A stretch of 64,000 bases of DNA from Bacteroides salyersiae WAL 10018 = DSM 18765 = JCM 12988 (GTDB lineage Bacteria; Bacteroidota; Bacteroidia; Bacteroidales; Bacteroidaceae), in the NCBI RefSeq assembly GCF_000381365.1, contig NZ_KB905466.1:62001-126000 (forward strand), given 5' to 3'. Made by a program: the position numbers and the translations under genes. Below the pieces are notes generated by a model that searched no databases, was not told where the DNA came from, and worked only from the letters and a program-made list of their open reading frames with translations. This document shows, in pieces, positions 1 to 64,000 of the stretch. Numbering within the stretch: position 1 is the stretch's first letter; every line of letters begins with the position of its first letter.

Positions 1-1691
1 AAACCGGTATCTGCTGCCGGAGCCGAAACTATACCCGTAGACAATGATGAAATATCATGTCCTGTAAAGACACATGCGCGATAATTGTTATCACCGTTAT
101 TTATCACATTCAGCGTCCAGTCACATCCCGGGAAAGTGGCTGTCCGGTTGGCATTCATTGCCGAAACAAGCAAATCACCGACCACTACGCCCCCTTGGGT
201 CGCAGTACTGATCGAGTTTTTCAAGGGATAAGTTTTCAGGCTATTGCTTGTAAGATCCGTATCGAGTGTATAAAGATAAGAAGCGGCATACAGATCGTAT
301 CCCGGAGCCAATAGATTACCATCTTTCGGAATAATATTCTCTACCTCAGTCAGTGCGCCGTCTATCATAATACCGGCTTGTACAGCACCATTTTCTGCGT
401 TACACTTCAAAATAAAGGCACGAAGTCCGTTGGTCTGTTTATTCGGATTTTCCAGACAAACATTCTCACCATCCATAACATTACCGTAAAAGCTACCCCC
501 CATGTACAGTTCATTACCGGAAGCAGCCAGACACATCGGCTTCATGCGTGCCCCATCCTGTGTCACCGGATGTTCTACTGTCTGCAACAGACGCGCCCAC
601 TTTACACTTCCGTCTGCCGGAGCAATGCAAGCATAGAACAAGCAATCCTTTATACTGGGTGTCAAGCGATCGTTACCCAACATCACGGCAGACTCGCCAT
701 CCCCTTTCATATAGCCGCTAACGTACAAATTTCCATTATCAAGAACGATATTTTTGGGAATCTCGCAACTTATCACCTGTCCTTTTGTCACTACATTCCA
801 CTGTGCCGTACCTGCTTTATCCAATTTAACTACAAAAAGATCACCGCATGTTTTCTGTACATCACCATCCCAGCCCTCGGCATTACGGGGAGATGAAAGA
901 TTGGCATTCCGTCCGAAATTGATGGAAGTACGATAAGTACCCGTCAGATAGATATTATCCTCTCCATCCGCTACCATATCACGCAGATCAAAATTATCAT
1001 AAAGTTTTTTCTGAGTACCACTGACGGTTACCGTTTTATAACCTACATCGATACGCTTCGTCCACTCCACTTTTCCGTCCTTACTGATCTTTGCCAACAC
1101 AGGTTGATATACACCACCATACGTCTCATAATCAGGAGCATCCCATTTGACGGAAGTCTCTACCCCATCAGCATCAACCAACTGACAAACGATGTCACTT
1201 TTATAAGTCGAACGGCTCGAATGTCTCATTTTGAGAGCAATCACTACCCCGCCATCCGAAGTAGCAGCCATCGCACCATCTGAGAATTCTCCCACATTGG
1301 TATGAATCCCCCATAGCAGATGTCCGTCTGTTCCGACTTTATAAAGTGTCATGTTATAATTACCGTTTGTCTGCAGTACATCGGGTACCCCCGTACTGGT
1401 TTTCTCCGAAGCCTTTGTGCCATCAGCAATGTTATAGAAAAAATAATCCGTTGTCAGAGAGTATCCTTTACTTACACTCCCATCCGGATCATAAGAAGTT
1501 TCTTTATCACTGGAAGCAAAGTTATTCATAAGAAACACATATCCGTCTGACGATGCTTTAATTGCCTGGGGAATCTCAAGCCCCATACCATCTTGCGAAG
1601 TTACCCATTTCAATTGGGGTTCCTGTGCAGACAGGCCGGCTACAGACAACAGACCGGCCACAGCCATTGTTAGTAATTTTCTATTCATCAT
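1..1691 (-). CDS. Secreted repeat-containing surface protein, C-terminus cut by window edge
   Basis: About 563 residues are readable on the minus strand, and the frame stays open to position 1. Two adjacent in-frame ATGs (1691 and 1688) begin a hydrophobic signal peptide (MNRKLLTMAVAGLLSVAGLS, then AQEPQ). The mature part has several spaced segments of the type 'NIYLTGTYRTSINFG', 'NLYVSGYMKGDGES' and 'ELYMGGSFYGNV', which resemble SBBP-like beta-propeller repeats of Bacteroidetes surface proteins. The last visible residues (GIVSAPAADTG) look like the linker before a C-terminal sorting domain, as in the protein encoded at 5581-9771, but that domain lies outside the window. It is the last visible gene of the uptake locus, 25 bases after the DUF4857-like gene. 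Its function is unknown; exposure or secretion at the cell surface is inferred. Confidence 0.8.
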   Translation of the reverse strand, partial: MMNRKLLTMAVAGLLSVAGLSAQEPQLKWVTSQDGMGLEIPQAIKASSDGYVFLMNNFASSDKETSYDPDGSVSKGYSLTTDYFFYNIADGTKASEKTSTGVPDVLQTNGNYNMTLYKVGTDGHLLWGIHTNVGEFSDGAMAATSDGGVVIALKMRHSSRSTYKSDIVCQLVDADGVETSVKWDAPDYETYGGVYQPVLAKISKDGKVEWTKRIDVGYKTVTVSGTQKKLYDNFDLRDMVADGEDNIYLTGTYRTSINFGRNANLSSPRNAEGWDGDVQKTCGDLFVVKLDKAGTAQWNVVTKGQVISCEIPKNIVLDNGNLYVSGYMKGDGESAVMLGNDRLTPSIKDCLFYACIAPADGSVKWARLLQTVEHPVTQDGARMKPMCLAASGNELYMGGSFYGNVMDGENVCLENPNKQTNGLRAFILKCNAENGAVQAGIMIDGALTEVENIIPKDGNLLAPGYDLYAASYLYTLDTDLTSNSLKTYPLKNSISTATQGGVVVGDLLVSAMNANRTATFPGCDWTLNVINNGDNNYRACVFTGHDISSLSTGIVSAPAADTG

Positions 1692-1716
1692 ATTTCATAA
1701 TTAAAGGATTTATAAA

Positions 1717-2778
1717 CTAAAAGCGCGGTATCACATATTTATCCGTACCGGAAGTAAACGACAAACGTAATGGAAATACATATTTACCAATTTTCTCTGC
1801 CGCAGAAAGCTCTTCTGCAGGAAGTTCCATTGATTTAATCAACGAATAATCATCAGCATTCACTGCATAGTAAACTTCGACTTCAGGACGCGTCACACGC
1901 AATGTCCAATCGAACATATTGCCAAAAACAGCCAACGCCTCTTTCTCCGGATCAAAGGAAGGAATACCAACCTTTACTACCTCATAAGTCTTATTCCTAA
2001 GTACATAGAAAGACCGGTCGGCATCTGTCATGAAAGCCAATGTCTTCCGGTTTTTAAACTCCGTCACAAACACGTGCTTCAACTGTATCCCATCAGGCAA
2101 TTCAATACTACGCACGTACGGTCTGCCTTTCATCTGTTTCAGATGAAACAATCGGCGATCGGCATCCAACAACAGATATCCTTCGTCATATTCCTTGCGC
2201 GTGGTAGGATTACCGGCTATCTCGGTGGCAGGAAAATGGAATCCTTTCTTCTCCATCGCCTCAGTAAAACGCCGGCTTTTCTCTTCGTCCACCGTATTGG
2301 AAGCCATGCGGATAAATTCAATTCCTTTTCCCGTAATACGGAAAACATCATCGGGCATCTGTAAGTCCACCCTGCCGGACATACCTTCGAGCAGAGGATA
2401 AAGTCCGATATGGGGAGCATTGATATCCGAAGGGACTACACGGAAATTAAAATTCTCCATCTGTGCCATGCGTGGTGTGACCGGCACTCCGTTGAGCGTA
2501 TCCGGAAAACGTTCGTCCGACATCAATTGCCGGAAATAAAACATAGGAAGGATACTGTCAAACTGAGCTTGCGTATAAGTCCTGCCGGAAAGATCGCTAC
2601 GGAGCATACCTTTATCACCCGACGGAGTCATCATGGCAAAATCTCCGATGACGGAACTATATAAAGTAAAAGGCGCTTTTGTAGAACGTGCCGTCAGGAA
2701 ATTGTAACACCAGGGAAGCTGCCAGATCAGCAGACAGACGATCGTAAGTCCTAATAATAGTTGACTAAAAAGTTTCAT
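1717..2778 (-). CDS. DUF4857-like membrane-anchored protein
   Basis: This protein of 353 residues has one N-terminal hydrophobic segment (residues about 5-25: LLLGLTIVCLLIWQLPW) and a long soluble part, so it is probably anchored in the inner membrane and faces the periplasm. I see no catalytic motif. It follows the ABC permease by 31 bases and, with the permease and ATPase, forms a three-gene module. The name DUF4857 is from memory of such modules in Bacteroides, not from a search. A role as a periplasmic accessory to the ABC pair is inferred from position only. Confidence 0.75.
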   Translation of the reverse strand: MKLFSQLLLGLTIVCLLIWQLPWCYNFLTARSTKAPFTLYSSVIGDFAMMTPSGDKGMLRSDLSGRTYTQAQFDSILPMFYFRQLMSDERFPDTLNGVPVTPRMAQMENFNFRVVPSDINAPHIGLYPLLEGMSGRVDLQMPDDVFRITGKGIEFIRMASNTVDEEKSRRFTEAMEKKGFHFPATEIAGNPTTRKEYDEGYLLLDADRRLFHLKQMKGRPYVRSIELPDGIQLKHVFVTEFKNRKTLAFMTDADRSFYVLRNKTYEVVKVGIPSFDPEKEALAVFGNMFDWTLRVTRPEVEVYYAVNADDYSLIKSMELPAEELSAAEKIGKYVFPLRLSFTSGTDKYVIPRF

Positions 2779-2809
2779 TATCTATTCTTCTTTATTATAA
2801 ATGTAATCC

Positions 2810-3478
2810 CTAATCTTGTTTCCCCTCTTTAAAACGTACAATAGAGAGCCATGAGAATGTTCCTGTCAGCAACGTACATACGGCAAGCCACGGCAAAAAT
2901 CCATTATAAGCTTCCGGCGTAGTAGAAAGGAAAAAGATACGTAACACCAGTACAGCAACAATCAGGTTGAATATACGCCGCTTCCATGAAGGTTCCAGAC
3001 AAATCCAGGACACAAGCAGATATCCGGCTATTCCGGCCAAATACCAGGGAGCAGCCGTCAACAAGATATGACGGACCAACTCGGATGCCAATATGCCTTG
3101 CAAGTAAAATCCCATCAGTACATAATTAAATCCGAAACAGACCAACAGTACGAGCAAACCGTAAAGCAACATCAGCATGACCATACGCAACTGCGAATAC
3201 GGAAGATGCAGAGTCAGTTTCAAACATTTACGGTGCATCTCCGGAACAAACTGTACCACAGCCAAAAGTATTCCGGCAAGTAAGGGAATGTACTGCAATA
3301 AATCAACAAATACGGCATCCCTTTGCAGCATTACTTCCCATACATGTTCCACTCCTTTCAGTGTCACCACCCGGTTGATACGGAGCATTGAATAACCGGC
3401 AAAACCCACTGTTACTACCAAAGCCAGCAACAGATACCAACGGGTCTTGATCCATTCTTTATAAAATATAGCATTCAT
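2810..3478 (-). CDS. ABC transporter permease, six-helix type
   Basis: This integral membrane protein has 222 residues and about six hydrophobic segments (roughly residues 12-30, 55-75, 100-125, 135-155, 162-178 and 195-212). The size and layout fit an ABC-2 type permease half. It lies 17 bases downstream of the ABC ATPase gene and upstream of the DUF4857-like gene, so the three are very likely co-transcribed and form one transporter. There is no fused nucleotide-binding domain. The substrate cannot be read from the sequence; the setting among TonB receptors suggests a role in envelope uptake or export. Confidence 0.8.
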   Translation of the reverse strand: MNAIFYKEWIKTRWYLLLALVVTVGFAGYSMLRINRVVTLKGVEHVWEVMLQRDAVFVDLLQYIPLLAGILLAVVQFVPEMHRKCLKLTLHLPYSQLRMVMLMLLYGLLVLLVCFGFNYVLMGFYLQGILASELVRHILLTAAPWYLAGIAGYLLVSWICLEPSWKRRIFNLIVAVLVLRIFFLSTTPEAYNGFLPWLAVCTLLTGTFSWLSIVRFKEGKQD

Positions 3479-3495
3479 CTTTCAATTCTTCTCTT

Positions 3496-4383
3496 TCAAT
3501 ATTTACCGGTAAGGCCGATAAAGGCGTCTTCCAGACTCACTTTCTCACTATGCAAACCGGAATAGGGTACTCCTGTTTTTATTAAAGCATTCTCCGCTTC
3601 AGCAGGTTGAAGGAAAGAGTAGGTTTCAAGCGTCCGGCGAATCACCGAAGGATGGTAGAAACCGTCCATCTCCTGCGGCTCATAGCCTTCGGGCACAGTA
3701 CACGTATAACGACGTACCGTATCCAGCAATTCCTTTACCTCCTGTTGTACCAGTATTTTCCCATAATCCATGATTATACAGTCGTCGATCAGACGTTCCA
3801 TATCCTGTATAATGTGTGATGTCAGAAATACGGTTTTATTCTCCGACCGTGCATAGTCACGCAGGTAATCGGTAAACAGGCGGCGATAGCCGGGGTCGAG
3901 CCCGAGCGAAAAATCATCCAAGACCAGCAGATCGGGATTTTGCGCAAGAATCAGTCCCAATGCCACTTGTGAGCGTTGCCCGCAAGACATACGGCTGATA
4001 CGCTGCCCCGGTGCGACCTTCAATTTATCCATCAGTTCATAATAGGCATCTTTCCTCCACTGTCCCGGATAAAAAGCGGCATAAAACTTCTCGATTTGGG
4101 TAATGGTCATAAACTGATATTGCACATGGCCTTCGATCAGTAGTCCGATATTCCGTCTCAAAGCAGGATCCATTGTTTGAATGTCCTGTCCGAAAATACG
4201 GCATTCACCCGAACGGGGTTTCAGATAACCACTTAGAATATTGATAGTAGTCGTCTTTCCCGTACCGTTCTTCCCCAATAATCCGAGTATACGCCCTTTG
4301 GGAACAGTAAAGCTGAGATTTTCGTATATCAGGCGTTTACCGTAGTAATGTGTAAGGTTATTACACTCTATAATTTGTTCCAT
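3496..4383 (-). CDS. ABC transporter ATP-binding protein with altered Walker B
   Basis: This single nucleotide-binding domain has 295 residues. Walker A is GKNGTGKTT (residues 37-45), the signature is MSCGQ (132-136) in place of LSGGQ, Walker B is LLVLDD (152-157), the D-loop is GLDPG, and the switch histidine is in TSHIIQD (about 190). The residue after the Walker B aspartate is normally the catalytic glutamate; here it is Asp157, in the context DDFSLGLD. The rest looks intact, so this may be a slow ATPase rather than a dead one. The gene lies 20 bases after the PepSY-like gene and 17 before the permease, in an apparent operon. Confidence 0.88.
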   Translation of the reverse strand: MEQIIECNNLTHYYGKRLIYENLSFTVPKGRILGLLGKNGTGKTTTINILSGYLKPRSGECRIFGQDIQTMDPALRRNIGLLIEGHVQYQFMTITQIEKFYAAFYPGQWRKDAYYELMDKLKVAPGQRISRMSCGQRSQVALGLILAQNPDLLVLDDFSLGLDPGYRRLFTDYLRDYARSENKTVFLTSHIIQDMERLIDDCIIMDYGKILVQQEVKELLDTVRRYTCTVPEGYEPQEMDGFYHPSVIRRTLETYSFLQPAEAENALIKTGVPYSGLHSEKVSLEDAFIGLTGKY

Positions 4384-4403
4384 CTATTTCTATATGATAA
4401 TAA

Positions 4404-4973
4404 CTAAAAGCAGAATAAAAACAATAACGGGACAAGTATCCCCGCCAATAATTCTATTCCGCCCCTTCCTATAATTCCGTTTTTTCCTTTCAGCATAAAC
4501 ATGCCCGAAAGAGTTATTACAATCAGAGCCACTGCAAAGATATCGGCGAAATGTGTCCACCACTGTCCGGGATTATAATGAAGTCTCGTCATACCTCCTA
4601 ATATAGGACGTTTCTTCACCGATTCATAAACGGCAGCTCCGGTCTGTATATTCACTTGCAGACTGGAACCGCCTTTTAAGAATACTTTCATCACCTCTTC
4701 GCGCGGAAAGTAATGTTTGGTATAGTTACCCGCTTCTCCCAACGGTTCTAAAAGGGAGAGCACGGTTTTCTTGTTTATCTGAGCCTTTGCAGGCAAAGGC
4801 TCAGACAGAACATATTCCTGCTGTTTCACGGTGAAGTTCGGATTAATGGAATCCCGGTGATTCATCACGATCCCCGATATGGCATATATCAATACCATAC
4901 CGGAGAAGAAAAATGATAAATCCCGGTGAATCACCCTACTCCACTTTCGAAAACTGCTGCTACTGAATTTCAT
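4404..4973 (-). CDS. PepSY-like transmembrane protein
   Basis: This protein of about 189 residues has a hydrophobic segment near the N-terminus (FFFSGMVLIYAISGIVMNH), a periplasmic middle and two C-terminal hydrophobic segments. The layout fits PepSY-associated TM-helix proteins, which in Bacteroidetes often accompany iron or haem uptake systems (family knowledge). The reading frame is open to 4991, but the internal ATG at 4973 (MKFSSSSFRKWSR) gives the usual start, with basic and aromatic residues before helix 1. It overlaps the upstream lipoprotein gene by 14 bases, suggesting translational coupling. It could assist ferric reduction or transporter assembly; this is inference. Confidence 0.72.
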   Translation of the reverse strand: MKFSSSSFRKWSRVIHRDLSFFFSGMVLIYAISGIVMNHRDSINPNFTVKQQEYVLSEPLPAKAQINKKTVLSLLEPLGEAGNYTKHYFPREEVMKVFLKGGSSLQVNIQTGAAVYESVKKRPILGGMTRLHYNPGQWWTHFADIFAVALIVITLSGMFMLKGKNGIIGRGGIELLAGILVPLLFLFCF

Positions 4974-5550
4974 AAGAAGAAGCTTCCACAAAATAGAATG
5001 ACAGATAATCTTTACCGGTTTTGGCCTTTCTGTCGGCTATCTTCGCACGGAAATCAGCAATACGCGCTTCCGGGGTATTAGCCGTTTCACCACGTGCTTT
5101 CTTTTCGGTACTGCATCCGGCTTCGCCTTCACCATGTTGTTCGGCAGCTTTGGCCTTCAGTTGTGCTTCCCAATTCTGAAGGTAAGCCTCATCGATGCGC
5201 TGTTCTTTTAAATCGCCTGTCACACGAACAATCGAATTGACACATTTCTGATCGAACTTACCGACACTGCCACCTTCTACACGAATGGTCTGTGTATCGT
5301 CACTTCCCATTAGGAAAATCTTACGTCCGCCATGTTTACAGATATGTGTACACACACCTTCTATGGTAACCTCTTGTCCGGCAAGCTCACCGGCATTTGC
5401 CAAAAGGCTGTCTATCTCCATCGCTCCGGAAGCAACTACTTCCGTAGTCGCCCCTTCACTGTTTGCCTGCTGTTGCTTATTTCCGCAGGATGCATTGATT
5501 ATACCAGCCACTGCAATAGCAGCAATTACCGTCATCTTTCTAATCTTCAT
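4960..5550 (-). CDS. OB-fold-like lipoprotein
   Basis: This protein of 196 residues has a lipoprotein signal: hydrophobic core then IINASC, with the lipid-accepting cysteine near residue 22. The mature part contains 'LAGQEVTIEGVCTHICKHGGRKIFLMG', a stretch typical of small OB-fold periplasmic proteins, with a Cys-x3-Cys-x-His pattern (CTHICKHGG). A charged linker rich in Glu, Ala and Lys follows. The pattern could bind a metal, which would fit the putative metal-uptake setting, but no ligand set is proven. It lies 30 bases after the large GLUG-repeat gene and overlaps the PepSY-like gene. Confidence 0.75.
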   Translation of the reverse strand: MKIRKMTVIAAIAVAGIINASCGNKQQQANSEGATTEVVASGAMEIDSLLANAGELAGQEVTIEGVCTHICKHGGRKIFLMGSDDTQTIRVEGGSVGKFDQKCVNSIVRVTGDLKEQRIDEAYLQNWEAQLKAKAAEQHGEGEAGCSTEKKARGETANTPEARIADFRAKIADRKAKTGKDYLSFYFVEASSYEIQ

Positions 5551-5580
5551 TGTTTCTTGTCTTTTTATTGATTTACACTT

Positions 5581-8500
5581 TTATTTAACAACCACTTTAT
5601 AAGAAGCATCGCCTATTTTCAATATATACAGCCCCCGTTCCAAAGGATAAGATACCGTACCGGCCTCCGCTAACTCATTTATCAGGATACGTCCGTCTGT
5701 TCCGGCTATCATTACAGAGGTTTGTTGAGGAAGTACTACATACAAAGTAGCATTAGAAGTCCACATACGAATAAAATCAGCCTCATCCTTTTCAATCCCT
5801 ACACCACCTGTTTTGAAGGTAGCGGCAAGCATTACATCAGTAGCAGGCATCACAAAAGAATCATCCGTCAGTGTAGCGGGTTCTTCATTAACCGTCAGTA
5901 CATCCAACTGGTAACCTTCATCCGGTGTGATGGTCAGTTTCACAGGATTACCGGCCACAGCATAGAATTCCGCTTCCTCATCCTGCGTCAACAGAACAGG
6001 TAAGGCAAGAGTACCGTTAACCATTTCCGTAGATACCGACACCTTATAAGCATCACCGGCTTTTACGCTGCTGCTTACCGGCGAGTGCTCTTCCGTATAG
6101 GTCCAGCCGGCAAGATCACTTCCCGTCGTACGATTCAAATAACCGGCATAAGCAGTCATCTCGTCAGCCAATGCTTGCGATTGTATATCTGCAATTTCAA
6201 GAGCCGTACCGGATACGTTTTCATTGGCAGCCTCGACAATACTTTCCTGACGGTAAGAACGGGTAACCACCGGATTATATCCATCACCTAAGATAGCTCC
6301 ACCTTTAGCTCCGGAAACAACCTTACCCGTACTCAAACAAGCAATAACTTCTCCCTGAATGTATCCTACGATACCTCCAACTTTATCCGTACCGGAAACG
6401 GAACCGGTAGAAGAACTGTTGATAACCTTACAACCGCTACCGGCATTTCCGACCAATCCGCCGGCATAGGTAGAAGATGTAGTAATACGACAGGAGTCAT
6501 TGTTACAGTTCAAGACAACCGCCTTCGAATTCAAATAACCGGCAATTGCTCCCAGATAATTAGTTCCCGTTACCGATGATTTACCGGAAATAGTGACATT
6601 GGCAATCGTATCACCGGAAACGTAGCCGAACAACCCACCATAACCGGTACCTGCATTCACAAGCATATTCTTCACACTATGGCCACGACCGTCAAAAGCA
6701 CCCTTGAAATTCTTGGATGAACTACCGATAGGCAGCCAGGTAAAGGCAATTCCATCGGCATTCTCGCGAGTAAGGTCAATATCGGCTGTCAAAGCCACTT
6801 GTTTACCTGCCATCATATCACCGCCATTGTTTACTTTATCAGTAATATAAGCCAATCCGAGCGGAGTATGAATTTCATAACCGGTTTCAGTCTCGGCATA
6901 ATCTGTTCCCGCTACGGCCTCAGAAGCCACTTGATCCCAACGTCTCGGAAGACTGAACAAGACTTCTACTTCCACATCACCGGTGGCAGTACGGAAATTA
7001 TTCACATATTCAGTTTGTAAATCACCGTTCACGCGTAGTGCGTAGAACACATACCCTTCATCCGGAGTAGTTGCAAACTCCACAGCAGTATTCTTCTTCA
7101 CAAAAATAGTAGTGGAATCCTGTGCCAATACAGCAACCGGTTTCACTAATTCATATTTTCCATGTTCGGGCTCCTTCACGCTTAAAATGTAAGCAGATGC
7201 AGCAACAGTGTTTTTAGCATCAAAATTCGGGCAGGAGTTAGCTACCTTCACCCATTGCAAATAAGAAGTCAATTCCTTGTTATTCAAATAACCGGCAAAG
7301 TTCGACATTTCCGTGACAAGAGCCGATCCGTACATCTGCTCTGCAGTAAGGGCATTTCCGCTCGTATTCATATCGGAACCGGATGTTACCGTATTTTCAA
7401 GATAATAGCAACGGGTGATTGGGCCGGGGTTGTTTTTGTTATTATTATTACCGACAATACCACCTGCATATTGCTTAACGGCAGACACCTTGGCACTGCT
7501 TACGCAGTTCTTTATTTCGGAGAACATATTGATTTGTCCCACTATACCACCGGCGGTATTTGCATCAGCAGTTACATCGCCTGTATTATAACAGTTAGCT
7601 ACTAAACTCTTGCCTGTACCGGCAGTCGGTGTTTGTAAGAAGGCCACAATGCCACCGGCTGTTCCTTTAGCCGAAATAGCCCCTGTATTAAAGCAATTGT
7701 ATAGAACGCATACCGCATTGTTATCTCCTAAACGGGCCGTTATTCCTCCGGCCATATTCGCTGTGGTTGTAACAGTACCAGTATTGGAACACATTGAAAT
7801 AACCGTCTTCGCTCCAGTTGCATCTCCCAGAACTCCACCGACATACATAGCGGTCGAAGTCAGGTTGGCAGCATTATGGCAGTTAGTCACCAAAGTATTG
7901 GATACGGCACCCGCCACTGCTCCTAAATACGTCTGTGCAGAAGAGATACGGCTATTTTCGCCAATCTTTATATTCTTGATTTCTGCACCATCGGCTTTTC
8001 CGACCAATCCGGCATACTTCTCTGCCGTTGCATTTATATGCATATAATCAACGGTATAATCAGCTCCATCGAATATTCCGTTAAAAGGATGATCGTCTGT
8101 TCCCATCGGCATCCAGAGTAAAGTATCTCCGGCAGCATTAGGTACTCCCAAATTGATATCACTACCCAAACGGATAAATGTATTTTCACTACCTTCGCCT
8201 GCATTTACTTTGGAAGCAGCATAAGCTAATCCTTTGGCTGTATAAATTTCATAGTTTTCTCCTTCTAACTTATAGTCCGCACCGGCCTCGGCATACTGCG
8301 CCATATCTGCCCAAGTCAAGGCTTCGCCGGAATCAAACAGCAGGGTTACTTCCACATCTCTTTCGGGCATGGTAAAAGTATTGCCCTCGCTGATCTCTCC
8401 ATTCAGTTTAAGCCCGGAGAATGTATATCCTGCAAAGGCTTTTACATCTAAAGTCACTTGCGTTCCGGGAGTATGATAAAATGCCTGCGCATCATCAGTT

Positions 8501-9771
8501 GCCAACGGATGAGTAACAAGTTCGCCCATCAGAGAAACAGCTACATTAACACGATAGGCATTCGCAGCCACATCGGCATCAGGTACCGGATACCCCTCTT
8601 CACCCAGTTTCCAGGCAGTGGCGCCAAGCACTCCTCCCGAAAGAGCATTCTCATAACCGGCATTTGCCGTGAGCTCTTTGAGCAGGGCTTCACTCTTTAA
8701 CTGCTCATCAGTCAGCACAGTAAAAGCGACCCCGTTTTCACCGGATTTTCCTCCGTTATCCTTAGAATAATTACGGCTGATAAACGTATAACTGGCACTT
8801 GCCACAATACTATATCCTTTTTTATCATCCAAGCTTACCTCACCCATATTAAGGTTGTTATTCAAACGCCCGCGAATACCGGCATAATAAGAACCAGCTA
8901 CCGCTTTCCCAACAATGCCACCACCACGAATTACCGAACCATAATTTGCATTGTTCAACACGCGTGAATCTTCATAAAGATAACCGACTATACCTCCTGT
9001 ATAAGAATTATCTGCATCTTTTCCCGTTACTTTACCATAGTTGACGCAATTGACCACTGTATCCGCTTTATTGGTACTGGCAGTAATACCTCCCACAGAA
9101 CCGGGATTACTTACTTCACCATAATTCTTACATCCTCCAATGTAGCCGCTCACATTCATACGCCCGATGATACCACCCACATAAACATTGGTTCCTCCGG
9201 GAGAAGACACTGGCATATGATTGGTACAATTCAAGATACGGCTTTTAGTCAGAAGACCGGCAACAGATCCAATCTGGGCACTTGAATTGGTGGACGTAAC
9301 AGAAGAGTTGGAACCGATAACCAGATTACGGACAGTCGCGCCGCTCAAATTACCAAAAAGTCCGACAGCTTCTATCGTTCCCGATACTTGCATGCCGTCA
9401 ACAGTATGTCCCTGCCCGTCAAATGTTCCTTTAAAAGGAATATCGATCTTGTGGCCTTTGATATAAAGACCGACAGGAGTCCATAAAACAGTTTCTTCAC
9501 CCACCGTCTTAGCTAAACTCACATCATTACCCAACTTAATGGTTTTCCCTTCGAACGTATATTGATAAGTATTCACCAATACAGAAAGGCCGGCCAATTC
9601 TTCCGGCTTTGTCAATGTGTATTCTGTTCCTTCTTTGTGTTCGGTATACCACAAGGTATCCGGTTTCTGGCTATCATCCGTCCAGCTAATACTCTGTGCA
9701 GCTAAGGGAAGAGAAAAGGCTGTCAACATCATTCCTCCCATTAGCAATAGTAATTTTTGTTTCATACTCAT
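5581..9771 (-). CDS. Large GLUG-repeat surface protein with C-terminal sorting domain
   Basis: This secreted protein has 1396 residues. It has a signal peptide (alternative start at the third residue, MKQKLLLL, position 9765). Three similar modules follow, near residues 60-400, 485-870 and 960-1240. Each begins with a 'TPxG...F.GTFDG.GHTV' segment and continues with many GLUG-type repeats of the form 'N.G.V....AGGIVG'. Each module is followed by an alanine-linked beta domain of the InlB B-repeat type ('GYTFSGLKLNGE', 'GYVFYALRVNGD', 'GYQLDVLTVNEE'). The last 65 or so residues (from GVGIEKDEADF to SYKVVVK) look like a C-terminal sorting or anchoring domain. Adhesin or substrate-capture roles are possible. 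It sits 44 bases after the barrel protein gene. Confidence 0.85.
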   Translation of the reverse strand: MSMKQKLLLLMGGMMLTAFSLPLAAQSISWTDDSQKPDTLWYTEHKEGTEYTLTKPEELAGLSVLVNTYQYTFEGKTIKLGNDVSLAKTVGEETVLWTPVGLYIKGHKIDIPFKGTFDGQGHTVDGMQVSGTIEAVGLFGNLSGATVRNLVIGSNSSVTSTNSSAQIGSVAGLLTKSRILNCTNHMPVSSPGGTNVYVGGIIGRMNVSGYIGGCKNYGEVSNPGSVGGITASTNKADTVVNCVNYGKVTGKDADNSYTGGIVGYLYEDSRVLNNANYGSVIRGGGIVGKAVAGSYYAGIRGRLNNNLNMGEVSLDDKKGYSIVASASYTFISRNYSKDNGGKSGENGVAFTVLTDEQLKSEALLKELTANAGYENALSGGVLGATAWKLGEEGYPVPDADVAANAYRVNVAVSLMGELVTHPLATDDAQAFYHTPGTQVTLDVKAFAGYTFSGLKLNGEISEGNTFTMPERDVEVTLLFDSGEALTWADMAQYAEAGADYKLEGENYEIYTAKGLAYAASKVNAGEGSENTFIRLGSDINLGVPNAAGDTLLWMPMGTDDHPFNGIFDGADYTVDYMHINATAEKYAGLVGKADGAEIKNIKIGENSRISSAQTYLGAVAGAVSNTLVTNCHNAANLTSTAMYVGGVLGDATGAKTVISMCSNTGTVTTTANMAGGITARLGDNNAVCVLYNCFNTGAISAKGTAGGIVAFLQTPTAGTGKSLVANCYNTGDVTADANTAGGIVGQINMFSEIKNCVSSAKVSAVKQYAGGIVGNNNNKNNPGPITRCYYLENTVTSGSDMNTSGNALTAEQMYGSALVTEMSNFAGYLNNKELTSYLQWVKVANSCPNFDAKNTVAASAYILSVKEPEHGKYELVKPVAVLAQDSTTIFVKKNTAVEFATTPDEGYVFYALRVNGDLQTEYVNNFRTATGDVEVEVLFSLPRRWDQVASEAVAGTDYAETETGYEIHTPLGLAYITDKVNNGGDMMAGKQVALTADIDLTRENADGIAFTWLPIGSSSKNFKGAFDGRGHSVKNMLVNAGTGYGGLFGYVSGDTIANVTISGKSSVTGTNYLGAIAGYLNSKAVVLNCNNDSCRITTSSTYAGGLVGNAGSGCKVINSSSTGSVSGTDKVGGIVGYIQGEVIACLSTGKVVSGAKGGAILGDGYNPVVTRSYRQESIVEAANENVSGTALEIADIQSQALADEMTAYAGYLNRTTGSDLAGWTYTEEHSPVSSSVKAGDAYKVSVSTEMVNGTLALPVLLTQDEEAEFYAVAGNPVKLTITPDEGYQLDVLTVNEEPATLTDDSFVMPATDVMLAATFKTGGVGIEKDEADFIRMWTSNATLYVVLPQQTSVMIAGTDGRILINELAEAGTVSYPLERGLYILKIGDASYKVVVK

Positions 9772-9815
9772 TTTACTTTGTTTATTAATATAAATACAAG
9801 TTATCCATCATCTCT

Positions 9816-11375
9816 TTAAAAAGCGACTCCTACAGAAGCCGTCAGGCTATTTGCTGCAGAAGGCCGCGTATCGTGTCCATATACATACCGAAGCTCCAAA
9901 AACAAACCATAGGCCTTATGTCGGGAATAATCTCCCCTCATTGCTACCTGAAAACCCGCCTGATTGGCCGCCAAGTAACCATAATTGCCATATACCGGCT
10001 GATTCAACTTCTTTGCTTCTTCCGTTTCAACTGCCGGCAACTGCAATTCGGGGGTAAGGGAAGCAACATATCTTCCTCCCAACTCTCCACGCAGCAGCCA
10101 ATGACCGCAAGGAAACATCGCTTTTAGCATCAACTGAGAATGCAACCGGTGAATCTCCATTTCACGACGAGGATATACATAACGGGTATTCATATCGGTA
10201 TATCCTATGGAGGGAATGATTGAAAAAACAGTCCCCGACCGATACGTATATTCGTAAAAGCCCGACAGTACCCCACGACTTATCCGATTCATATACATCT
10301 CATCTTCTGCTATCTGCGGATAAATATTACCGGAAGCGTCTCCGAACAGATTCTCCGTTCCGGTACGTTTGGTAAATGCGGCTTCCAACTTCATCCCCCA
10401 ACGTGAAAATCTATCTTTGCTACTACGCCAGGCAATCTCTCCTCGCAGGTCATGTTCACCGACGGATGCCATCGGCAACTCGTTGAGGGAAGAAATTATT
10501 TTATCAAAAGAGAAATGATCGTAAAGCAAAGAAACGGCAAAACCTCCCTCACCGGCATCGAAAGGTGAAAGATTCACACTTCCGCCAAAAGAACGTCCTT
10601 TATAAAACGACTTCCCTTTTGCCCCACGAAAACGATAATAATCGGTACCCAATCCGGTGAAGTGATAAATATTGGGGACTCCCAATTCGTTATAAAACTG
10701 CAAATCGTTGGTCTGTTTATACTTGCGGGCATGCAAAGAATATCCCAATGCATAATGGTTGCCGGTTTTCCAAGACATGCCGATTGTAAAATACAAATCA
10801 CCCGTCAGGTTTTTGGGACGGGGATCCGCATTCCGATACTCGATATCGGCACCATAAGACCCCTCCGCACCGATGGTATAGCTTCCTTTGCGATAAGCAT
10901 ATCCTCCGGAGAAATAATATTGCTCGGATTTCAGATCGCCACCTACTGTATCTCCCATCACATAAGGATATAACAGCAGATAATCCGAAGTCTCATTCCA
11001 ACGCCGTCCTGTTTTCTTCCCGTTCTTATAGCGGGCTTCTCCCCACAGGCTGCTATTCCCCTTACGGATAAAAGAGCGCACATCCACAAAACCCATATAT
11101 CTGCCATCCCCTTCCTCCGCCAACGAAGGCTGTTCTTCATGAATATACTCTCCTCCTGCACGCAATTCATTCAGTGTCGAGGGATGCCAGACGTATTTCA
11201 TTGCCGGATTATCATAAACCAAAGAGAAAAACCCGCTTTCTGCCGTCGTACCGTTACTTCGCATACGCCCGTACAAAGACAGGCTGTCGGCGTCGGCAGC
11301 ATGCAGCCCTAAAAAGGAAAAGAATAAAACAGTCATTAAATAGTATCTCATGATAGATGTCGGGGTTAAAGTCAT
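9816..11375 (-). CDS. DUF6850-like outer-membrane beta-barrel protein
   Basis: This protein of 519 residues has a signal peptide ending near GLHAADA and a mature part of alternating hydrophobic and polar strands rich in Tyr, Gly and Arg. It ends in a terminal phenylalanine (SLTASVGVAF), typical of outer-membrane barrels. No TonB plug is present. The start at 11375 overlaps the upstream lipoprotein stop (ATGA), which favours translational coupling; an internal ATG at 11351 (MRYYLM) gives a cleaner signal peptide. The DUF6850 name is from memory of this gene neighbourhood. It is probably a partner of the upstream TonB receptor and lipoprotein. Confidence 0.78.
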   Translation of the reverse strand: MTLTPTSIMRYYLMTVLFFSFLGLHAADADSLSLYGRMRSNGTTAESGFFSLVYDNPAMKYVWHPSTLNELRAGGEYIHEEQPSLAEEGDGRYMGFVDVRSFIRKGNSSLWGEARYKNGKKTGRRWNETSDYLLLYPYVMGDTVGGDLKSEQYYFSGGYAYRKGSYTIGAEGSYGADIEYRNADPRPKNLTGDLYFTIGMSWKTGNHYALGYSLHARKYKQTNDLQFYNELGVPNIYHFTGLGTDYYRFRGAKGKSFYKGRSFGGSVNLSPFDAGEGGFAVSLLYDHFSFDKIISSLNELPMASVGEHDLRGEIAWRSSKDRFSRWGMKLEAAFTKRTGTENLFGDASGNIYPQIAEDEMYMNRISRGVLSGFYEYTYRSGTVFSIIPSIGYTDMNTRYVYPRREMEIHRLHSQLMLKAMFPCGHWLLRGELGGRYVASLTPELQLPAVETEEAKKLNQPVYGNYGYLAANQAGFQVAMRGDYSRHKAYGLFLELRYVYGHDTRPSAANSLTASVGVAF

Positions 11376-12664
11376 TCTTCAACGGGTTGTACTCCGTCGT
11401 ATGTCAACGTTTCTGCCTTCCTACCATCGGCACTTATCGCCGTATTTTGTTCTTCGATAAGAGAAGGTATACATTCTGTATTGAAATCGTCCGTCGAGTT
11501 ATCCGTATCTTGCAATACCCTGTGACCGTTCTCATCCAGATAAAGCATTTTCCGCCGGACACTCTTGAAATAACGGTCCTTATCATGATCTATCTTTCCG
11601 CAATGAGTCCATCCGGCATCTACGGTAGCCGGTAATACGTTCCATTGACGTTCTGCTTCCACACTACAATTCACTCCGTCGACAATCCAGTCGTTCGGCA
11701 GTTTATAAGCCTTCTGAGACCAGGGATAATTGCCTTGCGGACTCGATATAATGTATTCGTATTTATAAAAGAATTTTTTCAGATATTCCTCTTTCGGAAC
11801 TTGCATACGCGCCAGCGCATACGAACGGAAACCGCGATTATGAAGCACAAAGACAGAAAGCGTATAGCAATACCATTTATCGAGGTTCTCCACCGTTTCA
11901 CTGTCAATATCCATATTGTCCGGTGAAGTGGAGACATCATACCATTCAAAATTGGCTTCACTAAGATCAAAAGAGTTCGGATTGGCCACCTGATGGTTGA
12001 TGCCGGTATCACAAATCACCATACTCTCACCGGGCTGTACCGGATGCTCCTCACCACTGCCCGGAACAACGTAAATGGCATGTACCGTCATCGTGTCCTG
12101 ACGGATGTCCGGAGTATAATCATACTTCTGTGTAGAGACGAATTTGGATTCCACCAGCGCCAGACCATCGGCATACAACACATGGTCCGTGTTATTGTAG
12201 ATTTTCACATACGAATCGCCATAATATTGTTTACCGCTCTCCCGTAACGTACCCGTAAAGAAAATTTCTTCGATAATAAAATCATCCTTATCAATCAGCA
12301 GATGGGTATTCATCGTTAATGACACATTCCCGGATGTAAGATTCACATTTTCCAAAGCGCCACGCAAGCGCCCTTTCACTGTACGTCCTTCATCTACATA
12401 GGTTACATCGGCTTTATAGAAACAGTTGTATAATCCCTGAGGCAATTCCGGTTTCTCTGTAGCCGGCACTTTTACAGACAATCCACTGGATATGTTCTGG
12501 AAAGTAAGGGTATCGTTCGCTATCGATGCACCGGACAGGTCGTCGGGAAGCTTCACGGTAACCCCGGTGACGGTTCTCGATACATCCTCCAATTCATTAC
12601 AAGCAGTAATACCTGACAACAGAATAACAAATACCGATAAAAACAAACTCTTTTCGTACTTCAT
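11372..12664 (-). CDS. DUF4876-like surface lipoprotein
   Basis: This lipoprotein of 430 residues has a lipobox LSGITAC with the cysteine at residue 22, followed by Asn-Glu. The mature part starts with a beta-rich domain (about residues 30-125). A larger domain follows, containing 'YVKIYNNTDHVLYADGLAL', which resembles the lamin-tail or DUF4876 type. It lies 16 bases after the TonB receptor gene and overlaps the next gene by four bases. In Bacteroides, a lipoprotein next to a TonB receptor often acts as its surface lid or capture protein; that role is inferred here. Confidence 0.78.
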   Translation of the reverse strand: MKYEKSLFLSVFVILLSGITACNELEDVSRTVTGVTVKLPDDLSGASIANDTLTFQNISSGLSVKVPATEKPELPQGLYNCFYKADVTYVDEGRTVKGRLRGALENVNLTSGNVSLTMNTHLLIDKDDFIIEEIFFTGTLRESGKQYYGDSYVKIYNNTDHVLYADGLALVESKFVSTQKYDYTPDIRQDTMTVHAIYVVPGSGEEHPVQPGESMVICDTGINHQVANPNSFDLSEANFEWYDVSTSPDNMDIDSETVENLDKWYCYTLSVFVLHNRGFRSYALARMQVPKEEYLKKFFYKYEYIISSPQGNYPWSQKAYKLPNDWIVDGVNCSVEAERQWNVLPATVDAGWTHCGKIDHDKDRYFKSVRRKMLYLDENGHRVLQDTDNSTDDFNTECIPSLIEEQNTAISADGRKAETLTYDGVQPVEE

Positions 12665-12680
12665 ATATCGAATAATTTAT

Positions 12681-15494
12681 TTATAAACTAAAATTCAACT
12701 CCATGCCGAAATAAGGTTCTACATTCCGGCGTACTGTCAATCCACGACTTTTAAAGTCGGGAGTATAATCTAAGAGCTTATTGGCAAAAAATGCTAAATT
12801 AAGATACTTCCCTATCTTCTTCGTAACTTTCAGATTGACATAGAAGGCCATCGGAACGGTATATTTATCAAAAGTTCCCGAACTGATGGGAATAATCAGA
12901 TGTTGCAGATAAAGGTCTTCTTTCGATGCCTCCGTATAGGGATGTTCCTGTCCATCCTCTGCCCACAGGTAGCTTTCGGGCACTCCGTCACGATAAAAAG
13001 CCTGCTTGCTGGTAAACCACATGCATTGCAACGAAGTAGAAAAAATCAATCCCCACTCCGGTATTTGCGTATCGAACATCAGGTTCGTGTTAAACTGCTG
13101 ATAGACATTCCCGTCGTCCCAGTTATAGATACCAATGTACGAATCGGATATCGATTGGCCATCCACCATTTCGGATACGGTGCGCGGCATACGGATACTG
13201 TTGGTGTAAGTGGAACGGAACCATGCCCCACTGAGATTTACCACCGTACGTAACGGCTTGATACGCTGTGAACGGAATTGGAATTCCACTCCCTCTTTCA
13301 GCAGACGGCTTCCATTGGTCGCTTTATTATATCCTCCCAATATTTTCTTATCAGTGTAGGGCAGATCGTCCAGTGACGGAGGTCCCTGCAAAGCCGAACC
13401 GGTAATCTTACTTGCATCGTACTCCTTATAAGCATAAGAGGTATAATTGGCCACATAGCGAAAACCGGTATTCATGGATTCGCGGAAATAGCTTACCGAC
13501 AGACGATTCCCCCCATAAGTAAAGTCTGCACGCAACTCCCATTTCTTATTACGCGCCGGACGTAACTCATAGTTGGTACGGTCTTCGATATAACTTCTTA
13601 TGTTGAAGCGGCTGTTCTGCTCTGGATTCAGAACATCGTAATAGCCAAGCTGCACAATGTCTTTATAATAAGCATCGGGGAAGAGATAATCGAGCGTAGG
13701 CATCTTGGTAGTCCAGCCGATACCACCCCCCAGTGCGATTTCAAGATTATGGGTTTTGCCCAGATCGATTGCAGGGAAATTCCACAATCCGTTGATACGG
13801 GGATCCAGGTAAAACTTATTATTCAGAACGTATCGTTTGTCAAGCCCGACAAGTGCCATCGCACGTATACCCCCCATTAATTCCAGCTTATGGCGACCGA
13901 TTTTCGCTGTCATTATATCTTCAATAAATACACCCACATTCTGTAATGCAGGAATGTCTTTATAAGCTCGCGGACGACTACTCCATCCTCCGGCAGCCAA
14001 CGGCCGGGTGAGATCGTACACTTGCCCGCGACCGAAGTTCTTCGTATAACTCCATTCACCTCCCACCTTGGCGTTATTCTTTACCGGGCCATTGGTAAAT
14101 GAAAAGTCTCCTTTCAATTTGATAAAGGCGTTGAACGGTTTTCCATCCGACAGATAATCTGCCACATACTCTTTAAAAAGGAGAGTGGCATCATGTTCGC
14201 CCTCACCCGTTGTGGAAGGGACAATCATATAACGCTGCGGCGCTACCAATTTACGACGCGTCAAACGATCGAACTGTGCATTGGCAGATGTGTTCAACTC
14301 GATGCCTTTGACAGCCTTTACTTTGGGAAAAGTCCAAAGGAAGTTATTGGTCAGAGCTACCCGGTTATAGGTAGATTTATAAGTATCCGTGTTGCCGTAG
14401 TTCAGTTCGGGATCTTCTTTGGCATTATCAAACGAACCGGTATAGTCAATACCCGGAGCATAGCGCATGGTCCAGTTATCGTGGCTATAATTCCAGGTAA
14501 AACGTAGAGAGGTATTCATCCGTTTGTAGTTCACTAAATTATTACGGGGATCCGGTTTGGAATCCAGATAACCTACATCTACATTCACTACCCCATCTTC
14601 AGCACCCGGCAAGGCAAATCCCTTTCCGGCAGAGAAAAGTTTACTGTATCCGTCTGCCTTGAAACGCGCATTGAGAGGGGTCAGTTTACGCACCTTTTTT
14701 ATATTGACAATTCCACTCGTAAGGTTTCCATATTCTGCGGACGGGATTCCTCTTACCACTTCCACACTTTCGATGTCGTCCGTAGAAATAGAACGCATAT
14801 CTACCCCCCGGTTAACAATGTTACGGCTGCTCTCCGCCGAATTATCCGATACAGGCGAAGCTTGAAGGTTAGCATCGGTATTGATCGGAATACCGTCTAC
14901 AATAAATTGCGTACCGAGTGAAGTAATGGAATAATCACTCCCGGCATCTCCTTTGGTTCCATCTGCTTTGATCACTCCCGTTTCGCGCAAAGTGATCGTA
15001 TTGGCAGACCCCATATCCGGATCACGTGACATACCTCCGGGCAACAATTCCAACAAATCGGCAAAACTGGTAGGTTGCAGATGTTGCATAGCCGGACGGT
15101 CTATTTTAGAGGAAGAAACGAGTCCTTTCGACTCAGTGGCAGTAATAACGACTTCTTTCAATTGGTTATCGGAGCGTAATCCGATAGTCATATACGTGCT
15201 TTTCTTTAATTCTACCGTACGTTGTTGACGTCCGTAACCAATAAAAGAGACCGTGAGTTTATAAATGCCCGGAAAAACATCGGTTATCCGGAACGTTCCA
15301 TCGTCACCGGCTATGGCCGAATAGCGGCGTGTCTCCTCACTTTCCAACAAAACGGTTGCATAAGGAAGCGTCTCATGAGTAACCGCGTCACGTATAATAC
15401 CGCTAAATATTAACTTATCGGCTGTATAAGCGTTCCCTGCATATAATAATAGAAATAAAAATAAGAAACAATATCTTGTCTTTTTTTGTCTCAT
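12681..15494 (-). CDS. TonB-dependent receptor with carboxypeptidase-like N-terminal domain
   Basis: This receptor of 937 residues has a signal peptide (residues 1-24), a CarboxypepD_reg-like domain (about 28-110: 'GIIRDAVTHETLPYATVLLE'), a plug (about 120-270, with 'IESVEVVRGIPSAEYG' and 'GIVNIKK') and a long C-terminal barrel. The start at 15494 gives MRQKKTRYCFLFLF, a normal signal. A 442-base structured gap separates it from the upstream receptor gene, so it may have its own promoter. The substrate is unknown. The next gene is a lipoprotein rather than a SusD homologue, which argues against ordinary glycan import and for a small ligand such as a metal complex. Confidence 0.9.
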   Translation of the reverse strand: MRQKKTRYCFLFLFLLLYAGNAYTADKLIFSGIIRDAVTHETLPYATVLLESEETRRYSAIAGDDGTFRITDVFPGIYKLTVSFIGYGRQQRTVELKKSTYMTIGLRSDNQLKEVVITATESKGLVSSSKIDRPAMQHLQPTSFADLLELLPGGMSRDPDMGSANTITLRETGVIKADGTKGDAGSDYSITSLGTQFIVDGIPINTDANLQASPVSDNSAESSRNIVNRGVDMRSISTDDIESVEVVRGIPSAEYGNLTSGIVNIKKVRKLTPLNARFKADGYSKLFSAGKGFALPGAEDGVVNVDVGYLDSKPDPRNNLVNYKRMNTSLRFTWNYSHDNWTMRYAPGIDYTGSFDNAKEDPELNYGNTDTYKSTYNRVALTNNFLWTFPKVKAVKGIELNTSANAQFDRLTRRKLVAPQRYMIVPSTTGEGEHDATLLFKEYVADYLSDGKPFNAFIKLKGDFSFTNGPVKNNAKVGGEWSYTKNFGRGQVYDLTRPLAAGGWSSRPRAYKDIPALQNVGVFIEDIMTAKIGRHKLELMGGIRAMALVGLDKRYVLNNKFYLDPRINGLWNFPAIDLGKTHNLEIALGGGIGWTTKMPTLDYLFPDAYYKDIVQLGYYDVLNPEQNSRFNIRSYIEDRTNYELRPARNKKWELRADFTYGGNRLSVSYFRESMNTGFRYVANYTSYAYKEYDASKITGSALQGPPSLDDLPYTDKKILGGYNKATNGSRLLKEGVEFQFRSQRIKPLRTVVNLSGAWFRSTYTNSIRMPRTVSEMVDGQSISDSYIGIYNWDDGNVYQQFNTNLMFDTQIPEWGLIFSTSLQCMWFTSKQAFYRDGVPESYLWAEDGQEHPYTEASKEDLYLQHLIIPISSGTFDKYTVPMAFYVNLKVTKKIGKYLNLAFFANKLLDYTPDFKSRGLTVRRNVEPYFGMELNFSL

Positions 15495-15936
15495 AAGTCC
15501 AGAACGTATTTCAAGCTACAAAAAAAGGCTAAAATAAGATAGCAGGAAATACCTATAGATTAGTATTCATTTACATTGCAGTACTTATATATAGGTAATT
15601 TTTTATCCATAACAATACAATGAATAATAATCACTTAAGATGATCAGATTCAAACAGGACAGCCGAAGAAGAAAATATCTAAAGATATAAAAAGGTAACG
15701 TTTTCCAACTAAAAATAAATAAAACGGTATGCCGGTAACCGCAAGCAGGGTATTTACCTCCACCAGGAACTATCCATACAAGCAGTATGCACCGTGCTCG
15801 ATGCATCTAACCACGGTCTTCAGGAGACTTTAGCACGGTACATAAACCAAGGCCCCCGCTCACCCGGTAATGTCGAGAGGTAAAGGGTATCAATTGCCTG
15901 TGCCACCACCCCGAATGGCACATTGGCACAGTATCC
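15495..15936 (-). ncRNA. Structured 442-base intergenic region between two TonB receptor genes; candidate leader RNA
   Basis: This gap holds two inverted repeats with perfect 8-base arms. The first is CTGTGCCA/TGGCACAG at 15898-15905 and 15924-15931, just after the upstream stop codon. The second is ACCGTGCT/AGCACGGT at 15791-15798 and 15832-15839. In each, one arm has a second possible partner: GTGCCA with TGGCAC at 15916-15921, and ACCGTG with CACGGT at 15812-15817. Such competing pairings suit a switching leader, but the first hairpin may simply help end transcription. A weak -7-like box lies at 15680-15687. I could not match it to a known riboswitch class. Short open frames inside have no clear coding character. 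Confidence 0.35.
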
Positions 15937-18282
15937 TCAATAGCTAATCTTCACCCCTGCAAAAAAACTTCTGGGAGTGGCAGGACCATAAATATAGTTG
16001 GAATCCCGGTTGGCTCCACGATCGAAATCTTTCTGATAAGCCTGAAAAATGTTTTGTATACCGGCATTGAGCTGAAATACGGTCGATTTACAAAACTTAA
16101 AATCATAGGCTGCTTTTATACCGAGATCGAAGAAATCGGGGGTCATAAGAGCAACTGCCGGGCGTTCGGGCATCTCTCCCATCGCTGCATTCTCGGCAGA
16201 GATGGCGGCACGCTGTACGAGCATGCTACCGGTATATGTACCAGACAGAGCAATGGTCAGCGGTTTTATCGGCGTATAGGTAGCGGTGAAATACCCGTAA
16301 GTATTGGGAGTACGAAACATCTTTTTCTCAGCCGGTGCATCATCGTCCCACTGATACGGTTCGTCGTAACGGCTACGCTGTAAAGTTACACCGGCTTGAA
16401 ACTGGAATTGTGTCAGATAAGCCAGTTTGCCTTCCAATGTCAACCCCATCACTTTGGCACCGGGACCGTTATAGCGTGTCCGCACCAATACTCCGTCTCC
16501 CCGGTCTTCATACGGACCAAGAACAAAAACATCTTTCAAGGCAGTATAAAAACCTTCTACAAGGAAATTCACCTGCCATGCACCGAAACGGCGATACATA
16601 TCGGCAGAAGCACTCAGACTTTGAGATTTTTCTTCTTTCAACCCTTTGGCACGTTCGATCATAGAAACCGTACCACCGACGTTTTCAATATGCATGTCTT
16701 CATCAAAGGCTTGCGGAGCACGGAAGCCCGAAGCATAACTGAGCCGGAAGTTAACATCCTTTGTCGGGTTGAAACGCAGGTTGGCACGAGGACTAAAGAT
16801 CACATGATCTACCATATTATGCTTATCCAGACGACCGCCCAGAAGAATACCCCACTTTTCGTTTTTCCACTCGTTCTGCAGAAAACCGCTATAAATATTC
16901 ACCGTCTGCTCGGTATGGCGGTTGTATCCCCACATGTTATCTTCCAGATGATCACGGTTGTACTCCAATCCTGCCGTGAGATCGGCCGGCATGAAAAGAC
17001 AACGCCCGAAGCTATACATGTATTGTGTGCCTCCCATCACAGTGAAATCGGTAGTCTTGCCATAGGCATTCGGATCTTGTCCGCCACCGTAATAGCTGTC
17101 CCGGTCGGTATTGGCAGCCGAAGTAAAAACACTGAAACGATGTTTCTCATTGGGTGAAAAGTAATCGAATTTCAAACTACCGCCATCAATGGCATGCTCC
17201 AGTTGCTCGGCGATATTGGCTTCATGAGGCGGACGGTTCAGCATATCTCCACCCCGGCGGAACTCTTGCAGATGATGATATTCAAAAGTAAGTTTCGAAT
17301 AAGTACTGGTTTTGAAATAAGAACGGAAACCTACCGTCTGGTTCTTCAACTTCGGTAATTCGGTAAAACCGTCGCCGTCATAATCGTATCCCGAGCGATG
17401 ACGGTTTTGCCCGAATATATAGACTCCCGCACGATGATCGTCGGTCACAAGAGAGAGGTTCAGAGAGGTATTGTTATCAAAAGAATTGCCCCCGCTGAAA
17501 CCGGTGATCGTATGAGAAAGTTGGCCGGAATTGCGCAACGGCTCTTTTGTGATGATGTTAATCGTACCGGCAATGGCAGACGAACCGAACAGAGCCGAAC
17601 CACCGCCACGCATCACCTCCACCCGTTCGATCATACTGGCAGGAATCTGTTCCAGACCGTATACTCCCGACAACGCACTGAATACGGGACGAGAGTCTAT
17701 CAATATCTGCGTATAAGGACCATCCAGCCCATTAATACGAACTTGCTGGAAACCACAATTTTGGCAATTGGTCTCTACACGTACACCGGGTTGGAAATTC
17801 AACCCCTGTGAAAGCGTACTGGAATTAGTCGATTCAAACAGCTTTAAATCGACTACATTGACAAGTGTAGGCGCCATACGCCGGGTAGTCTCATTACGAT
17901 TGGCAGAAACCACGACCCCATCGAGGGCAATGGCGTCTTCCTCCAGTTCGAAGTTCTCTTCCAGCGTTTTTCCTTTCTTCAGGGTCACACTGCGGGTGAT
18001 GGTTTTATAGCCCACCGAACTCACTTCCATCACAAAATTCCCCTCCGGGAGGTTCTTTAGGAAATAATGCCCCGTAGCATCTGTCACAGTTCCGATAGTC
18101 GTTCCTTTAAGGGCAATTGTAATATACGGCAAATGTTCCTCACTGTTCTTATCGAGTACATGGCCGATGATATTGGCATCGGACTTTTTCAATTCGGAGT
18201 GTTCCAATGGAGCGGGTTGTCCGGACATAGCAGAGGTAAGGGCACAATACAGGCCCGCAAGAATAAATATATATTTCTTCAT
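15937..18282 (-). CDS. CirA-like TonB-dependent receptor
   Basis: This receptor has about 781 residues from the ATG at 18282 (MKKYIFILAG, a normal signal peptide). The frame is open to 18429, but that extension has no signal character. Domains are a CarboxypepD_reg-like segment ('PYITIALKGTTIGTVTDATG'), a plug with 'QQVRINGLDGPYTQILIDSR' and 'ERVEVMRGGGSALFG..AIAGTINIITKEP', and a barrel ending VKISY. The plug contains a Cys-Gln-Asn-Cys pair ahead of the QQVRING segment, seen in CirA/BtuB-like receptors of Bacteroidetes. The plug type favours siderophore, haem, cobalamin or metal uptake. It is 202 bases downstream of the His-rich small gene and probably co-transcribed with it. Confidence 0.9.
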   Translation of the reverse strand: MKKYIFILAGLYCALTSAMSGQPAPLEHSELKKSDANIIGHVLDKNSEEHLPYITIALKGTTIGTVTDATGHYFLKNLPEGNFVMEVSSVGYKTITRSVTLKKGKTLEENFELEEDAIALDGVVVSANRNETTRRMAPTLVNVVDLKLFESTNSSTLSQGLNFQPGVRVETNCQNCGFQQVRINGLDGPYTQILIDSRPVFSALSGVYGLEQIPASMIERVEVMRGGGSALFGSSAIAGTINIITKEPLRNSGQLSHTITGFSGGNSFDNNTSLNLSLVTDDHRAGVYIFGQNRHRSGYDYDGDGFTELPKLKNQTVGFRSYFKTSTYSKLTFEYHHLQEFRRGGDMLNRPPHEANIAEQLEHAIDGGSLKFDYFSPNEKHRFSVFTSAANTDRDSYYGGGQDPNAYGKTTDFTVMGGTQYMYSFGRCLFMPADLTAGLEYNRDHLEDNMWGYNRHTEQTVNIYSGFLQNEWKNEKWGILLGGRLDKHNMVDHVIFSPRANLRFNPTKDVNFRLSYASGFRAPQAFDEDMHIENVGGTVSMIERAKGLKEEKSQSLSASADMYRRFGAWQVNFLVEGFYTALKDVFVLGPYEDRGDGVLVRTRYNGPGAKVMGLTLEGKLAYLTQFQFQAGVTLQRSRYDEPYQWDDDAPAEKKMFRTPNTYGYFTATYTPIKPLTIALSGTYTGSMLVQRAAISAENAAMGEMPERPAVALMTPDFFDLGIKAAYDFKFCKSTVFQLNAGIQNIFQAYQKDFDRGANRDSNYIYGPATPRSFFAGVKISY

Positions 18283-18484
18283 TTTCGTTTGTTTTTTAGG
18301 AAGTAACCGCACGGTACAGGTATAGGCGGACCGTGAAATAGCCTCATACTCCCATATAGGAACATGATAAGCATACTTCTCCCCTAACCGCCATCCGGCA
18401 GCCACTTGTTTTGAATAAATTAAGAGCAAGAATAAAACAGGCTCTCAGAGATTTTTCTTTTCCACAGACATGCGGAAGTATTTA

Positions 18485-18832
18485 CTACAAACGAAAAGAA
18501 GGAGGTGCCCTCAATGAAACCACTCCCACACAGGGAGTTAAATGCCCCGTCCGCTGCGGACACCACAAAAGCGTACAAAGCAGTAAAGCGATGAATGAGG
18601 CAAATACAGGAAGAATACCTGCATCAGTGGTCTGAAAATGATTTAAGAAATGGATTAACTGGAACTCGACCGTAGTGTGGCTATGCTCGACCCCTTTTTT
18701 GAATGGATGGGAATGGACAATCGTTACCCCATTCACCACGTGCGAGTGAGTGAAGAGCGTAATACCTGCCATGTACGAAATAAACAGTACAGGAAGGAAC
18801 CATTTCATGATATTCAAATACAGTCGTTTCAT
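18485..18832 (-). CDS. Small His-rich membrane protein upstream of TonB receptor
   Basis: This protein has 115 residues from the ATG at 18832 (MKRLYLNIMKWFLPVLF). The longer open frame starting at 18988 is rejected because a -7 promoter box (18849-18856) lies inside it. It has an N-terminal hydrophobic segment (FLPVLFISYMAGITLFTH), a His-rich periplasmic loop (HSHVVNG, IVHSHPF, VEHSHTTVEF, LIHFLNH) and a second hydrophobic segment (FASFIALLLCTLLW). The clustered His-x-His motifs suggest metal binding, zinc or a similar ion. The position before a CirA-like receptor gene supports a metal role. I do not recognise a named family. Confidence 0.7.
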   Translation of the reverse strand: MKRLYLNIMKWFLPVLFISYMAGITLFTHSHVVNGVTIVHSHPFKKGVEHSHTTVEFQLIHFLNHFQTTDAGILPVFASFIALLLCTLLWCPQRTGHLTPCVGVVSLRAPPSFRL

Positions 18833-18848
18833 CTTGTTAGTCCCGGGG

Positions 18849-18856
18849 CAAAGATA
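18849..18856 (-). promoter_or_regulatory. -7 box of the His-rich gene
   Basis: CAAAGATA on the plus strand reads TATCTTTG on the minus strand, a perfect Bacteroides -7 box. Transcription would start near 18843, about ten bases before the ATG at 18832. A CAAA (TTTG on the minus strand) at 18872-18875 is a possible -33 element, but its 15-base gap is short. The box decides the start codon of the gene. Confidence 0.6.
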
Positions 18857-18905
18857 AGCAGATTCATGATACAAATCAACCCTTACCGGCAATGAATCAG
18901 CATTA

Positions 18906-18921
18906 TACCCTCCATTGGGTA
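18906..18921. promoter_or_regulatory. Palindrome in the divergent His-rich/TetR promoter gap
   Basis: TACCCTCCATTGGGTA has perfect 5-base arms (TACCC/GGGTA) around a 6-base centre. It lies between the two divergent promoters, so it could be an operator. It is a single copy and short, so chance is possible. Confidence 0.3.
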
Positions 18922-18954
18922 CAACTAAATACATCTTTTCATCATTATTAGGTA

Positions 18955-18985
18955 TTTCGTGTTTACCGAAACCTCTCCATCTTTG
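18955..18985 (+). promoter_or_regulatory. Probable promoter of the TetR gene
   Basis: TTTC at 18955-18958 and CATCTTTG at 18978-18985 are separated by 19 bases. Each differs by one base from the Bacteroides TTTG / TAnnTTTG consensus. Transcription would start near 18992, about 23 bases before the ATG at 19015. Confidence 0.5.
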
Positions 18986-19014
18986 CAACTAAACAATAAA
19001 TAACACTCGGCGAT

Positions 19015-19623
19015 ATGCAAAAGTTGAAAAGCGACATACAAAAAACAATACTCGATGCAGCAGAATATCTTTTTATCCGTAAAGGATACAAGAATACTGC
19101 CATGCGCGAGATTGCCGCAAAAGCAGATGTAGGGCTGAGTAATATCTATAACTATTTCCCGAACAAAGACAGCTTATTCAGGTACATTTTGCAACCGGTA
19201 GTCGACGAGCTCTATACCATGCTCTACAACCACGACGTAAGCAAAGCAAATCTCGAAATGTTCACCAGCCATGATTATCAGAAGAAAGAGATAGAGTTGT
19301 ATATGGCATTGGCAGGACGCTATCGCAAACAACTGAAACTGCTCCTGTTTCATGCGCAAGGCTCCTCATTGGGTAACTTCCGCGAAGATTATACCAATGA
19401 AATGACACGTGTGATAGACATCTTCTTTAAAGATCTGAAAACAAAATATCCGCATCTGAATATACAAGTCTCCAACTTCTTCGTCCATCTGAATACCGCC
19501 TGGCTATTCACTTTGCTCGAAGAACTGGTGATGCATCACATAAAGAAAGACGATATGAAAATATTTATCTCCGAATACATTGCCTTTGAAACGGCAGGAT
19601 GGAAAGAGCTTATGCATGCATAA
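19015..19623 (+). CDS. TetR-family transcriptional regulator
   Basis: This protein of 202 residues has an N-terminal TetR helix-turn-helix ('TILDAAEYLFIRKGYKNTAM', then 'REIAAKADVGLSNIYNYFPN', residues about 9-55) and an all-helical ligand-binding part. It is transcribed away from the His-rich/TonB genes and lies directly before the methyltransferase and ABC genes, which it probably represses. A perfect palindrome followed by T residues overlaps its last codons, so the regulator mRNA can end there. A second palindrome follows at 19641-19650. The effector may be the molecule moved by the adjacent ABC pair. Confidence 0.88.
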   Translation: MQKLKSDIQKTILDAAEYLFIRKGYKNTAMREIAAKADVGLSNIYNYFPNKDSLFRYILQPVVDELYTMLYNHDVSKANLEMFTSHDYQKKEIELYMALAGRYRKQLKLLLFHAQGSSLGNFREDYTNEMTRVIDIFFKDLKTKYPHLNIQVSNFFVHLNTAWLFTLLEELVMHHIKKDDMKIFISEYIAFETAGWKELMHA

Positions 19624-19636
19624 GCTCTTTTTTTTG
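19603..19636 (+). terminator. Terminator overlapping the TetR stop codon
   Basis: Positions 19603-19630 are a perfect 28-base palindrome centred between 19616 and 19617 (half-site AAAGAGCTTATGCA). A run of nine T residues covers 19628-19636. The TAA stop of the TetR gene (19621-19623) lies inside it, so the hairpin includes the last six codons. The form is that of a factor-independent terminator, though a perfect palindrome with no loop could also be a protein-binding site. Confidence 0.7.
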
Positions 19637-19640
19637 AACG

Positions 19641-19650
19641 TTCCGGAACA
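19641..19650. promoter_or_regulatory. Palindrome before the methyltransferase gene, candidate TetR operator
   Basis: GTTCCGGAAC is a perfect 10-base palindrome with outer GAAC (19637-19640) and GTTC (19654-19657). It lies 49 bases before the ATG at 19699 and right after the TetR gene. Site type and place fit an operator for the TetR protein; binding is inferred. Confidence 0.45.
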
Positions 19651-19698
19651 TTGTTCTTTTTTGAACGAAATCCGTATAACTATAATAATAGAATAAAT

Positions 19699-20520
19699 AT
19701 GAAAGAAAAAGTAACCATCAACGACCAAATAGCAAATACGCTATTTATTCCGCTTTACATGAGGTTTAAAGAGAGTCGCCGTCCCAACGGTATTATGAAC
19801 GACCACCTCGCCTGTGAACTGATAAACCGCATCGACTATGACTTTTCACAATTCGACAAAGCTCCACTCAGCGAATTGGGCTGTGTGGTACGCGGCTGTT
19901 ACTTCGATCGGAAAGTACAGGAATTCATCTTACGGGAACCTTCCCCGATAGTAGTCAATATCGGCTGTGGACTCGATACCCGTTTCCAACGAATCACAGA
20001 ACGGCGCAATGCCACATTCTACGAACTCGATCTGCCGGAAGTAATCGATCTGCGAGAAGAATTTCTCCCGATAGAACCTGCCGATATTAATCTGCGCGGT
20101 TCTATGCTCGATACCGACTGGATGGATCGGTTGAAATCGAAACACCCTCAATCCCGGTTTATCTTTATCATCGAAGGAGTAGTCATGTATTTCACGAACG
20201 AACAAGTGAAATCCGTACTATCCCACCTTGCCAAGCGCTTTCCGGGCGGAGAGATTCACCTCGATGTTTGCGGGTCTATGTTCCAGAAGAAAGGAATAAA
20301 ACCCGACGCATTGAAAAATAATAATGAAGCCCGTATGTTGAGCGCCATAGATAACGGACGTGTCATAGAACAATGGATACCGCAACTGAAAATGACGGAT
20401 AATATCCTTTATCAAAACATCGAAAAGAAACGTTGGGGAGCATTCGGCGTATTCTGTAGGATGTTTCCGGGGCTTTCGCGTAAATTCAGTCACCTCTTAG
20501 GATATAAAATTATAGAATAA
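19699..20520 (+). CDS. Class I SAM-dependent methyltransferase, LCMT/PPM-like
   Basis: This protein has about 273 residues from the ATG at 19699 (MKEKVTINDQIANTLFIPLY). The frame is open to 19651, but that extension reads across the operator-like palindrome zone. The SAM-binding motif is VVNIGCGLDTRF, followed by 'FYELDLPEVIDLR' and 'FIIEGVVMYF', the pattern of the COG3315 (leucine carboxyl or O-methyltransferase-like) family. The stop overlaps the next ATG (TAATG), so it is coupled to the first ABC gene. It may methylate the small molecule carried by the ABC pair; the substrate is unknown. Confidence 0.85.
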   Translation: MKEKVTINDQIANTLFIPLYMRFKESRRPNGIMNDHLACELINRIDYDFSQFDKAPLSELGCVVRGCYFDRKVQEFILREPSPIVVNIGCGLDTRFQRITERRNATFYELDLPEVIDLREEFLPIEPADINLRGSMLDTDWMDRLKSKHPQSRFIFIIEGVVMYFTNEQVKSVLSHLAKRFPGGEIHLDVCGSMFQKKGIKPDALKNNNEARMLSAIDNGRVIEQWIPQLKMTDNILYQNIEKKRWGAFGVFCRMFPGLSRKFSHLLGYKIIE

Positions 20521-22316
20521 TGGAAAAGAAACAAAAGAAAGGAGTCGCCCGCCTGTTTGAGATAGCGGGTGAACGAAAAGGTCTGTTGATACTGGCCGGC
20601 ATCTTGTCGGCAGGAAGTGCCTGTTGCATGCTGGTTCCTTATTTATCAGTATACCAGGTAGCCAACGAACTGTTGCAAAATGCAGGAAACATCTCACAAG
20701 CAGACAGCGGACACATGATTCGATGGGGATGGATTGCCTTTGCCGGCCTGACAGGCGGATTACTGCTGTTGTATGCTTCACTAATGGCATCACACGTAGC
20801 CGCTTTCCGTATCCTGTACGGACTAAGGATAAAACTTGCCGAACATATCGGCCGGTTACCTCTTGGCTACTTAAACGGGACTTCGACCGGAGCTATCAAA
20901 AAGACAATGGAACAGAATATTGAAAAGATAGAAACATTCATCGCCCACACCATCCCCGATCTGGTGAACGTACTGGCAACGGTGGTCATCATGTTCACCT
21001 TATTCTTCACCCTCAACGGGTGGATAGCAGCAGTCTGTCTGTTGGCTATCGCATTGGGGATAGGTCTTCAATGCACCATGATGTTCGGCAAGGCCGGTCA
21101 GGAATTTATGCAGACCTACTTCGATACACAGGAAAAGATGAGCGCCTCTGCCGTGCAATATGTACGGGGAATGCCGGTAGTCAAGATATTCGGACAAAGC
21201 ATCCGTTCTTTCCGGCAGTTTAATAAAGAAATCGAAGCATACAAGACCTATGCTCTGAAAGTATGCGATACCTATCAACCCGGAATGGTGGTTTTCATGG
21301 TGTTGCTCAACTCCATCGTAACTTTTATCCTGCCGGTAGGATTACTTATCCTGAGCGGGCAACCTCAAAACATCGCCTTCGCAGCCGTCTATCTCTTTTT
21401 CATCATCTTGGGGCCGGGTGTAGCAACCCCGATTTACAAATTGACTTTCCTCGGTTCGAGTACAAAAGAAATCGATGAAGGAGTAACCCGCCTTGACCGG
21501 ATTTTTTCGGAAAAAACAATGCCGGAAAGCTTAAATCCTCAGAAGCCACACGGGTATGATATTACTTTTACCGACGTCAGTTTCGCCTACGAAAACAAAA
21601 CGGAAGCCACCCGGACAGACGCTTTACACCATATCAACTTCACAGCCCGTGCCGGAGAAATCACAGCACTGGTAGGTCCGTCCGGTTCGGGAAAATCGAC
21701 GATAGCCAATCTCATACCCCGTTTTTGGGATGTGGAGCAAGGGGAGATCAAAATAGGAGGCACTAACGTAAAGAATATTGCCACAGAGCAGTTAATGGAC
21801 CTTGTGTCTTTTGTTTTCCAAGACTCATTCCTTTTCTTCGATACGATTTACGAAAACATACGCGTGGGTAATCCCCATGCTACCCGCGAACAAGTGATAG
21901 CTGCCGCACAAGCAGCACAATGTGATGAATTTATCCAACACCTCCCCAAACAATACGACACGATAATCGGAGAAGAGGGCGTCTACCTTTCCGGTGGTGA
22001 AGAACAACGCATCTCCGTAGCACGTGCCATTCTGAAAAACTCCCCTATCCTCGTACTGGATGAAGCAACCGCCTTTGCCGATCCCGAAAATGAATACAAG
22101 ATGCAACTTGCCATTCAAAAACTCATCCGGGATAAGACAGTCATCATTATCGCGCACCGGCTATCATCTATCCTATCGGCCAACCGTATTGTGGTGCTGA
22201 AAGAAGGATGCGTTGTGCAACAGGGCACACACGAGGAGCTGTGCCGGCAAGAGGGCGTTTACAAAAAAATGTGGGATGCTTATACCGATGCATCTCAATG
22301 GACATTAAATAAATAA
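20520..22316 (+). CDS. ABC exporter-fold transporter, IrtA/YbtP-like half
   Basis: This protein of 598 residues has six membrane segments (residues about 20-320) fused to a nucleotide-binding domain. Walker A is GPSGSGKST (about 386-394), the signature is YLSGGEEQR, and Walker B is ILVLDEATAFADPENE. The AFADPENE variant is characteristic of the IrtAB/YbtPQ branch (family knowledge), whose members import siderophores despite an exporter fold. Its start overlaps the methyltransferase stop, and the second half-transporter follows after 14 bases. The two probably form a heterodimer. Confidence 0.88.
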   Translation: MEKKQKKGVARLFEIAGERKGLLILAGILSAGSACCMLVPYLSVYQVANELLQNAGNISQADSGHMIRWGWIAFAGLTGGLLLLYASLMASHVAAFRILYGLRIKLAEHIGRLPLGYLNGTSTGAIKKTMEQNIEKIETFIAHTIPDLVNVLATVVIMFTLFFTLNGWIAAVCLLAIALGIGLQCTMMFGKAGQEFMQTYFDTQEKMSASAVQYVRGMPVVKIFGQSIRSFRQFNKEIEAYKTYALKVCDTYQPGMVVFMVLLNSIVTFILPVGLLILSGQPQNIAFAAVYLFFIILGPGVATPIYKLTFLGSSTKEIDEGVTRLDRIFSEKTMPESLNPQKPHGYDITFTDVSFAYENKTEATRTDALHHINFTARAGEITALVGPSGSGKSTIANLIPRFWDVEQGEIKIGGTNVKNIATEQLMDLVSFVFQDSFLFFDTIYENIRVGNPHATREQVIAAAQAAQCDEFIQHLPKQYDTIIGEEGVYLSGGEEQRISVARAILKNSPILVLDEATAFADPENEYKMQLAIQKLIRDKTVIIIAHRLSSILSANRIVVLKEGCVVQQGTHEELCRQEGVYKKMWDAYTDASQWTLNK

Positions 22317-22330
22317 GGAGGAAAACAATA

Positions 22331-24061
22331 ATGAATGCAATAAACAACATAACGATCGGACATCCCGAACGGTTACGCAAACCGGTAGGCTACACCATGC
22401 TGGCCAACTTGGTAAATATATTCCCTTTCATGCTTTCTATCGAAGCAGTCAACGTATTGTTCAAGGCTTACGACGGAAGCGGAACGGGACTGGATACTAC
22501 CCGCCTTTGGTGGATATGCGGGCTTTTAGCTGTATACATGATTGCAATGGCTCTTGCCGAACGGGCCTCATTCCGCCATAACTTCCGTAGTGCCTACGAA
22601 CTAAGCGCCGAAGGACGCATCAACCTGGCCGAACATCTGCGTAAACTTTCGTTAGGATTCTTCAGCCGGCACGATCCGGGAGACTTATCGTCCATGATGA
22701 TTACCGACTTCACCATGGCAGAAACAGGTATTTCACACCATCTACCACAATTGATGGGGGCACTGGTCATGCCTATACTGGCCTTCTTCGGTCTTCTGTG
22801 GATTGACTGGCGGATGTCCCTTGCCATGTTCATAGCCTTACCGTTGGCCGTATTGGTGCTTATCTTAAGCAACCGGATACAGATCTCCTTAAGCAAAAAA
22901 CAGATTCATGCCAAGATAAATGCCGGTAACCGTATGGAAGAGTATCTGTTAGGCATCCGCGTAATGAAGGCATATAACCTGTTGGGCGACCGTTTCATCC
23001 GCCTGCAAAATGCTTTTCTGGAATTAAAACGTGCCAGTATGCGCCTTGAAGCATTAATGGGACCCTTCATCCTGCTTTCTGTTACGTTAGTACGTGCCGG
23101 ACTGACGTTGATGATACTTTGTGGAACCTACCTGTTATTGGGCGGGGAATTATCCGTGCTGACTTTCGTCATGTTCCTTATTGTCGGTTCACGGGTATTC
23201 GATCCTCTTACCTCGGCACTGACCAATTTCGCAGAGTTCCGCTATTTCTCTTTTGCCGGCGGACGTATACTGAATCTCATGAAAGAACCGGAAATGCAAG
23301 GCAACCGGGTATCTCCCGAAAGCGGTGATATCGTGATGGAACACGTATCCTTCGGCTATCAGAAAAAAACGGTGTTGCATGATGTATCGGTAACAATGAA
23401 AAAAGGAGCGCTTACCGCATTGGTAGGTCCCTCCGGAAGCGGCAAAAGCACTTTATTGAAGCTCTGCGCCCGTTTCTACGATCCACAAACAGGAAAAGTT
23501 TTCTTTAACGGAACAGATATATCGAAAGTGGACCCGGAATCACTGATGAAGCACATCTCTATGGTATTCCAGAATGTCTATCTCTTTCAAGACACGATAA
23601 AGAACAACATTCGTTTCGGCAAGCCCGATGCTACCGATGCCGAGATAGAAGAAGCCGCCCGAAAAGCCTGTTGCCACGATTTCATCATGAAGTTGCCCAA
23701 AGGATACGAAACTTTGGTAGGCGAAGGTGGATGTACTCTTTCCGGTGGCGAAAAGCAACGCATTTCCATCGCCCGTGCCATCCTGAAAGAAGCTCCGGTC
23801 GTACTACTTGACGAGGCTACCGCTTCTCTCGATCCGGAAAATGAAGTGGATGTTCAAAAAGCTATCAATACCCTGATTGCCGGACGTACGGTTATCGTGA
23901 TAGCCCATCGATTGAAAACCATCAAAAATGCCGATAAAATCATCGTTTTGGAAGAAGGACACGTAGCAGAACAAGGTACACACCAAGAGTTACTGGATCA
24001 AAAAGGACTTTACCACCGCTTATGGTCCATACAGGAGAAAACAATGGGTTGGAAATTATAA
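22331..24061 (+). CDS. ABC exporter-fold transporter, IrtB/YbtQ-like half
   Basis: This protein of 576 residues has six membrane segments (about 20-310) and a nucleotide-binding domain. Walker A is GPSGSGKST, the signature is TLSGGEKQR and Walker B is VVLLDEATASLDPENE. It is preceded by a clear GGAGGA ribosome binding site at 22317-22322, purine-rich for this AT-rich leader style. It is the second half of a probable heterodimer with the 20520-22316 product. With the TetR regulator, methyltransferase and nearby TonB receptors, it fits transport of a metallophore-like compound; direction and ligand are unproven. Confidence 0.88.
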   Translation: MNAINNITIGHPERLRKPVGYTMLANLVNIFPFMLSIEAVNVLFKAYDGSGTGLDTTRLWWICGLLAVYMIAMALAERASFRHNFRSAYELSAEGRINLAEHLRKLSLGFFSRHDPGDLSSMMITDFTMAETGISHHLPQLMGALVMPILAFFGLLWIDWRMSLAMFIALPLAVLVLILSNRIQISLSKKQIHAKINAGNRMEEYLLGIRVMKAYNLLGDRFIRLQNAFLELKRASMRLEALMGPFILLSVTLVRAGLTLMILCGTYLLLGGELSVLTFVMFLIVGSRVFDPLTSALTNFAEFRYFSFAGGRILNLMKEPEMQGNRVSPESGDIVMEHVSFGYQKKTVLHDVSVTMKKGALTALVGPSGSGKSTLLKLCARFYDPQTGKVFFNGTDISKVDPESLMKHISMVFQNVYLFQDTIKNNIRFGKPDATDAEIEEAARKACCHDFIMKLPKGYETLVGEGGCTLSGGEKQRISIARAILKEAPVVLLDEATASLDPENEVDVQKAINTLIAGRTVIVIAHRLKTIKNADKIIVLEEGHVAEQGTHQELLDQKGLYHRLWSIQEKTMGWKL

Positions 24062-24191
24062 ATTGTGCTACATACATCAGTCGTTTCCAGTGTCGTACAT
24101 CAATAATAAATTCATGTCGGATATTTATGTATTTTATAAAATAAAGAAATGCATATATCCCTGTAGTACTTAAGATATATTCTTTGTACAC

Positions 24192-24255
24192 ACAACATCC
24201 GGGTGTTGTAACTAATAACATCCGGATGTCTTGGATTACAACATCCGGATGTTGT
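24192..24255. promoter_or_regulatory. Array of three palindromes with 23-base spacing
   Basis: Three copies of a palindrome are present: ACAACATCCGGGTGTTGT (24192-24209), ACATCCGGATGT (24218-24229) and ACAACATCCGGATGTTGT (24238-24255, perfect over 18 bases). Their centres are at 24200.5, 24223.5 and 24246.5, exactly 23 bases apart. The layout fits cooperative binding by a dimeric regulator, about 100 bases before the -7 box at 24355. No T-run follows any copy, so terminators are unlikely. Confidence 0.6.
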
Positions 24256-24354
24256 GAAGGCGCAAAAAGAAGATTACTTTTTCATATATAATGACTATAT
24301 TCACAAAACATTGAAAAAATTAAGATTATCATGACCGGCTCTTTAATTAATCGT

Positions 24355-24362
24355 TATCTTTG
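24355..24362 (+). promoter_or_regulatory. -7 box of the DUF3795-like gene
   Basis: TATCTTTG is a perfect Bacteroides -7 box. I see no good -33 element, so the promoter may depend on an activator. The start codon at 24421 is about 50 bases downstream of the expected start site. Confidence 0.55.
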
Positions 24363-24420
24363 CAACAAGGCTTATCCCAAAAGAGTTGAACAAATAAAAG
24401 GATAAGAATTTGTTTAAATC

Positions 24421-24756
24421 ATGAAACAATTAATAGCATGTTGCGGATTAGATTGCGAAAGTTGTGATGCCCGTATAGCCACTGTCGAAAATGACAATGA
24501 ATTAAAAGAAAAAACTGCCCGGAAATGGAGTGTGATGAATAATGCTCCGGAGATTACGGCAGCAACCATAAATTGCATGGGTTGCCGTGCAGACGGAGCG
24601 AAATTTGCATATTGCAGCGAGTATTGCGAAATCCGAAAGTGCGTACAAAAGAAAGGATTCAACACTTGTGGTGACTGTATGGAATTGGATACTTGCCAGA
24701 TAGTAGGTTCCATTTTTCAGCATGCACCTGCAGCAAAAGAAAATTTAAAACAATAA
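24421..24756 (+). CDS. DUF3795-like cysteine-rich protein
   Basis: This protein of 111 residues has many cysteines in pairs: CCGLDCESC near the N-terminus, CMGC, YCSEYC, KC, TCGDC and TC. The pattern fits DUF3795, a small family thought to bind zinc or an iron-sulfur cluster (family knowledge, function unknown). It has no signal peptide, so it is cytoplasmic. It is followed after 48 bases by the hypothetical gene at 24805 and may be co-transcribed with it. The palindrome array upstream may control it. Confidence 0.8.
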   Translation: MKQLIACCGLDCESCDARIATVENDNELKEKTARKWSVMNNAPEITAATINCMGCRADGAKFAYCSEYCEIRKCVQKKGFNTCGDCMELDTCQIVGSIFQHAPAAKENLKQ

Positions 24757-24804
24757 GACGATACATCAATCATCGTCCGACATAATAAAAACAGAAAAAC
24801 AACT

Positions 24805-25491
24805 ATGAGAACCAAAGACTGGAAAGCCATAAATACACCTCAAATACTTGTAGTAGGAGAAGATTCAAATCTGCAATGGTCCGAAACAGTAGCCAAATAT
24901 GCCATGTTTGCCGATTATTACTTCCGTAATTTTCCGGAAGATCATGGAGAACGAAGTAGAAATGTAGAATCGCGCAATCTGTTTGATTATATAATGGAAC
25001 TTACCGACCATCAACTGACACCGGAAGATGTATATATAACCAATCTGTGCAATGATGAAGTGGAAGCTGCACCCAAGGGAAAAAGAACATTCATCCCGGA
25101 AGAAAAAGCAGCAAAAGGCATCGAACACATCAAATGGATTTTATCAGAAAATCCTTCGATAAAATGTGTATTGGCCATGTCCTTACAAACAAACTACTGG
25201 CTTCAGAAATTGGGTTTCTATGAAAGTAATGCCGATTTTCTGCAGGCTGCCGAACCCAGACGCATCGGACAACAAAACTTTCCCCCATTTTACCAACCGG
25301 TAGACGGCAAAGCATTTATCAGTATCTGCGGCAAAATTTATGAAGCAACGGACTTTCCGGTAAAAGTATTTCCCGTTCTTCCGGCCAAAGACTATCCACT
25401 GTCCGAGCAAAACAGAGAACGTTATGCAAAAGGATTGGAACAGGTAACCAAATTTTTTAGGGAAAATAAAATTTTCCAAGAGCCTGTCTAA
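24805..25491 (+). CDS. Hypothetical cytoplasmic protein, possibly uracil-DNA-glycosylase-like fold
   Basis: This protein of 228 residues has no signal peptide or membrane segment. The opening 'TPQILVVGEDSNLQWS' and later 'EDVYITNLCNDE' recall the first and second core motifs of the uracil-DNA-glycosylase superfamily, but the match is weak and I see no clear catalytic site. I do not recognise it with certainty. It follows the DUF3795-like gene by 48 bases on the same strand. Confidence 0.65.
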   Translation: MRTKDWKAINTPQILVVGEDSNLQWSETVAKYAMFADYYFRNFPEDHGERSRNVESRNLFDYIMELTDHQLTPEDVYITNLCNDEVEAAPKGKRTFIPEEKAAKGIEHIKWILSENPSIKCVLAMSLQTNYWLQKLGFYESNADFLQAAEPRRIGQQNFPPFYQPVDGKAFISICGKIYEATDFPVKVFPVLPAKDYPLSEQNRERYAKGLEQVTKFFRENKIFQEPV

Positions 25492-25807
25492 ATATTACTC
25501 GGCATTCTTTTGAAAGTTATTTTTAAGAATCGACTGATATAGCATTTAGATTGTATTGGCAAATTATTTAAACCGTTTCAGATTGCTTTTATTAAAGACC
25601 CATTCCGTGGTATGAATTGTCTCCTGAATCAGAAGACAATTCATACCACGGTGAAAGAGAACGATTCGATAGATTAACCAATAGGTGTATCGACTTTCGA
25701 TACTCTATCCGTATCCGAAAAGAGTACACAGTAGCCATGTGGTACTAACAAGAAATAATTTCTTCATCCGAATAGTCTCTGATTTTCAACTCAATCGTTT
25801 ATCGTTT
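25492..25807. other. 316-base convergent intergenic region
   Basis: It lies between the 3' ends of the hypothetical gene and the AspT-like gene. It contains the long hairpin at 25605-25651. The rest is AT-rich with no gene seen. Confidence 0.7.
25605..25651. repeat. Long perfect hairpin between convergent genes
   Basis: CCGTGGTATGAATTGTCT at 25605-25622 pairs perfectly with 25634-25651 (18 base pairs). The 11-base loop itself contains CTGAATCAG, which can extend the stem by four pairs after one mismatch. No T-run follows on either strand. It may end both convergent transcripts, or it may be a cruciform-forming or repeat element. Confidence 0.6.
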
Positions 25808-27406
25808 TTAATAAACCACCGTTGCTATGATCTGTATAAAAAGAATAAGGAAAACCATAGCAATGGGATAAACTGTCGCATAAGCTACACTCGGAATATT
25901 ACTATCGACCATCGAATCGGCAGCAGCAAGTCCCGGTGTACTGGTCATTCCCCCTGTAATGGTTCCCAACAGATCGAGCACGTTAATTTTAAATGCCAGA
26001 CGTCCCACAAGCACGGCGACAAGCATGGGTACGATTGTAATAGCAGCCCCAACACCGAATAACAATAAACCGCTTTCCTGGAAAGTAGCAACCAGGTTCT
26101 TTCCGGCGGAAGTACCCACTTCGGCAAGAAACAACAGCAGCCCCAACTGTCGCAATAGCTGGTTGGCAGGGCCGGACATAGACCAAAGAATAGGCCCCGT
26201 CTTACCTACTGCACTCAGCATCAACGCTACCATTAATACGCCTCCTGTCAATCCCGGAGAAAAAGAAAGACTATCTGAGAATGAGATATTGAGTTTACCG
26301 AACAAAACTCCGAGTACAATTCCCATCGCAATAGGAAAGAAATCGGTATCCGACAGTTTCTTGGCATCATTGCCCAACAAACGGGCTACTCCTTTAATGC
26401 CTTCTTTCTCGCCTACCACCATCAGCTTGTCCCCAAACTTCAAAGCCAAATCAGGAGACGGGGAAAGATCGATACCACTTCGACGGACACGCGTCACCGT
26501 ACATCCGAAATTCCGTTGCAAGTTCAAATTCCCCAATTGTTTATTAATCATATCTTTCTTGGTGAGCAGCAATGATTCTATTTCCTGCGTTTTATCCAAG
26601 GGGAGCTCTCCCTCTTCACGTTTGCCGACCAGCACAGATAATTGATCCAAAGACTCCTCACTGCCCACAGCCTGAATATAATCTCCTTCGCAAAGCACCG
26701 TATGCGCCGTAGGTATTGATATTTCCTCGTCATGCTTCAAACGGGAAATAACCGCTCCTGTCATCGCACGGGCATTAATCTGCATCAAACTGCGGTTAAA
26801 AACACTTGGATTGGAAACACGGAAAATACAGGTATTCAATTCCGGAAATTGTCCGCGACGTTCTATTTCCAATCGACGTGCTTCCTGATCAAGATCGACA
26901 CGCATTATCTTAGGAAGTAATTTCACAAAAAGAATAACCCCGATCACACCAAACGGATAAGCAATACCATAAGCGATGGATGCCAACGGAGAGTTCGTAC
27001 TGTCGATAGCCACGGCAAGTCCAGGTGTACTGGTAAGTGCCCCGGCAATCAGTCCCACCACACTGGGAGTATCGATATCAAACAAGTACTTCAAACCGAC
27101 TGCTGTGAGAGAAGCCGAACAGATAATAAGAATTGTAATCAGGATCAATGTTTTTCCTTTACTCCGAAAAGAATCGAAGAATCCGGGACCGGCCTGAATA
27201 CCAATAGTAAAAATAAAAAGCACTAAGCCGAAATTGCCTAACTCTTTAGGAATAACAACTCCGAAATGTCCGAAAAGCAGGGCAATAAAAATCACTGCCG
27301 ATACATCGAGCGATAGCCCCTTAATCTTAATTCTTCCCAACATGAAGCCTAACGCGACAATGAGAAAAAGCGCGAAATAAGAGGAGTTCAATAAATCAGT
27401 AAACAT
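25808..27406 (-). CDS. AspT/YidE/YbjL-type transporter
   Basis: This protein of 532 residues has two similar membrane halves (about residues 5-175 and 360-530), each with the repeat motif 'TSTPGLA' (ALTSTPGLAVAIDS, GMTSTPGLAAADS). Between them are two TrkA-C (RCK-C) domains (about 190-275 and 285-365). This layout is that of the AspT/YidE/YbjL antiporter family, whose best-known member exchanges aspartate for alanine. The substrate here is unknown. It has its own promoter at 27438-27469. It is convergent with the 24805-25491 gene. Confidence 0.88.
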   Translation of the reverse strand: MFTDLLNSSYFALFLIVALGFMLGRIKIKGLSLDVSAVIFIALLFGHFGVVIPKELGNFGLVLFIFTIGIQAGPGFFDSFRSKGKTLILITILIICSASLTAVGLKYLFDIDTPSVVGLIAGALTSTPGLAVAIDSTNSPLASIAYGIAYPFGVIGVILFVKLLPKIMRVDLDQEARRLEIERRGQFPELNTCIFRVSNPSVFNRSLMQINARAMTGAVISRLKHDEEISIPTAHTVLCEGDYIQAVGSEESLDQLSVLVGKREEGELPLDKTQEIESLLLTKKDMINKQLGNLNLQRNFGCTVTRVRRSGIDLSPSPDLALKFGDKLMVVGEKEGIKGVARLLGNDAKKLSDTDFFPIAMGIVLGVLFGKLNISFSDSLSFSPGLTGGVLMVALMLSAVGKTGPILWSMSGPANQLLRQLGLLLFLAEVGTSAGKNLVATFQESGLLLFGVGAAITIVPMLVAVLVGRLAFKINVLDLLGTITGGMTSTPGLAAADSMVDSNIPSVAYATVYPIAMVFLILFIQIIATVVY

Positions 27407-27437
27407 AGGTTTAAAAGGGTTTGTTAGTTTAGGCAGG

Positions 27438-27469
27438 CAAAGGTACGCAAAAAAGCCTCAATCAGCAAG
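27438..27469 (-). promoter_or_regulatory. Promoter of the AspT-like transporter
   Basis: On the minus strand, TACCTTTG (27445-27438) is a -7 box. CTTG (27469-27466), 20 bases upstream, is a near-consensus -33 element. The -33 element overlaps the last codons of the decayed efflux gene at 27462-27737. Confidence 0.6.
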
Positions 27470-27737
27470 TTTCTTTATCACAGGTGCTGCCTTCGCATTC
27501 AAACTCAAGAGTGACATGATGAATACCGGTATCCTCTAACACATGCCTTATAAGGTGTTTGGCCTCCTCCATATGACACATATCATCCAATACGATATGA
27601 GCGGTAAGTGCCGTCTCGGTAGTACTTAATGCCCAGGGCAGCCATATGCAGATAAGTACCTTTCACATGGAGGTCTCTCTCCTTATCCTTCATAAAGAGC
27701 CAGGCGGTAAAAGCGGTAAGACACTCCTTCCTGCCAG
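27462..27737 (-). pseudogene. Remnant of a cation-diffusion-facilitator (CzcD-like) efflux gene
   Basis: Two fragments of a CDF transporter are readable in different frames on the minus strand. From about 27735 to 27640 one frame gives 'FTAWLFMKDKERDLHVKGTY' followed by LHMAA, the segment before transmembrane helix 4. From about 27640 to the stop at 27462 another frame gives 'WALSTTETALTAHIVLDD' and 'HHVTLEFECEGSTCDKETC', the cytoplasmic C-terminal domain. The helices normally between them are missing, and the 5' half of the gene is absent. So the gene has lost its start, has an internal deletion and has a frame change. Confidence 0.7.
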
Positions 27738-28079
27738 TTAGTTCAGAGAAAGATCCTGCAAAAAGGTAAGTCCGAAGTCTTGCAACACTTCTTCATCTGT
27801 TTGTAAAAGTACAAGTGTTTTCAACTCTTGCAATTCCGCATTTGTCAGACAGAAATAAACATTCTCCGATGAAAGCCGGAGAAATATCTTACGATTACTC
27901 ATCAAGCCATGATTCATCCGAGCCGCTTCCGTCCCATTAATGCCGACTACATAATTACGAAAATGTAAAAAACCATCTTCAGTGAAACGAAAAAAAAGAT
28001 TACCGAATTCAAGATGATAGACTTTGCAATGATCACAATAGGAAATCATCCCGGAACGGGTTTTATTGATTAGTTCCAT
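27738..28079 (-). CDS. DUF6686-like small protein
   Basis: This protein has 113 residues from the ATG at 28079 (MELINKTRSGMISYCDHC). The open frame reaches 28112, but a -7 box at 28110-28117 places the transcript start near 28104. It has an N-terminal 'YCDHCKVYHLEFGNLFFRF' and no membrane segment. The family name is from memory; the function is unknown. It directly precedes the decayed efflux gene. Confidence 0.7.
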   Translation of the reverse strand: MELINKTRSGMISYCDHCKVYHLEFGNLFFRFTEDGFLHFRNYVVGINGTEAARMNHGLMSNRKIFLRLSSENVYFCLTNAELQELKTLVLLQTDEEVLQDFGLTFLQDLSLN

Positions 28080-28109
28080 AACAATAACATATATTTTGTA
28101 AGTATGAAA

Positions 28110-28141
28110 CAAAGATAAGCCACTCTCTAAAATGCTACAAT
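28110..28141 (-). promoter_or_regulatory. Promoter of the DUF6686-like gene
   Basis: On the minus strand, TATCTTTG (28117-28110) is a perfect -7 box. ATTG (28141-28138) lies 20 bases upstream as a near -33 element. It fixes the ATG at 28079 as the start. Confidence 0.6.
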
Positions 28142-28251
28142 ACGCATATATAGTGATTTACACCTTCTTTATTAGCATTTTTCAGGTATACCGGTATTCT
28201 CTCTCTCCCTAATTATAAGTATCATAAAGGCGGTAATACCTACAAATAGTG

Positions 28252-28283
28252 ATTGATCATTCTTTTGTCCGTTCATAACTTTG
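28252..28283 (+). promoter_or_regulatory. Promoter of the small membrane protein gene
   Basis: ATTG (28252-28255) and TAACTTTG (28276-28283) are 20 bases apart. Transcription would start near 28290, so the ATG at 28307 rather than 28253 is used. Confidence 0.6.
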
Positions 28284-28306
28284 CACTGAAAAATAAACAT
28301 ACAATT

Positions 28307-28582
28307 ATGGTTACCCCGTCAAGGTCTCCCAAAAGACAGTTACATTATCGCAGAAACCTCCTACTGCTTCTTTCAATTCTGATTATTGGAATTGTCTGTC
28401 TTTGTGTTTCGTTGACAATGCACGACAAAACCAATGCTGACTGCCACTGTATCCAATGCCTGACAAATCGCATTCCGGAGGATGGAGAGTATCTCTATAA
28501 TCGATATCTGCCGCTCATCAGTCTTGTATGGATCTTGCTGATATTCCTGCCAATCTATTTTCTTAGCCACAAAAAGAAATAA
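28307..28582 (+). CDS. Small two-helix membrane protein
   Basis: This protein has 91 residues from the ATG at 28307 (MVTPSRSPKRQLHYRR). A basic N-terminus is followed by a hydrophobic helix (LLLLLSILIIGIVCLCVSL), a loop with a CHCIQC cysteine motif, and a second helix (LISLVWILLIFLPIYFL) ending in lysines. I do not recognise the family. The Cys-x-Cys-x2-Cys motif in the loop between the helices could bind a metal or form disulfides. Confidence 0.65.
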   Translation: MVTPSRSPKRQLHYRRNLLLLLSILIIGIVCLCVSLTMHDKTNADCHCIQCLTNRIPEDGEYLYNRYLPLISLVWILLIFLPIYFLSHKKK

Positions 28583-28665
28583 ACCGTATCATTGACATAA
28601 ATCAAAAATTCACCAAAAAGAACAGCCTTTCTTCCGTGCCTCCTATTTTTTTAATTACCTTTGCC

Positions 28666-28673
28666 CGCAAAAT
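28666..28673 (+). promoter_or_regulatory. -7 box of the 28823 gene
   Basis: TACCTTTG fits the Bacteroides -7 box. The transcript would carry a leader of about 140 bases before the ATG at 28823. No good -33 element is seen. Confidence 0.5.
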
Positions 28674-28822
28674 AGCACTATTTGTCTTGAGAAAACAGAT
28701 ATTTTTCAGAAAATATTAAACCAAAATCTAATAGCCGTGTTATAAACATCATTGTACGACTCTCCTAATGGAGATAATAGGAAAAGGTATTTGGATTTAA
28801 GGATTAATAAAGAGAATAATTT

Positions 28823-29062
28823 ATGTTATCAGGCGAACAAGTGGAAGATATTTCCAACATAGACAGTTGCCAAGCAACAGTTACTTCCAAAGAGACGATA
28901 CAAACAGTTACTGCATACACTACAAGTACGGTAGTCTCAACACCGGTACGCAGAACATTCGAAGAACAAAAGCCCTTCATTTTTGTCATTGTCGGCTTTG
29001 CTGCCTTTTACATCATCGCCCTCATTATTGCCCGGATTGTAAAAAATCAGTTGGCGCACTAA
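28823..29062 (+). CDS. Small single-helix membrane protein
   Basis: This protein of 79 residues has a polar Thr/Ser-rich N-terminal half (residues 1-50) and one C-terminal hydrophobic helix (FIFVIVGFAAFYIIALIIA), then a short basic tail. It looks like a tail-anchored or N-out single-pass protein. I do not recognise it. The gene has its own -7 box and is followed by three hairpins. Confidence 0.6.
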   Translation: MLSGEQVEDISNIDSCQATVTSKETIQTVTAYTTSTVVSTPVRRTFEEQKPFIFVIVGFAAFYIIALIIARIVKNQLAH

Positions 29063-29084
29063 TTTCAACTCTATATATAAAACA

Positions 29085-29124
29085 AGCCACCGGAATGACT
29101 ACTAACAATATCATTCCGATGGCT
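29085..29124 (+). terminator. Hairpin after the 28823 gene
   Basis: AGCCACCGGAATGA (29085-29098) pairs with TCATTCCGATGGCT (29111-29124) with one mismatch. A short T-run (CCCCTTT) follows. It is the first of three hairpins in this convergent gap. Confidence 0.5.
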
Positions 29125-29154
29125 GTCCCCTTTAAACACCTTTAAACAAAATGG

Positions 29155-29206
29155 AAAAATATGCCTCGATCTAACTAAACTAACTAACCCTTAGAGGCAT
29201 ATTTTT
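29155..29206. terminator. Symmetric hairpin, candidate bidirectional terminator
   Basis: AAAAATATGCCTC (29155-29167) and GAGGCATATTTTT (29194-29206) are perfect 13-base inverted repeats with a 26-base loop. The T-run is built into the arm on both strands. The loop has CTAACTA-like repeats. Confidence 0.55.
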
Positions 29207-29209
29207 GAG

Positions 29210-29233
29210 GAGGCTGATCACTCAGCCTCTTTT
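29210..29233. terminator. Terminator at the 3' end of kdgA
   Basis: GAGGCTGA (29210-29217), a TCAC loop and TCAGCCTC (29222-29229) are followed by TTTT on the plus strand. It directly adjoins the kdgA stop on the minus strand. Read as a plus-strand terminator it would end the small-gene transcript. Confidence 0.55.
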
Positions 29234-29902
29234 CTATTTACGAGCCTCAGCAATGTAACCCAATGCTTCAGCACATTTAGCTGTAACATAAGCCCAATCT
29301 TCAGCAGCGACTTTATCTTTCGGGAAGAGTTTAGACCCCATACCGACACAGAATACGCCAGCCTTAATCCAAGCTGTCAGGTTCTCCTTGGTCGGTTCCA
29401 CTCCACCTGTCACCATCAATTTAGACCATGCCATCGGAGCCATCAAACCTTTCACAAAATTAGGACCATACACATCTCCCGGGAATACCTTGCAAAGATC
29501 ACAACCTACTTCCTGTGCAAAACCTACTTCGGATACAGAACCGCATCCCGGAGTATAAGGAACCAAACGACGATTACAAACCTTTGCTATTTCCGGGTTA
29601 AACAACGGACCCACCACAAAATTAGCACCCAACTGAATGTAAAGGGCGGCAGTAGCCGGATCAACGATAGATCCGATACCCATAGCCATATCCGGGCACT
29701 CTTTGGCAGCAAATTTCACTATTTCGGCAAATACCTCCTGAGCAAAATCACCACGATTGGTAAATTCAAAAGCACGAACACCGCCGTCATAACAAGCTTT
29801 CACTACTTTCTTTGCCACTTCTGCATCTTTATGGTAGAATACAGGTACCATGCCGGTTGAACCTATTTTATCCAACACAGCTATTTTATCAAATTTTGCC
29901 AT
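29234..29902 (-). CDS. kdgA: KDPG/KHG aldolase
   Basis: This class I aldolase of 222 residues cleaves 2-keto-3-deoxy-6-phosphogluconate to pyruvate and glyceraldehyde-3-phosphate. The Schiff-base lysine is Lys138 in CKVFPG, and the proton-shuttle glutamate is Glu46 in FEFTNRG. It is cytoplasmic. It takes the product of the kdgK kinase, whose gene lies upstream on the same strand, with a four-helix-bundle gene between them. The operon probably starts at the kdgK promoter under LacI-type control. 'eda' is an equivalent gene name. Confidence 0.93.
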
Positions 29903-29912
29903 TTCTTTTATA

Positions 29913-29936
29913 TTTACGATTTAACAATTTACGATT
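29913..29936. repeat. Left arm of inverted repeat flanking the four-helix-bundle gene
   Basis: TTTACGATT occurs twice, at 29913-29921 and 29928-29936. The same motif is found inverted (AATCGTAAA) at 30353-30361 and 30375-30383, on the other side of the four-helix-bundle gene. Confidence 0.65.
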
Positions 29937-29970
29937 GAAATTTCTTTTAATTATATAAAAAACAATACGA

Positions 29971-30354
29971 TTAGACTTGTTTAATCTGATGAGCCTTCAA
30001 AGTAACAATTGAACTGACTATAATCTTATAGAGTTCATTAGCTTCTTGCAATAAGTCTTGCAACTTCTCTGCCTTTATCATACCACTATCCCTTATAATT
30101 TCCAACCAATGTATTGTTTCATCAAGTTCTTCTTCTACCATTTTCAGTTTATTTAAGAAATCCTTATCTGATTTACCTAAACAAGCCGCTCTATAATTAG
30201 CAGCAGGAGAAGTACCCGAGCGAACAATCTGCTTGGCAATAGCGTTTCCGGAAATCGTATTGGGCATACCATCTACCATCTTTATTATTCTCAACGAGAA
30301 CATCTTAAATCGTTTTTTCAAATCTTCAGCGTCCATCAATGAAAGTAATTCCAA
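29971..30354 (-). CDS. Four-helix-bundle protein (23S rRNA intervening-sequence type)
   Basis: This protein of 127 residues matches the pattern of the small all-helical family first seen in 23S rRNA intervening sequences and related to the Avd accessory protein of diversity-generating retroelements (family knowledge). Typical segments are 'MFSLRIIKMVDGMPN', 'AIAKQIVRSGTSPAANYRAA' and 'KLKMVEEELDETIHWLEII'. A second start (MDAEDLKKRF, 30336) is possible. The gene interrupts the kdgK-kdgA pair and is flanked on both sides by inverted TTTACGATT repeats, which suggests insertion as a unit. The function is unknown. Confidence 0.88.
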   Translation of the reverse strand: MELLSLMDAEDLKKRFKMFSLRIIKMVDGMPNTISGNAIAKQIVRSGTSPAANYRAACLGKSDKDFLNKLKMVEEELDETIHWLEIIRDSGMIKAEKLQDLLQEANELYKIIVSSIVTLKAHQIKQV

Positions 30355-30383
30355 TCGTAAATAGTAAATCGTCTAATCGTAAA
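30353..30383. repeat. Right arm of inverted repeat flanking the four-helix-bundle gene
   Basis: AATCGTAAA occurs at 30353-30361 and 30375-30383, with AAATCGT at 30366-30372 between them. It is the inverted partner of the repeats at 29913-29936. The right arm overlaps the 5' end of the four-helix-bundle frame and ends five bases before the kdgK stop. Confidence 0.65.
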
Positions 30384-30388
30384 TAAAT

Positions 30389-31414
30389 TTATCGTTGAAC
30401 ACGTCCGCTTGCATCTCCACCGGCCAGTGCTTCCACCTCTTCTACCGATACAAGATTGAAGTCACCATTGATTGTATGTTTCAGTGCAGAAGCAGCTACG
30501 GCAAATTCAAGAGCCTCGCCTTGATTCGGTTTTGTCATCAAACCGTGAATTATACCACCGGAGAATGAATCGCCCCCACCTACACGGTCAATGATCGGAT
30601 CGATATCATAACGTTTTGAAGTATAGAACTCCTGCCCGTTATAGATCATCGCCTTCCAGCCATTATGAGTAGCAGAGAAAGACTCACGCAAAGTAGAGAT
30701 TACATATTTAAATCCGAATTCTTTCATCATCTGCTGAAAAATACCTTTGTAGCCTTCAGCATCGGTATGACCTGCTTCAACATCAGCATCCGGTTTGAAT
30801 CCCAGACAAAGTTCTGCATCTTCCTCGTTACCAATACATACATCTACGTACTTCATCAACGGTTTCATGATAGACTGTGCTTTCTCCTTTGTCCACAGTT
30901 TCTTACGGAAGTTCAAGTCCACAGAAACAGTCACACCGTGACGTTTAGCAGCCTCGCAAGCCAAACGAGTCAGTTCAGCAGCTTTATCAGAAATAGCCGG
31001 AGTAATACCAGACCAGTGGAACCAGTCAGCACCTTCCATTATAGCGTCAAAATCAAAATCAGAAGCATCTGCTTCGGCAATAGAAGAGTGAGCGCGGTCA
31101 TAGATTACTTTGCTCGGACGCATAGAAGCTCCTGTTTCAAGATAATAGATACCTACGCGATCACCACCACGGGCTATAAAGTCTGTTTTAACACCATATT
31201 TGCGCAAAGCATTTACGGCAGACTGACCAATTTCGTGTTTAGGCAATTTAGATACGAAGTATGCATCGTGACCATAATTTGCACAACTTACAGCAACGTT
31301 AGCTTCACCACCACCGTATACAACATCAAAAGAGTCAGATTGAACAAAACGGGTATTACCCGGAGTTGATAATCTAAGCATGATTTCGCCTAACGTAACG
31401 ACTTTCTTTCCCAT
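30389..31414 (-). CDS. kdgK: 2-keto-3-deoxygluconate kinase, PfkB family
   Basis: This sugar kinase of 341 residues phosphorylates 2-keto-3-deoxygluconate to KDPG in the cytoplasm. Its N-terminal GGGEANVAVSCANYG segment and the catalytic GGGDSFSGG motif (Asp282) are PfkB hallmarks. It is the first gene of the minus-strand kdgK / four-helix-bundle / kdgA group. Its promoter lies at 31558-31587 and overlaps a palindromic operator, so it is likely repressed by the divergent LacI-type protein. Confidence 0.9.
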   Translation of the reverse strand: MGKKVVTLGEIMLRLSTPGNTRFVQSDSFDVVYGGGEANVAVSCANYGHDAYFVSKLPKHEIGQSAVNALRKYGVKTDFIARGGDRVGIYYLETGASMRPSKVIYDRAHSSIAEADASDFDFDAIMEGADWFHWSGITPAISDKAAELTRLACEAAKRHGVTVSVDLNFRKKLWTKEKAQSIMKPLMKYVDVCIGNEEDAELCLGFKPDADVEAGHTDAEGYKGIFQQMMKEFGFKYVISTLRESFSATHNGWKAMIYNGQEFYTSKRYDIDPIIDRVGGGDSFSGGIIHGLMTKPNQGEALEFAVAASALKHTINGDFNLVSVEEVEALAGGDASGRVQR

Positions 31415-31547
31415 AATTCTATGTTTTAATGAAATAAGTAATTAATATTATTAAGTTTCAATTTATCATTTCAAGCCCTTTTCAGCGCTTAACTCACTGA
31501 TACCATGCATTGTAGTTTAACACTTATCATACATTGCATAACTTTCG

Positions 31548-31559
31548 TGTGCGGGCACA
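31548..31559. promoter_or_regulatory. Operator 1, at the kdgK promoter
   Basis: TGTGCGGGCACA is a 12-base palindrome. It overlaps the kdgK -7 box (31558-31565) by two bases and the start site, so a bound repressor would block kdgK. It matches operator 2 in 10 of 12 bases. Confidence 0.65.
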
Positions 31560-31587
31560 AAGATACAATAATTTTCGTAATTACAAA
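31558..31587 (-). promoter_or_regulatory. Promoter of kdgK
   Basis: On the minus strand, TTTG (31587-31584) and TATCTTTG (31565-31558) are separated by 18 bases, close to the Bacteroides consensus. Transcription would start near 31552, inside operator 1. Confidence 0.7.
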
Positions 31588-31595
31588 AATTGTTA

Positions 31596-31603
31596 TATAT
31601 TTG
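31596..31603 (+). promoter_or_regulatory. -7 box of the LacI-type gene
   Basis: TATATTTG fits the Bacteroides -7 box, with TTTC as a poor -33 element about 20 bases upstream. The start site near 31610 places operator 2 in the early transcript. Confidence 0.55.
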
Positions 31604-31629
31604 TGTCGAAAATATTAATATTATTATTG

Positions 31630-31641
31630 TGTACGAGCACA
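31630..31641. promoter_or_regulatory. Operator 2, downstream of the LacI gene promoter
   Basis: TGTACGAGCACA matches operator 1 in 10 of 12 bases. Its centre is 82 bases from that of operator 1. It lies just downstream of the LacI gene start site, so self-repression is likely, and looping between the two sites is possible. Confidence 0.6.
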
Positions 31642-31737
31642 GTGCTATTTACTATTTGACGATTTATTTAAAGAATTTCTCATGAAAACAGAAATAATAA
31701 CATCAAAATAATAAATAGCTAAATAGTAAACAGATCA

Positions 31738-32802
31738 ATGAATAAGTTACCTGATAGAATTAGAATCAAAGATATCGCCCGTTTGGCCGATGTATCAGTA
31801 GGAACCGTAGACCGTGTCATTCATGGCCGCAGCGGAGTTTCGGAAGCAAGCCGTAAACGGGTTGAAGAAATTCTGAAGCAACTGGACTATCAACCCAATA
31901 TGTATGCCAGTGCACTTGCATCCAACAAGAAATACACTTTCGCTTGCCTTTTGCCTAAACACTTGGAAGGAGAATACTGGACCGACGTAGAAAAAGGAAT
32001 CAACAAAGCGCTGAGTACGTATTCGGATTTCAACACCACAGTAAAAACCACCTATTACGATCCATACGATTACCATTCTTTCGTTGATGCCAGCAACGAT
32101 ATTGTCGCACAGCATCCGGATGGAGTGATGGTAGCTCCCACCATACTCAAATACACCCAAATATTCATAGAGCAACTGACCGAACTGGATATACCTTATA
32201 TATATATAGACTCTAACATAAAAGAAATACCACCGTTGGCTTTTTTCGGTCAAAATTCCCGCCAAAGTGGATATTTCGCCGCACGCATGCTGATGTTATT
32301 GGCAAGAGATGAAAAAGAAATCGTAATCTTCCGTAAAATACACGAAGGTATTGTGGGCTCCAACCAACAGGAAAACAGAGAAAAAGGATTCAGGCAATAT
32401 ATGAAAGAATATCATCCTTCGTGCAACATCCTGGAGCTCGACCTTCATGCCGAACGAAATGATGAAGATGCTCTCATGCTCGATGCTTTCTTCCAACAAC
32501 ATCCTACTGTGCGTAATGGAATTACATTTAATTCCAAAGTATATATCGTTGGTGAATACCTATTGAATCGCAATAAAAGCGACTTTAATCTCATCGGCTA
32601 TGACCTTTTAGAACGGAATGTCGCCTGCCTTAAACAAGGTAGTGTCTATTTTCTCATTGCCCAACAACCCGAATTACAAGGATATAACGGTATTAAGGCA
32701 CTATGTGACCACCTCATTTTCAAGAAAGAGGTAAATTGCATCAACTATATGCCCATCGACTTGCTGACGGTGGAAACAATCGACTATTACAGCAATAAGT
32801 AA
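31738..32802 (+). CDS. LacI-family transcriptional regulator
   Basis: This regulator of 354 residues has an N-terminal LacI helix-turn-helix ('RIKDIARLADVSVGTVDRVI', residues about 9-28) with a hinge helix, then a periplasmic-binding-protein-like effector domain. It is divergent from kdgK and is followed by uxaA after 32 bases, so it very likely senses a hexuronate-pathway intermediate such as 2-keto-3-deoxygluconate (inference). Two palindromic sites in the divergent gap are its probable operators. Confidence 0.9.
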   Translation: MNKLPDRIRIKDIARLADVSVGTVDRVIHGRSGVSEASRKRVEEILKQLDYQPNMYASALASNKKYTFACLLPKHLEGEYWTDVEKGINKALSTYSDFNTTVKTTYYDPYDYHSFVDASNDIVAQHPDGVMVAPTILKYTQIFIEQLTELDIPYIYIDSNIKEIPPLAFFGQNSRQSGYFAARMLMLLARDEKEIVIFRKIHEGIVGSNQQENREKGFRQYMKEYHPSCNILELDLHAERNDEDALMLDAFFQQHPTVRNGITFNSKVYIVGEYLLNRNKSDFNLIGYDLLERNVACLKQGSVYFLIAQQPELQGYNGIKALCDHLIFKKEVNCINYMPIDLLTVETIDYYSNK

Positions 32803-32834
32803 AAGGATTTACGATTATAAATAAAAAGGACATC

Positions 32835-34325
32835 ATGGAAACAAAGTTTTTAAAAATCAATCCTGCTGACAATGTAGCCGTAGCTATTGTCAACCTGCCT
32901 GCAGGAGAAAGTCTTTCAGTGGACGGTATCGACATCACCCTAAACGAAGATGTGCCCGCCGGACATAAATTTGCTTTGAAAGACTTCGCCGAAGGAGAAG
33001 ATATCATCAAATACGGTTATCCTATCGGCCATGCCAAAATGGCAAAAAGGCAAGGTGACTGGATGAATGAAAATAACATAAAAACCAACCTTGCAGGACT
33101 GTTGGAATATACCTACAATCCGATACAGGTATCACTCGATATTGCTCGAAAAGATCTCACTTTCAAGGGGTATCGCCGTAAAAACGGAGATGTCGGTATA
33201 CGTAATGAGATATGGATTATCCCCACTGTAGGTTGCGTAAACGGTATTATCAATCAATTAGCCGAAGGATTACGCCGTGAAACACAAGGTAAAGGCGTAG
33301 ATGCGATTGTCGCCTTCCCTCACAATTATGGCTGTTCACAGCTGGGCGACGACCACGAAAACACGAAAAAAATTCTTCGTGACATGGTGCTTCATCCCAA
33401 TGCGGGTGCCGTATTAGTCGTTGGATTGGGATGCGAAAACAACCAACCGGATGTATTCCGCGAATTCTTGGGTGATTACGATCAAGATCGTGTAAAGTTC
33501 ATGGTTACCCAGAAAGTAGGTGATGAATATGAAGAAGGAATGGATATTCTTCGTGAATTATATGCTAAAGCAGTGAAAGACGAGCGCACCGAAGTTCCCC
33601 TGTCCGAACTGCGCGTAGGATTAAAATGTGGCGGTTCTGACGGTTTCTCCGGTATTACGGCAAATCCGTTATTGGGTATGTTCTCCGACTTCCTCATAGC
33701 ACAAGGCGGAACCAGCGTGTTGACGGAAGTACCGGAAATGTTTGGTGCAGAAACAATCCTAATGAATCGCTGCCGTAACAAAGAATTGTTCGAACAGACT
33801 GTCAAGTTGATCAATGATTTCAAAGAATACTTCCTGTCTCATGGTGAACCTGTAGGTGAAAACCCGTCACCGGGAAATAAAGCCGGCGGTATTTCCACTT
33901 TAGAGGACAAAGCTTTGGGATGTACACAAAAATGTGGAAAAAGCTATGTAGAAGGTGTATTGTCCTATGGAGAACGTTTACAGGTCAAAGGACTTAACTT
34001 GTTATCGGCCCCCGGAAATGACTTGGTAGCTGCTACTGCATTGGCCTCTTGCGGATGCCATATGGTATTATTTACCACCGGACGTGGAACTCCTTTCGGT
34101 ACTTATGTCCCCACAATGAAGATATCTACCAATTCAACTCTGGCAAAAAACAAGCCGGGATGGATCGATTTCAATGCCGGTGTGATTGTTGAAAATGAAC
34201 CGATGGAAAAAACATGTGAACGTTTCATCGATTACATCATTAAAGTGGCAAGCGGAGAATTCGTTAACAACGAAAAGAAAGGATATCGTGAAATTGCTAT
34301 ATTCAAGACAGGAGTAACGCTGTAA
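32835..34325 (+). CDS. uxaA: Altronate dehydratase
   Basis: This protein of 496 residues dehydrates D-altronate to 2-keto-3-deoxygluconate, the kdgK substrate. It has an N-terminal SAF-like domain (about residues 10-95, with 'EDVPAGHKFALKDFAEGEDI') and the large UxaA catalytic domain with 'FPHNYGCSQLGDDHENTKK', 'GLGCENNQ' and 'LKCGGSDGFSGITANP'. The conserved cysteines and histidine likely bind the metal. The 5' gap (32803-32834) contains another copy of TTTACGATT. It probably forms an operon with the LacI-type gene. Confidence 0.92.
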   Translation: METKFLKINPADNVAVAIVNLPAGESLSVDGIDITLNEDVPAGHKFALKDFAEGEDIIKYGYPIGHAKMAKRQGDWMNENNIKTNLAGLLEYTYNPIQVSLDIARKDLTFKGYRRKNGDVGIRNEIWIIPTVGCVNGIINQLAEGLRRETQGKGVDAIVAFPHNYGCSQLGDDHENTKKILRDMVLHPNAGAVLVVGLGCENNQPDVFREFLGDYDQDRVKFMVTQKVGDEYEEGMDILRELYAKAVKDERTEVPLSELRVGLKCGGSDGFSGITANPLLGMFSDFLIAQGGTSVLTEVPEMFGAETILMNRCRNKELFEQTVKLINDFKEYFLSHGEPVGENPSPGNKAGGISTLEDKALGCTQKCGKSYVEGVLSYGERLQVKGLNLLSAPGNDLVAATALASCGCHMVLFTTGRGTPFGTYVPTMKISTNSTLAKNKPGWIDFNAGVIVENEPMEKTCERFIDYIIKVASGEFVNNEKKGYREIAIFKTGVTL

Positions 34326-34353
34326 AAAAGAAGCTAAAAGTTAGAAGTCAGGA

Positions 34354-34434
34354 GCCGGTAGTCAAAATCAGAAGCATGTAGCACGCAGACATAAACATGC
34401 TGAGTTGATTTTAGCTATCGGCTACTATTTTTTT
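34354..34434 (+). terminator. Terminator of the LacI-uxaA operon
   Basis: GCCG (34354-34357) pairs with CGGC (34419-34422). Further pairs are TAG/CTA, AAAATCA/TGATTTT and an inner AGCATGT/ACATGCT. A run of seven T residues (34428-34434) follows closely. Confidence 0.55.
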
Positions 34435-34462
34435 ATATTGATCACTTAGCGTCCGCCAACCA

Positions 34463-34504
34463 CTAACTACTAACTACTAACTACTATCTGCTAACTTCTA
34501 TCTT
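34463..34504. repeat. Six units of a 7-base tandem repeat upstream of the antiporter promoter
   Basis: CTAACTA occurs three times exactly (34463-34483). Three variant units follow (CTATCTG, CTAACTT, CTATCTT, to 34504). The block covers the -33 region of the promoter at 34513, so a change in copy number could alter promoter strength. Confidence 0.6.
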
Positions 34505-34512
34505 CTTATTAT

Positions 34513-34520
34513 TATCTTTG
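34513..34520 (+). promoter_or_regulatory. -7 box of the antiporter gene
   Basis: TATCTTTG is a perfect -7 box, about 28 bases before the ATG at 34549. The -33 region falls in the tandem repeats and has no good TTTG. Confidence 0.55.
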
Positions 34521-34548
34521 CACTCCAAATACAAGTACAATTCAAAGA

Positions 34549-35847
34549 ATGAACGAAGAAAAGAATATAAAAAGAGCATCCGGCTGGTGGGCACTTAGTC
34601 CTCTACTTGTTTTTCTATGCCTATACTTGGCTACTTCAATTATCGTCAACGATTTTTATAAAGTACCCATCACTGTCGCATTCTTAGTATCCTCATGCTA
34701 CGCTATCGCTATAACAAAAGGACTAAAGCTGGATCAACGAATATACCAGTTCTCCGTTGGCGCTTCAAACAAAAACATCATGCTCATGGTTTGGATCTTT
34801 ATTCTTGCCGGAGCTTTTGCCCAAAGCGCCAAACAAATGGGTGCCATCAATGCAACAGTAAACCTCACTCTACATATACTTCCGGACAACCTACTTTTAG
34901 CAGGTATCTTTATAGCTTCCTGCTTCATTTCGCTCTCTATCGGTACCAGTGTAGGAACAATCGTAGCTCTTACTCCGGTCGCTACCGGATTGGCACAAAG
35001 AACAGGAATAGATCTCCCTTTCATGGTAGCCATCGTAGTAGGCGGTTCTTTCTTTGGCGATAACCTGTCATTCATCTCCGACACCACCATCGCCTCTACC
35101 AAAACACAAGGTTGTGTAATGCGCGACAAGTTCCGGGTAAACTCCATGATCGTAGTCCCAGCCGCACTCATAGTACTGGGCATTTATATCTTTCAAGGAT
35201 TATCAGTCATTGCTCCGGCACAAACACAGGAAATCGAATGGCTTAAGGTCATACCCTATCTCGTTGTATTGGGAACAGCCATCGCCGGTATCAATGTAAT
35301 GATCGTCCTTCTTCTCGGTATCATCAGTACAGCTATTATCGGAATTCCCACGGGCAGTTTCAGTATATTCGAATGGTTTGGCGCAATGGGTAGTGGCATC
35401 ACCGGAATGGGCGAACTTATCATCATCACCCTATTGGCAGGAGGCATGCTTGAAACAATCCGCTATAACGGAGGAATCGATTTCATTATTGAAAAACTCA
35501 CACGTCATGTCAATGGTAAACGTGGTGCCGAACTAAGTATTGCCGCCTTGGTAAGTATCGCCAACCTTTGCACAGCCAACAACACCATCGCCATTATCAC
35601 TACCGGCCCGATTGCTAAAGACATTGCCGGAAAATTTAATCTCGACCGCCGAAAAGTAGCCAGCATTCTCGACACCTTCTCCTGCTTTATACAAGGTATC
35701 ATTCCTTACGGAGCGCAACTTCTTATGGCAGCCGGATTAGCCAATATCTCCCCCATCAGTATCGTTGGAAATTTGTATTATCCTTTTACGATGGGAACAT
35801 TTGCATTATTAGCCATTCTTTTCCGCTATCCACGCCGGTATTCATAA
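34549..35847 (+). CDS. NhaC-family Na+/H+ antiporter-like transporter
   Basis: This membrane protein of 432 residues has about eleven hydrophobic segments. The motifs 'GTSVGTIVALTPVATGLA', 'GGSFFGDNLSFISDTTIAST' and 'LCTANNTIAIITTGPIA' are typical of the NhaC branch of ion/substrate antiporters. It follows the uxaA gene but has its own promoter and is separated by a terminator, so it is not clearly part of the hexuronate operon. It may exchange protons for sodium or for an organic acid. Confidence 0.82.
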   Translation: MNEEKNIKRASGWWALSPLLVFLCLYLATSIIVNDFYKVPITVAFLVSSCYAIAITKGLKLDQRIYQFSVGASNKNIMLMVWIFILAGAFAQSAKQMGAINATVNLTLHILPDNLLLAGIFIASCFISLSIGTSVGTIVALTPVATGLAQRTGIDLPFMVAIVVGGSFFGDNLSFISDTTIASTKTQGCVMRDKFRVNSMIVVPAALIVLGIYIFQGLSVIAPAQTQEIEWLKVIPYLVVLGTAIAGINVMIVLLLGIISTAIIGIPTGSFSIFEWFGAMGSGITGMGELIIITLLAGGMLETIRYNGGIDFIIEKLTRHVNGKRGAELSIAALVSIANLCTANNTIAIITTGPIAKDIAGKFNLDRRKVASILDTFSCFIQGIIPYGAQLLMAAGLANISPISIVGNLYYPFTMGTFALLAILFRYPRRYS

Positions 35848-36034
35848 AAACAGAAAATGCCATCATACTGCGATTTCGATTTTAGAAACAGAACCACTGC
35901 CTTGTTTCTTTAATCGAAAAACCTCGTTTATATCCATAGCAAAAATCAAAATTCGCATCAGAAATTCATTCATAACTTTTAGATTTATAGCACTTTATTA
36001 CAAATTCCAAGTTCACTGATTTAAAAATATTATC

Positions 36035-36042
36035 TATCTTTG
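36035..36042 (+). promoter_or_regulatory. -7 box of the first sensor kinase gene
   Basis: TATCTTTG is a perfect -7 box, about 30 bases before the ATG at 36072. The -33 element is weak. Confidence 0.55.
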
Positions 36043-36071
36043 TGCCCTCCAAACAACAGTAATAGAAAAAT

Positions 36072-38495
36072 ATGCTAAATCATAATTCCGACAAGTTCAC
36101 CCGACTAACTTCCATGGCGCAGATTGGTTGGTTTGAAGTTAATTTAAAAACCCAACAATACACTTTATCAGAATTTGTTACGGATCTTCTATGTCTCGAA
36201 AAGAAGACAGTCGGTTTTAATGATTTGTATCATCTGGTTCACGAAGATTATCGCGAACATTTAAAAGAAGAATTTAAAGTCCTTCACAGCCAACGCATAT
36301 TCGAACAGATTTTCCCTATCCACACAAAATATGGAATGAATTGGGTACAACTGAAAATGGAATCCGATTCAGATATCGGCCAGGCAAATATCCACTGGTT
36401 CGGTTATATCAGATGTCTCGATGATATTGAAAGCACTGAAAAAGGATTGGGCAATAAAGAAGAACTAAATAAATTACTTTATCGCCAAATAAGTATATCA
36501 CATTCTCTATTGTCATTTCTGCAAACAGACGATATTTCCGATACAATCCGGGAAATTCTGAAAGATATATTGATACAATTCAATGGAGACCGGACTTACA
36601 TATTTGAAATATTCCCGGAAGAAAAGATTCAAAACTGCATTTATGAAATAACAGCAGAAAATGTATCTGAAGAACAGGAGTCACTCCAAAATATTCTGTT
36701 CGATGAATCCTCGTGGTGGAACGAGCAGATATCCGGTCAGAAAGCCATTATTTTAAATACACTCGATGCCATGCCTCCGGAAGCAAGATATCACAGAGAA
36801 ATTTTAGAACGCCAAGATATAAAATCTCTCATGGTTGTCCCATTGCTATCCAAGAAAAGGGTATGGGGATATATGGGTATAGACATCATTAAGCAATGTC
36901 GTAATTGGAGCAATGCCGATTATCAATGGTTCACTTCATTGGCAAATATCATCAGCATTTGTATTGAATTACATAAATCCGAGCAAAAAGCCATAGAAGA
37001 ACAGCAAATATTACAGCATAAAGAAGAGGTGCTCAATAACATTTTCCAAAACTTACCGGCCGGCATCGAATTATACGATAAGGACGGTTATCTGACAGAA
37101 ATCAACGATAAAGAACTCGAGATGTTCGGTATCGGGAACAGAGAAGACGTATTAGGAGTAAACCTGTTTTCCAACCCTAACATACCAGACAATATTAAAG
37201 ACAACCTCAGAAGACAGGAAGATGCTTTTTTCAACACAAACTATAACTTTTCCAACATAAACGATTATTATCCTTCTTTGAAAAAAGAGACCATCAATAT
37301 AGTGACCAAAGCTACGGCATTGCGTGACTCTAAAAACAATTTCACAAACTACTTACTCATCAATGTAGATACCACAGAGGCTGCATCTGCCCGTTCGAAG
37401 ATAAAAGAATTCGAAACCCTGTTCGCCCTTATAGGCGATTATGCAAAAGTCGGGTATGCCGTATTCGATGCTTTAAGCCGTGATGGTTATGCCCTTAGTA
37501 GCTGGTATGATAATATCGGTGAAAAAGACGGAATTCCCCTCCCCGAAGTTATAGGTGTTTATCGGAATGTGCATCCCGATGACCGGGCAGTTTTAAAGGA
37601 GTTTGTAGGTAATGTCAAACAAGGACATACTACCTGCCTGCGTAAAGACATACGTATCAAAAGAGCATCCGGTAACTATTCCTGGACCAGCGTCAACGTA
37701 CTTGTAAGAGATTTCCGCCCTCAGGACGGAATCATTGAAATGGTCTGTGTCAACTATGATATCACTCCACTGAAACAAACGGAACAAAAACTTATCATTG
37801 CCCGGGATAAGGCCGAACAGTTAGACCGGTTAAAATCAGCTTTCTTAGCTAACATGAGTCATGAAATCCGTACTCCCCTCAATTCGATTGTCGGTTTCTC
37901 GACTTTACTGACCGAAACGGATGATTTAGAAGAACGCGCAGAATATATCAGCATCATACAAAGGAATAACGAACTATTGTTACAACTGATTTCAGATATA
38001 TTGGATCTTTCCAAAATTGAAGCCGGTACATTCGATTTTGTAAAAGAGAGATTTGAGATTGAACAAGCCTGCCAAGAGATTGTACAAGAGCTCAAAGCAA
38101 AACCCCAAAAAGGAGTAACACTTCTTTTCGAATCGCATGCTTCACCCTGCCATATATATAGTGACAAGAACCGATTTACTCAAGTCCTCACAAACTTCAT
38201 CAATAATGCCATCAAATTTACCTCACAAGGCAACATCACCGTAGGTTATGAAATAACATCCGACAATGCAATAAAAATCTATGTACATGATACCGGGTTA
38301 GGAGTTCCCAAAGAAAAGCTCGACAATATATTCGACCGTTTTGTGAAGTTAAACACCTTTGCTCAAGGTACCGGAATCGGATTATCGATCTGCAAAAGCA
38401 TCATTACACAAATGGGAGGTGAAATAGGAGTCGAATCGGTCGTGAATGAAGGTTCGTGCTTTTGGTTCACACTTCCCTTGCAACAAGGGAAGTGA
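36072..38495 (+). CDS. PAS/GAF sensor histidine kinase
   Basis: This protein of 807 residues has no membrane helix or signal peptide, so it is probably cytoplasmic. Reading order: a PAS-like domain (about 15-120), a GAF domain (about 135-310), two PAS domains (about 325-435 and 455-570), a HisKA dimerisation domain with phosphoacceptor His597 in SHEIRTP, and an HATPase domain (about 700-805) with '[10 protein letters not shown]', 'DTGLGVP' and '[10 protein letters not shown]'. There is no receiver domain and no response regulator gene beside it. It may act with the adjacent hybrid kinase. Confidence 0.9.
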
Positions 38496-38569
38496 ACTTT
38501 GAAAATTAATTGATTCATTTCCAAAATGTTAATTTCATCATAAGATATATATTTAAGTAAAACATTTCT

Positions 38570-38577
38570 TATCTTTA
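38570..38577 (+). promoter_or_regulatory. Weak -7 box of the hybrid kinase gene
   Basis: TATCTTTA differs by one base from the -7 consensus. It lies about 43 bases before the ATG at 38621, in the 125-base gap after the first kinase gene. Confidence 0.4.
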
Positions 38578-38620
38578 TTCAGCTAAACATTCTTTTCTTA
38601 TATTTAAATCAATACTTTTA

Positions 38621-41600
38621 ATGAAAAAATGCGTCATTATAATCCTTGCCTTTTTATATATAATACAAGGAACTGCAAAAGATACCCGAGAAATAATCAT
38701 ACGTGGTGACAGTGCTTTCCCACCTTATGAATTTATAAACGACAAAGGAGAACCGGATGGTTTTAATATTGATCTAACCCGTGCCATTATGGACGAATTG
38801 AAGCTACCCTACGACCTGCAACTGGAAGATTGGCCGGATATACTTCAGCAATTCGAAAAGGGGGAAATCGATCTGATTACCGGCATGGCAAAGTTCGAAT
38901 CTCCTCAAAACGGCCCGTCCAAACTGAGCAAAGCCCACAGCTATATAAACTACAAATTCGTCTGCCGGAAAGATGCCCTTATCCAACATACAAAGGATTT
39001 ATCACACAAAAACGTTATCGTACAAAGGTATGCCCTACCTCATAAAAAGTTAAAAGACATGGGATATGATTCCCATCTTATTCCGGTTGACAATATGATG
39101 GAAGGATTGAATATGCTATCCGAAGGTAAAGGTGATATGGCAATATGCCTTGACAACATGGCGCAATACATAATTTACAAAGACGGACTAACCAATCTTA
39201 GTATTATAGATTCCGAATGGCCATTACAAGAATATTGCTTTGTAGGTACTGACACCCAATTATTAGAACAAATAAACTCAGCCCTTCTGAAATTGAAGAA
39301 AAACGGAGTATATGACCGGATACATGTGAAATGGTTGGGAGAAAAGCCGACATTCAGTATTCCTACATGGTTATATTTCCTTTTGGGGGCTCTATTACTC
39401 ACCGCACTATTGCTATCCATCTTCGTCACAATCTATAAAAAAAGAGCCCAAAAGGGAGAAATTCTACTTAAAGAAGAAAATGAAAAACTCAATGCTTTAT
39501 TACTCGAAAACAAAAATTTTCTAAACCGATATCAGACAGTATTCAATACTACTCTGGTGGGACTAAGCTACTATGATAAAAAAGGTATATTGGTAAGCGT
39601 CAATGATGAGATGGCCAGATTATTTCAAATGGATAACAAAAACAAATTGCTGAAAGAACAACTATCCATATATGCGAACCCTGTTTTGCGAAATCACGGT
39701 ATTATAGACGAGCAAAACCAAATTCACGAATTTCATGGTATATTAAAATACGACATGCGTAAAGAGCAATGTCCGCAATACTTCGCCCGCTTTACCCCTT
39801 TCGATCAGATATTCTACTTCAAAATGGATGTTACACCCATAAAAGACCAGGAAGGAGAGCTTATCGGTATTTTAATTACAGCCATAGACCGGACGGCCGA
39901 GGAAAAACATGAACGGCAAATGGCCGAACAAGAAGCAAAACTCAATATGGCAATGAATGCAGGCAATGTCACTGCATGGATTTACGAACTGCACACACAA
40001 GAGTTCATGTTACGCGGCAATATGCGCACTGAAAAAGGACTCAATATGGAGAAGTATTTAGGCATGCTCCATCCGGACGATCGCATAATACAAAAAGAGC
40101 TATTCGATACAATCTTACATGGACAAAAAGAATCAGCGGAAACCGTATTCCGTTATATGCACGAAGACGGTACTTATCACTACTACGATAGTCGTATGAT
40201 ATCCAAAAAAGAAGAAGACACTGTGACAGCCATATTGGGAACCCAGAAAGATATAACACAAGAAGTACTTAACAACAAAATTCTGAATGACACGATTGAA
40301 AAACTCCGTTTCGCCATTCAGACGGCAGGTATGGCCATGTGGGAATATAATTGTGACACACAACTGTTCACCACATATAATGAACCGGTAGCAGATTACA
40401 AGGACGGTGCAGTAATCTCCATGAGCACTTACGACTGTTATTCACAAAAAGACGACGAAAATCTGGAACTAATTGAAAAAGCAGCGGGTATCGTAAAAGA
40501 CAGGAAGGATGAATCTTACAACTTCATTGTAAAAATGAAGACCAAATACGATTCGGATTGGCAGTATTGTACAGTACGCGGTGTCCCTATGGAGAAAGAT
40601 AAAAATGGAACGGTCATAAAGTATCTGGGTGTCAGATTAAATATCACCGAACAAATCAATTATCAGAAATTTTTGGAACGGGAAAAAGAAACCGCCCAAC
40701 AAGCCGATAAGCTGAAATCTGCATTTTTAGCAAATATGAGCCATGAAATCCGTACTCCGTTGAATGCCATCGTAGGCTTCTCCGAACTGCTTCAAACCAC
40801 AGAAGACGTTAATATGCGAAAGGAGTTTATGAATATCATCAACAATAACAACGAACTGCTGTTAAGGCTTATCGGTGATATTCTGGACCTGTCGAAGATA
40901 GAATCGGGACTTATGGAATTAAAGTTGGAATCTTTCGATTTGGCAGATGCATACAAAGAAACCTTTATGGCTCTGAAGCAACGATGTACTAATCCCGAAG
41001 TAGAGTTCATCGGCCATAATCCCTACAAGAGTTGCCTGGTAAAACTGGATAAAAACCGTCTGGTGCAGGTAGGAACGAATTTTATCACCAACGCTATAAA
41101 ACACACTGACAGAGGTCGCATCACTATGGGATACAGTTACATTGACGGAGGCATAAAATTATATGTAGAAGATACCGGACATGGTATACCGAAAGAAAAA
41201 CAGCACAAGCTATTCCAACATTTTGCCAAGCTCGACGACTTCACGCAAGGTACCGGTTTAGGATTAGCCATTTGTAAAGCAATCACTGATGCACAAGGTG
41301 GTAAGATCGGTATGGAAAGTGACGAAGGAAAAGGAAGTAAGTTTTGGGCCTGGTTTCCTTGTGAAGCAGAAATTGAGAGATATGAGGAAACGGAAGAAAT
41401 TGCAGAGGATATCCTAAGAATGGGGCATAATCCGACTCTTAGCACTTCACAGGAGTCTTGTACCAATGATGTTCAGAAGAAATCCATATTAGTAGCCGAA
41501 GATATCGACAGTAATTATATGCTGGTAAAAGCCCTCCTTAAAACATCTGAATTAACCCGTGCCTATACAGGTAAAGAAGCGGTGGAACTTGCATCAAGCC

Positions 41601-41818
41601 ATCATTATGATGCCATTCTGATGGATATGAAGATGCCGGTTATGGGTGGTTTGGAAGCTACCCGGGAAATACGGAAATTCGATACGGAAACTCCTATCAT
41701 CGCCGTTACTGCCAACGCTTTCGAGTTCGACAGAGAAGAAGCCATGAGGGCAGGATGCAATACGTTCATAACGAAACCCCTCAACAAAAAAGAATTGAAA
41801 GAAGTATTAGGTGACTAA
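38621..41818 (+). CDS. Hybrid sensor kinase with periplasmic solute-binding sensor and receiver domain
   Basis: This protein has 1065 residues. After a signal segment comes a SBP_bac_3-like domain (about 22-245, 'GDSAFPPYEFINDKGEPDGF'), a transmembrane helix (about 247-272), a coiled coil, and three PAS-like domains (about 305-680). The HisKA domain has His708 in SHEIRTP. An HATPase domain follows (about 800-915, 'GTGLGLAICK'), then a receiver (about 945-1064) with Asp1002 in ILMDMKMP. The sensor probably binds an amino acid or similar small solute in the periplasm. No DNA-binding domain is present, so an outside partner must pass on the signal. Confidence 0.9.
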   Translation: MKKCVIIILAFLYIIQGTAKDTREIIIRGDSAFPPYEFINDKGEPDGFNIDLTRAIMDELKLPYDLQLEDWPDILQQFEKGEIDLITGMAKFESPQNGPSKLSKAHSYINYKFVCRKDALIQHTKDLSHKNVIVQRYALPHKKLKDMGYDSHLIPVDNMMEGLNMLSEGKGDMAICLDNMAQYIIYKDGLTNLSIIDSEWPLQEYCFVGTDTQLLEQINSALLKLKKNGVYDRIHVKWLGEKPTFSIPTWLYFLLGALLLTALLLSIFVTIYKKRAQKGEILLKEENEKLNALLLENKNFLNRYQTVFNTTLVGLSYYDKKGILVSVNDEMARLFQMDNKNKLLKEQLSIYANPVLRNHGIIDEQNQIHEFHGILKYDMRKEQCPQYFARFTPFDQIFYFKMDVTPIKDQEGELIGILITAIDRTAEEKHERQMAEQEAKLNMAMNAGNVTAWIYELHTQEFMLRGNMRTEKGLNMEKYLGMLHPDDRIIQKELFDTILHGQKESAETVFRYMHEDGTYHYYDSRMISKKEEDTVTAILGTQKDITQEVLNNKILNDTIEKLRFAIQTAGMAMWEYNCDTQLFTTYNEPVADYKDGAVISMSTYDCYSQKDDENLELIEKAAGIVKDRKDESYNFIVKMKTKYDSDWQYCTVRGVPMEKDKNGTVIKYLGVRLNITEQINYQKFLEREKETAQQADKLKSAFLANMSHEIRTPLNAIVGFSELLQTTEDVNMRKEFMNIINNNNELLLRLIGDILDLSKIESGLMELKLESFDLADAYKETFMALKQRCTNPEVEFIGHNPYKSCLVKLDKNRLVQVGTNFITNAIKHTDRGRITMGYSYIDGGIKLYVEDTGHGIPKEKQHKLFQHFAKLDDFTQGTGLGLAICKAITDAQGGKIGMESDEGKGSKFWAWFPCEAEIERYEETEEIAEDILRMGHNPTLSTSQESCTNDVQKKSILVAEDIDSNYMLVKALLKTSELTRAYTGKEAVELASSHHYDAILMDMKMPVMGGLEATREIRKFDTETPIIAVTANAFEFDREEAMRAGCNTFITKPLNKKELKEVLGD

Positions 41819-41822
41819 GAAG

Positions 41823-41870
41823 CTGTTTAAATTTTGCTCAGTATTATTCTTAAGAGAAAAAATTAAACAG
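41823..41870. terminator. Terminator between the hybrid kinase and capsule operon
   Basis: CTGTTTAA (41823-41830) pairs with TTAAACAG (41863-41870), and flanking T- and A-rich bases extend the stem. It lies in the 55-base gap between convergent genes and could end both transcripts. Confidence 0.5.
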
Positions 41871-41873
41871 TCT

Positions 41874-42836
41874 CTAAGAATTAAGTGATTTTATTTTATG
41901 TAAATGGAAATATCTCTTCATAAACAGAATATAAATAACGCTTAAAAGCAGTATAGTTCCCCCCATATACCAATATCCATTATCTTGAAACAAAAAATAT
42001 CCGATTATCACCAATGCCTGTACCAGCATGTATACAGATGAAACCACCACATGAGGGATCTTCAGTTCATTCGCCATAATCTGATACAGATGCTTCCGGT
42101 GTGGCAAACCGATATTCTCATGAAGCATCAGGCGATGGATTATCGTCAGTACACTATCCACACCGTATACGGCCAACAGGATAATCCAACTGAAATCCTC
42201 CGTCCGGATAACTAACTTGCCGATAAAGAACAGCAGAACGAATGCAATGCAGACAGAACCGACATCACCGGCAAAACACTTGGCACGTTTCCGGAAATTG
42301 AAGAAGTTGAAAACAAAGACACTGCAAAGCACCGTCAGAATAAAATCCTGTTCTACGAAAGAAACGACCGCCTCATTGATATAAGCAAGGGCTACGAGAA
42401 CAACCAATGAATATCCGCCGGTGATGCCATTGATGCCATCCATGAAATTGTAGGCATTGATGATACCCGTACAAACGATCAATGCCACAAAAAGCGTCCA
42501 CCAGGGGAGTGAAAACAACCCCCATTGATAAAACATCAAAGCCATGGCGGAGAAATGAAACACCAGTCGGAGTACTTGTGAAGTGGAACGGATGTCGTCT
42601 ACAAAGCTGATAAAGGTGATCAATGTCAAGGCAAGCATAAACCAGGGGTATTCAAAATGACTCGTCAGAAAATAAGCCAATACACCAAAATAAAAGATGA
42701 TCCCTCCACCACGCAAAGTAATGCGGGTGTGAGAACTACGTTCATTCGGCTTGTCGATGATATTACATTTATCAGCGATGCGGAAATAAAAAAGTTCTGC
42801 AAGGAAGAGCAGAACTAAGATGATTAGATAATACAC
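41874..42836 (-). CDS. WecA-like polyprenyl-phosphate glycosyl-1-phosphate transferase
   Basis: This membrane protein of 320 residues has about ten helices, of the MraY/WecA family. Family motifs are visible: 'DKPNERSSHT', 'SFVDDIRST', 'NAYNFMDGINGITG', 'FAGDVGSV' and 'PHRKHLYQ'. The enzyme puts the first sugar phosphate on undecaprenyl phosphate to start the capsule repeat unit. It is the last gene of the capsule operon, which is common in Bacteroides loci, and it follows an epimerase gene that probably prepares its sugar. Confidence 0.9.
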   Translation of the reverse strand: MYYLIILVLLFLAELFYFRIADKCNIIDKPNERSSHTRITLRGGGIIFYFGVLAYFLTSHFEYPWFMLALTLITFISFVDDIRSTSQVLRLVFHFSAMALMFYQWGLFSLPWWTLFVALIVCTGIINAYNFMDGINGITGGYSLVVLVALAYINEAVVSFVEQDFILTVLCSVFVFNFFNFRKRAKCFAGDVGSVCIAFVLLFFIGKLVIRTEDFSWIILLAVYGVDSVLTIIHRLMLHENIGLPHRKHLYQIMANELKIPHVVVSSVYMLVQALVIIGYFLFQDNGYWYMGGTILLLSVIYILFMKRYFHLHKIKSLNS

Positions 42837-42929
42837 AGTCTTATATATTTAAAAAGTATCTTCGATCATGGAAATAATAAAAGAGCCAATCATCTGATTA
42901 TAAACGGATAATCTTGACCCGATCACAAA

Positions 42930-43934
42930 TCACTCAAACGATTGTATGGTCTTTATCAAGCCCTCTTTGGCAGTCACCGGCATTTTTTCAATGCCCAATG
43001 CGTTCTTTATTTTGGCATTACTAACCACATAATTCTCCGTCAGCTTCCGAAGACGCTCCTTGTTTAAAGGCAGATGCAGTAAGCTTCCAAGCCCGGCGAA
43101 ACCTTCCATCAAACTTTTATTTATTTTCCAGATATGCGGTTGCTTGCCCATAGCCTCACAAATGGTAGCAATCAATTCATTCGTAGACATCGCTTCATCG
43201 TCTCCCATGTGATAGATACCGCCCGGAACAGCTTTCGTCAGCAATCCTTCTATCACATAACAAAGGTTATCGATCGAAGTAAACGAACGGCGGTTCTCAA
43301 AACTGCCCAATGGCCAGGGAATACCTTTCTTCACCACATTATAAAGCAGATTCAGATTTCCCTTATTCCCAGGCCCATGAATCATGCAGGGACGGAGAAT
43401 ATACACTTGCCTATCCAACCCCAAACGACCAGACTGACCAACAGCACCACAAACTTCTCCTGCTCCCTTCTCAATTTTCCCTTCTCCCTTTAATATGTAT
43501 TCCTCCGCCTTAATTTTACTCTCGCCGTAAGGACCTACCGGAGCAGGAACGACATCCTCCGTCAGTATATCCCCCACCACACTGTCGGCAGCAGCTTTCA
43601 CTGAACTGAAGAAAATAAATTTCTTGGAAGAGGACTCTAAGAAGAAATCGAATATCTTCCGAGTCAGACCGGTATTGATATCAAAATAGGCTTGAGCCAC
43701 CGATTCGTTCTTGGTATCGTGAGCTTTACCGGCAAGATGGATGATGGCGTCAAACTGAGGAAAGTGGTGCAATGGGAAAGATGTTGGTTCAATATCTTTC
43801 CAAGAAAAAGTTTTCACCACACCGTCTTTCACCGGTGTAACAATATCCAAACCGTAAAGGGTGTGCCTGCCTTTCAAAGAAGAAACAAGATTGGAACCTA
43901 CAAAACCATGAATGCCGGTAATCAAAATATTCAT
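42930..43934 (-). CDS. NAD-dependent epimerase/dehydratase with an in-frame insertion
   Basis: This extended SDR protein of 334 residues has a TGIHGFVG nucleotide-binding loop at the N-terminus and catalytic YGESK (Tyr136, Lys140). It acts on a nucleotide sugar, probably to make the substrate of the WecA-like enzyme encoded next. Residues about 149-174 are a Gly/Glu/Lys-rich stretch (KGEGKIEKGAGEVCGAVGQS and on) between the YILK strand and VYILRPCMIHGP. Related enzymes have only a short loop there (family knowledge). The stretch is encoded by purine-rich repeats at 43413-43490. Activity may still be intact, as the insert lies in a loop. Confidence 0.85.
   Translation of the reverse strand: MNILITGIHGFVGSNLVSSLKGRHTLYGLDIVTPVKDGVVKTFSWKDIEPTSFPLHHFPQFDAIIHLAGKAHDTKNESVAQAYFDINTGLTRKIFDFFLESSSKKFIFFSSVKAAADSVVGDILTEDVVPAPVGPYGESKIKAEEYILKGEGKIEKGAGEVCGAVGQSGRLGLDRQVYILRPCMIHGPGNKGNLNLLYNVVKKGIPWPLGSFENRRSFTSIDNLCYVIEGLLTKAVPGGIYHMGDDEAMSTNELIATICEAMGKQPHIWKINKSLMEGFAGLGSLLHLPLNKERLRKLTENYVVSNAKIKNALGIEKMPVTAKEGLIKTIQSFE
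43413..43490. repeat. Purine-rich in-frame insertion inside the epimerase gene
   Basis: On the minus strand the segment has AGAAGGGA twice plus GGAGCAGGAGAAG, quite unlike the surrounding coding composition. It adds about 26 codons without breaking the frame. It looks like a small repeat insertion. Confidence 0.5.
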
Positions 43935-43945
43935 TGCGCGATATA

Positions 43946-45259
43946 TTATTTTCCGATACAGTAATATGAAAAACCTATTTTCTGAAGTTCCTTCTTGTCA
44001 TAGATATTACGCCCGTCAAAAACAACCGGTTTCTTCATCGTCTTTTTTAACACTCCCCAACTCGGCATACGAAATTCTTTCCATTCAGTTACCAAAAGTA
44101 AAGCATCCGCATTGAGTGCAGCATCATACATATCGGTGGCGTAATTCACCTTATTACCTATTTTGCGTTGGCATTCCTGCATAGCAACCGGATCGTAGAC
44201 CGTCACAATTCCACCGGCTGCTACAATATTATCTATCAAGACCAGAGCCGGCGCCTCACGCATATCATCCGTTTCGGGCTTAAAGGCCAATCCCCAGAGA
44301 GTAATTTTTTTTCCGGCCAGTTTCCCATCATAATGCTTTGTAAGTTTTTCAAAAAGTATATTTTTCTGAACTTCATTGACTTCCTCTACAGCTTTCAACA
44401 CCCGCATCGTATATCCATTTTTATCAGCCGTCTTTATCAATGCCTTTACATCTTTGGGAAAACACGATCCTCCGTAACCACACCCCGGATACAAAAACTT
44501 ACTACCAATACGGCTGTCTGCACCGATACCTTTACGAACCATATTCACATCCGCTCCTACCAACTCACACAAGTTTGCAATATCATTCATAAAACTGATA
44601 CGGGTAGCCAACATTGAATTCGCAGCATACTTTATCATCTCCGCACTGGGTACGTCTGTAAAAATCAAACGATAATTATTCATCATAAACGGCTTATACA
44701 GTCGTTCCATAATACTCTTAGCCTCCTCGGATTCTACTCCTACCACGACACGGTCAGGTTTCATAAAATCATCAATGGCATTTCCTTCTTTCAAAAACTC
44801 CGGATTAGAAGCTACATCAAAATCAATGGCAACATTACGTTTGTCCAGTTCTTCCTGAATAGCGGCTTTTACCTTTTGGGCCGTACCGACAGGAACCGTA
44901 CTCTTCGTAACCACAAGGACATATTTTTTCATATTTTGTCCAATGGTACGAGCTACTTCAAGTACATAACGCAAATCAGCACTACCATCTTCATCGGGAG
45001 GTGTACCTACCGCACTAAATACAACTTCAACCTCATCCAGACAGGAAGCCAACGAGGTAGTAAACTTCAAACGCCCGGCATTATAATTACGATGAACCAT
45101 ATCTTCCAGTCCCGGCTCATAAATTGGAATAATTCCTTTTTTCAAATTCTCGATCTTAGATTCCATCACATCTACACAAGTGACATCCACTCCCATCTCC
45201 GAGAAACAGGTTCCTGTTACCAAACCCACATAACCAGTTCCAACAATTGCTATTTTCAT
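43946..45259 (-). CDS. ugd: UDP-glucose 6-dehydrogenase
   Basis: This protein has about 437 residues from the ATG at 45259 (MKIAIVGTGYVGLVTGTCFS). The open frame to 45313 would overlap the upstream gene and lacks the usual start. It oxidises UDP-glucose to UDP-glucuronate with two NAD+. The motifs are GTGYVG, 'STVPVGTA', the EFLKEGNAIDDF segment and the catalytic cysteine in 'PGCGYGGSCFPKDVKAL'. With the upstream epimerase gene it supplies UDP-glucuronate and UDP-galacturonate for the capsule. Confidence 0.92.
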   Translation of the reverse strand: MKIAIVGTGYVGLVTGTCFSEMGVDVTCVDVMESKIENLKKGIIPIYEPGLEDMVHRNYNAGRLKFTTSLASCLDEVEVVFSAVGTPPDEDGSADLRYVLEVARTIGQNMKKYVLVVTKSTVPVGTAQKVKAAIQEELDKRNVAIDFDVASNPEFLKEGNAIDDFMKPDRVVVGVESEEAKSIMERLYKPFMMNNYRLIFTDVPSAEMIKYAANSMLATRISFMNDIANLCELVGADVNMVRKGIGADSRIGSKFLYPGCGYGGSCFPKDVKALIKTADKNGYTMRVLKAVEEVNEVQKNILFEKLTKHYDGKLAGKKITLWGLAFKPETDDMREAPALVLIDNIVAAGGIVTVYDPVAMQECQRKIGNKVNYATDMYDAALNADALLLVTEWKEFRMPSWGVLKKTMKKPVVFDGRNIYDKKELQKIGFSYYCIGK

Positions 45260-45285
45260 ATTTCTTTGATTTGAAATTTTAGTAT

Positions 45286-46338
45286 TTACAAATGATAAAA
45301 AGAACGATACCAATCTACCGTTTCCTTTACTCCCTCTTCAATCTCTTTATCGGGCTTAAAACCCAACTCTTTCTGTAATGCAGTGGTATCCGCATTCGTC
45401 TGATATACATCCCCGGGCTGCATCGGCAGATATATCTTTTCCGCAGCATATCCGATTGCCTTTTCTATGGCCTGAATAAAATCCATCAGCTTTACAGGAT
45501 GAGAATTCCCAATATTATAAATCTTATAAGGAGCTTTGGATGTACTCGGATCCGGCTCTTCCGGATTCCATGAAGAATTGGATTGCGGAATTGAATCAAC
45601 CACCCGTAATACTCCCTCCACAATATCATCTATGTATGTAAAATCACGAAGCATATCCCCATTATTAAACACCTTAATCGGACGCTTGTGTAAAATAGCA
45701 TCCGTAAACAAAAAAGGAGACATATCCGGCCTCCCCCAAGGGCCGTATACAGTGAAAAAGCGAAGTCCGGTAGATGGAATGTTATACAGATGGCTGTATG
45801 CATGTGTCATCAGTTCATTCGATTTTTTAGTTGCGGCATATAAACTTACCGGATGAGCAATACTATCTTTTTCAGAGAAAGGCACTTTGCCATTCAGTCC
45901 ATAAACACTGCTGGAACTTGCGTATACCAGATGCTTTATTTTATAATGCCGGCATCCCTCGAGTACATTAAGAAAACCGTCAACATTGCTTTCCACATAA
46001 GCATACGGGTTTTCGATTGAATAACGTACACCTGCCTGTGCCGCCAAATTTATTACAACATCAAACTTCCCATTGGCAAAGAGCATTTGCATGGCCTGTT
46101 TATCTTCCAGATTCATCCTCACAAAACTAAAAAGAGAATAAGTGCTGCTCGAAACAAACTTATACCATTCAATATCCTCCCGGGAAACACCCAACGTGAC
46201 AAGACGTCCGTATTTTAAATTTATGTCATAATAAGAATTGATATTGTCCAATCCCGTTACTTCGTCACCACGTAACAAAAGGCGCTTACAAACGTAAGAA
46301 CCGATAAAACCGGCAGCACCGGTAACTAATACTTTCAT
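45286..46338 (-). CDS. UDP-glucuronate 4-epimerase-like SDR (CapI type)
   Basis: This protein of 350 residues has a TGAAGFIGSYV Rossmann loop, the catalytic serine and YAATK (Tyr-x3-Lys) motif, and 'FTVYGPWGRPDMSPFLF', typical of the UDP-glucuronate epimerase family. It converts UDP-glucuronate to UDP-galacturonate. It overlaps the upstream glycosyltransferase gene by four bases and is followed by UDP-glucose dehydrogenase, which makes its substrate. Confidence 0.9.
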   Translation of the reverse strand: MKVLVTGAAGFIGSYVCKRLLLRGDEVTGLDNINSYYDINLKYGRLVTLGVSREDIEWYKFVSSSTYSLFSFVRMNLEDKQAMQMLFANGKFDVVINLAAQAGVRYSIENPYAYVESNVDGFLNVLEGCRHYKIKHLVYASSSSVYGLNGKVPFSEKDSIAHPVSLYAATKKSNELMTHAYSHLYNIPSTGLRFFTVYGPWGRPDMSPFLFTDAILHKRPIKVFNNGDMLRDFTYIDDIVEGVLRVVDSIPQSNSSWNPEEPDPSTSKAPYKIYNIGNSHPVKLMDFIQAIEKAIGYAAEKIYLPMQPGDVYQTNADTTALQKELGFKPDKEIEEGVKETVDWYRSFYHL

Positions 46339-47465
46339 AAATTTCCGGTCATTAAAATCTCATAAATCTCCAAATGTTTTGCGATAACATTTTCTATCGA
46401 AAAATCTTTTTCTGCCAAACATCTCGAGTTCTTACCCATTTTTTGTCTCAATGCCTTATCTTCAATCAAAATTTCCAACCGGTCCGCCAAGGTTTCACTA
46501 TCTTGCACCGGAATCAAATACCCATTGTATCCCTCTATCACAGTCTCCTTACAACCTATAGAATCCGTTGTTATAATAGGTCTTCCCACGGCAGTCGCCT
46601 CTATTAATGATTTTGGCAATCCTTCTTTATAATAAGACGGAAAAGCTACTATATGGCAGTCTTTTAACAAGCTCAATACATCCGTCCGATATCCCAACCA
46701 TTGGATATACTCTCCATCACACACTCTTTTTAAATCTTCCTCTTTTATCGCTTTCGGATTGTCATCCAACCCTCCACAAAGCAGAAATTGAACCTTATCC
46801 CGATATTTCTCTTTCAGTTTTATAGCAGCATCCGTAAGAATAAAAATTCCTTTCTCCATAATCATACGTGCCGTCAATAGAACTCTTATCTTGCCGCTTT
46901 CCGGTTCCGGAGTATAACAGAATTGCTGTAAATTCACACCAGATCCTTTAATCATATACGCTTGTTCCTCTCTTATTATGTGGTGTTTCCGAAATAGAAA
47001 TTTATCTTCACCATTTTGGAAAATAACGGCGAGATTACTGCGATGATGAGAAAATCGAAGGACTTTCGGAAGTATTTTCGAAATCACAGACCGATTCTCT
47101 TCCGAGAAGAAAATCCCTAAGCCACTTACAGCATTTACCACCCCACGAACACGAGATAGTTTTGCAGCCAATGTTCCCCAAAGTATTGTTTTAAGCCCCA
47201 CATGGTGCACGATATCCGGCTTTTCATGGCGATATAAATTATAAAGGAACCAGCAAGTGCACAGTTCCTCTCTAATATTCTGCCCCGAGCGATTCATCGG
47301 CAAGTCGATCACCTGTAATCCAAGAGCTTCAATATCTTTTTTCTTTCCGGTATCTTTGGTTACAATAGTGACGTTATAACCAGCTTTTTGAGCTTCTAAT
47401 GCAATATCTTTACGATGTGAAAGGAAGAACCAATCAACATTGACAACAACAAATAGTTTAAACAT
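46335..47465 (-). CDS. GT4-family glycosyltransferase
   Basis: This protein of about 376 residues has a GT-B fold: an N-terminal acceptor part ('DIVHHVGLKTILWG') and a C-terminal donor part with 'VLLTARMIMEKGI' and 'PSYYKEGLPKSLIEATAVGRPI', the EX7E-type motif. Two adjacent ATGs (47468, 47465) give the start. It overlaps the epimerase gene by four bases. It adds one sugar to the lipid-linked repeat unit at the inner membrane; donor and acceptor are unknown. Confidence 0.88.
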   Translation of the reverse strand: MFKLFVVVNVDWFFLSHRKDIALEAQKAGYNVTIVTKDTGKKKDIEALGLQVIDLPMNRSGQNIREELCTCWFLYNLYRHEKPDIVHHVGLKTILWGTLAAKLSRVRGVVNAVSGLGIFFSEENRSVISKILPKVLRFSHHRSNLAVIFQNGEDKFLFRKHHIIREEQAYMIKGSGVNLQQFCYTPEPESGKIRVLLTARMIMEKGIFILTDAAIKLKEKYRDKVQFLLCGGLDDNPKAIKEEDLKRVCDGEYIQWLGYRTDVLSLLKDCHIVAFPSYYKEGLPKSLIEATAVGRPIITTDSIGCKETVIEGYNGYLIPVQDSETLADRLEILIEDKALRQKMGKNSRCLAEKDFSIENVIAKHLEIYEILMTGNL

Positions 47466-47493
47466 CACGGAACAAGGTTTTGTATATTTCTAA

Positions 47494-48099
47494 TCACTTA
47501 CTATAAAATCGGATTATTCTTGCCGGATTACCAGCAACAATACAATTATCAGGAATGTCTTTCACCACAACACTGCCTGCCCCAACAATTACATTATCGC
47601 CAATATGAATATTGCCGATAATAACTACATTGGCACCTAAATTTACATTATTACCGATTATAGGCCTTCCATTATTTTTAGCCCCCAAAGTAGTACAATG
47701 CCTACAGGAAAAATTATTACCGATAGATTCCGCATTTAAAATGGTAGCATAAGGATGAGCCAATAAAAAACCTCCCCCCATCTTCAATGTATCAGAAATA
47801 ATAAAATATCTGTCACCTTTTCTATACCAACCTATCATGAGAGAAGCTATTGGTCCAAGGCGATAATAAAAGAGTGATCTAAAATATGCATTGTTATGTA
47901 AAAAGTACAAAGTACCCCAGAAAGGGGATAGCCTTATTTTCAAAGAGGGTAACATAGCTGCGACATCCGAAAAAAGTAATAGCCGCATATCTTTTTTTAT
48001 TAAAAATAAAAGATGAGGAATATATATAAATGAAAAAAAAATGGCCATACAAAATCTCACCAAATCTCTACAGTATTTTTTTCTATCCGTATCCATCAT
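47494..48099 (-). CDS. Hexapeptide-repeat acetyltransferase, serine-acetyltransferase-like
   Basis: This protein of 201 residues has a left-handed beta-helix at the C-terminal half ('RPIIGNNVNLGANVVIIGNI', 'HIGDNVIVGAGSVVVKDIPD', 'NCIVAGNPARII'). In a capsule operon it most likely O-acetylates a sugar of the repeat unit rather than serine. A hydrophobic segment at residues 13-35 is unusual for the soluble family and could bring it to the membrane. It overlaps the upstream GT2 gene by four bases. Confidence 0.85.
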   Translation of the reverse strand: MMDTDRKKYCRDLVRFCMAIFFSFIYIPHLLFLIKKDMRLLLFSDVAAMLPSLKIRLSPFWGTLYFLHNNAYFRSLFYYRLGPIASLMIGWYRKGDRYFIISDTLKMGGGFLLAHPYATILNAESIGNNFSCRHCTTLGAKNNGRPIIGNNVNLGANVVIIGNIHIGDNVIVGAGSVVVKDIPDNCIVAGNPARIIRFYSK

Positions 48100-48869
48100 T
48101 TACCCCAGATTAAATATCTCGTTTTTTTCAGTACGGCTCTAAATAATGCAATACAATAAACTAAATAAGCCTGAAACTTTCCTCCTCCATTTAAGCAGAT
48201 TACTTTCATTATTTCAGTTTTTTTCTTTTTCAGACTATCGGAAGTTGCCCCTCCGATCCGAAATAATGTTATATCATAATCTATATACAAAAACGAAGCT
48301 CCCTTATCATAGAATCGAATCAATAAGTCTTTATCCATTTGATATTTCAAATCAATACGATAGGCCCCATACAGTTCATAAGCATCTTTTCTAATAAAAG
48401 TACCTGGATGTGCCACACGGATATTAAAAGAGACCAATGGAAACTTCATGGAAGGTATATCTCTCCATTTAGAGTCACTATTTTCATCATAAACAACAAC
48501 ATTTCCTCTATATACATCCACGTTCTTATCATAGCATTCGGCCAACTTGAATAAAGCACCAGGAAGCAATAAATCATCAGAATTTATAATTCCTACTATC
48601 TCACCTGTAGCTCGTTTTATCCCTTTATTAAAAGCATCGCTAATTCCTTTATCTTTTTCAGATATCGTATAAGATATTTGACTCGCATATTTATCTATTA
48701 TTTCTAAAGTTCCATCAATCGAGCCACCATCAATAACTAAATATTCAATATTAGGATAATCTTGGGAAAGTATGCTTTTTATTGTTTCTTCTAAAGTTCT
48801 CTCACTATTTAGAGTTACAGTTATTATCGATATTTTGGGATAAAAATTTAATTTATTCCTCGACTCCAT
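48096..48869 (-). CDS. GT2-family glycosyltransferase
   Basis: This protein has about 257 residues from the ATG at 48869 (MESRNKLNFYPKISIITVTL). The open frame reaches 48917, deep in the neighbouring gene. It is a GT-A fold enzyme with 'IEYLVIDGGSIDGTLEII' and 'SEKDKGISDAFNKGI', and a DxD-like 'INSDD' metal site. It overlaps the previous gene by 17 bases. Sugar specificity cannot be read. Confidence 0.88.
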   Translation of the reverse strand: MESRNKLNFYPKISIITVTLNSERTLEETIKSILSQDYPNIEYLVIDGGSIDGTLEIIDKYASQISYTISEKDKGISDAFNKGIKRATGEIVGIINSDDLLLPGALFKLAECYDKNVDVYRGNVVVYDENSDSKWRDIPSMKFPLVSFNIRVAHPGTFIRKDAYELYGAYRIDLKYQMDKDLLIRFYDKGASFLYIDYDITLFRIGGATSDSLKKKKTEIMKVICLNGGGKFQAYLVYCIALFRAVLKKTRYLIWGK

Positions 48870-49743
48870 ACTTTCTTCTCCGTCTATCATATTCATATTT
48901 ACAATGCCATAATTCATACTTATATTTCCCTTTTGACGATTTATACATTTCGATACGAGCCATTAGTGGATAGAAAAAATCTACAATAGAACAATACAAT
49001 TTAGAATGAGTAACTTTATAATAATATCTCTCACTATTATAAAACCACAATGCTTTTCTTTCGATATTACTTATACTCTGACTCTCCAAATGTTGTATTC
49101 TTGCCGTTGGTATCGATAAAATATCATATCGTTTACTCCTTATTCTATAACACAATTCGGTTTCCTCACAATACATAAAAAAGCCGGGATCAAAAGCTCC
49201 TGTTTCTTTCAATACCGAAGCCTTTACCATCAAATCCGCACCAATGATAAAAGCTACGCGACGTTTACGATCTGTGTAATTATGCAAGCGTTCTTTACCA
49301 TAATATAATTTTAACGGTAATCTAAAAAAGTCAAATATAGAAGGAAAAAAAAGACTGTAAGATGTTGTCGGATTCATTGCTGCATTATATAAATTACCAC
49401 CACAAGCTCCCACTTTCGAATTTGTATCCAAAGCGTCAGACAATATTTTTATGGCATTATTTAGCAATACCGTATCTGGATTCAAGAATAAAATATTACG
49501 ACCTTTTGCCACCTTGACTCCTTCGTTATTGGCCCTGCCGAATCCTACATTTTGAGACAACCCTATATATACAACCTTATCTGCATATTTTTCATACAAA
49601 ATAGATTTAGAACCGTCTTGCGAATCGTTATCTACAACTATTATTTCAAATGTAATTTCTGTTGTACAAGAAAACACTGAATCAATAGCTGCAAGCAATA
49701 AATCCGCAGTCTTGTAATTAACTATGATAACCGAAACATCCAT
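48853..49743 (-). CDS. GT2-family glycosyltransferase, rhamnosyltransferase-like
   Basis: This protein of 296 residues has a GT-A fold with 'VSVIIVNYKTADLLLAAIDS', 'EIIVVDNDSQDGS', 'NVGFGRANNEGV' and 'LFLNPDTVL', the pattern of WbbL-like rhamnosyltransferases. With rmlA and rmlC in the operon, transfer of an L-rhamnose is plausible, not proven. The C-terminal part is basic and Tyr-rich. It adjoins the GT4 gene (start at its stop) and overlaps the next GT2 gene. Confidence 0.88.
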   Translation of the reverse strand: MDVSVIIVNYKTADLLLAAIDSVFSCTTEITFEIIVVDNDSQDGSKSILYEKYADKVVYIGLSQNVGFGRANNEGVKVAKGRNILFLNPDTVLLNNAIKILSDALDTNSKVGACGGNLYNAAMNPTTSYSLFFPSIFDFFRLPLKLYYGKERLHNYTDRKRRVAFIIGADLMVKASVLKETGAFDPGFFMYCEETELCYRIRSKRYDILSIPTARIQHLESQSISNIERKALWFYNSERYYYKVTHSKLYCSIVDFFYPLMARIEMYKSSKGKYKYELWHCKYEYDRRRRKYGVEE

Positions 49744-50930
49744 TATTCCAAAATCTTATTTTTGTGCAACACATATTTATAGAAATCATATATGGCAGAC
49801 ACATATTGTTCTTCAGAATACAGATGAGCAACTGTATCTTGCGCCGCCTTTATCATAGGAAAATATGTTACGACCCCATTCTCCATTATCTGATTAAACA
49901 GCGATGCCAATTCATTTATAGAAGAAAATCTTAAACCGATCTCTCTTTGAGAAAAAAGCAGACCATTATCAAATTGCTCTTTAGTACCCGCCGTATTTCT
50001 TCCAATCACTAAACACCCTGCAAACATAGCCTCTGCTGTTACGCGACCAAAAGCCTCCGCTTTGGAAGCAACTACCAGTGCAAGAGCTTTATGCATTAGA
50101 GTTTTCACTTTATCAGATGCAACACCTCCCATAAAAATAATTACGCTTTCCAATCCAGATAAGATCACTTTATTTTGCAACTCATCATGTAGTTTACCAT
50201 CGCCTACAACAATAAGTTTACATGTATTTGTATTGGCATATTTTCTCTGTTTGCAAAATAAAATATATGCATCAATAATATCATGTATCCCTTTAGCTTC
50301 ATCCAATAAGCCCACATAAAGAAAATAGTTCTCTTTAGATTCTTCAAAATGCAAATCCTCTGATCGGGCAATTCCATTATAAATAATCCGATTGTTATCA
50401 GTTTTTTTTATATAGTCAGCTATATCTTTGGTTATTGAAATTGAATAACTTTTACTAATTGCCCGATTTAACCATTTTCTTGAAGGTATAGGTTTTAGCC
50501 CATAGTCTTTCTCCAAGTATTCACGAACATGCCAGATATGAGGTATTTTTAGATTACGTGCTACAAAATATCCATATGGAATTGCTGATGTATTCGTATG
50601 AATAATATCAGGGGAATATTGTTTTGCAAGCTTTCTTATTTTCCATGTCGAAACTATATATCCTCTGATAATATGTAGCCATCTGGGAAAATATAACAAT
50701 TTATTCAGAACAGAATTCAACCTCGGATAAGACGCCATCCGATAGTATATCGTTTCGTGCCGAACCCCCAATATATCCAATTCATGGTATAACAATTTAT
50801 GTTCTATTGGAGATACGACCAAAACCTCAACTTTCTTACTGATAATACCATTTAATAAAGACAATAAAGATTTACTACTACCACTAATAAATGATTCGGG
50901 AGAGTAGGCCGTTAGTATAAGTATCTTCAT
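49743..50930 (-). CDS. GT4-family glycosyltransferase
   Basis: This protein of 395 residues has a GT-B fold. The N-terminal part has 'ILTAYSPESFISGSSKSLLS' and 'PDIIHTNTSAIPYGYFVARN'; the C-terminal part has 'YFLYVGLLDEAKGIHDIIDA' and 'SKAEAFGRVTAEAMFAG', the usual EX7E-type nucleotide-sugar site. It overlaps the polymerase gene by four bases. It acts at the inner face of the membrane. Confidence 0.88.
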   Translation of the reverse strand: MKILILTAYSPESFISGSSKSLLSLLNGIISKKVEVLVVSPIEHKLLYHELDILGVRHETIYYRMASYPRLNSVLNKLLYFPRWLHIIRGYIVSTWKIRKLAKQYSPDIIHTNTSAIPYGYFVARNLKIPHIWHVREYLEKDYGLKPIPSRKWLNRAISKSYSISITKDIADYIKKTDNNRIIYNGIARSEDLHFEESKENYFLYVGLLDEAKGIHDIIDAYILFCKQRKYANTNTCKLIVVGDGKLHDELQNKVILSGLESVIIFMGGVASDKVKTLMHKALALVVASKAEAFGRVTAEAMFAGCLVIGRNTAGTKEQFDNGLLFSQREIGLRFSSINELASLFNQIMENGVVTYFPMIKAAQDTVAHLYSEEQYVSAIYDFYKYVLHKNKILE

Positions 50931-52261
50931 TTCAAACTATATTTCATCACAATTTTTCTTTTCTTAAAGCTGTAAAAAGTCATAATTCCAATAAATGCCA
51001 AAGCATACATTTTTTGAATATGCCAAGTGAATATCATATGCATAAGCACAAAAAACAGATAAAATAACAAACAATACAAGGGAACTGAAAAAGATTTATA
51101 AAAACGCTTTATCAATAATCTAAAGAAAATTCCAAATAAGAACGGAAATATGAAAATCCCCAATACACCAAAATCAAGATAATGATAAATTGCATTTGTA
51201 TATGCGTAATTAGCTACCGTATCTTCCCCAACAGAAATCCAACTATCCTGAAAAAAATCAGTTGTATTTTCAGATACCAACGAAATTGTTATACCAAATT
51301 TCTTTAATATAATCCATGCATACCTGTTTAAACCATCAAAAGTAGATAAACCATACTGATACCCTATTTTATCCAAATATTGATTACTCAAAGCATAGTC
51401 AAACAATCGGAAGGGTAACAAAGAATAAGTGATAAACTGCTTATTCAATTCCTCGCTTCCATGGATAATCGCCTCCATATTAAAAGTAAAATAACCACTC
51501 CTCATTGCTGTAATCCAACTCATCATTATATAAGCTAAAAGAATCAGAATAACAATAAGAAGGTATGCAAATTTTGATACTTTTATTTTTGCAACATGGA
51601 AAATATCCCTACATATAAAATAACAGAATAATAGAGCCATGAAAAACACTAAAAAAGATGCACGACCTCCTCCTATCAAAGAATAAAGAACTAAAAACAA
51701 CAGAAAAAGAAATATCTTTCCCCACCGTCTATAACATAATATCATGTAAGCAGATATTGCACATAAAGAGTAAAATAGCGGAGGACAAAGAAAAGAATAT
51801 ATCTGAAAAAAAATGTTACCTTGGTTTTCTTTAGCTATCAAAGATATTGCATCAACCCTACTATCCAAAAGAAATAACAAAGAGGCATATTGTCTATAAA
51901 TATTAGTACATACTAGAATACCCAACAACACAATACCCAAAAAGAATTTACTATTAATAATCTTTTGCATTGTAGACAAAACCGACACATTTTCCGTTAC
52001 CAAACAAGATACTTGTAAAGGAGAAATATGAATACAAGAAAATCCGATCAAAAAAGACATTACGTTTAGTATTAACAAAAAATACGCATATGATGAAACT
52101 TCATATAGTCCATACGGATTGTATATAGAAAATAACAAAGCTAAGAACCAGTATCCTACAAATGATAATATAATCCACTTTGATAAATGATCTTTTATAA
52201 AAAACTGAATAAATAATAAAGCCAATATAAAAACAAAAAACACTCCGTACAACATATTCAA
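50927..52261 (-). CDS. Wzy-like O-antigen/capsule polymerase
   Basis: This membrane protein of 444 residues has about twelve hydrophobic segments and a large loop near residues 255-340. Sequence similarity within this family is weak, so the call rests on topology, size and the setting between glycosyltransferase and flippase genes. It would join repeat units in the periplasm. The start may be the first or third codon (MNM). Confidence 0.78.
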   Translation of the reverse strand: MNMLYGVFFVFILALLFIQFFIKDHLSKWIILSFVGYWFLALLFSIYNPYGLYEVSSYAYFLLILNVMSFLIGFSCIHISPLQVSCLVTENVSVLSTMQKIINSKFFLGIVLLGILVCTNIYRQYASLLFLLDSRVDAISLIAKENQGNIFFQIYSFLCPPLFYSLCAISAYMILCYRRWGKIFLFLLFLVLYSLIGGGRASFLVFFMALLFCYFICRDIFHVAKIKVSKFAYLLIVILILLAYIMMSWITAMRSGYFTFNMEAIIHGSEELNKQFITYSLLPFRLFDYALSNQYLDKIGYQYGLSTFDGLNRYAWIILKKFGITISLVSENTTDFFQDSWISVGEDTVANYAYTNAIYHYLDFGVLGIFIFPFLFGIFFRLLIKRFYKSFSVPLYCLLFYLFFVLMHMIFTWHIQKMYALAFIGIMTFYSFKKRKIVMKYSLK

Positions 52262-52262
52262 A

Positions 52263-53303
52263 TTATCCTTTCATATACTTTAGCCATTTCATTGATCCGC
52301 TTCCTCTGCGTTCTATATAATGAATGATACGACATTGAACCCAATAACATATTATAGCCAATAAATACAAAAACGCCCATTTTACCATCCAATTATCCAA
52401 ATAAGAGTTTACAACTCCTACAAAAGGGATATGCCATAAATAAAGCCAAATGGTATTTCGACCTATAAAAGAAGGAACGTTCAAATATCTATTAGAAATT
52501 AACGATATTGGGATTTTCTTCAATAATATCCAAATTAAAAGACTCATCAATCCACCATATAACAGGAAATAAGAACGAGGAGGATATTTGTATATAGGAG
52601 AAAGACAAATAGGAGTTCCCTTTTCTATCATCCAATAAGAAAAAGCAAACAAATTTGCCAACAGGAAAGAAAGAAAAAAGACTTTTAATATTTTATTAGA
52701 AGTTTTTTTTGCACGCAATCCTAATAGAAACATAAAAGAATATGACATATACAATATATACTCACCCAATATTGACGATAATTTATACGAAGCTATTTCC
52801 CTAAAAAGAATAACCAATAATTCTTGCCCTACCAATATCAATAATAACAGCAAAAAAAATGACTTTATAGAAACTATACGATTATTAATATACTGCAAAA
52901 TAGGAGTCAATAACATGAGTATTAAAAACACTCTCAAAATCCAGACAAAACCGATACCATACATTAAAAGATAACTGGAGAGAATTGTTTTTAAACCATA
53001 TTCCACACTAATAATGCGGAAAGAAAACAGAATATAAGCAATAATAAAATAAAAAGAAAGAAAAATATATGTAGGAACCAATAACCTTAAAACCCTTTTT
53101 TTAATATAGGGCCAATAATCTTTCAAATCAATACCCCGTTCAGACATCACCAATCCTGAAACAAAAATTATTAATGGAACATCAAAACAGCGAAGTTGCA
53201 AAATAAAAAAAGGCGGATTCACATGAGCTAAAAAAATCAGTGAAAGGCTAATAAAACGCGCAAAGTCTATTGTCTGCTCTCTCTTAATACAATCATTTGC
53301 CAT
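52263..53303 (-). CDS. Acyltransferase 3 family membrane protein
   Basis: This membrane protein of 346 residues has about ten helices. It has 'RFISLSLIFLAHVNPPFF' (with the family histidine), 'DVPLIIFVSGLVMSERG' and 'NTIWLYLWHIPFVGVVNSY' near the C-terminus. The pattern is that of the acyltransferase-3 (OafA/fucose 4-O-acetylase-like) family, which O-acetylates surface sugars. It overlaps the flippase gene by 11 bases and adjoins the polymerase gene by one base. Confidence 0.85.
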   Translation of the reverse strand: MANDCIKREQTIDFARFISLSLIFLAHVNPPFFILQLRCFDVPLIIFVSGLVMSERGIDLKDYWPYIKKRVLRLLVPTYIFLSFYFIIAYILFSFRIISVEYGLKTILSSYLLMYGIGFVWILRVFLILMLLTPILQYINNRIVSIKSFFLLLLLILVGQELLVILFREIASYKLSSILGEYILYMSYSFMFLLGLRAKKTSNKILKVFFLSFLLANLFAFSYWMIEKGTPICLSPIYKYPPRSYFLLYGGLMSLLIWILLKKIPISLISNRYLNVPSFIGRNTIWLYLWHIPFVGVVNSYLDNWMVKWAFLYLLAIICYWVQCRIIHYIERRGSGSMKWLKYMKG

Positions 53304-54831
53304 ATTTCATCGGATATATATGTTTCAATATTCTTTCGCTCAAAAACTTTCTTTCGTTCTTTTGAAGTCCTGTGAAAAATATGATACTTGCAACATAAAT
53401 CAAAAGCCCCAAAGTATATAAAACCAATTCCCCGAAATTGGTAGCGTCAGAACAACAATAAAAAGGAATAAAAAACGACAAAATAAATATCAACAAATTC
53501 TTTAAAACAACTTGTTTCATATAAGCAGTTAACGAAATGGATAAACTTTGTTTCAATATCCAAAGTCTAACAAAGAGTCCTATTATCGTAGTAAATATAG
53601 CAATATACATTACTGAATAAGAAGCATATCCAAATTTCAAAAGACAATATGACAAAGGAATATCCATCAACATTACAAGTGCAATACAAATCTGAAATTT
53701 TTTTATCCTTCCTGTTGCTTGTATGGCTGTAACCAAAGATCCGGCCATACTATGTATCAAACTCATTATTAATACCAAACGCAAAAACATATCTGTGTTT
53801 TCAGGAACAACAGTCAACCAAAGTTTAAGAATATAGGATGTATTCAATAATACAGGAATTACAACCATCAATAAGAGGTAAAAGGAAAATCTCGACCCCC
53901 TGAAAACAAGACTTAACATGGCTTGTCTTTCTCCGGAAGCATATAGTTTTGTTATTTGAGGATTCATTGCCATCTGGAAGTTTTGGACAAATCCTTGAAC
54001 CACCCCACTAACTTGATAAGCAATTCCACGGGCAGCATTTACAACCGGACCTTCAAATAAATTCAATAATATATTAACTCCTTGGTCTTTGGCTACGAAT
54101 CCTAAGTTTCCAACAAAACTCCAACCTGCAAAACCCATCATACGCATAAACAACAATTTATTCCAATACATAGAATAATGACACCCCGAAATTCTATATT
54201 TACAATAAGTAACATATACAATGCGAATAATGAAAGCAGATAATAAGATAAGAACTGCATAAAGTTTCAGTTTATCCCCAAAAAGCAAAGTAGATAATAG
54301 AAACGCAATCAATAATTTTAAAGAAACTTCCAATATACAAATATAGGCATAGACCTTCATTTTCTCATGAGCAACGATAGCCGCATTATACGGTACCCCA
54401 ATAATATTGATGACTAAAGCGAATATTGAGCATTGATATACCCAATTTGCAGCATTCAAACGATGTACAGGGATGTTCATTTTCACATTTAAAAACCAAA
54501 CCCCAATCGTTTCCGATAATAATAAAACGACAGCCGCTATTAAAAAATGGATGTTTATAGACATGGAAAAGACCTTCTGAAGTCTTTCCCATGTCCCTCT
54601 TCCTAATTCATATGCAATAAAGCGTTGAGAGGTAGCAATCATCGCCGAATTCAAAAAACCAAACATCGCTACTACCCCACCTACAACATTATAAATCCCA
54701 TAATCTTCTACATCCAAAACTGCTAAAACAATTCTTGATGTATAAAGACCAACAAGAATCGTAAAAAACATTCTGAAATACAATAAAAGCGTATTCTTGG
54801 CAATCCTTTTATTATCTTGAAAGTTAGTCAT
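53293..54831 (-). CDS. Wzx-like polysaccharide flippase
   Basis: This protein has about 512 residues from the ATG at 54831 (MTNFQDNKRIAKNTLLLYFR). The open frame to 54909 overlaps the rmlC gene and adds a non-typical leader. It has about fourteen hydrophobic segments of the MATE/MOP type, with 'LGLYTSRIVLAVLDVEDYGI'-like N-terminal signature (sequence VGLYTSRIVLAVLDVEDYGI). It moves the lipid-linked repeat unit across the inner membrane. Confidence 0.9.
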   Translation of the reverse strand: MTNFQDNKRIAKNTLLLYFRMFFTILVGLYTSRIVLAVLDVEDYGIYNVVGGVVAMFGFLNSAMIATSQRFIAYELGRGTWERLQKVFSMSINIHFLIAAVVLLLSETIGVWFLNVKMNIPVHRLNAANWVYQCSIFALVINIIGVPYNAAIVAHEKMKVYAYICILEVSLKLLIAFLLSTLLFGDKLKLYAVLILLSAFIIRIVYVTYCKYRISGCHYSMYWNKLLFMRMMGFAGWSFVGNLGFVAKDQGVNILLNLFEGPVVNAARGIAYQVSGVVQGFVQNFQMAMNPQITKLYASGERQAMLSLVFRGSRFSFYLLLMVVIPVLLNTSYILKLWLTVVPENTDMFLRLVLIMSLIHSMAGSLVTAIQATGRIKKFQICIALVMLMDIPLSYCLLKFGYASYSVMYIAIFTTIIGLFVRLWILKQSLSISLTAYMKQVVLKNLLIFILSFFIPFYCCSDATNFGELVLYTLGLLIYVASIIFFTGLQKNERKFLSERILKHIYPMKYGK

Positions 54832-54883
54832 TATTGGATAATAATGTAAATACTGTTTTTTAAAAGATACTCCAACTAAATAA

Positions 54884-55438
54884 TCAATAATCAAACACCC
54901 CATCGGCATCTTTCAATCGTGGATGCGCCTTATCTTTCTTACTTAAAACTATCTCAGCAGCAGGAATACGCCAATCAATACCCAGATCCGGATCGTCCCA
55001 GGCCAAAGCCCCTTCCGATTGCGGTGCATAGTAATTATCACACTTGTATTGAAACACAACCTCTTGGCTCAAGACGCTGAATCCATGTGCAAAGCCTCTC
55101 GGAATAAAGAATTGACGATGGTTTTCCGCAGTCAATTCTACCGCTACATGCTTGCCGAAAGTGGGAGAACCCTTGCGGATGTCCACTGCCACATCCAAGA
55201 CTGCACCTCTCACTACACGTACCAACTTACTTTGTGCAAAAGGAGGCTTTTGAAAATGCAACCCACGAAGTACACCATACGAAGATTTACTTTCATTATC
55301 TTGTACAAATACGGTTTTACATACTTTTTCTTCAAATTCTTTTTGGGAAAACGATTCAAAAAAATAACCACGCTCATCTTTAAATAATCGTGGTTCAATG
55401 ATAACTACACCATCGATAGCCGTTTTTATTATATCCAC
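54884..55438 (-). CDS. rfbC: dTDP-4-dehydrorhamnose 3,5-epimerase
   Basis: This cupin-fold enzyme of 184 residues is the third step of dTDP-L-rhamnose synthesis. Visible motifs: 'FKDERGYFFESF', 'QDNESKSSYGVLRGLHFQKP' with the active-site histidine, 'AVDIRKGSPTFGKHVAVELT' and 'FIPRGFAHGFSVLS'. It follows rmlA by 59 bases. The rmlB and rmlD genes are not in this window, so the chromosome must supply those steps, or rhamnose is not the end product. Confidence 0.93.
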   Translation of the reverse strand: MDIIKTAIDGVVIIEPRLFKDERGYFFESFSQKEFEEKVCKTVFVQDNESKSSYGVLRGLHFQKPPFAQSKLVRVVRGAVLDVAVDIRKGSPTFGKHVAVELTAENHRQFFIPRGFAHGFSVLSQEVVFQYKCDNYYAPQSEGALAWDDPDLGIDWRIPAAEIVLSKKDKAHPRLKDADGVFDY

Positions 55439-55497
55439 TGTTGTCTGCTAAAAATTAAAATTGGAAGTTCTTTTTTAAGGAAAGATAAAATGAAATT

Positions 55498-56382
55498 TTA
55501 GAGAGAAAGTTCATCAATCACTTGCAGAAGATACTGCCCATATTGATTTTTCCGCATGGGTTCAGCCAATTCACGCATTTTTTCAACCGTTATCCAGCCG
55601 TGACGCAAGGCGATACCTTCCAAACAGGCAATCTTCAACCCCTGACGTTTTTCTATTACTTCAATGAAAGTGCTTGCTTCACTTAAAGAATCGTGCGTGC
55701 CGGTATCGAGCCATGCAAAGCCACGACCCAAAGTCTGTACTTTCAATTCTCCGTCCTTCAGAAATTCCTGATTGACAGTTGTAATCTCCAACTCTCCACG
55801 GGCTGACGGTTTTATATTCCCGGCAATTTCCACTACTTTGTTAGGATAAAAATATAGTCCCACTACCGCATAATTGGATTTGGGAGATACCGGTTTTTCT
55901 TCAATACTCAAGCAATTCCCATCTTTATCAAATTCGGCTACCCCATAACGCTCCGGATCTGAAACCCAATATCCAAATACGGTCGCTTTCTTTTCTTCTT
56001 CAGCCATACAAACAGCTTCTTTCAGCAATTTAGAAAATCCGGCACCGTGAAAGATATTGTCGCCCAGTACTAAACAAACAGAATCATCGCCAATAAAATT
56101 CTCACCTATGATAAAAGCTTGCGCCAATCCGTCCGGTGAAGGTTGTTCGGCATATTCAAAACGGACCCCAAAGTCAGAGCCGTCTCCCAACAAACGTTGG
56201 AAACCGGGTAAATCATTAGGAGTAGAAATGATCAAGATTTCACGGATACCCGCCAACATTAAAACCGAAATGGGATAATAGATCATCGGTTTATCGAAAA
56301 CCGGAAGAAGCTGTTTGCTTACTCCTTTGGTGATAGGATACAGCCGGGTACCGGAACCACCTGCTAAGACAATGCCTTTCAT
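55498..56382 (-). CDS. rfbA: Glucose-1-phosphate thymidylyltransferase
   Basis: This protein of 294 residues joins dTTP and glucose-1-phosphate to give dTDP-glucose. The N-terminal signature [20 protein letters not shown] is clear, followed by '[15 protein letters not shown]' and '[10 protein letters not shown]'. Length is standard for RmlA. It lies between the Wzc-like gene and rmlC. Confidence 0.94.
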
Positions 56383-56498
56383 TGTATTTCTATTGTTTGT
56401 ATTTTTTTATATATCGGCACCGACCAGACTCTTCCGAATAATAGTGTGCCGATAATTATCTTATATGATTGGAAATCCTACAAATAAAATTCCGCCCG

Positions 56499-58949
56499 CT
56501 AACGTTTTAAAAAACGGAAGACAGTTCTCTTTATACTTTCCAGTTTCCCGCGTTTATGCCTATGCGTATCATTACCGTAGCCATAACCGTAACCATAACC
56601 GTAACCATAGCCATAACCGTAGCCGTAACCTTTACGCTCATAAGATACGCCATTCAAGATTACAGACATATTACGAAGCTGTTCCTCACGATACATCTTT
56701 TCCAACTCCGGCAACTGACGACGATCCATCACTCCCGAACGAACCACAAAAATAGTAAGATCGGCAACCCGGTTCACAATCGAAGCATCGGCAACCATAC
56801 CGGCAGGAACATTATCCACAATAATATAATCGTACTGTTTGCGAAGTTCAGCTATCAAATGGTCAAAACGTTCACTCAACAATAGTTCTGCCGGATTGGG
56901 AGGAACAGGGCCGGAGAAAATAATATCCAGTTTACCATATTCCTCACTTGTACCTATAATATCATTCAAATCATCGGTCCGTCCCGAAAGATAATGAGTC
57001 AGCCCCATGCGTCCTGAAGAATTCGAGAAGATACCGCTCAATGTCCCCTTACGAATATCGACATCCACCAGAACGACCTTCTTGTTTGTTTGGGCAATAC
57101 TCATGGCGAGGTTACTGGAAACAAAGGTTTTACCGGCACCCGGATTGGCAGAAGTAAACATAACGACTTGCAGATTCTCCGATTTCACACGCATGAATTC
57201 CATGTTTGTACGAATAATACGGAAAGCTTCGGATACGGAATCACGACCATTTTCATGAACCACAATAGCATCGGCATTTTCATCCTTATAGGTACTATGG
57301 CGAGGAATGTCACCCAAGAAAGGTACACTCAATGCGTCATCCAATTCTCTACGGGTACGCACTTTCGTATCTGTTACATTCAACAGCCACAAAACACCCA
57401 TCGGAATAACTGCGCCCAAAACAACAGCAGCAAAAAGAATCATAATTGACTTCGGTGCTACCGGTTCGCTACTGCCCGATGCAGGATCTATAATACGGGC
57501 GTTACTTTCAGTGATTGCCAACGTCAGACCATTCTCTTCACGCTTATTCAGCAAATACAGATACAGTTCTTCTTTGATCTTCTGCTGGCGTTCCACAGTA
57601 AGAACATATTTTTGCTGGGTAGGAACGGCTTCAATACGCTTCGTGGTCTGTTCTTCTTGGTCACGGATATTCTTCAGTTGGATATTAAGCCCTACAATAA
57701 GATTATCAACAGAACGGATGATCGTCTGTTTCATAGCTCCCAAAGAGTTGTTCAAGTCGATCACAATAGGATTCTTATTACTGCTGCCAGATACCAGTTT
57801 ATCCCGTTTCAGCAACATGTCATTGTATTCTTTTATTTGGGCTTCGACACTGGTATCAGAGATCCCTGTATTGGCCGGTATCAGATCTGAACTTTTCTGG
57901 GGATCAACCAAATACTCTTTTATATATTTTACAATGCTCAACTGATTTTCCAAACTAAGTCCTTCCTGTTTGTAACGGCTGGTATTAGCTAAATACATAC
58001 CGGTCTCCGAAGTAATGTCCGTCAACTGGTTCTCTCGCTTGAAGCTTTCAATATTAGCATCTACACTGCCCAGTTCACGTTCTATTATAATCAGACGGTC
58101 ATTAATAAATTTAGAAGTATTTACGGCAATCTGGTTCTTATCATTGATCACATCCTCATTATAAACGGCAATAAGCATATTCAAGATATCTTCTGCACGA
58201 GCCGTAGAGACGTCATCCAATACAAGATTAATGATGGTAGCCGTTTTGCTGGCAAGCGAGATCTTCATTTTAGATTGATACCCCTCGACTACCTTTTCCA
58301 TATTCGCCTTCGTCACGAAAACCGGATTACCATAGTAAGTATCCGTGTAATATAAAGTGGGAGTCACCACCATCGTACCGACAGGGGTCAAAATCGTATC
58401 ATTCAAACGGGCATCAACCACTTCCGCAGACCGGATTTCCTCACCGGCTATACTCAGACTAAAATCTGAAAGCCTTACCGTGGCAGAATCCACAGGAGTC
58501 ACTGTCATTTCTATGACTTGCCGTTCTTCCGATTCGGGAAACAAAACAGTTATTGGAGAATGAGTATAAAGCTCGTCTTCGCGCAAGCCGTTCTTCACTT
58601 TATAACTCATATCCAGATGTAAACGACGGGCCACTTTCTCCATCAGATGACGGGATTGAAAAACAAGTACCTCATTATCCACATTGCGCTTACCGCCTAA
58701 AAAGGAGATGTCGGCAAAGGCGGTGGACTCACTGATGGAGCCTCCCTTTGAATCATCACGGATCAATACGGAAGCTTTCCGGCTATATACCTTTGAGGAT
58801 GATTTCAGATAAAAGAAAGCAATACCTGCACAAATTAAAATTGACAGAACGAACCAATACCAATTGGCTATGACAAGATGGAAAATATCAACAATACTTA
58901 TTTCAGACTCCTTTTCACGGAGTTCACTATTTTGCGACTCAATACTCAT
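56499..58949 (-). CDS. Wzc-like polysaccharide co-polymerase and tyrosine autokinase with YG-repeat tail
   Basis: This protein of 816 residues has a Wzz domain with two transmembrane helices (about 32-52 and 505-525), a long periplasmic part with coiled coils, and a cytoplasmic BY-kinase domain: Walker A 'SANPGAGKTFVSSNLA', Walker A' 'VVLVDVDIRKG' and a Walker B-like 'YDYIIVDNVPAG'. The C-terminal tail has nine Tyr-Gly dipeptides (56574-56627), the likely autophosphorylation cluster. It controls chain length and export with the Wza-like protein encoded just upstream. Confidence 0.9.
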   Translation of the reverse strand: MSIESQNSELREKESEISIVDIFHLVIANWYWFVLSILICAGIAFFYLKSSSKVYSRKASVLIRDDSKGGSISESTAFADISFLGGKRNVDNEVLVFQSRHLMEKVARRLHLDMSYKVKNGLREDELYTHSPITVLFPESEERQVIEMTVTPVDSATVRLSDFSLSIAGEEIRSAEVVDARLNDTILTPVGTMVVTPTLYYTDTYYGNPVFVTKANMEKVVEGYQSKMKISLASKTATIINLVLDDVSTARAEDILNMLIAVYNEDVINDKNQIAVNTSKFINDRLIIIERELGSVDANIESFKRENQLTDITSETGMYLANTSRYKQEGLSLENQLSIVKYIKEYLVDPQKSSDLIPANTGISDTSVEAQIKEYNDMLLKRDKLVSGSSNKNPIVIDLNNSLGAMKQTIIRSVDNLIVGLNIQLKNIRDQEEQTTKRIEAVPTQQKYVLTVERQQKIKEELYLYLLNKREENGLTLAITESNARIIDPASGSSEPVAPKSIMILFAAVVLGAVIPMGVLWLLNVTDTKVRTRRELDDALSVPFLGDIPRHSTYKDENADAIVVHENGRDSVSEAFRIIRTNMEFMRVKSENLQVVMFTSANPGAGKTFVSSNLAMSIAQTNKKVVLVDVDIRKGTLSGIFSNSSGRMGLTHYLSGRTDDLNDIIGTSEEYGKLDIIFSGPVPPNPAELLLSERFDHLIAELRKQYDYIIVDNVPAGMVADASIVNRVADLTIFVVRSGVMDRRQLPELEKMYREEQLRNMSVILNGVSYERKGYGYGYGYGYGYGYGYGYGNDTHRHKRGKLESIKRTVFRFLKR
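56574..56627 (-). repeat. Nine TAY-GGN codon pairs encoding the Wzc tail
   Basis: Nine six-base units (TAC or TAT followed by GGT or GGC) encode (Tyr-Gly)9. Units differ at third positions. Gain or loss of a unit keeps the frame and changes the number of tyrosines. Confidence 0.8.
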
Positions 58950-58972
58950 TATCGTTTTTATTCCAAAATTGA

Positions 58973-59764
58973 TTATTTAAACATGGTTACCATTAAAGAA
59001 GTAATAGAGGCCAGCACTGAAACGGCGGACAACCACACTCCTACCGAGTTGTTCGAGTTGATGCGGCTCTGGCCGGTCTTAGCTTTATTAGGCTCTACGT
59101 AAACAATATCGTTCTGTTGCAAATAATAGCAAGGCGACTGGAAAATATCCGAAGAGCGCAAATCATGATAGAGGATACGACGCTTGCCGTCCTTTTCACG
59201 AATCACGGCGACCCGGTCACGACGGCCATAAATCGTCAGGTCACCGGCCATACTCAGTGCTTCGAGCAGGGTAATGCGGTCACCGGAAATATCGAACGTA
59301 CCCGGACGGGTCACCTCACCCATCACGGAGACTTTAAAGTTCAGGAACTGAACGGTGACAATCGGATCTTTTATCAAGTCTTCACTCATCAGTTTTTGTT
59401 TTATCAACTCGGTAACCTGCATACGGGTCAAACCTTCTACATGAATTTTACCTAAAATGGGGAAATCGATATCGCCGTTCTGGTCAACAAGATATCCCAA
59501 CAAACGTTGTTGAGCCGTAGTCTGGGCGCCAATCTGGTAGGTTACTACCGGCATATTGAAAGGCAAAGCCAATTCCGGATCCTTACTGTTCACAAGGATG
59601 GCCAACAAATCATCCTTATGGATAATCACTTCATAATTCTTATCTATATTCTCTTCTTTTATAGAAGCAATATCCTGCAAATAAAGCACCTCTTTCGGAG
59701 CTGAGCAGGATGCTAACAAGACTATCAGACACAACAGCAAATAATGTTGAACTTTTGTATTCAT
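58973..59764 (-). CDS. Wza-like polysaccharide export lipoprotein
   Basis: This lipoprotein of 263 residues has a lipobox LLASC with cysteine at residue 20. It carries a Poly_export domain (about residues 40-140, 'DLLAILVNSKDPELALPFNM') and a SLBB domain ('KVSVMGEVTRPGTFDISGDR'). It ends with a hydrophobic helix (VSVLASITSLMVTMF), usual for Bacteroides members. It forms the outer-membrane channel for the capsule, with the Wzc-like protein. Confidence 0.92.
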   Translation of the reverse strand: MNTKVQHYLLLCLIVLLASCSAPKEVLYLQDIASIKEENIDKNYEVIIHKDDLLAILVNSKDPELALPFNMPVVTYQIGAQTTAQQRLLGYLVDQNGDIDFPILGKIHVEGLTRMQVTELIKQKLMSEDLIKDPIVTVQFLNFKVSVMGEVTRPGTFDISGDRITLLEALSMAGDLTIYGRRDRVAVIREKDGKRRILYHDLRSSDIFQSPCYYLQQNDIVYVEPNKAKTGQSRINSNNSVGVWLSAVSVLASITSLMVTMFK

Positions 59765-59794
59765 AAAAACACTTGTAAATATTATTTTCTTATA

Positions 59795-60283
59795 TTATGC
59801 TTTCTCTCCCATTTCATCCCACGGATAAGGATTCTCTTCCAAAGCCTTTAGCTGTTCCACAACCTCACGCTCCCCGTCTGTCAACTTACGACTTTCCCAA
59901 CTATCCATAATAGCACGAGCCTCCTGAGCCAATTCTCTATCAAAAACTTCACCATAACAGGCAACCAATAACTGACATTTCAATAAAGAGGATTTCAGAT
60001 GTTCAAGCACTTTCCAACTGCGTTCGAGAATAACCTGTATTTTCTCTTCCTTATCACCATTATTATAAATAGTGGCATTATACGCTGCCAAAAGAGCTAC
60101 GCAAAGAGAAGCTTCCTCTTCGGAAGTACTGCCATGTTCACAACTAAGAGCTTCCGCATAATTATAGACATCTGCATTAAGCTGCTGAAAATGATCGGCA
60201 TAAATAGGTTCCCCATCCAAACCGAGACAAAGAAGTTCGGACGCAATGCAATGCAATGCATCTATTTCAGACTGTAAAGACAT
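59795..60283 (-). CDS. upxZ: UpxZ-family capsule transcription regulator
   Basis: This helical protein of 162 residues has no membrane segment. The second position in the operon after upxY and the size fit the UpxZ family, which represses other capsule loci by blocking their UpxY proteins (established in Bacteroides fragilis). The start codon is at 60283. A (GCAAT)3 repeat at 60243-60260 lies in codons 8-14 and could slip. Confidence 0.85.
   Translation of the reverse strand: MSLQSEIDALHCIASELLCLGLDGEPIYADHFQQLNADVYNYAEALSCEHGSTSEEEASLCVALLAAYNATIYNNGDKEEKIQVILERSWKVLEHLKSSLLKCQLLVACYGEVFDRELAQEARAIMDSWESRKLTDGEREVVEQLKALEENPYPWDEMGEKA
60243..60260. repeat. Short 5-base tandem repeat inside upxZ
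   Basis: GCAAT occurs three times followed by GCA. A change of one unit would shift the frame near the start of upxZ. Three units is short, so instability is uncertain. Confidence 0.5.
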
Positions 60284-60377
60284 AAATAGATTGACGATTA
60301 TTCCCTATGCGATCATGACCATCATCCGATTATAATACATAGGTACGTTGACAATTAAGAATTTACGGAAGGTTGAA

Positions 60378-60932
60378 TTATTTTTCAACCATATTTAAAT
60401 TAACTGGTTCTATTAAAGAGGGGTGAATAAAGGCAGTAGCTATCGCCATAACGCCCTGAATAGAAACAACTACACGACGGTCTCCCTTTACACGAACAAA
60501 TTCTCCTTCAACACCTTCGAAAAGCCCGCCGGTAACACGAACACGCTCTCCTTTCTTAAAGGTGATGGTAGTGGGATCGAGATACACAACTTGCTGATCA
60601 TGGCTACCGGCAACAGCAATAAAACTGCGCATCTGAGTTTCCGGTATGGTGATAGGCTGGTTGGTTTCCCTGTCCATAATATAACGAATAGGCAATTGAG
60701 TACCCGCAGTCGTTTTCATTTCATCAATTTGAAGTCTGGAGGCATATACGAATACTAAATTATGAACGACAGGAACCAATTTACGTATTTTCCTCTCCCC
60801 CTTAACCACATATTCATAACGCATGGGAATAAAGTTTTCTATATTCCGATCGTCAAGATATTGTTTAAATGCGAGTTCACGACTATAGGTAATGCGAAGA
60901 GCATACCAAGCTAAACCGGTAGATTTATTCAC
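60378..60932 (-). CDS. upxY: UpxY-family transcription antiterminator, NusG-like, GTG start
   Basis: This protein of 184 residues is a NusG paralogue: the N-terminal NGN domain starts 'WYALRITYSRELAFKQYLDD' and the C-terminal KOW segment is 'FKKGERVRVTGGLFEGVEGE'. UpxY proteins allow RNA polymerase to read through the long capsule operon (known from B. fragilis). The start is GTG at 60932: the frame continues upstream to a TGA but holds no ATG. This may reduce its translation. Its leader has a hairpin at 60954-60979. Confidence 0.9.
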   Translation of the reverse strand: MNKSTGLAWYALRITYSRELAFKQYLDDRNIENFIPMRYEYVVKGERKIRKLVPVVHNLVFVYASRLQIDEMKTTAGTQLPIRYIMDRETNQPITIPETQMRSFIAVAGSHDQQVVYLDPTTITFKKGERVRVTGGLFEGVEGEFVRVKGDRRVVVSIQGVMAIATAFIHPSLIEPVNLNMVEK

Positions 60933-60953
60933 AAATGGATATACTTTGGGGAC

Positions 60954-60979
60954 ATCGGGATAAAGAAATATTTCCCGAT
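60954..60979 (-). promoter_or_regulatory. Hairpin in the upxY leader
   Basis: ATCGGGA (60954-60960) pairs with TCCCGAT (60973-60979), a perfect 7-base stem with a 12-base AT-rich loop. It lies 22 bases upstream of the GTG start. It could be a site for UpxY-dependent antitermination or a translation control element. Confidence 0.45.
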
Positions 60980-61099
60980 CAAGTGGATTAATTCAATTAT
61001 TATTATTGATCTTGTATTCATTTACTTCTATTCATTCCCCTATCCCAGGTGGTCAGATTCAAAAAGTATAGAATCACACAGATGTTCTTTTTCGAAGCG

Positions 61100-61130
61100 C
61101 AAAGATATAACCTTTTTCTCTATATACAAA
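61100..61130 (-). promoter_or_regulatory. Capsule operon promoter
   Basis: On the minus strand, TTTG (61130-61127), a 19-base gap and TATCTTTG (61107-61100) match the Bacteroides consensus in full. Transcription would start near 61093, giving a leader of about 160 bases before upxY. I found no pair of long inverted repeats around it. Confidence 0.8.
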
Positions 61131-61503
61131 GTGCTTTATCAAAAAAAATGTTCCACAAGATTCAATACATATATAACAGTCTGAATAATAAAGCTATAAA
61201 GTCTATGATTTTCATCTATGTATCAATCACATAAAAGAGAGATTCCAAACAAGAGTCTGTGAATCGACTCCGAACACATTCCTTTTCTTTGAATTGCAGA
61301 CAAAACATGGGAAGAAAAATCTCTTATCATTCGGTATAAACTTTCAATTGTCGGGTAGAAAACTATTATTCCCTCTTTTTATAATCTACGATTTAAAGCT
61401 TTGGTTTATATTTCACTGAAGACTACTTTTCCTTCTATGGAGAGATACTTATTTTAGGAAGAGTAACAATAATGAATAAAGTTATGCCGACAGGATATGC
61501 CAT

Positions 61504-61540
61504 AAAAAAAGCTGCGTGACAGTGGTCCGTCACGCAGCTT
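61504..61540 (-). terminator. Factor-independent terminator of carB
   Basis: AAGCTGCGTGAC (61509-61520) pairs perfectly with GTCACGCAGCTT (61529-61540) around an 8-base loop. On the minus strand a run of T residues follows (A-run 61504-61510 on the plus strand). It lies 31 bases after the carB stop. Confidence 0.9.
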
Positions 61541-61571
61541 CTATTCAAAAGTATCTCAATCTCAATAAAGA

Positions 61572-64000
61572 TTACTTATATTCTTCCCAGCTTTTTATAG
61601 CAATATCATCAATACTCATCGTACAAAAAGCACTGATAAATGCGCTTGCCAAACGAGCATTGGTAATTAACGGAATATTCAAATCAATAGCTGCACGACG
61701 GATTTTATATCCGTTGTCAAGTTCTCCGGCCGTAAGATTCTTCGGAATATTGACCACCATATCTATCTCCTTATTATGAAGCATTTCAAGAGCCTGCGGG
61801 TACTGATCTGTCTCGCTCGGCCAGTAAACAAGTGTACTTTCGATACCGTTTTCCGCAAGCGTACGATGTGTTCCTCCGGTAGCAAAAAGTTTATAACCCT
61901 TATCTACCAGCATACGCGCAGCTCCCATCATATCTACTTTCTGCTTCGGAGTGCCGGTAGACAGAAGAATGTTCTTTTTTGGAATACGGTAACCCACGGA
62001 AAGCATCGCTTTCAGAATTGCACAGGAAGTATCACTTCCGATACAACCCACTTCACCGGTAGAAGCCATATCTACCCCCAGTACGGGATCAGCTTTCTGC
62101 AAACGGTTAAATGAAAACTGAGATGCTTTGATACCGACATAATCGAGTTCGAAAAGATTTTTCGAAGGTTTCTCTACCGGAAGACCGAGCATCACTTTTG
62201 TAGCCAGTTCGATAAAATTGATCTTCAACACCTTGCTGACAAACGGAAAACTACGCGAAGCGCGAAGATTACATTCGATCACCTTGATGTCATTCTCACG
62301 GGCCAGATACTGGATATTGAACGGACCGGAGATATTCAACGCCTTTGCAATCTCACGACTGATACGCTTGATACGGCGAACCGTTTCCACGTAGAGTTTT
62401 TGCGGTGGGAACTGAATGGTCGCATCACCGGAATGTACGCCGGCAAACTCGATATGTTCACTGATAGCATAAGCGATAATCTCGCCGTTTTGAGCCACAG
62501 CATCCATCTCCACTTCTTTGGCGTGCTCGATAAACTGGCTTACCACTACCGGATGTTTCTTTGATACATTGGCTGCCAGTTTGAGAAAACGTTCCAATTC
62601 TTCTTGGTTGGAACAGACGTTCATAGCCGCACCACTTAACACATAGGACGGCCGGACAAGCACCGGAAAACCGACTTCATCGACAAATTCATTGATATCG
62701 TCCATCGAAGTAAGTTCCCGCCAACGGGGCTGATCTACCCCGATGCGGTCGAGCATGGCAGAGAACTTCTCACGGTCTTCGGCATTGTCGATGCTCTTGG
62801 CAGAAGTGCCGAGTATATTGACCTTCTGCGCATCCAGCCGCAAAGCAAGATTATTCGGAATCTGACCACCGGTAGAGACAATGACTCCATGCGGATTTTC
62901 CAGTTCGAGAATATCCATCACACGCTCGAAGGTCAGCTCATCGAAGTAAAGACGGTCGCACATGTCGTAATCGGTAGATACTGTCTCCGGATTATAATTG
63001 ATCATGACGCTGCGCCAGCCTTCCTTGCGGATCGTATTCAACGCCTGCACGCCACACCAGTCGAATTCAACGGAAGAACCGATGCGATAAGCACCGGAAC
63101 CTAACACAACGATCGATTTACGATCGCCTAAATAGGTTACATCATTGGCCACACCACTATAAGTGAGATACAGATAATTGGTCTGTGCCGGATATTCGGC
63201 GGCCAAAGTATCGATCTGCTTTACAACCGGAAGCACACCTACACTTTTACGATGCTTGCGGATAAAAAGAATGCCCTCTTCCATATCGCCTTCATAGCCG
63301 ATGGCACGGGCTATCTGAAAGTCTGAGAAACCTTGCCGCTTGGCTTGCTTCAACAGTTCGAGAGGTAACTCTGCGATCTGTTTATGATTGTTTCCCCAGC
63401 TATGCAACTCTTCGGAAGTACGCATGATGTTCATCAACTTCTGAAGAAACCACTTATCTATTTTCGTCAGTTCGTGCACCTGATCGATCGTATAGCCGGC
63501 ACGGAAGGCCTTAGAAATAACAAAGATACGTTTATCCGTAGGTTCCCGCAACGCTTTATCGATGTCGGCGATGACAAGTTCCTTGTTTTCTACAAAGCCG
63601 TGCATCCCCTGCCCTATCATGCGAAGCCCTTTCTGGATAGCTTCTTCAAAAGTACGGCCGATGGCCATCACCTCACCTACCGACTTCATGGAAGAACCCA
63701 ACTCTTTATCGACGCCATGAAATTTACCTAAATCCCAACGGGGAATTTTGCAGACAACATAGTCCAATGCCGGTTCGAAGAAAGCACTGGTCGTTTTCGT
63801 TACAGAGTTCTTCAAATCGAACAATCCATAGCCGAGCCCTAATTTGGCGGCAACGAAAGCCAACGGATAACCTGTTGCCTTGGAAGCCAATGCGGATGAA
63901 CGTGAAAGGCGGGCATTAACTTCGATCACGCGATAATCTTCCGATTCGGGATCGAATGCATACTGCACGTTACATTCACCCACGATGCCGATGTGGCGTA
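61572..64000 (-). CDS. carB: Carbamoyl-phosphate synthase large subunit, 5' part outside window
   Basis: About 809 residues of a protein normally near 1075 are present; the frame is open at position 64000. CarB makes carbamoyl phosphate from ammonia, bicarbonate and two ATP for pyrimidine and arginine synthesis. Visible parts: the end of the first ATP-grasp domain ('GECNVQYAFDPES', 'IEVNARLSRSSALASKATGY'), the oligomerisation domain, the second ATP-grasp domain ('FNIQYLARENDIKVIECNLR'), and the MGS-like allosteric domain ('GTPKQKVDMMGAARMLVDKG', 'FATGGTHRTLAENGI'). A strong terminator follows. Confidence 0.95.
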   Translation of the reverse strand, partial: RHIGIVGECNVQYAFDPESEDYRVIEVNARLSRSSALASKATGYPLAFVAAKLGLGYGLFDLKNSVTKTTSAFFEPALDYVVCKIPRWDLGKFHGVDKELGSSMKSVGEVMAIGRTFEEAIQKGLRMIGQGMHGFVENKELVIADIDKALREPTDKRIFVISKAFRAGYTIDQVHELTKIDKWFLQKLMNIMRTSEELHSWGNNHKQIAELPLELLKQAKRQGFSDFQIARAIGYEGDMEEGILFIRKHRKSVGVLPVVKQIDTLAAEYPAQTNYLYLTYSGVANDVTYLGDRKSIVVLGSGAYRIGSSVEFDWCGVQALNTIRKEGWRSVMINYNPETVSTDYDMCDRLYFDELTFERVMDILELENPHGVIVSTGGQIPNNLALRLDAQKVNILGTSAKSIDNAEDREKFSAMLDRIGVDQPRWRELTSMDDINEFVDEVGFPVLVRPSYVLSGAAMNVCSNQEELERFLKLAANVSKKHPVVVSQFIEHAKEVEMDAVAQNGEIIAYAISEHIEFAGVHSGDATIQFPPQKLYVETVRRIKRISREIAKALNISGPFNIQYLARENDIKVIECNLRASRSFPFVSKVLKINFIELATKVMLGLPVEKPSKNLFELDYVGIKASQFSFNRLQKADPVLGVDMASTGEVGCIGSDTSCAILKAMLSVGYRIPKKNILLSTGTPKQKVDMMGAARMLVDKGYKLFATGGTHRTLAENGIESTLVYWPSETDQYPQALEMLHNKEIDMVVNIPKNLTAGELDNGYKIRRAAIDLNIPLITNARLASAFISAFCTMSIDDIAIKSWEEYK

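What the first reader, a model, noticed from the sequence alone, without database searches (positions are those of the whole stretch)
29913..30383. Four-helix-bundle gene with inverted flanking repeats splits the kdgK-kdgA pair
The gene is bounded by TTTACGATT copies on one side and AATCGTAAA copies on the other. A solitary TTTACGATT also lies in the lacI-uxaA gap (32808-32816). This suggests a small inserted cassette of the rRNA intervening-sequence/Avd-like family, carried by an operon without breaking it.
Basis: partly seen in the sequence, partly recalled or inferred. Interest (0 to 1): 0.6.

Follow-up and report, generated by a model that had tools for sequence, protein, structure and literature searches.

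The report
Mobile S23 cassettes with private repeats
A small four-helix-bundle gene wrapped in short inverted repeats has slipped between two sugar-metabolism genes of a Bacteroides, and it belongs to a large, apparently undescribed group of jumping cassettes that settle between operon genes and seem to seed the genome with gene-less copies of their own repeats.

Summary
Between kdgK and kdgA lies a 121-aa S23/23S-rRNA-IVP gene (29971-30336, minus strand) inside 45-bp inverted arms of TTTACGATT-like units. Of 44 evaluable kdgK-kdgA gaps in the genus, 6 hold the gene, 2 hold both arms around a mostly deleted gene, 1 holds one arm, and 35 hold neither.

The arms are not a local oddity. All five S23 genes of this genome sit between co-directional genes, each inside its own, different set of short-unit inverted repeats. 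Across 113 S23 loci the two arms of a locus match beyond all permutations, though their sequence differs between loci. Near-identical S23 genes with similar arms occur at unrelated gene pairs, so gene and arms move as one unit. A 400-kb sample of this genome holds S23-less pairs of all five repeat types. The same layout appears on 7 of 10 plasmid loci, six of them cyanobacterial, and in outline in the published Coxiella rRNA intervening sequence.

Best reading: a mobile element organised like REPIN-RAYT, with an S23 four-helix bundle in place of a transposase. Mobility of the unit is well supported; that S23 drives it is inferred. Ten full-text searches found no report of it.

The parts
29971..30336 (-). 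S23 / 23S-rRNA-IVP four-helix-bundle gene, 121 aa, ATG start (the TTG at 30354 gives 127 aa but lies in the arm)
   Evidence: PF05635 and TIGR02436; start Met invariant in all 29 aligned sequences; AlphaFold model pLDDT 91.9, closest solved structures 2RLD, then 2GSC and Avd 4DWL
30342..30386 (.). 5' arm (kdgK side): units TTTACGATT-AGACGATT-TACTATT-TACGATT plus GGAATTACTTT in the sense of the gene
   Evidence: inverted match to the other arm, score 24, 5,000 shuffles max 22
29903..29947 (.). 3' arm (kdgA side): GAAATTTCAATCGTAAATTGTTAAATCGTAAAT in the sense of the gene, ending next to the kdgA start codon
30389..31414 (-). kdgK (PfkB family kinase), upstream operon gene; its stop codon is 30389-30391
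   Evidence: PF00294
29234..29902 (-). kdgA (KDPG/KHG aldolase), downstream operon gene
   Evidence: PF01081
32808..32816 (+). single TTTACGATT unit in the lacI-uxaA gap, exactly 5 nt after the lacI-type stop codon; possible decayed remnant, not significant alone
   Evidence: sequence; spacing as

Best explanation
This is one copy of a mobile cassette: a single gene for an S23-type four-helix-bundle protein between two inverted arms made of short (about 7-8 nt) units. SHOWN: it occupies the space between a stop codon and the next start codon, in the sense direction; gene and arms occur together at unrelated operon gaps; arm sequence follows the S23 lineage; the window genome also holds S23-less paired copies of its cassette arm types, and in two genomes the dispersed arms resemble their own cassette more often than the other's. 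INFERRED: S23 is translated from the host operon mRNA (no promoter of its own was tested for); an S23 oligomer (a homologue is a pentamer) binds the arms, probably as single-stranded or cruciform nucleic acid, and helps copy or insert any sequence carrying matching arms, using a host enzyme because S23 has no known catalytic site; internal deletion yields the miniature copies. In outline it works like a REPIN-RAYT system with S23 in place of the RAYT transposase.
For: Empty, occupied and deleted states at one site. All 5 S23 genes of the genome lie inside inverted repeats of different sequence. Over 113 loci own-arm score sum 3050 v permuted mean 1900, sd 48, max 2106; 104 of 113 exceed the best of 114 background windows. 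S23 at least 85% identical at different sites in 36 locus pairs (32 loci); between different sites arm similarity follows S23 identity, Spearman 0.65 v max 0.23 of 500 permutations, 95 loci. Both neighbours co-directional in 113 of 113 v 76 of 149 gene triplets of this genome. Dispersed arms of G000 fit the G000 cassette better than the G032 cassette in 21 of 23; in G032, own better 23, other better 14, ties 5. S23-less pairs of all five types in a 400-kb sample, typed by eye. TTTACGATT excess higher in genomes with this S23 type: median ratio 4.0 (n=7) v 1.5 (n=50), P=1e-4, not corrected for phylogeny. Y1 transposase in 1 of 10 genomes; RT in 7 of 10. Same layout on 7 of 10 plasmid loci, six cyanobacterial and one Chloroflexota.
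Against: No catalytic motif is known in S23 (recalled), and nothing here shows it moves DNA. No target-site duplication could be defined. Some genomes without this S23 type still have a TTTACGATT excess (e.g. G022, 130 v 29); G044 has the S23 but a ratio of only 2.4 and one matching pair in 400 kb. G000 has an extra repeat type (AGTGATTAGTGATAA) with no S23 found, though B. nordii has an S23 in that type. An 8-mer count for two other G000 cassettes did not show genome specificity: one not enriched (312 v 451 reversed), the other enriched alike in G000 (502 v 181) and in G032, where no such cassette was found (189 v 85). In G032 the own-versus-other preference is modest (23 v 14). Phylum-wide 13 of 27 loci exceed all background windows, and 3 of 10 plasmid loci do not exceed shuffles. 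One plasmid locus (L354) has an oppositely directed upstream neighbour. Only two S23-free genomes were sampled. At the kdg site arm similarity tracks S23 (0.36) little better than KdgA (0.31) or KdgK (0.24).
Confidence: 0.6

Rival explanations
1. Messenger-RNA intervening sequence: the arms pair in the operon transcript and RNase III cuts the S23 segment out, as in 23S rRNA IVSs; the arms are kept for that RNA stem.
For: In Coxiella the S23 ORF lies in the loop of a 28-bp terminal inverted repeat cut by RNase III, with heptameric repeats upstream (PMC4990558, passages read). All 113 evaluable cassettes are in sense orientation.
Against: A selected RNA stem should favour G-U over A-C mismatches; in 51 non-redundant loci the counts are 57 v 55, and in the 80 redundant loci 99 v 144. 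The dispersed S23-less copies are not explained.
Confidence: 0.17
2. S23 is a passenger or helper: cassettes and miniature copies are moved by another enzyme such as a reverse transcriptase or IS200-type transposase.
For: S23 shares the fold of Avd, an RT partner. RT-family matches occur in 7 of 10 genomes tested.
Against: No RT-family match in G025 (91% complete, 5 S23 genes) or G038 (79% complete, 1 S23); Y1 transposase in 1 of 10. Other transposase families were not searched. One shared enzyme does not readily explain why each S23 lineage has its own arms.
Confidence: 0.17
3. Landing pad: the repeats are host intergenic elements and S23 genes merely inserted between arms already there.
For: S23-less arm pairs exist in many gaps, and arms outlast the gene in G047 and G057. 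At one intergenic site G000 and B. nordii carry arm pairs of different type.
Against: 35 of 44 kdg gaps have neither gene nor matching arms. Similar arms accompany near-identical S23 at unrelated sites.
Confidence: 0.05
4. Ordinary conserved operon gene with a role in pectin/uronate metabolism.
For: 27 of 114 S23 loci share this gene pair.
Against: 43 different gene-pair sites as counted; no intact gene in 38 of 44 kdg gaps; KdgK 98-100% identical while S23 is 64% in several pairs.
Confidence: 0.01

Closest known systems
23S rRNA intervening sequences with an S23 ORF (Coxiella, Leptospira)
   Same: S23-family protein, ORF enclosed by terminal inverted repeats; heptameric repeats beside the ORF in Coxiella (PMC4990558, passages)
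   Different: Those lie inside 23S rRNA genes and are cut out by RNase III; here the cassette lies between protein genes of operons, arms show no RNA-pairing signature, and dispersed S23-less copies of the arms exist
REPIN-RAYT systems (REP-associated tyrosine transposases)
   Same: Gene flanked by the same short repeats that are dispersed as inverted pairs between genes; a gene type per repeat type (REPIN details recalled; papers seen only in the search listing)
   Different: The gene is an S23 four-helix bundle, not a Y1 HUH transposase; Y1 was found in 1 of 10 genomes
Diversity-generating retroelement Avd
   Same: Same fold: Avd 4DWL and Avd-containing 8UB7 follow 2RLD and 2GSC among the solved matches, at probability 1.00 but E-values of 0.04 and above; homology noted in PMC10053308 (passages)
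   Different: No reverse transcriptase was recognised among the flanking-gene termini listed, and TR/VR repeats were not looked for
MITEs of Bacteroidota, e.g. the Porphyromonas gingivalis minisatellite MITE (PMC4596501, search listing only)
   Same: Non-coding intergenic elements with inverted repeats
   Different: No link to an S23 gene is stated in the listing seen; unit length and sequence were not compared

Membership tests
S23 / 23S_rRNA_IVP protein family (PF05635, TIGR02436) | profile score above curated cut-off | tested here: met
   60.2 v 33.8 bits and 92.2 v 24 bits
S23 / 23S_rRNA_IVP protein family (PF05635, TIGR02436) | four-helix-bundle S23/Avd fold | tested here: met
   model pLDDT 91.9; query-normalised TM: 2RLD 0.76-0.79 (E 1e-5 to 6e-5), 2GSC 0.66-0.78 and Avd 4DWL 0.67-0.72 (E 0.003 to 0.12)
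rRNA intervening sequence | inserted in a 23S rRNA gene | tested here: not met
   lies between kdgK and kdgA
rRNA intervening sequence | S23 ORF enclosed by terminal inverted repeats | tested here: met
   general
rRNA intervening sequence | excised from the transcript by RNase III | not testable with these tools
   G-U v A-C counts of 57 v 55 give no support for a selected RNA stem
REPIN-RAYT | gene flanked by repeats that also occur dispersed as inverted pairs | tested here: met
REPIN-RAYT | gene encodes a Y1 tyrosine transposase | tested here: not met
   the gene matches the S23 family only; Y1 in 1 of 10 genomes
Insertion sequence / transposon | occurs at different sites as a unit with defined ends | tested here: met
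   near-identical cassettes at kdgK-kdgA, grpE-dnaJ, rfbC-rfbD and other sites; movement itself was not watched
Insertion sequence / transposon | encodes a DDE, serine, tyrosine or HUH transposase | tested here: not met
   S23 is the only frame of 80 aa or more in the gap
Insertion sequence / transposon | target-site duplication | tested here: inconclusive
   gap sequences diverge too fast to define the target
Diversity-generating retroelement | adjacent RT with TR/VR repeats | tested here: inconclusive
   the listed N- and C-termini of flanking genes show no RT by eye; no RT search of the loci, and no TR/VR search, was run

The most novel reading that the evidence does not exclude
A widespread class of mobile elements whose only protein is a non-catalytic S23 four-helix bundle. 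Each S23 lineage reads a private code of 7-8-nt inverted units, lives between operon genes in sense orientation, and maintains a private population of S23-less miniature copies. rRNA intervening sequences, operon cassettes in Bacteroidota, and cassettes in defence operons of cyanobacterial and Chloroflexota plasmids are all forms of it, and Avd is a relative recruited by retroelements.
Probability: 0.45. Interest if true: 0.9.

Novelty: new variant of a known kind. Interest (0 to 1): 0.78.

Why it matters
S23 proteins have had solved structures since 2006-2007, but PMC4990558 (2016, passages) states that no function was known. A shared layout, a nucleic-acid partner for each protein, and evidence of movement give a concrete function to test. 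It could also explain a large class of intergenic repeats in Bacteroides-type genomes and supply a likely origin for rRNA intervening sequences and Avd. Five S23 genes matching five repeat types in one genome make specificity directly testable.

Tried and rejected
Conserved operon gene: rejected by empty sites. Chance repeats: rejected. RNA stem in the sense transcript: first pass on 80 redundant loci gave 99 G-U v 144 A-C, the non-redundant set 57 v 55; not supported. IS200/RAYT as mover: Y1 in 1 of 10 genomes. RT as obligatory partner: no match in 3 of 10 genomes, two of them with S23, one of those only 79% complete. Pre-existing landing pads: disfavoured.

Attempts that gave little: 8-mer counting for the other four cassette types. 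Two gave no shared core because my start calls cut the arms; one was not enriched (312 v 451 reversed); one was enriched alike in G000 and G032. Alignment of G000 with B. nordii stretches gave 9 length differences and no clean fresh insertion of a complete cassette; one showed an AGTAGTTAAG array only in G000, one showed different arm types at the same site. Searching phage records for this protein gave 2 weak matches, not followed. Ten literature searches found no report of S23 genes in repeat-flanked operon cassettes. Searches returned no papers. The library is open-access only, and of its hits I read passages of four papers, so absence there is weak evidence.

Rows dropped or duplicated: L156 (contig end) left out of most tests; one search kept 95 loci (L156, L171 and loci with arm regions under 25 nt dropped); L338 and L345 (clipped) left out. 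The 113 loci include at least two genomes fetched twice (L036 and L145, L108 and L148; 100% identical pairs) and some near-identical MAG pairs. The 43 sites rest on reading frames; a few may merge (e.g. L076 and L089 share the upstream gene). Six of 50 fetched kdgA loci had no adjacent kdgK match, and five of 55 KdgA places were not fetched. The 400-kb G000 sample was partly chosen around known repeat clusters and S23 genes; density was computed on 220 kb (C1:1-200000, which contains the window, plus one stretch). Repeat types were assigned by eye. Two rows were runs of N. Ten of the 12 listed plasmid hits, out of 26 records, were fetched.

Full report
WHAT IS THERE. On the minus strand, kdgK (30389-31414) and kdgA (29234-29902) are separated by 486 bp. 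The gap holds a 121-aa gene (29971-30336) flanked by 45-bp arms, 30342-30386 and 29903-29947, that match as an inverted repeat (score 24; 5,000 shuffles max 22). The arms are built from units such as TTTACGATT, (A)GACGATT and TTTACTATT. The protein is S23/23S-rRNA-IVP. Its model is a four-helix bundle (pLDDT 91.9) closest to 2RLD (BT_0352; E 1e-5), then to 2GSC and, with E 0.04 or worse but probability 1.00, to the DGR Avd protein 4DWL.

OCCUPIED, EMPTY AND DELETED SITES. Among 60 genomes of the genus, 53 have a KdgA match, at 55 places. I read 50 places; 44 have a kdgK match next to kdgA, in some only a 53-55% identical PfkB kinase. Six carry the S23 gene (G000, G044, G038, G042, G032, G049). 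Two (G047, G057) keep both arms around a gene that has lost most of its length. One (G054) keeps a single arm. One (G045) holds a different inverted repeat, CACAGAGGACGCAGAG. The other 34 have neither the gene nor matching arms, in gaps of 16 to 176 bp, although several (L115, L116, L118, L119, L121, L143) contain short stretches resembling other repeat types (by eye).

THE ASSOCIATION IS GENERAL. The genome has five PF05635 genes. Each lies between closely spaced co-directional frames and is enclosed by its own repeats: TTTACGATT here; TTTAGTAGTTAAGTAG; AGTTGAAAGTTGAGAG; TTATGATTGATGAATTATGA; ATATGCCAATGTGCC. A scan of GTDB genomes gave 80 named loci, the best 80 of 513, and the genus gave 30 loci (one of them the window gene). 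With the other four genes of this genome that makes 114, of which 113 could be judged on both sides; all 113 have co-directional flanking frames within 260 bp. The rate for gene triplets of this genome is 76 of 149 (frames of 100 aa there, 80 aa, so the tests are not strictly equal). The 114 loci fall at 43 gene-pair sites as counted.

THE TWO ARMS COVARY. In the 80 named loci the summed arm match is 2279 against a permuted mean of 1627 (max of 10,000 permutations 1805). In 33 genus loci, where the repeats differ most, it is 825 against 430 (max 557); in all 113 it is 3050 against 1900 (max 2106); 104 of 113 exceed the best of 114 background windows from the same loci. So each cassette has two matching arms, and the matching sequence changes from cassette to cassette. 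A selected RNA stem in the mRNA should leave more G-U than A-C mismatches; the counts are 57 and 55 in 51 non-redundant loci and 99 and 144 in the 80 redundant ones. Pairing in the sense transcript is therefore not shown to be what keeps the arms alike.

CASSETTES MOVE. S23 proteins at least 85% identical occur at different gene pairs in 36 locus pairs, 32 loci, e.g. L044 (kdgK-kdgA), L049 (grpE-dnaJ) and L051/L053 (rfbC-rfbD; gene names read by me from the flanking protein termini). In an alignment of nine related loci at five sites the DNA matches from a few bases after the upstream stop codon to a few bases before the downstream start codon, which marks the ends. Between different sites, arm similarity follows S23 identity (Spearman 0.65; max of 500 permutations 0.23; 95 loci). 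At the kdg site S23 does not track its neighbours: L044 and L074 have KdgK 100%, KdgA 97% and S23 64%, whereas L044 and L070 have S23 98% and KdgA 93%.

S23-LESS COPIES. TTTACGATT occurs 214 times in the genome against 46 for the reversed control, often as inverted pairs without a gene between them. A motif-free search of a 400-kb sample, partly chosen around known clusters, found S23-less pairs of all five cassette types plus one further type, AGTGATTAGTGATAA (types assigned by eye). In G032, with one PF05635 gene above the cut-off and one weak match below it, the same search gave 19 rows: the cassette itself, 7 pairs of the TTTACGATT type, 4 of a CCTGTAGAGACGCACG type, 2 other short-unit pairs and 5 unrelated ones; none was of the other four G000 types. 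Periodic pairs numbered 4 in 220 kb of G000, 4 in 359 kb of G032, 3 in 400 kb of G044 (two of another type), 0 in 400 kb of G026 and 1 in 400 kb of G040, the last two genomes having no PF05635 match; inverted repeats of any kind were similar in number (16, 23, 19, 20, 21). Dispersed arms resemble the cassette of their own genome: 21 of 23 in G000; in G032, 23 own, 14 other, 5 ties. Genomes with this S23 type have a higher TTTACGATT excess (median 4.0, n=7, v 1.5, n=50, three genomes with remnants left out; P=1e-4, same with them counted as absent; not corrected for phylogeny). G032 is extreme, 574 v 10; but G022 reaches 130 v 29 without this S23. An 8-mer count for two of the other cassette types did not show genome specificity.

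THE NICHE. Of 70 TTTACGATT arm clusters in the G000 and G032 stretches (cassette arms included), 13 begin exactly 5 nt after the stop codon of a frame of 100 aa or more (21 within 15 nt; control 9-mers 0 of 28 in G000 and 3 of 15 in G032), and 16 lie within 15 nt of an ATG of such a frame, 8 of them at exactly 7 nt. That is the same stop-to-start niche as the cassettes.

OTHER LINEAGES. In 27 loci from 61 genomes across Bacteroidota the arm match is 504 v a permuted mean of 296 (max 384), with 13 of 27 above all background windows. Of ten plasmid loci (seven from four cyanobacterial genera, two from one Chloroflexota species, one Bernardetia), 7 exceed the best of 300 shuffles; arms in a Nostoc and a Dolichospermum are identical heptamer arrays. 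In 9 of 10 both annotated neighbours are co-directional; in L354 the upstream one is not. Several lie inside DISARM, restriction-modification or DUF1156-HEPN operons. In Coxiella the rRNA intervening sequence has an S23 ORF in a 28-bp terminal inverted repeat, with heptameric repeats before the start codon (PMC4990558, passages read).

MECHANISM. Shown: a unit with defined ends at many operon gaps, lineage-specific arms, S23-less relatives. Inferred: expression from the host operon, arm binding by an S23 oligomer (the Xanthomonas homologue is a pentamer, PMC4990558), and copying by a host enzyme. IS200-type transposases are nearly absent (1 of 10 genomes); reverse transcriptases are common but were not found in all (7 of 10); other enzyme families were not searched. 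The organisation is that of REPIN-RAYT systems (recalled) with a different protein; it is not a member of that family because the transposase is missing, and it is not an rRNA intervening sequence by location.

LIMITS. Flanking genes of non-plasmid loci are reading frames, not annotations. Some loci are duplicates or near-duplicates. Five genomes were sampled for density. No biochemistry exists here. The species of the window was not identified; its nearest named relative at this locus is B. nordii (89-90% S23 identity). B. nordii has an S23 gene at the adk-obgE site with near-identical arms and one at kdg; its other two S23 genes lie next to different genes, and no further PF05635 match was found in it.

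Noticed in passing
L346, L347, L348, L350, L351, L353 (plasmids of Planktothrix, Chlorohelix, Gloeocapsa, Dolichospermum): S23 genes sit inside operons with defence-type or helicase genes (DISARM drmD - S23 - MmeI; DUF1156 - S23 - Swt1 HEPN; helicase - S23 - methylase); five of these six have inverted short-unit arrays above shuffles.
   Followed up: partly
G032:C24:71354-74013: A weak PF05635 match (28.8 bits) lies about 1.6 kb from a reverse-transcriptase match: probably a diversity-generating retroelement with its Avd.
   Followed up: no
L177 (G045, kdgK-kdgA gap); L261:11845, L264:16143 (G044): Another paired inverted repeat, CACAGAGGACGCAGAGGACACAGAG, without an S23 gene, once in the same kdgK-kdgA gap.
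   Followed up: no
L215, L226, L229, L230 (G032): Intergenic CCTGTAGAGACGCACGGC inverted pairs, and in the same genome an AACCAACGGTCGACGAAGTC repeat joined to TTTACGATT arms: further repeat families of unknown driver.
   Followed up: no
G000 C1 about 49874-49988 v G060 C106: The same intergenic site carries an inverted pair in both species, but of different repeat type (ATTATGATTTAT v AATTAAAAATTAAAG), as if arms were swapped in concert.
   Followed up: no
L068, L071, L057: The upstream frame's last codons and stop (TTTACAATTTGA or TTTACAATATGA) look like part of the repeat array, so an insertion may have rewritten a protein C-terminus.
   Followed up: no
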